DNA of 36,379 bases, taken from assembly GCA_945881945.1 (NCBI GenBank), contig CAMCVO010000012.1, forward strand, positions 1 to 36,379, in the 5' to 3' direction. The notes beneath the pieces were generated by a model. It saw nothing but the letters and a program-made list of their open reading frames with translations, was not told the origin of the DNA and made no database searches. Position numbers and translations under genes: made by a program. This stretch comes from Bifidobacterium breve. Its GTDB lineage: Bacteria; Actinomycetota; Actinomycetes; Nanopelagicales; Nanopelagicaceae. Numbering within the stretch: the first letter of the stretch is position 1; every line of letters starts with the position of its first letter. Below, in pieces: positions 1-36,379 of this stretch.

Positions 1-290
1 GCACTAGTTAGCGCTCCTAATTGGCTAGGCAGCTCCTCTTTAGAAAATCCCTCAACAGGGCCTGCTTGTAGGTATTTAACACTTACCCCATCTGCAATCT
101 CAATACTCTCTGGCAGATCTGGTTTATTTGCTCTGGTAAAAATATCTACGCCAACCCCAGCTTGTGCCATCTTCTTAGCAGTCTCCACCACATAAACATT
201 CATGCCACCAGCATCTCCTGTGCCTGCTTGATCAAGGGGTGAGGTGTGAACCATCAAGGTGGCAATCTTTGAGGTGCGTGGGGATTTCAT
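1..290 (-). CDS. mshA: D-inositol-3-phosphate glycosyltransferase MshA, N-terminal part (cut by window edge)
   Basis: This is the first 96 codons of a GT-B glycosyltransferase that runs off the left edge. The translation starts MKSPRTSKIATLMVHTSPLD and continues through GTGDAGGMNVYV, the glycine-rich N-terminal signature of MshA. MshA joins N-acetylglucosamine to 1D-myo-inositol 3-phosphate, the first committed step of mycothiol synthesis. The ATG at 290 is the only start that gives the usual short N-terminus. The window also holds mshD (last step of the same pathway) at 17999-18937, which supports the call. The catalytic domain and C-terminus lie outside the window, so completeness cannot be judged. 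Confidence 0.88.
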   Translation of the reverse strand, partial: MKSPRTSKIATLMVHTSPLDQAGTGDAGGMNVYVVETAKKMAQAGVGVDIFTRANKPDLPESIEIADGVSVKYLQAGPVEGFSKEELPSQLGALTS

Positions 291-319
291 ATGATCAATT
301 CTAACTTAAGTTAGGTGAT

Positions 320-1339
320 TTAAATATTGGCAATTACCTCACCAATTACGCTAGCACCACCATAAATCTTCACACTCTCATCTGGCATCTGAACCGCCCA
401 CCTCTTAAAAATCTCCATCATGATTGGTGCAACTGGCCGCCAAGAGCCATCAATAATTTTCATCGCAATTACTCGTCCATCACTTAGCGCACATACCTGT
501 ACACCCTCTGCCCCCTCTTTCATAAACAATCCAGGAACAGCTTGCATTAACCTGGTGGTTAATCGCCCCTCACCTGCTACCAACTCAGGATATTTTGTGC
601 AGGCGGTGACTATTTGTTTGTAAATAGGATCATTTGATTTAACAAGAGCTGAAATCGCTTTAGCAAAACCAGTTAATGAAATAGCAAAAAGAGGAGCACC
701 ACAACCATCAAAGGTTGATGCAGCGAGCTTCTCTGCTGCTAATAATTCAATCTCATTTTTTATTGCAATCTGCAACGGATGCTCCATCTCTAAATAGGTA
801 TTCATATCCCAGCCATTTTGTTGGCAGGTAATTAACATTCCAGCATGTTTGCCGCTGCAGTTCTGCGTTAATTGTGTGCCAGGCTTATCACCCCAGGAGA
901 TCTTCTCTTTCTCGCCAAGTGGTTTATCGGTGGCATTTTTCATTGCAGAAAGTGGAATATTTCTCTTTGTCAGCATCGCTGTTACTAAGTCAATATGGTT
1001 TTGACTACCAGAGTGGGAGGCGCAAACAATCGCTAACTCTTCATCACTTACAGTTAATCCTGCCTTAAGCATTGCTGATGCCTGCAAAGATTTAACCGCT
1101 GATCTTGGATAAAAAGCTAACTCAGGGCTTCCTTTAGAAAGATAGGTTGTGCCATCTGCATTTAAAACAATTAAATGTCCAAGGTGAAGTGATTCAACTA
1201 GATCACCCCGCACTACCTTGGCTAAAATCTGCCCAGAGAATTTATCGTTAATTATCAGATTGTCTTTCCAGTGAGGACCAAAGATGTGCTTGCAAAGTTT
1301 GTCCTTGGGCTGCCATATCGTAGGAGGTGAAGAGTTCAC
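320..1339 (-). CDS. L-asparaginase II family protein
   Basis: Hydrolyses L-asparagine to aspartate and ammonia; this is the asparaginase II (Rhizobium etli type) family, unrelated to E. coli AnsA/AnsB. Family motifs seen are VVRGDLVES near the N-terminus, YPRSAVKSLQ (Ser/Lys pair, about residues 77-86), CASHSGS (about 106-112), NCSGKHAGM (Cys161, Lys164) and DGCGAP (Cys213). The frame is open from the ATG at 1339, but its first 30 or so codons overlap nitrobindin and do not look like the family. Homologues normally begin just before VVRG, so the true start may be the GTG at 1213 or an unrecognised start near 1250. It is the last gene of the minus-strand block below thioredoxin and may be translated by coupling to nitrobindin. 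Function is confident; start is not. Confidence 0.85.
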   Translation of the reverse strand: MNSSPPTIWQPKDKLCKHIFGPHWKDNLIINDKFSGQILAKVVRGDLVESLHLGHLIVLNADGTTYLSKGSPELAFYPRSAVKSLQASAMLKAGLTVSDEELAIVCASHSGSQNHIDLVTAMLTKRNIPLSAMKNATDKPLGEKEKISWGDKPGTQLTQNCSGKHAGMLITCQQNGWDMNTYLEMEHPLQIAIKNEIELLAAEKLAASTFDGCGAPLFAISLTGFAKAISALVKSNDPIYKQIVTACTKYPELVAGEGRLTTRLMQAVPGLFMKEGAEGVQVCALSDGRVIAMKIIDGSWRPVAPIMMEIFKRWAVQMPDESVKIYGGASVIGEVIANI

Positions 1340-1751
1340 CCTCTACTAATCCATACAATCTAGAGCCGGCGGTAACTATCTTTGCTGAAGGGGATGAGTA
1401 ACCCTGATCCATCTCAAGTTGAATCTTGGCCCCTTTAACCACACCAACCCAACCCTCTGCAATTCCAGTGTTGTGTGCAAGTAAAACTTCCAGCACATTA
1501 CTCTCCTTCACCCGCCAAAAGCCAACCTCGGAGGCTGCTGGCCGGATAATCTCATCATTTTCATCAATGATCCAAGAGCGGGAGAAGTACTTTAAAAAGG
1601 CCCGGCCATCATGATTAAAGGAGATCTCTTGGGCAAATTGAAAGCTGGGCAGATTTGGATACTCACCCCGCCCCTTTCCCCGCCAGGTACCAATCAACCA
1701 GGCAAGTGGCATTAGATCAGGATGGAGATTGCCTGGGATAGTAAATGCCAT
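1248..1751 (-). CDS. Nitrobindin-type heme-binding beta-barrel protein (FABP-like)
   Basis: A 167-residue protein of the nitrobindin / THAP4-like family (former DUF1794), a ten-stranded barrel that binds ferric heme and is described as a peroxynitrite isomerase. The N-terminus LHPDLMPLAWLIGTWRGKG, followed by GEYP, is the family signature (GTWxGxGxGxYP). The length matches bacterial members, and the C-terminal HLWSSLERQ is typical. It sits downstream of fur, ygfZ and a small membrane peptide on the same strand, and its 3' end overlaps the open frame of the asparaginase gene. In other actinobacteria the family is often near Fur and YgfZ genes, which suggests a role in iron or redox stress; that role is inferred. 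Confidence 0.88.
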   Translation of the reverse strand: MAFTIPGNLHPDLMPLAWLIGTWRGKGRGEYPNLPSFQFAQEISFNHDGRAFLKYFSRSWIIDENDEIIRPAASEVGFWRVKESNVLEVLLAHNTGIAEGWVGVVKGAKIQLEMDQGYSSPSAKIVTAGSRLYGLVEGELFTSYDMAAQGQTLQAHLWSSLERQSDN

Positions 1752-1765
1752 TTTTTTATTTTCCT

Positions 1766-1876
1766 TTATTTATCTTCACTTAAACTTTTCTTAACTCCAA
1801 TAACCCCTTTATATATTAAAAACAGTGAGAAGCTAAAGCTGGTGATGATTAATAAAATGGTGGTTAGAGTTTGCAT
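1766..1876 (-). CDS. Small single-pass membrane peptide (36 aa), unknown function
   Basis: An open frame of 36 codons from the ATG at 1876 to a TAA at 1766. It fills most of the space between ygfZ and nitrobindin on the same strand. The peptide starts MQTLTTILLIITSFSFSLFL, has one hydrophobic segment (about residues 4-22) and ends in a charged tail (KKSLSEDK). The topology is one helix with a short basic and acidic end. A GGAG lies about 13 nt before the ATG, just after the ygfZ stop, and an AGG lies closer. I do not recognise the family. Its place inside a tight operon, with no wasted space on either side, is the main reason to think it is real. Confidence 0.5.
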   Translation of the reverse strand: MQTLTTILLIITSFSFSLFLIYKGVIGVKKSLSEDK

Positions 1877-1893
1877 TAGATAAGCCTAACTCC

Positions 1894-2799
1894 TTACCGA
1901 AGTGCTAACTCCTCTTGGGATGCGTTAACACCCTCACAACTTAAGGTGGCATCCAATGCAATATTGCGCTTAATTACTGCAAGTGCGATTGGCCCTAACT
2001 CATAGTGGCGGGCAACTGTGCCAAGGTAGCCAACCTCTTTACCATCAAGTGTTACCTTCCCACCATGCTCAGGCAGAGCCACCATGGAGCCATCTAAATG
2101 CAGTAATACCAGTCTTCTTGGTGGCTTACCTAAGTTAAATACCTTTGCCACCGTCTCCTGCCCCCGGTAGCAACCCTTATTCATATGCACCGCTTTATTT
2201 AAAAAGCCAAGCTCATTTGGAATTGATTTGTGATCGGTTTCAAATAACAATCTAGCTCGACCCTGACAAACCCGCTCTGCCTCAAGTGCCCACATACCAA
2301 CTTGCATATGAGATTTTCCAAAAGCCTGCATAGTTTGGACAAGCTCATCCTTTGGCACAAGTGCGTATGGCCCACCAATGCCATCAGCCTTACCAGGAGC
2401 ACGTAGCACTGCGTAGTCATTTGATTGATCTTTCACTAAAACCTCAAGCATAAATTTCATCTTCTCTAAGTACTCAATAACGGGGGCAACCCGCTCTTTT
2501 TCTAAATGCATCCAAGTTATTTCACCATCATCTACCAAAAACAGTTGATCAAGCACATGTCCTTGGGCATCTAAGATCAAAGCATCAACCCAGCTGGCAA
2601 CAGGTAGTTGCTCTAAGTGTTGGGTGGTTAAGGCATGTAACCAGGTAAGGCGATCCTTACCAGCAACTGAGATAACACCACGGTGGGATAGATCAGCCCA
2701 GCCCATACCTTTTACTAAAGCTTTTTGTTCATTATTTGGCTCACCAAAGTGCCAGATCGCACCCTGATCAGGCCCAGATTCAACTAATACCGCACTCAT
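1894..2799 (-). CDS. ygfZ: YgfZ/GcvT-fold iron-sulfur cluster maintenance protein
   Basis: A 301-residue folate-binding, GcvT-like protein of the YgfZ/IBA57 family, which helps maintain or repair certain 4Fe-4S enzymes. The defining motif K-G-C-Y-R-G-Q-E is complete at about residues 208-215 (Cys210). The N-terminal part carries RLTWLHALTTQ, typical of the tetrahydrofolate-binding fold. The ATG at 2799 shares one base with the TAA of the upstream fur gene, so the two are probably translated together. A regulator of the Fur family beside an Fe-S protein gene fits metal or oxidative-stress control, although no operator was identified. Confidence 0.92.
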   Translation of the reverse strand: MSAVLVESGPDQGAIWHFGEPNNEQKALVKGMGWADLSHRGVISVAGKDRLTWLHALTTQHLEQLPVASWVDALILDAQGHVLDQLFLVDDGEITWMHLEKERVAPVIEYLEKMKFMLEVLVKDQSNDYAVLRAPGKADGIGGPYALVPKDELVQTMQAFGKSHMQVGMWALEAERVCQGRARLLFETDHKSIPNELGFLNKAVHMNKGCYRGQETVAKVFNLGKPPRRLVLLHLDGSMVALPEHGGKVTLDGKEVGYLGTVARHYELGPIALAVIKRNIALDATLSCEGVNASQEELALR

Positions 2800-3218
2800 T
2801 ACTTACCAGCTTTAGCTGCGCACTTACTGCATAACCCATAAACAGCAAAGTGGGTAACATCTGTTTTAAATCCATAATCATCTGACAAGGTGTTAACAAA
2901 ATTTGCTGCACTCTCAATTGGAGCATCTCCAATATCTCCACAATCTGAGCAAACTAGATGCAGATGGGTAAGCTCCTCCGCTGCATGGTATGTCGCACCA
3001 CCATGACCTAGGTGAGTGTGAAGAACTAGGCCAACATTTTCAAGAGTTTCAAGATTTCGATAAACAGTTGAAAGATTTATCCCAGGATGGGTGGATCGAA
3101 CCTTCTCCGCCACCTCCTCTGGGGTGGCATGACCTAACTGCCTCACCGCTTGCAACACCAACTCACGTTGTGGTGTTAGGCGAAGCCCTTTTTCCCGCAG
3201 CTCATTTGGTTTGATCAT
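2799..3218 (-). CDS. Fur-family metal-responsive transcriptional regulator
   Basis: A 139-residue Fur-superfamily repressor. The N-terminal winged helix contains LRLTPQRELVLQAV and the recognition-helix region INLSTVYRNLETLE (about residues 47-60). The metal-binding region has HLHLVCSDCG (Cys90, Cys93) and a second pair CSKC (Cys130, Cys133), which gives a complete structural zinc site. Whether it senses iron, zinc or peroxide cannot be told from these residues. It lies 35 bp below the DUF4395 stop. The ATG at 3218 has no good Shine-Dalgarno; a TAGACT hexamer seven bases upstream could give a leaderless transcript, which is tentative. Its stop overlaps the ygfZ start by one base. Confidence 0.92.
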   Translation of the reverse strand: MIKPNELREKGLRLTPQRELVLQAVRQLGHATPEEVAEKVRSTHPGINLSTVYRNLETLENVGLVLHTHLGHGGATYHAAEELTHLHLVCSDCGDIGDAPIESAANFVNTLSDDYGFKTDVTHFAVYGLCSKCAAKAGK

Positions 3219-3253
3219 GGGGTTAAGTCTAACTGCCCCTGGCTTAACCCACC

Positions 3254-3709
3254 TTAAACCTTTGCGCTGATACGAGCTTTAAAGCGAAAAATCAGCAGAT
3301 AAAATTGGCAACCAAGGCAAAAGCCAAAGGCGGCATTTAAAAAGGCAGCGCCTAATGCAAAGCTGGTGGCGATGAAAAATACTGCGCTATTTCCACTTAC
3401 ACCACCAAGTAATGCGACAAATGCAAAGAGTGCGCCAATTAATTGCGCAAATCTTGGAGCTGCCTCACCCTCACTTGGCACCGGCCCTGACAAACGTGGC
3501 TGAATCAGATTGCGATAGATCAAGCCATAGATTGATCTTCTAAGACCAAATATGACAGCGGTTAAAAAGACTGCAAGTTGAAAGCCAATAATTAAACTTG
3601 ACTCAGTGACTAAAGCTATTGATAAGACAATTGATGTTAAAGCTGCGCTATACCTTGGCCCTCTGGCATCAATTAAAACCTGCGGTTTACTTTGAATACT
3701 ATCTGACAC
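3254..3709 (-). CDS. DUF4395 membrane protein
   Basis: A 151-residue integral membrane protein of the DUF4395 family. Family features are the N-terminal DARGPRYSAALT, the central QPRLSGP and PRFAQLIGALFA, and the C-terminal FLNAAFGFCLGCQFYLL with a CxxC pair (Cys131, Cys134). Four hydrophobic segments are visible. Start is the GTG at 3709, preceded by AAAGGAG with about 7 nt spacing. In many actinobacteria DUF4395 sits with a thioredoxin-like protein and a sulfurtransferase; here the thioredoxin is upstream (3917-4318), but no sulfurtransferase is seen nearby. The paired cysteines and this context suggest thiol or sulfur chemistry at the membrane; the biochemical role is unknown. Confidence 0.88.
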   Translation of the reverse strand: MSDSIQSKPQVLIDARGPRYSAALTSIVLSIALVTESSLIIGFQLAVFLTAVIFGLRRSIYGLIYRNLIQPRLSGPVPSEGEAAPRFAQLIGALFAFVALLGGVSGNSAVFFIATSFALGAAFLNAAFGFCLGCQFYLLIFRFKARISAKV

Positions 3710-3764
3710 TTTTCTCTCCTTTGTAATTGGTTTAAAAGATTAATTAAATAAAAAAACTAATTAA

Positions 3765-3851
3765 TTACTTAAACCAACACATACAACCCTTAGCACGGGA
3801 GAAATCAATTACCCGTCGCTTGGTGAAGAACACCGGCTGTATTGAGAACAT
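3765..3851 (-). CDS. Putative cysteine-responsive leader peptide (28 aa)
   Basis: A 28-codon frame upstream of DUF4395 on the same strand. The peptide begins MFSIQPVFFTKRRVIDFSRA and ends KGCMCWFK. The pattern basic-basic-x-I/V-D-x-x-R followed by a terminal cysteine cluster resembles the short leader peptides found upstream of sulfur-assimilation and sulfurtransferase genes in Streptomyces and mycobacteria. Mycobacterial examples act as cysteine-sensing attenuators and are often leaderless. Here a TAAAAT hexamer lies exactly seven bases upstream of the ATG, so a leaderless transcript is plausible. Translation pausing at Cys-Met-Cys could control DUF4395 and the genes after it. The frame is seen directly; family and mechanism are inferred from resemblance. 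Confidence 0.6.
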   Translation of the reverse strand: MFSIQPVFFTKRRVIDFSRAKGCMCWFK

Positions 3852-3916
3852 AGGTTAGATTTTAGATTACTTTTTCAAATACTTCCTGCGAGCCCTTTGC
3901 AAGAGAATGGGTGGGG

Positions 3917-4318
3917 TTAGAGAGCTGTGATTACCTTCACTAATTGATCACGCTTAGGCGCACCCTTTGCCCGGGCAATCTCAAACCCTGCTTTATCTAA
4001 AAAGATGGTGGTGGGGGTGGATCTAATATCAACTCTTCTTACCAACTCAAGATTTGATTCAGCATCAATCTCAAGATAGTTAACACCTGCTAGATCTGCC
4101 ACCACACTTTTAACAATCGCCTTTGCCGCCCGACACTCAGAGCAGAAGGTGGTGGAAAATTGCAAAATAGTAAGCCGATCACCATAAGTACCTGCAATCT
4201 CCTGCTGGGTAATCTGTAATCTCTTGCCCTTTCTAATTACACCTTTTTTGGTGCGATAGATAAAGCCTGCGATCGAGGTGATCGATAGCAGTAAAAGAAG
4301 TGGCAGCAAAGATTCCAT
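3917..4318 (-). CDS. Membrane-anchored thioredoxin-like protein
   Basis: A 133-residue protein with one N-terminal membrane helix (about residues 3-21, LLPLLLLLSITSIAGFIY) followed by a thioredoxin fold. The active site is CSEC (Cys59, Cys62) within FSTTFCSECRAAK, and the cis-proline loop is STPTTIFL. The topology suggests the domain follows the anchor after a basic stretch (RTKKGVIRKGKR); which side of the membrane it faces is uncertain, since that positive stretch would favour a cytoplasmic domain. It resembles ThiX, which lies next to GlnR in mycobacteria, and here too it is divergent from glnR with 20 bp between the two start codons. Likely partner: the CxxC membrane protein DUF4395 downstream. 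Confidence 0.85.
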   Translation of the reverse strand: MESLLPLLLLLSITSIAGFIYRTKKGVIRKGKRLQITQQEIAGTYGDRLTILQFSTTFCSECRAAKAIVKSVVADLAGVNYLEIDAESNLELVRRVDIRSTPTTIFLDKAGFEIARAKGAPKRDQLVKVITAL

Positions 4319-4338
4319 AGCGGTATTCTTGCACTCTT

Positions 4339-5052
4339 ATGGCAAACCTATTACTGCTAACAAACTCATCTGGGGCAAGTGCGCAGGTGCTGCCCGCCCT
4401 TGGTTTGTTGCAACATAATGTGAAGATCTCACCCGCTGAGGTTTCATTGCTCCTTGATCTGCCACCAGTTGATTGTCTGCTAATTGATGCCAGACAGGAG
4501 CTAGTTGCAAGTAAATCCTTTACCAAATTACTTATTGCAACTGGGGTGGGTGTGCCAATTATTGTGATCACAACTGAGGGCGGCTTATCTGCGATCAATG
4601 CTGATTGGGCAGTTGCTGATGTAATCCTAGATACAGCAGGACCGGCAGAGCTTGATGCCAGGATTAGAGTGGTGATTGGTAAAGAGGTGATTGCAGCCCT
4701 TGCCAAAAACCCCTCCCTTAAAGAGATTAGAAGTGGTGAGTTGGTAATTGATGAGGACTCCTACACCGCGAAGATAAAGGGTCGCTCATTAGATTTAACC
4801 TATAAGGAGTTTGAATTACTTAAGTATCTAACCCAACACCCAGGCAGAGTTTTTTCAAGATCACAACTTTTGCAGGAGATCTGGGGATATGACTACTTTG
4901 GCGGAACTAGAACTGTTGATGTTCATATCCGACGTCTTCGCTCAAAGCTTGGCCCTGAGTTTGAATCAATTATCGACACAGTGCGAAATGTTGGTTACCG
5001 CTTTTCAGCTAGCAATCTTGGCCAAGATCTGCAGAGTGATCTAAAGATTTAA
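4339..5052 (+). CDS. glnR: GlnR-type OmpR-family transcriptional regulator
   Basis: A 237-residue response-regulator-like protein. The N-terminal receiver-like domain (about 1-115) contains [26 protein letters not shown] and [10 protein letters not shown], which match actinobacterial GlnR (Rv0818 type). The C-terminal winged helix (about 130-225) has [33 protein letters not shown] and TVRNVGYRF. GlnR is the global nitrogen regulator of actinobacteria, controlling glutamine synthetase and ammonium transport; it belongs to an atypical class thought not to depend on normal phosphorylation. No histidine kinase is adjacent, which agrees. The ATG at 4339 has no Shine-Dalgarno, but TATTCT lies nine bases upstream, so a leader of only about two bases is likely. 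Confidence 0.93.
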
Positions 5053-5090
5053 AGGCTGGCAGGAGAGTTTGTTTTTAAAAAACAATCTGG

Positions 5091-5164
5091 TGGCTTGGGC
5101 CGGGATCGAACCGGCGACCTAACGATTTTCAGTCGTTCGCTCGTACCAACTGAGCTACCAAGCC
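5091..5164 (-). tRNA. tRNA-Phe (GAA)
   Basis: The minus strand folds into a full cloverleaf of 74 nt. The acceptor GGCTTGG pairs with CCAAGCC, the D arm is GCTC/GAGC, and the anticodon stem AACGA/TCGTT encloses loop CTGAAAA (anticodon GAA). The T arm is GCCGG-TTCGATC-CCGGC. The CCA end is not encoded. It is the first of three clustered tRNA genes on this strand. Confidence 0.97.
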
Positions 5165-5235
5165 AACTTCATACTTACCCATCTTATTTTTCTCCTCCGC
5201 CAATGGCGGATTTAAAAAAGAAAATAAATAAGTAG

Positions 5236-5309
5236 CGACCCAGACGGGACTTGAACCCGCGACCTCCGCCGTGACAGGGCGGCGCGCTAACCAACTGCGC
5301 TACTGGGCC
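5236..5309 (-). tRNA. tRNA-Asp (GTC)
   Basis: A complete minus-strand cloverleaf. The acceptor is GGCCCAG with CTGGGTC, the anticodon stem CCGCC/GGCGG encloses loop CTGTCAC (anticodon GTC), and the T loop is TTCAAGT. The discriminator base is G, as expected for tRNA-Asp. It lies about 70 bp from tRNA-Phe and 38 bp from tRNA-Glu, so the three may be cotranscribed. Confidence 0.97.
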
Positions 5310-5347
5310 AGCTTTTAAAAGAATTGAAATCTCTTCCAATTCTTTTG

Positions 5348-5420
5348 CGTCCCCAACGGGATTTGAACCCGTGTTAACGCCGTGAAAGGGCGACGTCCTA
5401 GGCCACTAGACGATGGGGAC
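5348..5420 (-). tRNA. tRNA-Glu (TTC)
   Basis: A minus-strand cloverleaf of 73 nt. The acceptor GTCCCCA pairs with TGGGGAC, the anticodon loop CTTTCAC gives anticodon TTC, and the T loop is TTCAAAT with stem CGGG/CCCG. The discriminator base is G. It is the upstream-most of the three-tRNA cluster; its 5' end lies 95 bp from the divergent threonylcarbamoyl-AMP synthase gene. Confidence 0.97.
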
Positions 5421-5515
5421 AAGTGGAAGGCCAAGGGTATCTTGGATTATTACCTGATCAAAACTGAATAACGCGCTCAAGAATGCACTCCTCATAAAGG
5501 TGGGAGAATTACCGC

Positions 5516-6469
5516 ATGTCCTTTATCGCAAGCTGCACAGCCGCTGCCATCAAAGATGCTGCCACCTCTTTGATCAATGGTGATCTAGTTGCCTTTCCAA
5601 CTGAAACTGTTTATGGCCTTGGCGCTGATGCTGCCAATGAGATTGCTGTAAAAAAGATCTATCAAGTAAAGGGCAGACCTTCTGATCACCCATTGATTGT
5701 TCACATCTCCAATCTAAAGCAGCTAGATAAGTGGGCCCGTGAAATACCAGAGTATGCAATCAAACTTGCAAGATCCTTTTGGCCAGGGCCAATGACATTG
5801 ATCCTGCCAAGAACGGCATTAGCAAAGGATTTCATTACAGGTGGTCAAGATAATGTTGGTATTCGTATTCCTGATCAAACACTTGCCCTTGCTCTTTTGT
5901 CTGAGTTTGAACAACAAGGAGGTGCGGGCGTTGCAGCCCCCAGCGCAAATAGGTTTGGCAAGGTTTCACCAACAACAGCAAAGGCGGTTGAGGCAGAGCT
6001 TGGCGCCTTTTTAGATAGCAAGGATTTGATATTAGATGGTGGCTCTTGTGAGGTTGGGGTTGAGTCGACAATCATCGACTGCACAACCCAAACTCCAATT
6101 ATCTTGCGCCCTGGTGCTATCACTCATTTAATGATTAAAGATGCAACGGGGATTGAGCCGGATGCAACTAAGAAAGTTGATACCAAAGCATCTGGTTTAC
6201 TTGAGTCACACTACTCACCATCTGCCAAAGTTATTCTTGATCAAACACCTAAGCCTGGTGATGGCTTTATTGCGCTTAGTGATATCAAAACACCTGAGGG
6301 TGTAATTAGATTAGCAAGCCCAAAAAATAATATTGAGTATGCAAAGCTTTTATATCAAGCGCTAAGAGAGGCAGATAACCTTGAATTAAGTACTGTCTTT
6401 GTAATCCAACCACAAGGTGATGGGATCGCCGATGCCATCAATGATCGCTTAAAAAAGGCATCTGCTTAG
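5516..6469 (+). CDS. L-threonylcarbamoyladenylate synthase (Sua5/YwlC)
   Basis: Makes threonylcarbamoyl-AMP from threonine, bicarbonate and ATP for the t6A37 modification of ANN-decoding tRNAs. The YrdC domain carries FPTETVYGLGADA (about residues 28-39), QVKGRPSDHPLIVHI (about 50-64) and ESTIIDCT with LRPGAI. The linker SGLLESHYSPSAKV and the remaining 100 or so residues make this the long Sua5 form (317 aa) rather than the short TsaC form. The ATG at 5516 has GGGAG about 9 nt upstream. It is followed 42 bp later by the recombinase gene, which has its own promoter, so it marks the edge of the accessory region. Confidence 0.93.
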   Translation: MSFIASCTAAAIKDAATSLINGDLVAFPTETVYGLGADAANEIAVKKIYQVKGRPSDHPLIVHISNLKQLDKWAREIPEYAIKLARSFWPGPMTLILPRTALAKDFITGGQDNVGIRIPDQTLALALLSEFEQQGGAGVAAPSANRFGKVSPTTAKAVEAELGAFLDSKDLILDGGSCEVGVESTIIDCTTQTPIILRPGAITHLMIKDATGIEPDATKKVDTKASGLLESHYSPSAKVILDQTPKPGDGFIALSDIKTPEGVIRLASPKNNIEYAKLLYQALREADNLELSTVFVIQPQGDGIADAINDRLKKASA

Positions 6470-6476
6470 AAATTAG

Positions 6477-6505
6477 TTGCCATTACTGATCATCTTCCGC
6501 ATACT
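6477..6505 (+). promoter_or_regulatory. Promoter of the tyrosine recombinase (leaderless)
   Basis: TTGCCA at 6477-6482 and CATACT at 6500-6505 are separated by exactly 17 bp. The expected transcription start, seven bases after the -10 box, is the A of the ATG at 6512. There is no Shine-Dalgarno, so the recombinase mRNA is probably leaderless. Confidence 0.6.
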
Positions 6506-6511
6506 TCTTAG

Positions 6512-7261
6512 ATGATACTTACTGACTTAGCTAACACAATTTTAGAATCAAAAGATATAACTCGAAAAACCCATAGTAATTACACAGGCGCACTTCGCCG
6601 CAACATTTATCCCACTTATGGAGCTAGAGAGGTAAAAACCCTGTCAAGGTTTGAGTTTGCTCAAACTCTTTCAAAACTACCGCCCCAAACCTCTTATCAA
6701 ACCTTGATGGCACTTAGATCAATTTTTCGCTCAGCCACAGAGCAGGGATTTATTGAAAACTCACCGGTTGAAGGCTTAAAACCGCCAAAAATTAAGGTGA
6801 GTGAGAGCAAGTTTATGACCTGGGACTACATTCTTGCGCAAAACTTTGGCCGTTATGACCAACAAATAAGATTTCTTGCCTTGCATGGACTTCGCTGGGG
6901 TGAGGCGGTAGTTTTAAAACAAAGTGATATTTATGATGGTTTTATTCATGTTACAAAATCCATTCATGGAGATACTAAATCCTCTGCGAGCCATAGAAAA
7001 GTTCCATACCTTGGTCAATTTAAACCTTTACCAAAGTCTCGAAACTCACTAGCAAAATCACTTGCAGCCCATGATGTAAATATTCACTCCCTTAGAAAAA
7101 CCTATGCCTACATCCTAAAACGGCATGGGATCCATGTCACTACGGCACAAAAGTTGTTAGGTCACGCCTCACCCATGATTACTCTCAAGATTTATACCCA
7201 AGTCCTGCAAGAGGAGATTAGTGAAGCTGGAGACATACTTAAAAACAAACTAAACCTATAG
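6512..7261 (+). CDS. Tyrosine recombinase / site-specific integrase
   Basis: A 249-residue integrase-fold recombinase that should cut and rejoin DNA through a tyrosine-DNA intermediate. The N-terminal SAM-like core-binding domain spans about 1-90. The catalytic domain has every expected residue: Arg128 (LHGLRWGE), Lys156 (DTKSS), His192 and Arg195 (HSLRKT), His218 (LLGHAS) and nucleophile Tyr228 (IYTQV). It is shorter than most phage integrases and close in size to XerC/D-like or integron-like enzymes, but it lacks their obvious signatures. It has its own promoter and lies 36 bp from the first of a pair of inverted repeats flanking surface-protein genes. No excisionase, plasmid or replication gene accompanies it. 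Target site unknown. Confidence 0.88.
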   Translation: MILTDLANTILESKDITRKTHSNYTGALRRNIYPTYGAREVKTLSRFEFAQTLSKLPPQTSYQTLMALRSIFRSATEQGFIENSPVEGLKPPKIKVSESKFMTWDYILAQNFGRYDQQIRFLALHGLRWGEAVVLKQSDIYDGFIHVTKSIHGDTKSSASHRKVPYLGQFKPLPKSRNSLAKSLAAHDVNIHSLRKTYAYILKRHGIHVTTAQKLLGHASPMITLKIYTQVLQEEISEAGDILKNKLNL

Positions 7262-7297
7262 TCCCCACATTATTTCCTTTCACCTCAGGTTGTTGAG

Positions 7298-7462
7298 CAC
7301 TCATTGCTAATGAGTATCCCGCTCCTACCAGCCAGATAAAAGATCGTCTTTTATTTGACTAAACGAAAGGAAAATAGTGAAAACTATTTCATTAAAGAAA
7401 GTATCTGCTGTTGCAGTTGCTTCGCTTGGATTCGGACTTTTGTCTGTGGTTCCGGCGCAGGC
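7298..7462 (+). repeat. Inverted repeat R5, left copy (surface-gene 5' block, 165 bp)
   Basis: This block matches the reverse complement of 15046-15210 over its full 165 bp without gaps. My hand alignment gives about seven mismatches, so roughly 96% identity. It covers a dyad ACTCATT-GCT-AATGAGT (7299-7315), a second dyad AGATAAAAGA-TCG-TCTTTTAT, the ribosome binding site and the complete signal peptide coding region. Similarity stops abruptly after the signal-peptide cleavage region. The mismatches cluster between the dyads and near the end of the signal peptide. Confidence 0.92.
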
Positions 7463-9275
7463 GGCTTACATAACAAGCAACGTAACATCGATTAACTTAA
7501 CTAGATCTACCACTACTCCAACCCAAGGCGCTGTGGTTGCTGTAAACATTGGAGCAGTTGTACCTTCTGCGACTCGCGTTGTTGGAGATCAAATGCTATT
7601 CCAAGCTGCATTTACCTCACTACCTGCAGGTGGAGAAGTAGCAATCAGTGGAGCTCTTGGTGTAGATGGAGCTGCAGCAAACACGACCGCAACTTACCCA
7701 ACAGGCTGGAATGGAACTGCTGTTGCCGGAGCTGGAACAGGCAAGCTTGAATTAGTAGCAGCTGCTACCACAGCTGGAAGCACTATCACTTCTAGTGCAA
7801 CAGTTGGATTTGGTTCATTTACATTTACGCCAAGTAAAGCTGGTGTTTATACGATGAAGGTCTGGCATGACACAACTGCTACTCCAGATGGTATTCAATC
7901 TGGAACTGAAATTAGCTCATCAATTTCTATCACAGTTGTTGCTGCTACACAACTATCTCCCTCAGCATCAATCATTCGCATGGGAGTTCCTACAACCCTT
8001 GCAGTTACCCAAAACAGTGCAACAACTACTTTAACCAATTACACTGTTGCAGAAGATGCCAAACCAAGATCTGCTGCTAAGGGTACTTCTGCTGCACCAA
8101 ACAACATTGCTCAAGTAGCAGTTGTTTTGGTTAATGGCAATGGCTCTGCTGCCGGTAACCTACACACAGTTACAGCTGATATCACAGGCTCTGGCCTAGT
8201 TCTTTGTAACAACAGTGGTACTGCAGCTGCCGGAACAGTGCGTTCATCAGTTTTGACGCTAACTGGTACCGATAACGTTGCATCTTGCCATATCAGTACC
8301 GATGGAACTGCCGGTCCTGGAACAGTAACAATCTCTGTTACAGACTCAGTATCTGGAACAAAAACAGTCCTAGGCACAAGATCATTCACCTCATATGGTG
8401 ATGTGGCTAAGATTGAAGTTTCAACTAAAAACTACACAATTGGCCGCGCTGGTTTCACAACTGGTAAAGCCGCTACCACTCGTGCTGCTGCAACAGAAGT
8501 TGGTAACTCAGCTGCTCCCGCAACAGTAACAACTACAAGTGGAACTGCAACTACACCTGCTTTCATTGTTAAGGCAACTGATTCACTTGGTCAAGCAGCG
8601 AATATCGCTGCTTCTGGAGTGCCAGCAATTGTTTCAGGTACTACAACTGTAGTAACAGGTGGAACCTGTTTACTAGATGATGGTGCTGCAACCGTTGGCT
8701 CAAGCACAAACGGAGTTGGATTCTATAACTGTGACTTCTCAACTTCAGCTGCTGCTGCTTCAGGAGGAAAATCCACATTAACAATTAGAACTGTTGATCC
8801 AGCTGGTGATGGAACTACATTCCTAACCACAACTCTTGATGTAACTGTTGGTGGATCTATTTCAACTGAAACCATTGCATTTGATAAAACATCATATGCA
8901 CCTGGTGAAGGAATGACGATCACTCGTACAGCTAAAGACTCTGCTGGAAACCCAGTATTTGATGGTGCAGCTGCACCAGCAATTACATTCAGCAAATCTG
9001 TTGGTGGAACTGCACCTGCAGCTAGCTTCTATGTTGGTGGCACAAGATCATCAACATCTTCTACTGGCGTACAGTCAGTATTTGCACCATCAGTACCTGG
9101 TGCTTTCACAGCAATTGCTACATCTGGTAACACTGCAGGATCTGCTTTATCTGCAGCTTCATCAGTAGCAGATGCTAATGCTGGCCTACTAACACAGATC
9201 GATGCATTAAATGCAAAGATCGTAGCTCTTAATGCTCTTATCGCTAAGATCATGAAGAAGCTAGGTGTTAAGTAA
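7377..9275 (+). CDS. Large secreted surface protein with Ig-like repeats (paralogue A)
   Basis: A 632-residue protein with a clear signal peptide (starts MKTISLKKVSAVAVASLGFG; cleavage likely after VVPAQA). The body is rich in Thr, Ser, Ala and Gly, with beta-strand-like repeats. A bacterial Ig-like segment begins near residue 501 (FDKTSYAPGEGMTITRTAKD). It ends in an amphipathic helix (LLTQIDALNAKIVALNALIA, then KIMKKLGVK). There is no LPXTG signal, lipobox or membrane anchor, so attachment may depend on the terminal helix. The GTG start at 7377 has AAAGGA upstream. A strong terminator follows. This resembles an S-layer-like or adhesin protein; no specific ligand can be inferred. Its ends are nearly identical to paralogue B at 13407-15131, but its middle is not. 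Confidence 0.8.
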   Translation: MKTISLKKVSAVAVASLGFGLLSVVPAQAAYITSNVTSINLTRSTTTPTQGAVVAVNIGAVVPSATRVVGDQMLFQAAFTSLPAGGEVAISGALGVDGAAANTTATYPTGWNGTAVAGAGTGKLELVAAATTAGSTITSSATVGFGSFTFTPSKAGVYTMKVWHDTTATPDGIQSGTEISSSISITVVAATQLSPSASIIRMGVPTTLAVTQNSATTTLTNYTVAEDAKPRSAAKGTSAAPNNIAQVAVVLVNGNGSAAGNLHTVTADITGSGLVLCNNSGTAAAGTVRSSVLTLTGTDNVASCHISTDGTAGPGTVTISVTDSVSGTKTVLGTRSFTSYGDVAKIEVSTKNYTIGRAGFTTGKAATTRAAATEVGNSAAPATVTTTSGTATTPAFIVKATDSLGQAANIAASGVPAIVSGTTTVVTGGTCLLDDGAATVGSSTNGVGFYNCDFSTSAAAASGGKSTLTIRTVDPAGDGTTFLTTTLDVTVGGSISTETIAFDKTSYAPGEGMTITRTAKDSAGNPVFDGAAAPAITFSKSVGGTAPAASFYVGGTRSSTSSTGVQSVFAPSVPGAFTAIATSGNTAGSALSAASSVADANAGLLTQIDALNAKIVALNALIAKIMKKLGVK

Positions 9276-9341
9276 TAATTAATCCGTAAGGATTAAATGG
9301 AAGAGGCCCGGCCCTGCTTTAATTAGCGGGGCCGGGCTTTT
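9186..9341 (+). repeat. Inverted repeat R3, left copy (surface-gene 3' block, 156 bp)
   Basis: Matches the reverse complement of 13341-13496 over 156 bp with no gaps and about three mismatches by hand alignment. It covers the last 29 or so codons (C-terminal helix), the stop codon, the spacer with CCGTAAGG and the whole terminator. The protein end is identical in both paralogues, and nearly all third codon positions are identical too, which points to recent copying or gene conversion rather than selection on protein sequence alone. Confidence 0.92.
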
Positions 9342-9345
9342 CTTA
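9306..9345 (+). terminator. Rho-independent terminator of surface paralogue A
   Basis: GCCCGGCCCTGC pairs with GCGGGGCCGGGC (one T-G wobble) around the loop TTTAATTA, giving a 12-bp GC-rich stem followed by TTTTCTTATTCTT. It lies 30 bp after the stop codon and is part of repeat R3. Confidence 0.9.
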
Positions 9346-9397
9346 TTCTTCCCACTCTTGAACACTGTTATTTGGCAGTTAGCATTTTCTGATTTGC

Positions 9398-9418
9398 TTA
9401 CTCATTGATGATGAGTAA
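9398..9418. promoter_or_regulatory. Dyad TTACTCAT-N5-ATGAGTAA, related to the surface-gene upstream dyad
   Basis: A perfect 8-bp inverted repeat around TGATG. The half-site ACTCAT...ATGAGT is the same as in the dyads upstream of both surface paralogues (7299-7315 and 15193-15209), which have the shorter centre TGCTA or TAGCA. It lies in the intergenic space between paralogue A and the HTH gene. It could be a binding site for a common regulator or recombinase; no function is shown. Confidence 0.45.
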
Positions 9419-9484
9419 ATGCATGTATGAAATACTCTAGGCAAATAGTTAATACTGGCTCTTAAAACTCTTAAAACTCGAAGT

Positions 9485-9525
9485 AAAGTAGCCCCAATTG
9501 CATTAGATACATCTAGGGCTACTTT
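9485..9525 (-). terminator. Stem-loop beyond the HTH gene
   Basis: AAAGTAGCCC and GGGCTACTTT form a 10-bp stem with a 21-nt loop. It lies 22 bp beyond the stop of the minus-strand gene at 9547 and is followed on that strand by a weak T stretch. It is probably that gene's terminator; the long loop makes it less certain. Confidence 0.5.
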
Positions 9526-9546
9526 GTAGCTAAAACTGCAAAAGTT

Positions 9547-9996
9547 TTATATCACTGCTGCTAGCCCGCCTGATGAAGATTCGGATTTGATCTTCTCAAA
9601 ATCAGGGTTATCAGAAGCCTTTTTTCCATATCTCTCTGGGAAACGACGTTCAAGCATCCATGCTGTTGCTCTCCAGTGCTCTGGTTTATCCCCCGCCTTC
9701 CTTAATCTTTGGAGCAGTTCAAACTCTGAGCACTCCGTAGCCTCTCGAACTCGTTCTACCAACTCAACATAAATTGCTTCAGCTCCTTCTTTTTTACCAA
9801 GGACAAGCCAGCGGTAAATAGTGCTTTCGCTTATATCAGTCAATAATGCAGCTCTGGCGATTGTTTGACCTTGAATTAACAGATCACAGAACTGCTCGAT
9901 CATCTCAGCTGTAAGTTTTGGTGGCCGGCCAATTGGATGCGGCCTGGAGCTTGTGTATTCACTTTTTTCGTACTGATCCAAAATGGAATTGGACAT
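9547..9996 (-). CDS. Phage-type helix-turn-helix protein, terminase small subunit-like
   Basis: A 149-residue protein. Residues about 22-70 carry GRPPKLTAEMIEQFCDLLIQ, then an HTH with ISESTIYRWLVLG. The C-terminal half has EHWRATAWMLERRFPERYG (about residues 107-125). The combination of GRPxKLT, an HTH ending in SESTxYRWL and an AWxLERRFPERYG tail is common in phage-encoded HTH proteins related to the terminase small subunit. No large terminase, portal or capsid gene is in the window, so this is either a phage relic or a domesticated DNA-binding protein. It could act as a regulator of the surrounding surface genes, but nothing in the sequence proves that. A stem-loop follows its stop. Confidence 0.7.
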   Translation of the reverse strand: MSNSILDQYEKSEYTSSRPHPIGRPPKLTAEMIEQFCDLLIQGQTIARAALLTDISESTIYRWLVLGKKEGAEAIYVELVERVREATECSEFELLQRLRKAGDKPEHWRATAWMLERRFPERYGKKASDNPDFEKIKSESSSGGLAAVI

Positions 9997-10221
9997 TATT
10001 GATATTTCCTTTTCTTATTTATCCTGATTGATTCACTCCGCCTCCAAGGCAAATCGCAACAAGGCTCAGAATTTCTGAGTTATGGCATAGAACAGATGTC
10101 CATATCGATTTATTCCCAACAGGATTGTTAATACAGCTAGCTAGATACAAGATACCGGGCTTCAACTAGCAATTAATTACAAGGCGCGATTGGAACTAAA
10201 CGAAAGCAATTTCCTCAATTA

Positions 10222-10264
10222 CAAAGAAAAACCCCCGGCAACCAAAAGTAGCCGGGGGTTTTAA
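10222..10264 (-). terminator. Bidirectional-looking terminator after the small secreted protein gene
   Basis: AACCCCCGGC and GCCGGGGGTT (10230-10239 and 10251-10260) make a 10-bp stem. It has a T-rich stretch on the minus-strand side and TTTTAAG on the plus side. It ends the minus-strand gene at 10277. The rest of 9997-10221 shows no gene on either strand. Confidence 0.85.
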
Positions 10265-10276
10265 GTTAACTCTTTT

Positions 10277-10663
10277 TTAGTAACCCTTTGCGCAAGCAAG
10301 TTCTACATAGGTTTTATATGTTTCAACCTCTGTAGTTTTACTATCTTTTTGTGCTGCTGACGCACTTGGATCAGCTTTAAACTTGTTCAACTCAATTACT
10401 GTGTCTTTGTAAATTTTATCAATGTCAATACAGGTTGAAGATACCCATACGAGCTTCTTAGCAGCAGAACCTTTAGCTATTGGGTTGGTTCTACACCTAT
10501 AGGTCTCAGTGGATCCTTTTGAGGTCACCTTTGTAGTCTTGTTCTTCTGCTTGGTTGTGCAGGAGGTGCCAGTTGTAATCTTGGCAGCAGCGCTAGCCTC
10601 AGTTGAAAGTAGTACTGATCCAAGAAGGGCTCCTACTAATACAAGTGCCTTAGTCTTTTTCAT
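10277..10663 (-). CDS. Small secreted protein, unknown function
   Basis: About 128 residues with a signal peptide starting MKKTKALVLVGALLGSVLLS and a cleavage region STEASAAA. The mature part is lysine- and threonine-rich, with cysteines in SCTTKQKNKTTKV, YRCRTN, SSTCIDID and VELACAKG, giving four Cys that could form two disulfides outside the cell. The ATG at 10663 has GGGAG just upstream and gives a normal signal peptide; an upstream ATG at 10675 would add MWEK. I do not recognise the family. It is divergent from the secreted repeat protein at 10840, and the 176 bp between them must hold both promoters. Confidence 0.72.
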   Translation of the reverse strand: MKKTKALVLVGALLGSVLLSTEASAAAKITTGTSCTTKQKNKTTKVTSKGSTETYRCRTNPIAKGSAAKKLVWVSSTCIDIDKIYKDTVIELNKFKADPSASAAQKDSKTTEVETYKTYVELACAKGY

Positions 10664-10804
10664 CTTCTCCCACATCCTTAACTCTTTTTTTAGGGGGTAA
10701 GAGGAGCATCTTTGTGAATGCTCTCCTTATGGGGTTTATTTTAGGGGTTAGGGGGTGCAAATATGAAGTGAGACAGGGGTGAATTGTCTGTGAATACCCC
10801 TGCA

Positions 10805-10840
10805 TTGTTTATATTCAAGGCTCAATTTATACTTATCTAA
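10805..10840 (+). promoter_or_regulatory. Consensus-like leaderless promoter of the repeat protein gene
   Basis: TTGTTT at 10805-10810 and TATACT at 10828-10833 are separated by 17 bp. Seven bases after the -10 box lies the A of the ATG at 10840. There is no Shine-Dalgarno, so the mRNA should start at the initiation codon. Confidence 0.75.
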
Positions 10841-11811
10841 TGCGTATTCGGATAGCAATTCTTAGCCTTTTGGCATCACTGCTTTCAACAGGATTTATGT
10901 TTACCTCAGCTCCAGTTGCAAATGCCGGGTGCCGTGATTACCCAGAGTCGGTAACACCAGCATGTGCTGCACAAAATCTTGCCGAAGAACAAGCAAGGCA
11001 AGCAGCAGCTGAAGTGCAACGTGCTCAAGATTTAGTTGATGCTGAAAATCGTGCCAAAGAACAAGCAGCGCGCGATTACGTTGCTAGCGGCTCTCGCCCT
11101 TGCAGTGTTTACCCAGCATCTATTACACCTGAATGTGCAGCACAGAATTTAGATTATGAAGCCAGTAAGCGAGTAGCTGCGGCAGAGCAACAGGTTAAAG
11201 ATCAGATTAAAGCTGAAGAGGCAGCCAAGGCAAGTGCAGAGATTGAATACATCCGCAATGGTTCTCGCCCCTGCACGCTTTATCCAGCATCAATTACGCC
11301 AGAGTGTTCTGCTGAAAACTTAGCGTATGAAACTAAGAAACAAGTGGCAGCGGCTGCAAAATTTCAAGAAGATATAATTGAGGCAGAACAAAAAGCACTT
11401 AAGCAAGCCCAGGATGATTACATCCGCAATGGCTCACGTCCTTGTTCTGTTTTCCCAGCATCAACAACACCAGAGTGCGCTGCAGCTAATCTACAATTTG
11501 AAGAGATTAAAAAGGTTGAGATTGCTGCCCTGACAGCTGCAAGAGAAGTAAGTACTAAATCTTTGATTACCACCAAGGATGAGAATGGCTCACTGCTTGT
11601 AGTCAGTAACATTCCAAAGGGAGTGGACTTACTAACTACAAAAGTAAAATTATTAAATAGCAAAGGTAAATTAGTCGATACCGGTGAGATTAGATATGAC
11701 GGTGCAGGTAAACCTTACTTTGTCTTTGATAAGCAGGTTGTTAAAGGAAACTACAAGATTGAGTTATCTATTCCAAAGAAGAAGGCTGCAACTATTTCGG
11801 TAAAGCTTTAA
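10840..11811 (+). CDS. Secreted protein with four 57-residue cysteine-paired repeats
   Basis: A 323-residue protein with a signal peptide (residues 1-29, ending VANAG). Four repeats follow, each with a motif of the form SRPCSVYPASITPECAAQNL. The paired cysteines are at 31/42, 88/99, 145/156 and 202/213, so the period is exactly 57 residues and each pair is 11 apart. Between motifs lie charged, alanine-rich stretches that should form long helices or coiled coils. The last 90 residues form a beta-rich domain with no cysteine. Each Cys pair probably closes a small disulfide loop between helices, giving a rod with a terminal head. The family is unknown to me. Its end overlaps the convergent gene by 4 bp, with no terminator between them. 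Confidence 0.8.
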   Translation: MRIRIAILSLLASLLSTGFMFTSAPVANAGCRDYPESVTPACAAQNLAEEQARQAAAEVQRAQDLVDAENRAKEQAARDYVASGSRPCSVYPASITPECAAQNLDYEASKRVAAAEQQVKDQIKAEEAAKASAEIEYIRNGSRPCTLYPASITPECSAENLAYETKKQVAAAAKFQEDIIEAEQKALKQAQDDYIRNGSRPCSVFPASTTPECAAANLQFEEIKKVEIAALTAAREVSTKSLITTKDENGSLLVVSNIPKGVDLLTTKVKLLNSKGKLVDTGEIRYDGAGKPYFVFDKQVVKGNYKIELSIPKKKAATISVKL

Positions 11812-13256
11812 GCAACAGCTACCTTTGTAAGCACCTTACTGCCCCGCTTGATCTGGATCTCATACCCAGAAAGATCAGCAGTTGTTGGCACAAACAATTC
11901 ACCTGTTTGATCAACAGTTAGTTTTAGATTTCTTGCTTTAGCACCCTTTTTAACAGCAACTACTTTAAGGGTTGAATCAATTGCAGGAAGTGAATCCTCC
12001 GTTGATAGCTGATATCCAGTTGCAGTCTTTACAGGATCAATATCAGCGGTTTTTAATGCTGCATCAACCTGCTTCTTTAGGTTTGCATCTTTAATAACAG
12101 AAGGTAGTTGAATACCAGTACTTAGCTCAACCCGCTCACCAGTAATATCGGTAATAACACCATTTTGAATACTTCTACTTACCTGCTTGCCATTAACAGT
12201 TGAGATTACTTTAAATATCCCACCTTGATAAATAACTTTATTAGCTGTTGTTGTGGTGAAGCCACCCATACTTTGACCAGTAATTGGATTTGGTGGCACT
12301 TGTAATACCAATTTGCAACCATCTGGGCATCCACCCTTTGCCCAAGAGGGCTCCTCAATCTTGCCTCCTAATTTGCCTTCATCCCCACATACAAAGCTTG
12401 AGCAATCAATGGTGTTGATAACAACACCATTTTTATCAACAACTGCCCATGTGCCCTGTTGTTGCTCAATTGGGGTGGTTGATCGATTTGCCGAAAGATC
12501 AAAAGCTTTAGATCCAATTAGATTGGCATCATTGGTGGTGCCATCTGGATTGATAACAGGTGGCAGATTAGATCGATAAACAACCTGTACCTCTTTGCCA
12601 GTTAGTGGATCAACACTTGATACAGATATTAAGCTGCCAGTAATTGGGCCATTACCAGCAAGGATGCTTCCATCACTGCCATAAAATGGTTTTATTGCAA
12701 CATCCTCACTCATTACAACACCATTAACAATTGGAATATAAAGACCATTTTTTGCATCCCATTGGTACTCAAGCTTTGTGCCATCAGCCCTTACCGGCAT
12801 ATCTAGTGGTGTGCCTGGCACAAATGGTGTGCCATCTTGGTTAAATAAAGGTGGAGCTAGTGGAACTAATCCTGCAAAGGGATCTATTGGCTGCGGGGAG
12901 GCATCCCCTGGCATTAGTGGCACATACATATTTGTCAGCGGGTCATACTCATAACGATATTGACCACCATCTGCTCTAACTGGCAACTCAATTGGTGTGC
13001 CAGGAATGAAAGGAGTGCCATCATTATTAAATAATGGTGGTGGCAGTGGGCCCGGGGATGGCGGAGTTGGTCCATTAATCCCAGTTAATGATTCAACTGG
13101 ACCACTAGCTGGTGGGGCATTAACACCTGGAATTATTGGAACATCAATACCTGGGATATTGGTAGGTCTGCCATCATTATTTGTGTCAGCATTGACAGGT
13201 GCCAGTAAACCAAGAACAACAGCAACTCCTACCAGCGCCCTAACCAAGATCTTCAT
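11808..13256 (-). CDS. Secreted proline-rich protein with internal repeat
   Basis: The start at 13256 gives a signal peptide (MKILVRALVGVAVVLGLLAP, cleavage near VNADT) and about 482 residues; the frame stays open to a TTG at 13292, but that would hide the signal peptide. The N-terminal third is rich in proline and contains two copies of PPLFNxDGTPFxPGTP, about 61 residues apart, each followed by LPVRADG or MPVRADG and a Tyr-rich stretch. Three Cys-containing loops (TIDCSSFVCGDEG, GGCPDGCKL) follow. The C-terminus is a small beta domain (SGYEIQIKRGSKVLTKVAV) comparable in style to the end of the convergent protein at 10840. Probably a cell-wall or surface structural protein; family not recognised. 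A GTTGC-TTAATA-GCAAC hairpin lies 22 bp upstream. Confidence 0.75.
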   Translation of the reverse strand: MKILVRALVGVAVVLGLLAPVNADTNNDGRPTNIPGIDVPIIPGVNAPPASGPVESLTGINGPTPPSPGPLPPPLFNNDGTPFIPGTPIELPVRADGGQYRYEYDPLTNMYVPLMPGDASPQPIDPFAGLVPLAPPLFNQDGTPFVPGTPLDMPVRADGTKLEYQWDAKNGLYIPIVNGVVMSEDVAIKPFYGSDGSILAGNGPITGSLISVSSVDPLTGKEVQVVYRSNLPPVINPDGTTNDANLIGSKAFDLSANRSTTPIEQQQGTWAVVDKNGVVINTIDCSSFVCGDEGKLGGKIEEPSWAKGGCPDGCKLVLQVPPNPITGQSMGGFTTTTANKVIYQGGIFKVISTVNGKQVSRSIQNGVITDITGERVELSTGIQLPSVIKDANLKKQVDAALKTADIDPVKTATGYQLSTEDSLPAIDSTLKVVAVKKGAKARNLKLTVDQTGELFVPTTADLSGYEIQIKRGSKVLTKVAVA

Positions 13257-13335
13257 ACCCAATATTGTGATTGATAGGTTGCTATTAAGCAACAGTAAGT
13301 AATCAAATTTCTGCTTAGAAAATGAAACTTTTGCC

Positions 13336-13376
13336 CATAAAAAAGCCCGGCCCCGCTAATTAAAGCGGGGCCGGGC
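13336..13376 (-). terminator. Rho-independent terminator of surface paralogue B
   Basis: GCCCGGCCCCGC pairs with GCGGGGCCGGGC around TAATTAAA, giving a 12-bp perfect stem. It is followed on the minus strand by a run of T (seen as A at 13339-13344). It is the counterpart of the terminator at 9306, within repeat R3. Confidence 0.92.
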
Positions 13377-13496
13377 CTCTTCTATTTAATCCTTACGGAT
13401 TAATTATTACTTAACACCTAGCTTCTTCATGATCTTAGCGATAAGAGCATTAAGAGCTACGATCTTTGCATTTAATGCATCGATCTGGGTTAGTAG
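13341..13496 (-). repeat. Inverted repeat R3, right copy (surface-gene 3' block, 156 bp)
   Basis: Reverse-complement partner of 9186-9341, same length, about three mismatches. It covers the terminator, the stop codon and the C-terminal helix codons of paralogue B. Confidence 0.92.
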
Positions 13497-15131
13497 AGCA
13501 GCATTACCATCTGTTACAGATGATGATGCTGTGATTGCAGATTTCGCAGTATTGCCTGATGTTGCAAGAGCTGAGAAAGCTCCAGCCACTGCTGGTGCAA
13601 ATACTGTTGGTGCAGTAGCAGAGGTTGACTTCTTGCCACCAACGTAAGTTGATGCACCTGGAGCAGAACCGCCTACAGCCTTGCTGAATGTTATTGCAGG
13701 AGATGCAGTTCCATCAGCTACTGGGTTACCTGAAGAGTCTTTAGCTGTAACAGTTACAACCATTGCCTCACCTGGTGCGTATGAAGTCTTATCAAATGAC
13801 AAGACCTCAGTAGCAACTGAGCCACCGATTGTCACTGTGACAACAGAGGTTAGGTATGCAACACCTAATACATCAGATGGATCAAGAATGCGGAATGTTA
13901 ATGTCGCAGTCTTGCCTGATGTTGCAGATGAAGGTGTTGAGAATGAAGCGTTATAGAAACCTGCTCCACCTGAACTGTATGTAGACCCAGCAGTGTCAGC
14001 GTTAATTGTGATTGCTGAGTTAACGACTGTTAGATCAGAGCTTACGGCTGAGATTGTTAGGCCGGTGACTGGGTTACCTGCTGAATCTGTAGCTTTAACA
14101 ATTACTGCAGGTGAGGCAGTAGTTGTACGGGCCGCACTTGCGTCACCAGTGGTTCCTCCACCAGCTGTACCGATTGTAAGTTTTGCATCAGCGACAATCT
14201 TTGCTACTGAACCGAAGAATGTAACGGTCTTTGTTGCAAGAGTTTGTGTTACACCGGCAGAGTTAGTTACCTCAACCTTGTATGTTCCAACGCCAGCAGT
14301 ACCGTCAGCACAAATAATGACGTTGTTAACAGCATCAGCAGTAAATGTAACTACGCGAGCATTTGTAGTTGCAGAGCACTGACCAGCTGTTGGTGTATCT
14401 GTTGTGTTAGTGAATGTGCTTGATAGAGCACCAGCGCCTGAAACGGAAACCGTTACAGTTCCTGGAGTAGTCATGGCAACATTCTTTGCATCAAATGCAT
14501 TGATCAAAATACTTCCAGCATTTGTAGTTGCAGCAGTTTTTGTAACATTAACTGGCAATAAATCAGTAGTTGAGGTTGCAATTGTTCCAGCATTACCTGC
14601 AACAATATAAGCCTGTGACAATGTGTTGCTGTAGCCCGAAGCTGGGTTAACAGTGATTGCTACTGGAATTGTAGCAGTCAAAGTAGCAGCAGCTCTTGTT
14701 GTACCAGCAGTTTCGTAAACAGTCAGTACATAGTTATATGTAGTAGTTACTGTTGGTGAAGGCAAGTTTCTTGTTGTAGTTACAGCTGTTACAGCAGTAC
14801 CAAGAGTCGTATCGCTTTGTACAATTACGCCATTGATAGACATATCAATGATGTTTGTGGTAACAAATGCTGCACCACTCTTGACAGTAAATATGATTGC
14901 TGCGCCAGCCGGAGCTGTAATTGTCTTAACTGCAGCAGCATTCACCTGTGTATCAAGAGTACGTGTAACGGTTGATGTGTCAGAAGTAATAGCTACTCCG
15001 CCAACAGTTGTTGCTGTATCCACCCAAACTGGAAGCGTGATTACTGCTTGCGCCGGAACAACGGACAAAAGTCCGAATCCAAGCGAAGCAACTGCAACAG
15101 CAGATACTTTCTTTAATGAAATAGTTTTCAC
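13407..15131 (-). CDS. Large secreted surface protein with Ig-like repeats (paralogue B)
   Basis: A 574-residue protein with the same signal peptide as paralogue A (MKTISLKKVSAVAVASLGFG..., cleavage after VVPAQA) and the identical C-terminal helix. Between them the sequence is recognisably related only toward the C-terminus (FDKTSYAPGEAMVVTVTAKD; AITFSKAVGGSAPGAS) and diverges strongly in the first 250 mature residues. The composition is Thr/Ala/Ser/Val-rich and beta-like. The GTG start at 15131 has AAAGGA upstream. The gene lies downstream of and on the same strand as the sigma-factor fusion, with 176 bp between them containing its own 5' block. Attachment and ligand are unknown. It is probably a second allele-like version of the same surface layer or adhesin component. 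Confidence 0.8.
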   Translation of the reverse strand: MKTISLKKVSAVAVASLGFGLLSVVPAQAVITLPVWVDTATTVGGVAITSDTSTVTRTLDTQVNAAAVKTITAPAGAAIIFTVKSGAAFVTTNIIDMSINGVIVQSDTTLGTAVTAVTTTRNLPSPTVTTTYNYVLTVYETAGTTRAAATLTATIPVAITVNPASGYSNTLSQAYIVAGNAGTIATSTTDLLPVNVTKTAATTNAGSILINAFDAKNVAMTTPGTVTVSVSGAGALSSTFTNTTDTPTAGQCSATTNARVVTFTADAVNNVIICADGTAGVGTYKVEVTNSAGVTQTLATKTVTFFGSVAKIVADAKLTIGTAGGGTTGDASAARTTTASPAVIVKATDSAGNPVTGLTISAVSSDLTVVNSAITINADTAGSTYSSGGAGFYNASFSTPSSATSGKTATLTFRILDPSDVLGVAYLTSVVTVTIGGSVATEVLSFDKTSYAPGEAMVVTVTAKDSSGNPVADGTASPAITFSKAVGGSAPGASTYVGGKKSTSATAPTVFAPAVAGAFSALATSGNTAKSAITASSSVTDGNAALLTQIDALNAKIVALNALIAKIMKKLGVK

Positions 15132-15210
15132 TATTTTCCTTTCGTTTAGTCAGATAAAAGACGATCTTTTATCTGGCTGGTGAGTGCGGGATACTCATTA
15201 GCAATGAGTG
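15046..15210 (-). repeat. Inverted repeat R5, right copy (surface-gene 5' block, 165 bp)
   Basis: Reverse-complement partner of 7298-7462, same length, about seven mismatches. In this copy the second dyad is perfect (CAGATAAAAGA-TCG-TCTTTTATCTG, 11-bp stem), while in the left copy one arm carries a substitution. The ACTCATT dyad is at 15193-15209. Beyond 15210 the two copies share nothing obvious, so the repeat stops sharply at the ACTCATT dyad. Confidence 0.92.
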
Positions 15211-15307
15211 ACCCTTTTCCCACCGGTTGAAATGAAGAGCACGTGCTTCCTCATCTCGTATCCCTACCGCCTATAGGAGGCAATAGGAAAGCTAGTTTTG
15301 GTAATCG

Positions 15308-16681
15308 TTAAATTACCCCTTCAGATTGTGTTGAGCCTGTGAACAGGATCTGAGCTGACTGAGCGAGAATCTCTAACCCGTCTGCCGATACCTTAATTCT
15401 AACATTTATAGCTGATGGGCTTTGACCATCTGAGCCTGTGTTTGCCAGTTTTAGCGAGGTAATGATCAATTTTGAGCCATCTGAGCCAGTACTCACTGAT
15501 TGCTCAGTTGAGGTGATTACCGCTGGGGTGTTGGCAGGGGCAAATAGGGGCAAGATGGTGGCGGTCAATTTGCCATCAACATAGAAGAGATCTTGGGATA
15601 GAAGAAGATCAACCCCATTTTGGCTCACCTTAAAGATTGAAGATGATGATTCAGTTGAAAGATTTGGGAACTTGATCATCTGCGCATTGGCGGTGACTTG
15701 AGATCCTAAGTTTGAAGAGAAGCCAATTGGTGTGCCGGAGGCATCAAGTCCTGCCCAGTTATATACCACAACTGCTTGGCGAAGGGATGAAATCTGAGAG
15801 GAGACAACCTTGATCTGATCTTGGAAGGCAGCAAGTGCAATTGAGATTTCAGGATCAACTGAATCAACTTGATCAGAAGTTGCCTCATCACCTGTTGATT
15901 TATCAGTTGTTGATTTATCACTTGGCAATGAGATTGCTGAGCCATCTGGTGTTACAACACCTTCACGGCCAGTTAATGTATTAAAGCCAAGGAAGGCAGC
16001 AACAACAAGAATAAGAGATAGGGCAGCCTTTGATGATTTTGCAGCGATCTCTGCTGCTTTTTTGTAGGTGGTAGAAAGGGCATCTAATGCAGTTAAACCA
16101 CGCTTTTCATCAACAATAAGTGTAGAAAGAATTTTGCGCATTGAGGCACGAGCACGTGAGACTGTGTGACGAACAGCAGACTCTTTAATACCAAGCTCGG
16201 CAGCAATCTCTGAAGTTGAGCGGCCCTCAACCTCCCACATCACAAGAGCTGCGCGCTCTGCTGGGGATAGAAGTGAAAGTGCTTGGCGAATAATTACCGC
16301 ATCAGCTGCTGCTGAGATAACCGCTTCATGATCTCCTGATACCTGATATGTTGCTTCAACCTCAGCTTGAGCATCATCGATAACCACAAGATTTGGACGA
16401 CGTCCCTCCATGCGGAATAGATCGATGCATAGGTTTTCGATTGTGCGGTGGATATAAGCAAGTGCGTGATCAGTTGATTCAAGTTCAGGGGCGGCTAACA
16501 TAAATTTAATTAGCGCATCCTGGGTAATCTCCTCAGCTTTTGCCGAGTCTTTTAGAACACGATTTGCATGGGATAAAAACTCACTGCGGTGGTTTGTGTA
16601 GAAAGCGCCAAGCTCAGTAACAGACCAGGCTTGTGGTGAAACAGCCTCGACCTGAGTCTTGGTAGAACGCTTAAATGCCAC
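15308..16681 (-). CDS. ECF-type sigma factor fused to a membrane helix and extracytoplasmic domain
   Basis: A 457-residue protein. Residues about 25-95 match sigma region 2 (SAKAEEITQDALIKFM; LCIDLFRMEGRRP), and about 132-186 match region 4 with its HTH (LSPAERAALVMWEVEGRSTS; IAAELGIKESAVRHTVSRAR). A basic linker leads to one membrane helix (about 219-236, AALSLILVVAAFLGFNTL), then an acidic Ser/Thr linker (TTDKSTGDEATSDQ) and about 190 residues of beta-like, presumably external sequence. ECF sigma factors are normally soluble, about 180-200 residues, and controlled by a separate anti-sigma factor; none is adjacent. The fusion suggests a sigma factor held at the membrane and released or gated by its own sensor domain. 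The GTG start at 16681 has AAGGA upstream. The neighbouring surface genes are obvious candidate targets; that is inference. Confidence 0.82.
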   Translation of the reverse strand: MAFKRSTKTQVEAVSPQAWSVTELGAFYTNHRSEFLSHANRVLKDSAKAEEITQDALIKFMLAAPELESTDHALAYIHRTIENLCIDLFRMEGRRPNLVVIDDAQAEVEATYQVSGDHEAVISAAADAVIIRQALSLLSPAERAALVMWEVEGRSTSEIAAELGIKESAVRHTVSRARASMRKILSTLIVDEKRGLTALDALSTTYKKAAEIAAKSSKAALSLILVVAAFLGFNTLTGREGVVTPDGSAISLPSDKSTTDKSTGDEATSDQVDSVDPEISIALAAFQDQIKVVSSQISSLRQAVVVYNWAGLDASGTPIGFSSNLGSQVTANAQMIKFPNLSTESSSSIFKVSQNGVDLLLSQDLFYVDGKLTATILPLFAPANTPAVITSTEQSVSTGSDGSKLIITSLKLANTGSDGQSPSAINVRIKVSADGLEILAQSAQILFTGSTQSEGVI

Positions 16682-16822
16682 GAGTAGTGTCCTTCTTTAA
16701 CCGGTTTTGTCTTTCAGATGCAGCCGTCGCCGCCTCTACTGACTACTACGAAATAGGTGGGTATTTGTCGCTGATCAGGGACAAATCGGACATTTAATCC
16801 AACCTACCCCTTACTTTGTGCG

Positions 16823-16895
16823 TGGGCCCTGTCGGGATCGAACCGACGACCCACGGATTAAAAGTCCGTTGCTCTACCGACTGAGCTAAAGGCCC
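16823..16895 (-). tRNA. tRNA-Lys (TTT)
   Basis: A 73-nt minus-strand cloverleaf. Acceptor GGGCCTT pairs with AGGGCCC (one wobble), D arm GCTC/GAGC, anticodon stem ACGGA/TCCGT with loop CTTTTAA (anticodon TTT), and T arm GTCGG-TTCGATC-CCGAC. It lies upstream of the sigma-factor fusion at the far edge of the accessory region. No partial tRNA copy marking an attachment site was found near the recombinase. Confidence 0.97.
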
Positions 16896-17235
16896 CTGAT
16901 TTTTTTATCGCCCCGTATCTAAGCACCATCAAGAATAAATACCTATTTTTTAGATACCTATATATAAAGATGTATCACTTTTTACTGCCAGGCTTATAAA
17001 TAGGGTCAAATCCTACCGCCAAAATCAGCTTTTGGTATTGGCCAGGTGATTTTGGGCATGCTGTGAAGGATTAGTAGCACTTGAATTGTGGTTTTAAGAA
17101 AATACCAGCTTGGCGCAGGTGATCACCTTTTTTTCTCTTTCTAAGCCAGCTGGCTATTGCCATTACAATTTCAAGAGATCAGCGCAGCTGTGATTGGGTG
17201 AGTAAAAATAAAAAATAAGGGATGAGATTTAAACA
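16896..17235. other. Intergenic region without a supported gene
   Basis: 340 bp between tRNA-Lys and the aldose epimerase gene. It is AT-rich at the tRNA side (TATATATAAAG). It contains an inverted repeat CCAAAATC...GATTTTGG near 17020-17055 and a T-rich stretch near 17125. The upstream region of the epimerase carries AAGGGATGAG as a weak ribosome binding site. Only very short frames exist. Confidence 0.6.
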
Positions 17236-18015
17236 ATGTTAAATATTGATGGGGATCAGATCTCAATTGCAATTGATTTAGATCAAGGCGCCCGCCTTGC
17301 CTCTTTGCAATGGCGGGATATGGAGTTTGTTACCCCATTTGCTGGGGATGTTTTAAATTGGGGTTGGTATGCGATGGCGCCCTGGGTTGGCCGGATAAAG
17401 GATGGTTTGATTACAAATAGTAGGCAGGATCAATTTCAACTGCCAACAACATTTATGCCACCCCATGCCATCAATGGCTTTGGCTTTTTCTCCTCCTGGC
17501 AAGATTTAGGTTCTGGCAAACAGTTGCTGGAGCTGCCACCACCATTTGCTGGCGCGCAGGTAATACAAAGCTTTGAAGTTTTAGATGATGGTCTTCGTTG
17601 GTCCCTTGAGTATGAAGATAATGGTTGTGATCTGCCATTCTCACTTGGTTTTCACCCATGGATTGCCAGAGATATTGGTAAGTCAGAAAATGCTGTCCTA
17701 TCTTTTTCAGCTAATCAGATATTACTTTGTGATAGTGATTATGTGCCAAGTGGAAAGTTTATAAAGCCAACCCAATCTGATATGGACAAACCATTAGATG
17801 ACACATTTACCCAAAGCTCAGGGGTGGCAGAAATTGTTTGGGCTGGGGCGGTGAGAATGCGAATTGAATCAGATGCCCCTTACTGGCAGATCAATACCCA
17901 AGATGAGACAGGTATCTGCATTCAACCAATGAGCGCACCGCCAAATGGGCATTTACTTGGCATAACTGGTGAGCCATATATTGAGGCGCTCTTTACATTT
18001 ACTGAGGATTTTTAA
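17236..18015 (+). CDS. Aldose 1-epimerase family protein, probable altered active site
   Basis: A 259-residue beta-sandwich protein of the galactose mutarotase superfamily, which normally interconverts alpha and beta anomers of sugars. Family features: WGWYAMAPWVGRIKDG (residues about 42-57), MPPHAINGFG with the first His (about 75-84), SLGFHPWI with the conserved His-Pro (about 136-143), LDDTF and, near the end, ICIQPMSAPPNG. In active family members that last motif carries the general-base glutamate (E-P-M-T-x-P-P-N type); here it reads Q-P-M-S-A-P-P-N, so Glu is replaced by Gln. The protein may be inactive, bind sugars only, or use another base. The 3' end overlaps the convergent mshD gene by 17 bp. 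Confidence 0.82.
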   Translation: MLNIDGDQISIAIDLDQGARLASLQWRDMEFVTPFAGDVLNWGWYAMAPWVGRIKDGLITNSRQDQFQLPTTFMPPHAINGFGFFSSWQDLGSGKQLLELPPPFAGAQVIQSFEVLDDGLRWSLEYEDNGCDLPFSLGFHPWIARDIGKSENAVLSFSANQILLCDSDYVPSGKFIKPTQSDMDKPLDDTFTQSSGVAEIVWAGAVRMRIESDAPYWQINTQDETGICIQPMSAPPNGHLLGITGEPYIEALFTFTEDF

Positions 18016-18937
18016 ATTTAAATAAACAATCCTTGCCAGATTGTTTAAAACCTAAGGAGCTATATAAGCCATAGGCTGCCTGATTATCCTCATCAACATA
18101 AAGGATCGCATTTTCAATTCCTTGATACTTCATGTAATTAAGTCCGGTAATAGTTAGAGATTTACCAACCCCACCGCCGGCAAGTGCTGAATCAACCCCA
18201 GTTATATAGATCTCACCAATTCCCTCATGATCATGGGATGGGCTGTCATCATGTTGATGGGAGGTTGCCCCATGCACCTTGGTCCACACAAAGCCAATCA
18301 TCTGCTTATTTTGTTCGGCGATAAAAAATCCTGCTGGATCAAACCAATCCTCTTTTTGGCGCAGCTTTAAATCTGTTAACTGCCAATTACCCTGCTCTGG
18401 GTGATTGGCAAATATCTTATTGTTAAGCTCAAGCCAGCTTTGATCATCAATACCAGGCAGAAAAGATCTGATCACAATCTGCTTATCAATCTGATTTATT
18501 GGCGTGATCTCATCTAATCGCCGGCTCATCTGTAAGACGGTTCTGATCCGTTGAAAATTATTTGATTCAGCAAGTGCGCTGGCAGCTGGTAGATCTCCAT
18601 GTGACCACAGACGAAGATTTTGGCCACAGATTTCAATCGCCTTGGCAAGTAATGCTTTGCCAGCACCGGTTTTGCGATGGTTTGGATCAACTACCAATTC
18701 AACAGAGGGGCCTGCTACCTGATCAGTTTGATCAAGGTGGGCGTAGCCAATTAGTTTTTTCCCTTGATCATCACCTTCATAAAGTAAAAGGTGGGAGTCA
18801 TCTTTATCTCCGCCATGGCGAAGGTGAAGCAGGATGTGATCTGAGATTGGTGGGGTTTGATCAAAATCAGTTGCCCTTTGAAGTAGGGCTAAGACACTTA
18901 GCTGTTGCGCATCTGATAATTGGTTTAGGTGCAACAC
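17999..18937 (-). CDS. mshD: Mycothiol synthase MshD
   Basis: Transfers acetyl from acetyl-CoA to the cysteine amine of Cys-GlcN-Ins, the last step of mycothiol synthesis. The 312-residue length and two tandem GNAT domains are typical. The N-terminal domain has VVDPNHRKTGAGKALLAKAI (about residues 82-101). The C-terminal, catalytic domain has IYITGVDSALAGGGVGKSLT, LYVDEDNQAAYGLYSSLGF and the MshD-like GLNYMKYQGIENAI. It also contains a histidine-rich stretch (HGATSHQHDDSPSHDHEG) in the second domain, longer than I would expect. Start is the GTG at 18937, three bases after the stop of the small gene upstream, so it is in one operon with bldC and the DUF5302-like gene. Confidence 0.9.
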   Translation of the reverse strand: MLHLNQLSDAQQLSVLALLQRATDFDQTPPISDHILLHLRHGGDKDDSHLLLYEGDDQGKKLIGYAHLDQTDQVAGPSVELVVDPNHRKTGAGKALLAKAIEICGQNLRLWSHGDLPAASALAESNNFQRIRTVLQMSRRLDEITPINQIDKQIVIRSFLPGIDDQSWLELNNKIFANHPEQGNWQLTDLKLRQKEDWFDPAGFFIAEQNKQMIGFVWTKVHGATSHQHDDSPSHDHEGIGEIYITGVDSALAGGGVGKSLTITGLNYMKYQGIENAILYVDEDNQAAYGLYSSLGFKQSGKDCLFKFKNPQ

Positions 18938-18940
18938 AAC

Positions 18941-19177
18941 TTAAGCAGAGCCAGCTTTACGCCGATGCATCTTTGGAGCTGCTCCTCCAGTTTGACCAGC
19001 GCCAACCTTTGATCCACTACTTGGCCCACCTGCTTTGCCGCTATTGCCGCCCTTTTGTTTTTTAGCTAGCGCAGCAAGCATCATCGCCTTTGGGTCATTA
19101 GCTTTTGGATCATTACCCTTTGGATCCCTCGCTTTGTTTTCTTGATTGTTCTCTTGATTGTTTTTTTCTTCACTCAT
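18941..19177 (-). CDS. Small basic protein, DUF5302-like
   Basis: A 78-residue hydrophilic protein. The N-terminus is Asn/Glu/Lys-rich with repeated D-P-K-x-N-D-P-K units. The centre has MMLAALAKKQKGG and the C-terminus has GSKVGAGQTGG and KMHRRKAGSA. The pattern of an ALxKK helix, GSKVG and a terminal basic R-R-K-x-G resembles the actinobacterial DUF5302 family, small proteins of unknown function. Low-complexity sequence suggests it is mostly disordered. It is separated from bldC by two bases and from mshD by three, so it is cotranscribed with both. Confidence 0.6.
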   Translation of the reverse strand: MSEEKNNQENNQENKARDPKGNDPKANDPKAMMLAALAKKQKGGNSGKAGGPSSGSKVGAGQTGGAAPKMHRRKAGSA

Positions 19178-19179
19178 TA

Positions 19180-19401
19180 TTAATTACCACCCAACTGATT
19201 TGGATTGCTCACTTTAAGTAATTGGCGAACCTCAGACTCTTTATATCTGCGGTGACCACCTAATGTTCTAATTGAGGTTAACTTGCCCGCCTTTGCCCAT
19301 CTTGTTACCGTCTTTGGATCAACCCGAAATAAGGTGGCAACCTCTGCTGGGGTTAACAAGCGCTCCTGTGATGGCGAGCTTGCCAGATTGTGTTGACTCA
19401 C
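19180..19401 (-). CDS. bldC: BldC-family MerR-like transcriptional regulator
   Basis: A 73-residue DNA-binding protein consisting of a single winged HTH. The sequence RLLTPAEVATLFRVDPKTVT followed by RWAKAGKLTSIRTLGGHRRY is nearly the same as Streptomyces BldC, which binds direct repeats cooperatively and controls developmental genes. The organism implied here is not filamentous, so its targets probably differ. The GTG start at 19401 is fixed by a strong TAGGAGG about 5 nt upstream. It heads the operon bldC, DUF5302-like, mshD, which links it to mycothiol synthesis at least by cotranscription. Confidence 0.93.
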   Translation of the reverse strand: MSQHNLASSPSQERLLTPAEVATLFRVDPKTVTRWAKAGKLTSIRTLGGHRRYKESEVRQLLKVSNPNQLGGN

Positions 19402-19547
19402 CTGATCCTCCTAAAACCTCACCGCTTTTGATCAAATCAAAGGGTGAAAACTGTCCGGTTTAACCCTTATGGGGTAAGTATCCCGTTTATTGAAATTAAG
19501 GACAAGTGGTGATTCACCCTGCTATCTATCCTTGATTTCAAGCAAGG

Positions 19548-20363
19548 CTAGGTGGCACTTTCTAATGCGGCCACCTTTCGCCAACGCGAGAGCAACCTTT
19601 CATAACCTCTTCCTGCCAGTGCGCCATCACCTGCTGCAAGACCTGCAACTGAGCTGGTGACATCCTCAATTGATAGATCAGCATCCAACCCTGATTCACC
19701 ATTTTGGATAAGTAAATTATTAAGGTAATTGGCAAGACCGCCATAATCTAACTCCACAATTGATTTTGGATTAAAGATCTCAAACCAGGAGATTAATGTG
19801 GCGATCTCATCCTCCACCGCCCCAACTCCAAAGGCGGAGAGCACCGCTTCATGGGCAAAGCTGGCACGCTGCTTTGCATTACCAATTGATGTTCGCATGA
19901 TGGTGAAGTGACCATCCTCATTAACGCCACGTAATCGCTCCTCTGGTTTAAATAATGCAAACCAGCGGGGTGGAATACTCCAGGTTGAGGTAAGAATATG
20001 TGAGACCTTATCTTCAACAATCTCCTGGGTGGCCTTAATTGAATCCTCAATTGTTTGTGGGATAAAAAACTTAACTAAATTTGATGGCAGGGTGGCTTTA
20101 AAATCATCTAAGGCTGTCCAACATCTTGTTGTAGTTGACCAGGGAGCGATATAACGCTGCCCTTCATGATCTAGTAGGTGAGCACCATCTGGCCTAAGTG
20201 TTGGGGGCTGATTACTAATTGTTCTAGCTAATGCCTGTCTTTGTTCATCAAAGCCGGTGGGGGAGGTAATAGCAATTTGTGACCAGCGCTGTTGATCTGC
20301 AATTGAAAAACAATCTATTGGCTCATAGATTCGAAGGGAGGCCACATATGGGGTTGGACGCAT
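19548..20363 (-). CDS. Conserved actinobacterial protein of unknown function next to bldC
   Basis: About 271 residues. Its recognisable stretches are MRPTPYVASLRIYEPIDCF at the start, APWSTTTRCWTALDDFKATL, SHILTSTWSIPPRWFALFKP in the middle, SIVELDYGGLANYLNN, and SRWRKVAALESAT at the end. This pattern matches an uncharacterised actinobacterial family that is commonly found beside bldC. There is no membrane helix and no recognised catalytic motif. The frame opens with a TTG at 20369 two codons earlier; I prefer the ATG at 20363 because family members begin MRP. No clear Shine-Dalgarno is seen. It lies 146 bp upstream of bldC with its own stop and a small dyad between. Confidence 0.75.
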   Translation of the reverse strand: MRPTPYVASLRIYEPIDCFSIADQQRWSQIAITSPTGFDEQRQALARTISNQPPTLRPDGAHLLDHEGQRYIAPWSTTTRCWTALDDFKATLPSNLVKFFIPQTIEDSIKATQEIVEDKVSHILTSTWSIPPRWFALFKPEERLRGVNEDGHFTIMRTSIGNAKQRASFAHEAVLSAFGVGAVEDEIATLISWFEIFNPKSIVELDYGGLANYLNNLLIQNGESGLDADLSIEDVTSSVAGLAAGDGALAGRGYERLLSRWRKVAALESAT

Positions 20364-20437
20364 TTGCAAAAGGTACTACTTATTTTACTATTTTAAATAC
20401 CAACTTTTAATGATCAGTAATATCTTTGAAGTAATTA

Positions 20438-20623
20438 TCAACGAGGGTTGTAATTATCATTGGCGTATGGATCTGCATAGGTATCATCATCGCCATCACC
20501 TTTTTTTACCGGTGCTTGATCATGCAACTCTTTTGCCAGACTCTCTAAATCCATCTCTTGATTAGAGTATTTAAGATCCCGGGCAACCTTGGTTTGTTTT
20601 GCTTTTGAACGGCCGCGTCCCAT
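20438..20623 (-). CDS. DUF3073 family small protein
   Basis: A 61-residue hydrophilic protein that begins MGRGRSKAKQTKVARDLKYS, the hallmark of actinobacterial DUF3073. The acidic C-terminus (GDGDDDTYADPYANDN) is also typical. The ATG at 20623 is chosen because AAGGAGG lies 8 nt upstream, whereas the upstream ATG at 20641 would put this site inside the gene. The function of the family is unknown; the basic start and acidic tail suggest nucleic-acid or ribosome contact, but this is only a guess. It follows purA, purB and the SCP gene on the same strand. Confidence 0.85.
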   Translation of the reverse strand: MGRGRSKAKQTKVARDLKYSNQEMDLESLAKELHDQAPVKKGDGDDDTYADPYANDNYNPR

Positions 20624-20703
20624 CGATTTGGCCTCCTTCATACTCTTGATATCTGTCGTAGGGCAAAGATTAGCGAATGCGCCTGGGTGGGTGGCAAATC
20701 AGG

Positions 20704-21015
20704 CTATTGTGCTGGGTATTTAGTAGCGGCAATCACAAAAATCTGGGATAAATCACTATTGATCCCAGAGGCGGCAATATCACCTTGGGCGCATAGCTTG
20801 TGATAGCTGCTTGGCTCTTTTATCAACTGGATTAAAACCTGCCCACTCATCTCAACTGTATTTGGTGGGGTTCCCCGTTTGTGATTACCCCCTGCAACAC
20901 ATTGAATCACAGCGTAGGGTGGAATCCTAAGCTCAACTAAACCACCAGGTGCGATCTCTTTTATAATATTTAAAATCTCTTTAACCTTAAATGCAATCTG
21001 TGGATCTTTTTGCAT
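20704..21015 (-). CDS. Sterol carrier family protein (SCP2-like)
   Basis: A 103-residue protein. The motif LVELRIPPYAVIQCVAG followed by KRGTPPNTVEMSGQVLIQLI and DIAASGINSDLSQIFVI matches the small actinobacterial sterol-carrier-like family: a binding-fold domain shortened relative to animal SCP2. Ligand unknown; a lipid or nucleotide-related role is undecided. It lies six bases downstream of purB, so it is very likely in the purA-purB operon. This position beside purine genes is common in actinobacteria. Confidence 0.78.
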   Translation of the reverse strand: MQKDPQIAFKVKEILNIIKEIAPGGLVELRIPPYAVIQCVAGGNHKRGTPPNTVEMSGQVLIQLIKEPSSYHKLCAQGDIAASGINSDLSQIFVIAATKYPAQ

Positions 21016-21021
21016 AATGAT

Positions 21022-23717
<2,696 letters not shown>

Positions 23718-23807
23718 TTATTAGTAACTTAAAAGATTTCGCAGCATTGCTGCCAAGAGCTTTTTAGTTGTAATTTCCTTACGGGATTACGGCCAATTCC
23801 ACCACAT

Positions 23808-23837
23808 TTGGGGCGGTTTTAGAAATCACCGCCCCAA
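23808..23837. terminator. Stem-loop upstream of purA, possible terminator of the small upstream frame
   Basis: TTGGGGCGGT and ACCGCCCCAA make a 10-bp stem with a 10-nt loop. No long T run follows on either strand, so it may be a weak terminator or a regulatory hairpin ahead of purA. Confidence 0.4.
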
Positions 23838-23860
23838 CTGCGCATTAAATTCGGCCTACC

Positions 23861-23983
23861 TTAGTAAGCACCAAGCAGTACCAGCGCCTTTTTAAAGAGC
23901 GCCGATAGCCCAGCGGCCAAGGTGCCAGAGGCGAGCAGTCGCTCCAGCAGGGTAATTAAGGTTATTAAAGTGGCAGTTAACAT
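23861..23983 (-). CDS. Possible 40-residue membrane peptide
   Basis: A frame from ATG 23983 to the stop at 23861, with GGAG four bases upstream. The peptide is MLTATLITLITLLERLLASG, then TLAAGLSALFKKALVLLGAY: two short hydrophobic stretches, one central Glu-Arg pair and a basic KK. The frame stays open further upstream into acs, with protein-like sequence (LSDKAHAIKQFKRW), but no usable start exists there outside acs. I do not recognise it. It could be a small membrane peptide or a chance frame. Confidence 0.35.
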   Translation of the reverse strand: MLTATLITLITLLERLLASGTLAAGLSALFKKALVLLGAY

Positions 23984-24115
23984 AAAGCTCCATCTCTTAA
24001 ATTGTTTAATTGCATGGGCTTTATCAGATAGCCAAAGAGTATCTAAGAGCGGTGGGCAGAAAAGTATTTCTCTATCTAGTGGGGAAAACTTATCGCTGAT
24101 AACCTCTTCCTTACT

Positions 24116-26074
24116 ATGAGTAGTAAATCTCTTGAGAATCTCTCCTATGAGGATCGCACCTTCCCCCCGACAAAAACATTTATTGATAATGCGAATGCAA
24201 AAAGTGATATTTATGATCAGGCTGATAAAGATCACTTAGCATTTTGGGAAAAGCAGGCCAATCGATTGCATTGGGATCAAAAATGGAATCAGGTTGTTGA
24301 TTGGCAACTACCTTTTGCTAAATGGTTTATTGGTGGAAGATTAAATGCTGCATACAACTGCCTGGATCGACATGTAATGCAAGGCAGGGGGGATCGAGTT
24401 GCCTTCTACTTTGAAGGTGAGCCAGGAGATACCCAAACAATTACCTACGCCGATCTTTTATCAAGGGTGTGCCAGGCAGCAAATGCTTTAAAAGCGTTAG
24501 GCATTAAACAGGGAGATCGAATTGCGATCTATATGCCAATGATTCCAGAGGCGGCAGTTGCCATGCTTGCGTGCGCAAGATTGGGTGCGATGCACTCAGT
24601 AGTTTTTGGTGGATTTTCTGCCGACTCATTGTTATCTCGAATCCAAGATGCAGATGCATCTTTGGTTATTACCGCAGATGGTGGCTTTAGAAAGGGTGCA
24701 CCCTTTGCGCTAAAGCCAGCAGTAGATGAGGCGCTTAAGGGTAAGACAAATGTTAAAAATGTATTGGTGGTGAAAAGAACTGGCCAAGAAACCGCCTTTG
24801 ATGATTCAAGAGATATCTGGTGGCATGAGCTTGTTGAGAAGCAATCTGATAAACATCAGTGTGAGTTTTTTGACTCTGAAAATGGCTTATTTATTCTCTA
24901 CACCTCAGGAACTACTGCAAAACCTAAAGGTATTTATCACACTACTGGTGGTTACTTAACTCAAGCAGCCTTTACCCATCACGCCGTCTTTGATTTAAAG
25001 GCTGAGAGAGATATTTATTGGTGCACCGCAGATATTGGTTGGATTACCGGCCACTCATATGTTGTTTATGGGCCGCTGATAAATGGTGCAACACAGCTGA
25101 TGTATGAAGGAACACCTGATACCCCAAGTAAGGGGCGATTATTTGAGTTAATTGAAAAGTACCAGGTGAGTATTTTATATACCGCGCCAACTTTGATTAG
25201 AACCTGGATGAAGTGGGGGGATGAGTATCCAAATAAATCAAATCTTTCATCCCTTCGCCTGCTTGGTTCAGTAGGCGAACCAATTAATCCAGAGGCGTGG
25301 ATGTGGTATCGGCAGGTAATTGGAAAAGATAATTGCCCAATTGTTGACACCTGGTGGCAGACAGAGACTGGCGCAATAATGATTTCACCCCTTCCTGGAG
25401 TAACTGCAACAAAGCCAGGAAGTGCGATGAAACCACTGCCTGGTATCTATGCCCAAGTAGTTGATGATGATGGTAAAGCAGTTGGTAATGGCATGGCAGG
25501 TTACTTAGTCTTAACAAAACCTTGGCCATCAATGATGCGTGGAATTTGGCAAGAGCCAGCGCGTTACAAGGAAACATACTGGTCACGCTTTGATGGAGTT
25601 TACTTTGCCGGTGATGGTGCAAAGCTTGATAAAGATGGTGCAATTTGGTTACTTGGACGGGTAGATGATGTGATGAATGTATCTGGTCATCGAATCTCAA
25701 CTACGGAGGTTGAATCAGCATTGGTTTCTCACCCAGTGATTGCCGAAGCTGCAGTAGTAGGTGCAAATGATGAGATGACTGGTCAGGCAATTGTTGCCTT
25801 TGTAATTTTACGAGGTGGAATTGAATCAGCCATAGGGGATGCGTTAGTTAAAGAGCTGCGAGATCATGTGACAAAGCAGATTGGCCCAATAGCAAAGCCG
25901 CGGCAAATTATGGTGGTTGCCGAGCTGCCTAAAACTAGAAGTGGCAAGATTATGCGCAGGTTGCTGCGTGATGTGGCAGAGAATAGATCTGTTGGCGACT
26001 CAACAACCCTTGCTGATCCAAATGTAATGAAATTAATCTCAGAGGGTTTAAAGACGGCAAAGAGTGAGGATTAA
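24116..26074 (+). CDS. acs: Acetyl-CoA synthetase (AMP-forming)
   Basis: Converts acetate, ATP and CoA to acetyl-CoA by way of acetyl-AMP. 652 residues is the usual length. The N-terminal ACAS domain has HLAFWEKQANRLHWD and LPFAKWFIGGRLNAAYNCLD. The adenylation core has the ATP motif LYTSGTTAKPKG (about residues 262-273), TADIGWITGHSYVVYGPL and WWQTETGAIMISPLPG. The C-terminal domain ends with PKTRSGKIMRRLLRD, where the lysine after SG is the residue acetylated by protein acetyltransferases in other bacteria. No strong Shine-Dalgarno precedes the ATG. Its end overlaps the convergent cvpA gene by 4 bp. Confidence 0.96.
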   Translation: MSSKSLENLSYEDRTFPPTKTFIDNANAKSDIYDQADKDHLAFWEKQANRLHWDQKWNQVVDWQLPFAKWFIGGRLNAAYNCLDRHVMQGRGDRVAFYFEGEPGDTQTITYADLLSRVCQAANALKALGIKQGDRIAIYMPMIPEAAVAMLACARLGAMHSVVFGGFSADSLLSRIQDADASLVITADGGFRKGAPFALKPAVDEALKGKTNVKNVLVVKRTGQETAFDDSRDIWWHELVEKQSDKHQCEFFDSENGLFILYTSGTTAKPKGIYHTTGGYLTQAAFTHHAVFDLKAERDIYWCTADIGWITGHSYVVYGPLINGATQLMYEGTPDTPSKGRLFELIEKYQVSILYTAPTLIRTWMKWGDEYPNKSNLSSLRLLGSVGEPINPEAWMWYRQVIGKDNCPIVDTWWQTETGAIMISPLPGVTATKPGSAMKPLPGIYAQVVDDDGKAVGNGMAGYLVLTKPWPSMMRGIWQEPARYKETYWSRFDGVYFAGDGAKLDKDGAIWLLGRVDDVMNVSGHRISTTEVESALVSHPVIAEAAVVGANDEMTGQAIVAFVILRGGIESAIGDALVKELRDHVTKQIGPIAKPRQIMVVAELPKTRSGKIMRRLLRDVAENRSVGDSTTLADPNVMKLISEGLKTAKSED

Positions 26075-26568
26075 TTCACTTTCTGCAATAACTTATTAAT
26101 CTCACTTTTTACCTCACCCATTACAGCAGGCAGATGTGAGTCAGTATAGGAATAGATCTTTGAAGGTTTTATGTAATCAATTGCTAATTTAAAGGATGAA
26201 AAAATTAGCAAGGTAGTAACCAAATAGAGAATAAAAGCTGCCCTTAATAGCGAAAGGCTTGCGCCAAGGAGTGAGTCAATGAATTTAAAAGGTGGCAGGA
26301 AAAGCACTTTTCTAAATATCATGCCAACTTTTCCTAACAAAAACTCACCTAATGTTGCACCTAGGAGAATAGCCACAAGTGCCAAAATCACTTTTTGTAA
26401 TTGGCTCTGCCAGGTAGCTAGGTAATTAACTGCAGCAACTAATCCCAGCACCCCACCCAAAATGTAGCCAACTGTGCTAAAAATTGTTTTAATTAAGCCG
26501 CTCTTATACCCTGCGTAAAAAGCAATTAACAAAACAAGGATGATGAAATAATCAAAGTAATTCATCAC
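26071..26568 (-). CDS. CvpA family membrane protein
   Basis: A 165-residue protein with four hydrophobic segments. It begins MMNYFDYFIILVLLIAFYAG followed by YKSGLIKTIFSTVGYILGG, the conserved N-terminal pattern of the CvpA (colicin V production) family. A later segment GKVGMIFRKVLFLPPFKFID then SLLGASLSLLRAAFILY matches the family too. The biochemical role of CvpA is unclear; in several bacteria it affects envelope stress resistance. It is the third gene of nth, tlpA-like, cvpA, with 4-bp start/stop overlaps, and so is translationally coupled. It may help the redox lipoprotein upstream, but that is speculation. Confidence 0.85.
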   Translation of the reverse strand: MMNYFDYFIILVLLIAFYAGYKSGLIKTIFSTVGYILGGVLGLVAAVNYLATWQSQLQKVILALVAILLGATLGEFLLGKVGMIFRKVLFLPPFKFIDSLLGASLSLLRAAFILYLVTTLLIFSSFKLAIDYIKPSKIYSYTDSHLPAVMGEVKSEINKLLQKVN

Positions 26569-27104
26569 TTAACTCCAAACACCTTCTCTACTTGATCAAA
26601 TAATTCTTGCTTGTTTGCATAAGCACCAATTTTGGTTGCTATGGCCCTACCTTGGCTATCAATAAACCAGGTAACTGGTACGCCGGGGCCAAAGATTGAT
26701 TTAGAGATACCAGTACTATCTTCTAAGTGGGGCCAACTCATACCACTTTGTTGAATAAACCCAACTGCATCATCTGTTGAGCTCTCCTCAACATTTACAC
26801 CAAGTAGTTGTATCTGACCAGTTTTAAATGCTGGGCTTTGATATAAATCTACAAAGTAAGGCATCTCCTCTTTGCATCCCTCACACCATGATCCCCAAAC
26901 ATTTACCACAATCGGGCCTTTTAATTGGTAAAAATTTATCTCACCCGCACCACCCAAACATGGCATTGAAGATGACTTATTTGATGTGGGCAGCAATTTG
27001 ATTTGATCACAAGATGGCACAAATCCAGGTGTGCTTACCTGGGTAGTTGAAGAACAACTTGAAATCAGCAAAGTTGAGGTGATGAGCAAAAAAATCAACT
27101 TCAT
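26565..27104 (-). CDS. TlpA/ResA-type thiol-disulfide lipoprotein
   Basis: A 179-residue secreted lipoprotein. The lipobox is LLISSC (lipidated Cys near residue 17) after a short hydrophobic signal. The thioredoxin-fold domain has WGSWCEGCKEEMPYF, with active site C-E-G-C, and cis-proline loop GPGVPVTWFIDSQG. TlpA/ResA proteins reduce disulfides outside the membrane, for example in apocytochrome c maturation. No cytochrome c assembly genes are nearby. The gene overlaps nth by 4 bp and cvpA by 4 bp. In mycobacteria a similar arrangement of nth and a redox lipoprotein is known. Confidence 0.9.
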   Translation of the reverse strand: MKLIFLLITSTLLISSCSSTTQVSTPGFVPSCDQIKLLPTSNKSSSMPCLGGAGEINFYQLKGPIVVNVWGSWCEGCKEEMPYFVDLYQSPAFKTGQIQLLGVNVEESSTDDAVGFIQQSGMSWPHLEDSTGISKSIFGPGVPVTWFIDSQGRAIATKIGAYANKQELFDQVEKVFGVK

Positions 27105-27802
27105 TTGAAATCTTCCTCACTTTTAACCATTGCTCTTGCTTTAACCAGATCCATCTCACCGACACCATATGATGGACAGTATTTAGCAATTGGGCAAACA
27201 CCACATGCTGGTTTTCTAGAGTGACAGACTCTTCTGCCATGCCAGATTAATCGCTGTGACAAATTAGTCCACTCTTTTCTAGAAATTAACTCACCAACTT
27301 CAAACTCAACCTTGACTGGATCTAATGATTTGCTCCAACCAAATCTTCTACTTAATCTGCCAAAATGAGTATCAACTGTAATCCCAGGCACGGCAAATGC
27401 ATGGCCTAAGACCACATTTGCAGTCTTTCTTCCCACTCCTGGCAAAGTAATCAAATGCAGTAATTCATTTGGCACCATGCCATCAAAATCAGTAATTATC
27501 TTGTTACTTAGTAATTTAATATTTTTTGCTTTTGCCCGATAAAAACCAGTTGACTTAACCAATCTTTGGATATCTTTAATATCAGCTTCTGCCATTTTTT
27601 TTGGGTTTGGGTATTTCTTAAACAGGGCAGGTGTAGTTTGGTTTACACGTTTGTCGGTGCATTGGGCTGATAAGACTGTTGCAACTAGTAATTGGAATGG
27701 TGTTTTATAATTTAGCTCACACCTAACATTTGGATAGGTTTTACTTAAGATTCGATAGATACTCCTTGCTCGTACTTTCTTTTGAGCAATACTCTCTCGC
27801 AT
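27101..27802 (-). CDS. nth: Endonuclease III (DNA glycosylase/AP lyase)
   Basis: Removes oxidised pyrimidines and cuts at the abasic site in base-excision repair. The helix-hairpin-helix is LPGVGRKTANVVLGHAF with the catalytic lysine, followed by ITVDTHFGRLSRRFGW with the catalytic aspartate. The Fe-S loop near the C-terminus has the cysteines of CHSRKPACGVCPIAKYC (C-x6-C-x2-C-x5-C), complete. LSAQCTDKRVN is also typical. 233 residues is slightly longer than E. coli Nth. It starts within 60 bp of the crp start on the other strand, and overlaps the lipoprotein gene by 4 bp. Confidence 0.95.
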   Translation of the reverse strand: MRESIAQKKVRARSIYRILSKTYPNVRCELNYKTPFQLLVATVLSAQCTDKRVNQTTPALFKKYPNPKKMAEADIKDIQRLVKSTGFYRAKAKNIKLLSNKIITDFDGMVPNELLHLITLPGVGRKTANVVLGHAFAVPGITVDTHFGRLSRRFGWSKSLDPVKVEFEVGELISRKEWTNLSQRLIWHGRRVCHSRKPACGVCPIAKYCPSYGVGEMDLVKARAMVKSEEDFK

Positions 27803-27859
27803 TTGCCCAAGATTACGCTGATTGGAGTTGGGGTGCCTCTCAGGAGTATCCTCAACCCC

Positions 27860-28549
27860 ATGGCCGCCAAAAATGAGGAAGAGATAGTAAGAAGAGCACC
27901 GCTTTTTGCTGCTATCGATGATGCCTCTGCGGCAAGTTTGCGCGCTTCAATGAATGGTATAAAGATTTCTAAGGGTCAAGTTTTATTTAAAGAGGGTGAT
28001 CCAGGAGATCGCCTATTTGTAGTAGTTGAGGGCAAATTAAAGCTAGGTACCACCTCAAATGATGGTCGAGAAAATCTACTTTCGATCTTAGGACCTGGCG
28101 ATATGTTTGGTGAGTTATCTCTTTTTGATCCAGGACCACGTACTGCAACTGCAACTGCAGTTGTCGACTCTAAGTTATTAGCTCTGGCAAATGATCAGGT
28201 AATTGGTTGGGTAACAGCTCACCCAACTGTTTCATTGCAACTGCTAAAGCGGTTATCCCAACGTCTTCGTCGAGCAAATGATGTTTTATCTGATTTAGTC
28301 TTTGCCGATGTTCCAGGACGTGTGGCTAAGGCGATAATTGAATTAGGTGAGAGATTTGGAACTAAAAAAGATGATGGTTTGCATGTTAATCATGAACTAA
28401 CCCAAGAGGAGCTAGCTCAGTTGGTAGGAGCATCACGAGAGACTGTTAATAAAGCATTAGCTGATTTTGCATCCCGTGGTTGGGTAAAGCTTGAGCCAAG
28501 GGCTGTAATTGTTTTGGATTTTGAAAGATTAGTTAAGCGCGGGCGTTAA
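27860..28549 (+). CDS. crp: Crp/Fnr family cAMP-binding transcriptional regulator
   Basis: A cyclic-nucleotide-responsive regulator, 229 residues from the ATG at 27860. The cNMP domain has FKEGDPGDRLFVVVEGKLKL, GPGDMFGELSLFDPGPRTAT with the Arg that contacts the phosphate, and the C-helix LLKRLSQRLRRAND. The winged helix has LTQEELAQLVGASRETVNKA, nearly as in M. tuberculosis CRP. The frame is open from 27782, but the homologous proteins start near MxxILxRA, which matches the inner ATG (MAAKNEEEIVRRAP). TATCCT ends eight bases before that ATG, so the mRNA may be leaderless. The tail overlaps ridA by 4 bp (convergent). It is divergent from nth, a common actinobacterial arrangement. Confidence 0.93.
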   Translation: MAAKNEEEIVRRAPLFAAIDDASAASLRASMNGIKISKGQVLFKEGDPGDRLFVVVEGKLKLGTTSNDGRENLLSILGPGDMFGELSLFDPGPRTATATAVVDSKLLALANDQVIGWVTAHPTVSLQLLKRLSQRLRRANDVLSDLVFADVPGRVAKAIIELGERFGTKKDDGLHVNHELTQEELAQLVGASRETVNKALADFASRGWVKLEPRAVIVLDFERLVKRGR

Positions 28550-29007
28550 TTCTTTAACTGCACAATAAGTTCAATCTCAACTGGTGCATTTAATGGTAGC
28601 TCTGCGACACCAACTGCAGTTCTAGCATGTTTTCCATTTACCTCACCAAAAACCTTTAGTAAAAACTCACTAGCACCATTTACCACTGCCGGTATAGCAA
28701 CAAATCCAGGTGCGCAATTAACAAACCCACCAACTCTGACCACTCGCTCAATCTGATCTAAATCAGCAACTAAGGCGATTGCTGCCAGCGCATTTAGCGC
28801 ACAAATTTGCGCCAGCGCCTTTGCATCCTCTGGTGAAACCTCTGCGCCAACCTTGCCCTCTTTAACTACCTTGCCATCAAGTACTGGCAGTTGGCCAGCT
28901 GTAAAGACTAGGTTGCCGCTTTTAACCGCTGGTACATAGGCGGCAACAGGTGCAGCAGCTGTTGGTAGCGTTAAACCTAAGCTAATTATTTTTTCGTTAA
29001 TGCTCAA
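28546..29007 (-). CDS. RidA family enamine/imine deaminase
   Basis: A 153-residue RidA-like protein. The fold elements are LVFTAGQLPVLDGKVVKEGK (conserved G-Q-x-P), AQICALNALAAIALVADLDQ, VVRVGGFVNCAPGF and the C-terminal ELPLNAPVEIELIVQL with P-x-x-x-P/V-E-I. RidA proteins hydrolyse reactive 2-aminoacrylate to pyruvate and ammonia. In this variant the usual catalytic Arg region reads HARTAVGVAELP. The TTG at 29007 is preferred: its T-G-A overlaps the stop codon of the upstream DUF4177-like gene, and the earlier frame lies inside that gene. The name DUF4177-ridA-crp synteny is known from Streptomyces. Confidence 0.85.
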   Translation of the reverse strand: MSINEKIISLGLTLPTAAAPVAAYVPAVKSGNLVFTAGQLPVLDGKVVKEGKVGAEVSPEDAKALAQICALNALAAIALVADLDQIERVVRVGGFVNCAPGFVAIPAVVNGASEFLLKVFGEVNGKHARTAVGVAELPLNAPVEIELIVQLKN

Positions 29008-29159
29008 GCAATCACTCGCTTCATATAGGCGACTAATTGATCTCCACCACCTGGGGCAGGAACAACTTGGATTAGCTCCCAACCATCTGAGCCCCAAGTA
29101 TCTAAAATCTGTTTTGTTGCATGGGTTAGTAATGGCACAGTTGCATATTCATACTTCAT
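29004..29159 (-). CDS. Small DUF4177-like protein (51 aa)
   Basis: A 51-residue protein, MKYEYATVPLLTHATKQILD then TWGSDGWELIQVVPAP and a short end GGGDQLVAYMKRVIA. The pattern K-x-E-Y-A-T-V-P-L at the start and W-G-x-D-G-W-E-L-x-x-V-V is the DUF4177 type found in actinobacteria directly before RidA. It has AAGGATC five to eight bases before the ATG at 29159. Its stop codon overlaps the TTG start of ridA, so ridA is translationally coupled. Function is unknown. Confidence 0.85.
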   Translation of the reverse strand: MKYEYATVPLLTHATKQILDTWGSDGWELIQVVPAPGGGDQLVAYMKRVIA

Positions 29160-29176
29160 TTTGTGATCCTTCTTTG

Positions 29177-29629
29177 TTATTGAGATAGTGCTGCTTTTAC
29201 TAGGGATGAAACCAAGCCGCCATCGGCTTTACCTGCAATCTTAGGCTGTAATACTTTCATCACCAATCCCATTCCAGCTGGGCCAGCAGCATTTGTTTGC
29301 GCAATCGCCTCAGAGATTAATTGCTTGATATCTGCCTCACTTAATTGTTCAGGTAGGTAGAGAGTAATTATCGCTGCCTCATCCTTTTCCTTATTAGCTA
29401 AATCATCCCGCTTTGCATTTGTGTAAGCCTCAACCGCCTCGCGACGCTTTTTTGCCTCTCGAGATAAAACTGTTATTACCTCAGCATCACTTAATACCTT
29501 TGCTGCCTTGCCCGCCACCTCTTCATTGGTGATAGCTGCCAAGAGCATTCTGATAGTTCCGCTTTTGACCGCATCTTTAGCGCGAATCGCATCGGTTAAA
29601 TCTGACTGTAGTTTTTCTTTTAGTCCCAT
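29177..29629 (-). CDS. GatB/YqeY domain protein
   Basis: A 150-residue YqeY family protein. It has MGLKEKLQSDLTDAIRAKDA at the N-terminus, TIRMLLAAITNEEVAGK, AKKRREAVEAYTNAKRDDLA, and PEQLSEADIKQLISEAIAQT with GPAGMGLVMKVLQPKIAGKA at the C-terminus. This helical fold is shared with the C-terminal domain of GatB, which binds tRNA; the stand-alone role is unclear. The start codon ATG at 29629 lies only 14 bp from that of the divergent metallophosphoesterase, and no Shine-Dalgarno is seen for either. Confidence 0.9.
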   Translation of the reverse strand: MGLKEKLQSDLTDAIRAKDAVKSGTIRMLLAAITNEEVAGKAAKVLSDAEVITVLSREAKKRREAVEAYTNAKRDDLANKEKDEAAIITLYLPEQLSEADIKQLISEAIAQTNAAGPAGMGLVMKVLQPKIAGKADGGLVSSLVKAALSQ

Positions 29630-29643
29630 AGCGGTATCTTCTC

Positions 29644-30462
29644 ATGCCTATGGCATACAAAGTGCGCGCATCCACCCTGCCCCTGCTGCCTAGGGGTGCT
29701 AAATCAATTAGAGTCCTGCACTTTTCAGATCTGCACCTGCACCCTAAGAAAAAACGGGAGATTGCAGATATTAAAACTTTAATAAATCTCAAGCCTGATT
29801 TGGTAATTAGCACAGGTGATTTTTTAGCTCATAAAGCAGGGGTTGATCTAGCGCTAGATGCACTTGATGAGCTGCTTGGTCTGCCAGGTCTGTTTGTCTT
29901 TGGCTCTAATGATTACTACGCACCTAAGTTTAAAAATCCTTTTTCCTATCTTAAAAAAGATCATGGTGGAACAAAATTAGGTGAAAGATTGCCGTGGCAG
30001 AGGTTGCAAAGACAATTAACCAAACGAGGTTGGCAGGATTTAAATCAAATGAAGGTAAAGATTAAAATTAATGGCGTAGTTATTGAGGCGCGCGGAACAG
30101 ATGATGCCCATTTGGAGTTAGATGATTATCGAAAGGTTGAAGGGGCGGTTAGTAAAAGTGCAGATATTGCAATTGGTGTAACTCATGCGCCATATGAACG
30201 AGTACTTGCTGCAATGGCACAAGATAAATTGGATTTAATATTTGCAGGACATACCCATGGTGGACAGGTTCGATTGCCATGGCCAGGTGGAAGTAAATCA
30301 CTTACTACAAATTGTGATTTAGAAAATTGGAGATCACGAGGAGTAACAAAGGTAAATGATGAGCCATGGCTTAATGTCTCAGCTGGTATGGGGATGAGCC
30401 CATATGCACCAATTAGATTTGCCTGCCCACCTGAAATCTCCCTAATTACTTTAACTGCTTAA
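29644..30462 (+). CDS. Calcineurin-like metallophosphoesterase
   Basis: A 272-residue phosphoesterase with a two-metal site. The metal ligands sit in HFSDLHLHP (D-x-H), STGDFL (GD), GSNDYY (a variant of GNHD with Ser), ITHAPYE-type loop VTHAPY, and FAGHTHGGQVR (G-H-x-H). The substrate is unknown; this subgroup resembles proteins annotated as UDP-diacylglucosamine pyrophosphohydrolase-like or YkuE-like enzymes. There is no clear signal peptide. The frame starts at 29644, but the second ATG at 29650 sits exactly as far from a TATCTT box as the GlnR ATG does from its TATTCT, so it may be the true start. Confidence 0.88.
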   Translation: MPMAYKVRASTLPLLPRGAKSIRVLHFSDLHLHPKKKREIADIKTLINLKPDLVISTGDFLAHKAGVDLALDALDELLGLPGLFVFGSNDYYAPKFKNPFSYLKKDHGGTKLGERLPWQRLQRQLTKRGWQDLNQMKVKIKINGVVIEARGTDDAHLELDDYRKVEGAVSKSADIAIGVTHAPYERVLAAMAQDKLDLIFAGHTHGGQVRLPWPGGSKSLTTNCDLENWRSRGVTKVNDEPWLNVSAGMGMSPYAPIRFACPPEISLITLTA

Positions 30463-30477
30463 GGTAGGCTTTTGAGT

Positions 30478-31482
30478 ATGAATCTAATTTCAAATAAATT
30501 ACATCGTCTCTACCTAGCAATCGCACTACTGTTAGTAATCCCAGATACCTTTTATTGGTACACCCTTAGTGATTACTCAAATCCGCTAGATACCTTTAAC
30601 GCAGTAAGTGGCTCAACTGGTTTAACCTGGCTGCTGATTAGCTACTTGGCACTGTTTTTTGCCATATTTGCACAAAATCTAGAGATGAGAGCTTTTTTAA
30701 CTGTGGTGGCCTTTGTTACCAGAATTTTCTTTTTAGTTTGGTTAACTGATATCTGGCGGTCAAATGAGGTTGGTGTTGCACAATTGCTGAAAAATGTTTT
30801 TGTTAAAACTGGTCAGGCACCATATGTAGAGGCCTTTGCCACCGTTGCACTTATTCCATTGGTGCTAGCAATCATTGTGCAGAAAACCCGAATTGCAAAT
30901 CTGCTAACTGGGTTAGCAAATTTCCTAAAGGCCCCGGCAAATAAGACCCATAACATTGTTTTTTACACCATCTCTGCAGTTGCTTATGTAGGTGCAACTG
31001 TAGTAATGATTGGATCACTGCTTGATAATTATGATCTAGCAACCGCTGATCAACCTGGTGGTTTTCAGCAAAGTTTGATCTGGTTAATTGTGCTGGGGGT
31101 AATTCAAATTGCACTCAAATTGTTAATTCTAGGACTTGGTTTATTAGCCTCGCTCTGGGCTTGGATTAGTTGGCAGGCAGATATTAGAACTGTCCTTGGA
31201 CATATGAAGGATTTTAAACTTACTGAGTATTTAACTCGAAAGGTTGCTTCCTACCTATACACCTTCTACTTTATATTTATTATTGGCTCAGCAGCTGTTG
31301 GTATTCCAATTTATGCCTCGACCACTTATGGCATTAATCAAGATTATGCAGCTTTTCCAATGGTTGCACTAGCTGGCGTGGCAGTTACTTTTCTAGTTGT
31401 GCTTGCAACTCGATTAATCTTTGAATTAGCTGTTGCAATAATTCATATTGCTGAAAATACAAAGAGTGGATTGCGTCGGTAA
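30478..31482 (+). CDS. Multi-pass membrane protein with DUF4282-like C-terminus
   Basis: About 334 residues with seven or more hydrophobic segments (for example LHRLYLAIALLLVIPDTFYW, LTWLLISYLALFFAIFA, VALIPLVLAIIV, LIWLIVLGVIQIALKLLILG, MVALAGVAVTFLVVLA). The end RLIFELAVAIIHIAENTK resembles the DUF4282 family (R-x-x-x-E-L-x-x-x-x-x-x-I-x-E-N). The frame also includes a TTG two codons earlier (30472); I prefer the ATG at 30478 because AAGGTAGG lies about nine bases upstream. It follows the metallophosphoesterase by 15 bp on the same strand, so the two are probably cotranscribed. Function unknown. Confidence 0.7.
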   Translation: MNLISNKLHRLYLAIALLLVIPDTFYWYTLSDYSNPLDTFNAVSGSTGLTWLLISYLALFFAIFAQNLEMRAFLTVVAFVTRIFFLVWLTDIWRSNEVGVAQLLKNVFVKTGQAPYVEAFATVALIPLVLAIIVQKTRIANLLTGLANFLKAPANKTHNIVFYTISAVAYVGATVVMIGSLLDNYDLATADQPGGFQQSLIWLIVLGVIQIALKLLILGLGLLASLWAWISWQADIRTVLGHMKDFKLTEYLTRKVASYLYTFYFIFIIGSAAVGIPIYASTTYGINQDYAAFPMVALAGVAVTFLVVLATRLIFELAVAIIHIAENTKSGLRR

Positions 31483-31483
31483 T

Positions 31484-32530
31484 TTAAAACTCAGAGGCAA
31501 CTAACTCAGCAATTTGAGCGGTATTAAGAGCTGCCCCTTTTCGAAGGTTATCTCCACAAACAAATAGATCAAGGGCCTTTGGGTCATCAAGTGATTTACG
31601 CACCCGCCCTACCCAGGTTGGATCTGTGCCAACCACATCAGCTGGCGTTGGGAATTTATAGTTTTCAGGATCATCAACTAACTCAACACCGGCGGCATTT
31701 TTCAATACATCTTGGGCCACACTTCGTGAAACCTCTTTTTCAAAGATTGCATGCACTGCCAATGAGTGGGTAGTTAGCACCGGAACTCGAACACAGGTGG
31801 CAGAGACCTTTAGATCATTAAGGCCTAAAATCTTTCTGGATTCATTTCTAACCTTTAACTCCTCAGATGAGTAACCATCCTCCTTTAGCGAGCCGGCCCA
31901 GGGAATCACATTAAGTGCCAGCGGATCTGAAAACGGTCCAAAATCTTTAACAACTTTTCTTATATCTCCTGCCACATCTCCTACAGTTTTATCTGCAACT
32001 AAATTTATTTGCTCACGCAAAATATCTAAACCACTTTGGCCAGCACCAGATGCTGCTTGATAGGAGGCAACTACTAACTCTTTTAATCCATACTGCCTAT
32101 GCAAAGCACCCATGGCCACAATCATCGACAAGGTAGTGCAGTTTGGATTGGAGATAATTCCCTTAGGTCGTTTCTTTATATCTTGTGGATTTACCTCAGG
32201 AACAACAAGTGGCACATCTTTATCCATTCGAAACGCACCTGAGTTATCAACTACAACCGCTCCTTTACTAGCAGCAATTGGCGCCCACTCTTTAGATATC
32301 TCATCCGGCACATCAAACATTGCAATATCAATTCCCTCAAATGCTTCAGGTGATAATGCCACCACCGTTAACTCCTCGCCACGGCAGAAAAGTTTTTTAC
32401 CAGCACTTTTAGCAGAGGCAATCAATCTAATTTCACCGTAGACATTTTCCCGTTTAGATAAAATATCTAGCATTACGGTGCCAACTGCGCCAGTTGCACC
32501 AACTACTGCAAGTGAGGGTTTCTTACTCAT
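31484..32530 (-). CDS. asd: Aspartate-semialdehyde dehydrogenase
   Basis: Reduces aspartyl phosphate with NADPH to aspartate semialdehyde, the branch point to lysine, threonine, methionine and diaminopimelate for peptidoglycan. The Rossmann start is [17 protein letters not shown] (residues 8-24). The catalytic cysteine is in [11 protein letters not shown] (Cys131). [12 protein letters not shown] and the histidine in [13 protein letters not shown] are also typical. 348 residues fits the usual length. Its ATG at 32530 overlaps the lysC stop by 4 bp; lysC and asd make one coupled operon, as in Corynebacterium. Confidence 0.96.
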
Positions 32531-33048
32531 CGGCCACTTCCACCATATACAACAGCCTCAATTTGATCTGCATCTAAATCAAAGGCGGTGTGGGCTGCTT
32601 TAACACCCTTTTCTAAATCAGTGCTTCGGCAAACAATTGAAATTCGAATCTCAGAGGTGGAGATCATTTCGATGTTTACACCAGCCTCTGAAAGGCAGGC
32701 GAAAAATGTGGCAGTAACTCCTGGATGACTTCGCATACCTGCACCAATTAATGACAATTTACCAATCTGATCATCATATTGAATTGAAGCAAAACCAATC
32801 TCACCTTGGATGCGCTTTAACACAGCAGTTGCATTAGCCCCTTCACTCTTTGGCAAAGTAAATGAGATATCTGTTAAACCAGTTGCTGCTGCTGAAACAT
32901 TTTGCACAATCATGTCGATGTTTACATCAGCATCTGCTATTGCTTGAAATATTGCTGCTGCCATACCCGCTCGATCTGGCACACCAACTATGGTCACCTT
33001 TGCCTCACTTTTATCATGAGCTATTCCTGCGATTATTGCTGCTTCCAT
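32527..33048 (-). CDS. lysC: Aspartate kinase beta subunit (in-frame internal start of lysC)
   Basis: An in-frame ATG at 33048 gives a 173-residue protein, [20 protein letters not shown]..., that contains only the regulatory ACT region. It has AAGGAGG four bases upstream, as strong as any ribosome binding site in the window. Corynebacterium glutamicum lysC has a beta subunit starting at the equivalent place ([19 protein letters not shown]), and its enzyme is an alpha2beta2 heterotetramer. The same design is therefore expected here. The mRNA is shared with the alpha subunit. Confidence 0.8.
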
Positions 33049-33798
33049 TTCGCCTCCTTCTGGATGATCCCTAACCACCCAGGTTCCTTCCTTGTTGGAA
33101 AATGATGATCTAACATGAATTGGTAGATCAAACCTTCTGGCATACTCAACACAACGCAGGTGTAAAACTTTTGCACCACTTGCGGCTAGCTCTAACATTT
33201 CATCATATGTAACAGTTGATAATTTCTTAGCAGATGGAACTACTCTTGGATCTGCTGAAAATATTCCATCAACATCGGTGTAGATCTCACAAACATCTGC
33301 TTCAAGGGCAGCAGCGAGTGCCACTGCAGTTGTATCAGAGCCACCTCTACCTAAAGTTGTAATGTCATTTGTATCTTGCGAGACTCCTTGAAAGCCTGCA
33401 ACAATTGCAATCGCACCCTCTTTTAATGCTTCTTGAATTCTGCCTGGTGTCACATCAATAACTCTGGCCTTGCCATGAGTTGAGGTAGTAATAATTCCAG
33501 CCTGGGAACCAGTAAAAGATCTTGCCTCATGTCCTAAATTTGAGATCGCCATGGCAAGCAAGGCCATTGAGATTCGCTCACCTGCTGTTAGCAACATATC
33601 TAACTCACGCCCATTTGGCAGAGGTGATACTTGATTAGCTAAATCTATTAACTCATCAGTTGTATCTCCCATGGCAGAGACCACAACTACTACCTGGTGG
33701 CCAGATTTCTTGGTGGCAACAATGCGGCTAGCAACCCGCTTTAGCCCTTCAGCATCGGCAACGGAGGAGCCACCAAACTTCTGCACAATTAAGCCCAT
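32527..33798 (-). CDS. lysC: Aspartate kinase (aspartokinase), alpha subunit
   Basis: Phosphorylates aspartate as the first step of the aspartate family pathway. The kinase domain has [14 protein letters not shown] (about residues 5-18), the [17 protein letters not shown] loop, [20 protein letters not shown] and [15 protein letters not shown]. The C-terminal regulatory half has two ACT domains ([20 protein letters not shown] and [19 protein letters not shown]), which in homologues bind lysine and threonine for feedback inhibition. 423 residues matches the Corynebacterium type. A strong internal ribosome binding site for the beta subunit is described separately. Confidence 0.95.
33053..33059 (-). 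promoter_or_regulatory. Internal ribosome binding site for the lysC beta subunit
   Basis: AAGGAGG on the minus strand, four bases before the in-frame ATG at 33048. It lies within the alpha-subunit coding region, where the codons read E-G-G-E before the internal methionine. This site supports a separate beta product. Confidence 0.8.
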
Positions 33799-33882
33799 GG
33801 GATAAGTGTGAAGGATGGCTTTGGATATATGGGAATTATCTCAAATAATAAGACGCTTGGTAATCTTATATATTGAGATTAA

Positions 33883-34482
33883 TCAATTATCGTAGGATCT
33901 GCGCCCCTCAAAGGCTCTGCCCAGGGTGATTTCATCGGCGTACTCAAGATCTCCCCCGACCGGCAACCCTGAGGCAAGGCGAGAGACCTTAACGCCTAAG
34001 GGCTTAATTAATCTCGTTAAATAGGTAGCTGTTGCCTCACCTTCAAGATTTGGATCGGTGGCAATAATTACTTCACTAATTGTTGTTTCAGATAATCTCG
34101 TCATTAACTCTTTGATTCTTAAATTCTCAGGTCCTACGCCATCTATTGGTGAGATCGCCCCACCCAATACATGATAGGTACCTTTAAACTCTCTAGTTTT
34201 TTCAATTGCTAATACATCTTTACTCTCTTCCACAACACAGATAGCAGTTTTGTCTCTTCTTGGATCTCGACAAATTTTGCAAAGATCTTCCTCTGAGATA
34301 TTTCCACAAATCATGCAGAACTTAACTCGCTCTTTAACAGTTTTTAAAACTTCAGCAAGGCGGGTTACATCAACTCGGTCTGATTGAATAATATGAAAAG
34401 CAATACGTTGGGCACTCTTTGGGCCAACACCTGGTAATCGCCCCAACTCATCAATTAAATCTTGAATTATTCCTTCATACAT
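33883..34482 (-). CDS. recR: Recombination mediator RecR
   Basis: Works with RecO (and RecF) to load RecA at single-strand gaps. The helix-hairpin-helix is [20 protein letters not shown] (about residues 12-31). The zinc finger has C-M-I-C (56, 59) and C-K-I-C (68, 71). The Toprim domain has [20 protein letters not shown] and [20 protein letters not shown], with [16 protein letters not shown]. 199 residues is standard. It is 23 bp downstream of dnaX, and recR after dnaX is a conserved bacterial arrangement. The usual ybaB gene between them is missing here. Confidence 0.96.
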
Positions 34483-34505
34483 AAAGTTTCAACTAAGAAA
34501 AAAAC

Positions 34506-36188
34506 TTAGTCAGACTCCTTAATAACTTTTGCACCTAGCTTACTTGCTAATAAATCAGCACCGGTGAGCATGTTGGCATCACTTGGATCCTCATCACTTT
34601 TTGCCATTGTGGTAATGGCAACTGTGGTATCAACTGTTGCAACTATTTTTCTTCGCACCCCTGCCACCTCTTGGAAGGCATCAGATAAAATCAAATCACT
34701 TTCTGATCTAACAAAGGAATCACGGGCTCCTGCATTAACAATTCCAATACTTATATTTTCATCATCAATTGAGAGTATCTGAGCACTTGTGGCAAGTAGT
34801 GACCAAGTAAGCCGCCTTTTACCTTTAACATTTTCAATTACTTGTGGCCATAATCTGCGCAGGGCTGCAATATCAGCAGTTCCACTTGGTTTGTGGTTGG
34901 CTTGCTTGCTTTCAACCTTTACTGGCTCCGCATTACTTTTCACATCTTGTTTTGGTTCAATCTTGGAGACTGGTTTGGCAAAATTTTGAACAGGCTCACT
35001 CTTAACAGCTTTAGCCTCAACAGTTGCAGCAGCGCCAATTACCCCTTGCTCTAGCTTTTCAACTCGAGCAGCAAGTGAGGCATTAGGTGCTTGTGACAAC
35101 ATCATCTGACCACAAACTAACTCCAAAATTAACCTTGGTGGGGTAGCCCCGCGCATCTGGGTTAACCCATTAGCTAATAAATCTGCTGCTCTAATTAAGT
35201 TAGCAACACCAATCAACTTTGCCTGAGTTCGCATGCGATCTAATTGATCAGTTGGGATTTGTACTAAGACTTGGGAGTTATTCTCATCAACTGCGCCAAC
35301 AATAATTAAATCTCTAAGCCGCTCAAGTAAATCTTGTGCAAATCTCTTTGGGTCTTGTCCTGATTCAACTACCCGATCAACTGTGTTGAACAATGAGGCT
35401 GAATCTGATGCGGCGATTGAATCTATTGCCTCATCTAGTAGCGCAGAGTCGGTGTAACCAAGGAGTGCTACTGCAATCTCATAGGTAACACCATCTTTGC
35501 CAGCACCTGCTAGTAATTGGCCAAGGATTGATTGGGCATCTCGAACTGATCCACCGGAGGCTCTAACAACTAATTGAATAACACCCTTTGCGACTTTGAT
35601 TCCTTCAGATGCACAAACTTTTTCTAAATGGGTTGAAAGAATTGCTGGCGGAACCAATCTAAATGGATAATGATGAGTTCTTGATCTAATTGTTGAAATT
35701 AACTTTTCAGGTTCAGTGGTAGCAAAAATAAATAACACATGAGCTGGCGGCTCTTCAACTACTTTAAGCAAAGCATTTGCTGCCCCTGGCCCTAGTTGAT
35801 GGGCCTCATCAATAATATAAATCTTGTAACGAGATTGCACTGGTGCAAAAAAAGCTTTATCCCTTAAATCTCTGGCATCATCTACTAACCCATGAGTTGC
35901 TGCATCTAATTCAATTACATCAAGTGAGCCTGGTCCATTTGCAACTAGATCATTACAAGATTGACATACTCCACATGGATTTGGTGTTGGACCTTTTTCA
36001 CAATTTAGCGATCTAGCAATGATCCTGGCACTAGATGTTTTACCGCACCCTCTAGGCCCACTAAATAAATACGCGTGGTGAATTTGTCCTGAGGTTAAAG
36101 CATTACTTAATGGAGTTGTCACATGCTCTTGGCCAATAACATCTGCAAAAGTTGATGGGCGATACTTGCGGTATAGAGCTAATGACAT
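34506..36188 (-). CDS. dnaX: DNA polymerase III subunits gamma/tau
   Basis: Clamp-loader ATPase subunit. The N-terminus is MSLALYRKYRPSTFADVIGQ. Walker A is GPRGCGKT (residues 44-51), the zinc cysteines are Cys63 and CGVCQSC (72, 75, 78), the Walker B is IIDEAHQLG, and the sensor region has STIRSRTHHYPFR. Beyond about residue 370 is a linker rich in Lys, Glu and Val, then a domain with LWPQVIENVKGKRRLTWSLL. The whole is 560 residues, a tau-type length. The ATG at 36188 has AAGGAGG six bases upstream. No A-rich slippery sequence for frameshifting to a gamma form was seen. Confidence 0.96.
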   Translation of the reverse strand: MSLALYRKYRPSTFADVIGQEHVTTPLSNALTSGQIHHAYLFSGPRGCGKTSSARIIARSLNCEKGPTPNPCGVCQSCNDLVANGPGSLDVIELDAATHGLVDDARDLRDKAFFAPVQSRYKIYIIDEAHQLGPGAANALLKVVEEPPAHVLFIFATTEPEKLISTIRSRTHHYPFRLVPPAILSTHLEKVCASEGIKVAKGVIQLVVRASGGSVRDAQSILGQLLAGAGKDGVTYEIAVALLGYTDSALLDEAIDSIAASDSASLFNTVDRVVESGQDPKRFAQDLLERLRDLIIVGAVDENNSQVLVQIPTDQLDRMRTQAKLIGVANLIRAADLLANGLTQMRGATPPRLILELVCGQMMLSQAPNASLAARVEKLEQGVIGAAATVEAKAVKSEPVQNFAKPVSKIEPKQDVKSNAEPVKVESKQANHKPSGTADIAALRRLWPQVIENVKGKRRLTWSLLATSAQILSIDDENISIGIVNAGARDSFVRSESDLILSDAFQEVAGVRRKIVATVDTTVAITTMAKSDEDPSDANMLTGADLLASKLGAKVIKESD

Positions 36189-36238
36189 TTATCGCCTCCT
36201 TGCCTTAAGGTATTAAAACTCTTGCTTAAAAAAAATAG

Positions 36239-36326
36239 GATCCCCCGTACACCCACTAGAGCGCACCTACCCTTGCTGCATTCCTGCCCTGGGGGAGTTC
36301 GGCACGTTAATGCCGCACGGGGGATC
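36239..36326 (-). ncRNA. ffs: Signal recognition particle RNA, small bacterial type (ffs)
   Basis: The minus-strand transcript begins GATCCCCCGTGCGGCATTAA and ends in the pairing GGGGGATC. The core GGCAGGAATGCAGCAAGGGT, then AGGTGCGC, is the conserved SRP RNA helix 8 with its tetraloop region and asymmetric loops. The terminal stem GATCCCCCGT / ACGGGGGATC is perfect at the ends. At about 88 nt it is the short form. It lies just upstream of dnaX, an arrangement common in actinobacteria. It partners the Ffh protein to target nascent membrane proteins. Confidence 0.93.
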
Positions 36327-36338
36327 TAACGGTAAATC

Positions 36339-36379
36339 TTAGTCATCACCACCGATACCCTTAAGCCTTGTAAGTAATA
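36339..36379 (-). CDS. Possible C-terminal tail of a gene cut by the window edge
   Basis: On the minus strand the last 41 bases read LLTRLKGIGGDD followed by TAA. This has a protein-like composition and ends 13 bp before the SRP RNA. It could be the tail of a gene transcribed toward the SRP RNA, but with only 12 codons the family cannot be named. Confidence 0.3.
   Translation of the reverse strand, partial: LLTRLKGIGGDD

Follow-up and report, generated by a model that had tools for sequence, protein, structure and literature searches.

Inverted surface-protein genes with shared ends and different cores beside a tyrosine recombinase: a possible coat-gene switch in a freshwater actinobacterium

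Antigenic variation by inversion is found in the S-layer of Campylobacter fetus, where the sap genes have conserved ends and variable cores, the segment inverting among the many sap homologues bears a promoter, and the process is RecA-linked. The sap locus is highly variable (PMC6530492). In Lactobacillus acidophilus, according to the summaries of Boot 1996 given in two later papers (PMC6015585, PMC7858073), a chromosomal segment of ~6 kb carries two S-layer genes, slpA and slpB; one is at the expression site, the other is silent and lacks a promoter, and inversion of the segment swaps the active gene. The cell-wall protein gene cwpV of Clostridioides difficile is served by RecV, a XerC/D-type tyrosine recombinase, with imperfect 21-bp inverted repeats; the switch element is part of the 5′ leader region, and the promoter is upstream of it (PMC2784873). 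In Mycoplasma agalactiae, an organism with a tiny genome, the Xer-type site-specific recombinase Xer1 varies the Vpma surface proteins (PMC5634654).

The locus described here belongs to a tiny freshwater actinobacterium and is part of a window of 36,379 nt (the whole stretch of DNA analysed). Two surface protein genes, SA and SB, face inward, tail to tail (Table 1). The layout is of the slpA/slpB type, i.e. two inverted genes with common 5′ and 3′ ends and distinct cores, and here too inversion of the segment is proposed to swap the active one of two S-layer-type genes. Unlike slpA/slpB, the locus has a linked tyrosine recombinase gene (int), a 27-bp palindromic site at the homology boundary, a presumed expression side consisting of a sigma-factor gene and a GCACGTGC element, and cores that are shuffled across genera. 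The system looks like an slpA/slpB-like switch with a linked recombinase and discrete sites; no description of such a coat-gene switch was found in the openly accessible literature searched. The cwpV system resembles it in having a tyrosine recombinase, inverted repeats, a switch element in the 5′ leader and a surface protein, but in cwpV a 195-bp leader segment inverts, a single gene is turned ON or OFF and the recombinase is unlinked, whereas here entire alternative genes lie within the segment and int is linked. Vpma/Xer1 shares the combination of site-specific recombinase, surface proteins and tiny genome; it is a multigene lipoprotein family, however, and not a tail-to-tail pair with common 3′ ends. 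The sap genes are similar in their ends and cores and differ in the inverting promoter segment, the many homologues and RecA.

Table 1. Positions of the features of the SA/SB locus in the window.
Feature	Position	Strand	Evidence
Tyrosine recombinase (int), 249 aa, surface-locus subfamily, catalytic R-K-H-R-H-Y	6512..7261	+	Pfam PF00589 E 2e-11; phrog_1 integrase E 6e-30; aligned and placed in a tree with 21 homologues
Palindromic site A, TGAGCACTCAT-TGCTA-ATGAGTATCCC, where 5′ homology begins	7294..7320	+	
5′ block A: leader, RBS, signal peptide	7298..7462	+	
Second leader palindrome, AGATAAAAG-ATCGT-CTTTTATTT, likely 5′-UTR hairpin	7334..7356	+	sequence; other leaders have comparable 5-nt-loop palindromes
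Gene SA for a surface protein of 632 aa with signal peptide, variable core and conserved C-terminus	7377..9275	+	
3′ block A: C-terminal codons and G+C-rich terminator hairpin	9186..9341	+	
Palindromic site 3′ of SA, CTCAT-TGATG-ATGAG, spacer differs	9395..9421	+	
Terminase-small-subunit-like HTH protein	9547..9996	-	phrog_4102 E 4e-29; Pfam HTH_7, Sf6_terminase
Small secreted protein, no family	10277..10675	-	
Secreted protein, three 171-bp-spaced repeats; homologues beside int in G195 and G161	10840..11811	+	
Secreted protein; homologue in the G195 locus	11808..13292	-	
3′ block B	13341..13496	-	
Gene SB for a surface protein of 574 aa; follows the sigma gene directly	13407..15131	-	
5′ block B	15046..15210	-	
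Palindromic site B, spacer TGCTA as in site A, inverted relative to site A	15188..15214	-	
GCACGTGC element inside imperfect palindrome; sigma side only	15239..15246	-	
ECF-type sigma factor, long C-terminal extension; conserved upstream neighbour of surface gene	15308..16681	-	

The initial annotation had described inverted end blocks around diverged cores, with four other genes enclosed, and both parts are borne out. The 5′ blocks are 165 nt long with 7 mismatches (96% identity) and the 3′ blocks 156 bp with 3 mismatches. Outward of the 3′ blocks the similarity decreases, to 86% over 287 nt and to 76% in a 641-bp alignment. The remaining inverted repeats in the window are much weaker, with the exception of a 199-nt continuation of the SA/SB pair at 71%, and the SA and SB copies are unique within their own genome.

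The SA and SB proteins display 48% identity overall, with identical signal peptides and identical C-termini, both of 29 residues. In the cores, identical columns per 50-column block are ~30–55% over the first two thirds and 60–78% over the last third. The surface protein has a signal peptide, a beta-rich prediction and a C-terminal helix, but no Pfam family at threshold. It may be an S-layer-type coat; an AF2 model of SB made from 9 sequences has a mean pLDDT of 44, which is too poor for testing this idea. A full-length profile found no match in 24 genus-mates, because the cores differ, and a scan of the genome collection with it gave no confirmed match.

Comparison of relatives, proposed earlier as a check, did find different cores between the same ends. 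Close relatives have highly conserved ends and cores at 48–60%, and the core is replaced between close species in spite of 94% identity of the sigma gene. The cores resemble those of other genera more than those of the own genus. This supports the proposed cassette design with exchangeable cores. Recent conversion or copying of the ends had also been put forward from their identity. In nearly all pairs an end matches its own partner best, which agrees with homogenised ends; end identity alone is weaker evidence and does not serve as proof, because leaders and C-termini are strongly conserved between species as well.

The comparison set consisted of 296 genomes of the same family, in which a single sigma-factor gene normally precedes a single gene for a secreted Ig-like surface protein. 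At least seven other species have an inverted second copy, accompanied by a tyrosine recombinase from the subfamily of the window int, and their second copies have ends homogenised within the own genome and an unrelated core. Inverted pairs with the same end/core pattern are present in G060, G119, G101, G195 (three copies), G165 and G153, and G231 has a 3′ inverted repeat; all seven loci carry int. Of the int-free sigma loci, 41 show 3 kb or more past the surface gene, and none of these has an inverted pair (Fisher p 9e-8 when the six int loci in which sigA is visible are counted). An integron-type cassette array was considered and rejected: the copies are inverted and not in direct repeat, except for one of the three in G195.

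The catalytic residues of int are complete, i.e. R (HGLR), K, H-x-x-R, GH and Y are conserved in an alignment of 22 sequences. The tree separates surface-locus ints from the tRNA-island clade with a support of 1.0. Related ints are situated at tRNA genes as ordinary island integrases; for the window copy this assignment was rejected on the basis of tree and neighbourhood. The window int is just outside the inverted segment, but inside it in most other loci. The suggestion that the neighbouring tyrosine recombinase is a candidate actor gains support from the complete int/pair association, the separate clade and the palindromic sites at the homology boundary.

The site is a 27-bp palindrome (11-5-11, CTCAT-N5-ATGAG). 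The pattern has 29 matches in 1.12 Mb vs 0–3 expected. In five of six pairs with a visible 5′ end the 5′ homology begins at the site; in G165 it begins ~15 bp outside. Spacers are identical within a pair (the window pair and five others) and differ between genomes. Outer arms usually differ within pairs, while inner arms match or nearly so. The 3′ homology of G195 copies b and c likewise stops at a 3′ site, whose spacer is a different one; at SB no 3′ site could be detected. Scored with a model built from the same matches, leader sites are either strong (at least 16; mostly situated 83–87 nt ahead of the start codon) or absent (at most 0.9), and because of this all-or-none presence a rank test for enrichment in leaders of int-free loci as a group was negative. 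Five int-free loci with full context also have the 5′ site, thus the site may serve another purpose. In RNA form it could fold into a hairpin; Rfam gave no match at curated thresholds. The contig of G153 ends within both leaders just beyond the site position, and four further contigs end within ~110 bp of a site, although such ends are suggestive at best, since short-read assemblies are expected to break at repeats. The exact leader pattern was found only in the G018 record and in no viral contigs, the site pattern had one chance match in viral contigs, inside a gene of a 202-kb contig, and tblastn against cultured phages gave no match.

Beyond the site, the GCACGTGC element is conserved. Of 67 sigma-side leaders, 55 have it upstream of the site region, and it is confined to the sigma side in every pair tested, as is the sigma gene itself. 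The copy on the sigma side would presumably be the only one expressed.

The probable reading is a site-specific inversion switch by which a single expression site receives either of two surface genes, combined with recombination by which ends are homogenised and cores shuffled. SA and SB would be alternative genes for the major secreted surface protein, with a common leader, signal peptide, C-terminus and terminator, facing each other between two inverted copies of the site. Recombination of both sites by the linked enzyme, a role suggested by its association with the pairs, would invert the ~7.9-kb segment (7.3–15.2 kb) and set SA or SB behind the fixed sigma-gene/GCACGTGC side. In the present assembly SB would be at the expression site and the other gene parked away. 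Separate recombination between the common ends would homogenise them and import new cores. Counted against the switch are the position of int outside the segment in the window, the 5′ sites in int-free loci, the lack of a 3′ site at SB, and the long homologous ends, which would permit RecA recombination without Int.

Indeed, RecA-type homologous recombination with gene conversion between the inverted ends could explain inversion, homogenisation and core swapping, int being a passenger or a remnant of the arrival of the second copy. The end blocks of the pairs (150–340 bp at 79–98%) are long enough, and int-free single-gene genomes also display end conservation and core replacement. This explanation is considered rather unlikely: int and inverted pairs co-occur completely, and it does not predict the usual start of 5′ homology at the palindrome, where spacers match and outer arms differ. 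An old inverted duplication whose ends are strongly constrained and whose cores evolve fast would make recombination unnecessary. It fits the conservation of leaders and C-termini between species, but is highly improbable and already disfavoured by ends closest to the partner, cores closest to other genera, and core replacement at 94% sigma-gene identity.

The palindrome may instead be an operator or a 5′-UTR RNA hairpin, in which case the locus would be a hot spot at which int inserts, the second gene would have arrived with it once, and no switching would be ongoing. Sites in the leaders of int-free single-gene loci, the island integrases at tRNA genes, the second leader palindrome present in many genomes and the terminase-small-subunit-like gene between SA and SB are in accordance with this. 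A single insertion would give direct and not inverted repeats, sites are found behind terminators as well (G195 and window 9395), and the ends are homogenised separately in each genome; this makes such an origin decidedly unlikely. A natural recombinase-mediated cassette exchange, in which surface-gene cassettes have 5′ and 3′ sites with different spacers and Int inverts, swaps and imports coat genes, is an unlikely but more far-reaching form of the switch.

Nanopelagicales-type actinobacteria are abundant in lakes worldwide, their genomes are streamlined and lack CRISPR-Cas, and phage pressure has been given as the cause of their microdiversity (PMC10202952). Phage or grazer pressure may be the driver of switching. 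The idea of a coat switch fits with the occurrence of a relative of the coat protein in phages. Cassette exchange, if true, would equip a bacterial group that ranks among the most abundant in fresh water with a dedicated coat-switching engine. A coat gene switched by its dedicated recombinase, if true, would be a concrete and testable mechanism for the microdiversity of these actinobacteria.

The two inverted surface genes of the window (SA and SB) code for proteins of 632 and 574 amino acids with identical 29-residue signal peptides and identical final 29 residues. The initial annotation placed the inverted end blocks correctly: there are 7 mismatches in 165 nt at the 5′ ends and 3 in 156 nt at the 3′ ends, where similarity declines toward the gene interior. 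The middles differ, as it had also claimed, with weak DNA likeness across the first two thirds. SA and SB are the sole copies in their own genome (1.1 Mb in 25 contigs, of which the window is contig 12). To the left of the locus are tRNA genes and sua5, and to the right is an ECF sigma gene with tRNA-Lys. The window's leader is also present in a Lake Pavin actinobacterial assembly. In size, G+C and gene content the genome is consistent with the freshwater acI group (Ca. Nanopelagicales, probably Ca. Nanopelagicus).

Positions of features in the window and at other loci
Feature	Location	Remark
Tyrosine recombinase gene (int)	6512..7261 (+)	
SA	7377..9275 (+)	
SB	13407..15131 (-)	adjoins sigma gene
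Sigma gene (sigA)	15308..16681 (-)	ECF-type
Inverted 5′ blocks	7298-7462; 15046-15210	
Inverted 3′ blocks	9186-9341; 13341-13496	
Palindromic sites	7294-7320; 15188-15214	27 bp
Site behind terminator	9395-9421	other spacer
Second leader palindrome	7334-7356; 15152-15174	
GCACGTGC element	15239-15246	upstream of SB
Terminase-small-subunit-like gene	9547-9996	phrog_4102
Secreted repeat protein	10840-11811	
tRNA-Lys-sigma-surface block	15308-17236; L032:7420-18001	opposite orientations
int homologue, G018	L033:5313-6051	
Inverted repeat, G131	L131:4957-4983, 7091-7117	
Sites around secreted protein gene	L093:3036-3451	
Phage-encoded relative (example)	L015:8882-10486	

Other features of the neighborhood are as follows. 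A lone terminase-small-subunit-like gene, without a large subunit, lies between both surface genes and is a possible phage-satellite remnant. A secreted protein displays three repeats at 171 bp spacing, and its homologues adjoin int in genomes G195 and G161. The tRNA-Lys-sigma-surface block between sua5 and galM has the opposite orientation in the complete genus-mate G003.

A search of 296 family genomes yielded a strong sigma-protein match in 91. In the fetched loci the sigma gene is directly followed by one long secreted gene wherever the contig extends that far. These genes share a signal peptide of type MSTKTTFKRVALVAVAALG, a variable core, and a C-terminus such as LTNLVIKIQKKVKA. Among close relatives the leader and last 150 bp are retained and the core is replaced; thus the surface gene in general combines fixed ends with cores that can be exchanged. 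For example, among three complete genomes whose sigma genes are 94% identical, leaders are 96%–99% and the last 150 bp 100% identical, with cores at 48%–57%. Different cores between the same ends, a check proposed in the initial annotation, are found in related genomes.

Homologues of the window's recombinase (Int) are present in 24 of the 296 genomes. One group, found at tRNA-Arg or tRNA-Lys genes, forms a clade (support 1.0) and consists of ordinary island integrases; the G147 int likewise adjoins tRNA-Arg. The other group is located at the surface locus. The inverted arrangement recurs in six genomes (G060, G119, G101, G165, G153, G195), with int between or beside the two surface genes. Their 5′ ends are 83%–100% and their 3′ ends 79%–93% identical; most cores are unalignable or about 67% alike, and the G153 pair aligns from end to end at 69%. 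At a contig edge, G231 has the 3′ repeat along with int. An inverted pair is absent from all 41 int-free sigma loci in which at least 3 kb past the surface gene can be seen (Fisher p 9e-8, counting these 41 and six int loci showing sigA). An assembly artefact is argued against by G060, a single-contig genome. The G018 int homologue runs opposite to that of the window and looks broken: its N- and C-terminal parts are in different frames, and a stretch is missing. It adjoins a surface gene with the window's leader and a different core.

In nearly every pair the ends appear to be homogenised within their own genome, each leader or 3′ end being most similar to its same-genome partner. The exception is G165, where G237 matches almost equally well or better. 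The closest match of both window cores is a core of another genus (G195, copy b), and that of the visible G018 core is G195 copy a. Ends and cores therefore differ in history.

The 5′ homology of the pairs begins at a CTCAT-N5-ATGAG motif with 11-bp arms and a 5-bp spacer (in G165, about 15 bp farther out). The 1.12 Mb of loci analysed contain this site 29 times, versus 0–3 times in Markov-generated sequence. Its presence in sigma-side leaders is all-or-nothing, with a score of at least 16 in 16 leaders and at most 0.9 in all others; in nearly all of the 16 it lies 83–87 nt before the start codon. Within each pair the spacer is matched (TGCTA in the window; GGTTC, GACTT, GACAT in others), the inner arm is the same or nearly so, and the outer arm is usually different. 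Tyrosine recombinases require matched spacers and tolerate differing outer arms, so this pattern is the one predicted for site-specific recombination. Some terminators have a second site with another spacer behind them, as in the window and in G195 copies b and c, where the 3′ homology also stops at this site. A second-type site is also found at the start of a G161 contig.

Three further palindrome arrangements were observed. G131, which lacks int, has the outer arm and spacer of its 5′ site (AATACCCTCTCATGACATAT) a second time, inverted, directly behind the terminator, resembling a recombination scar. At L093, near an int, sites with different spacers lie on both sides of a gene for a 98-aa secreted protein, as though sites could bound other small genes too. 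The leaders contain a second palindrome, whose 5-nt loop is ATCGT (AAATT elsewhere); it lies directly 5′ of the ribosome-binding site, is also found in int-free genomes, and is likely a 5′-UTR hairpin.

IMG/VR phage contigs (L014-L029) code for a surface-protein relative of 507–534 aa. It has a signal peptide, and the C-terminal motif it shares with the surface protein reads LIAKIMKKL(G/K)IK in these contigs. Its gene immediately follows that for the terminase large subunit, and these contigs carry no palindromic site. The protein may alter the surface of the infected cell; it could be a coat mimic or act in superinfection exclusion.

Of the systems described so far, the L. acidophilus slp segment (PMC6015585, PMC7858073) comes closest, and the closest recombinase parallels are RecV/cwpV (PMC2784873) and Xer1/Vpma (PMC5634654). 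Searches of an open-access paper collection on S-layers in Nanopelagicales and on tyrosine-recombinase S-layer switches found no description of this surface-gene arrangement.

Of 67 sigma-side leaders, 55 have a GCACGTGC palindrome with covarying flanks between the sigma and surface genes; where the site is present, this palindrome lies upstream of it. In every pair examined it stands upstream of the sigma-side copy only (in G165 the sigma gene of that copy lies off contig). It is proposed that Int would recombine the two inverted 5′ sites and invert the 7.9-kb segment. As GCACGTGC is outside this segment, inversion would change which gene stands behind it, swapping the surface gene at the putative sigma-side expression site.

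An Int-driven inversion switch is considered moderately probable and is not put higher because Int lies outside the segment in the window (inside in most relatives), five loci that lack int and are seen in full context retain the site, and the long ends could be substrates for RecA. The G153 contig breaks off within both leaders, and the ends of four other contigs are no more than about 110 bp from a site; this matches expectation if both orientations coexist, and repeats alone could also cause it. If the Int-driven switch operates, the two proteins, putatively of S-layer nature, would be expressed exclusively of one another. Recombination between the shared ends is proposed in addition, and would homogenise the ends and exchange the cores.
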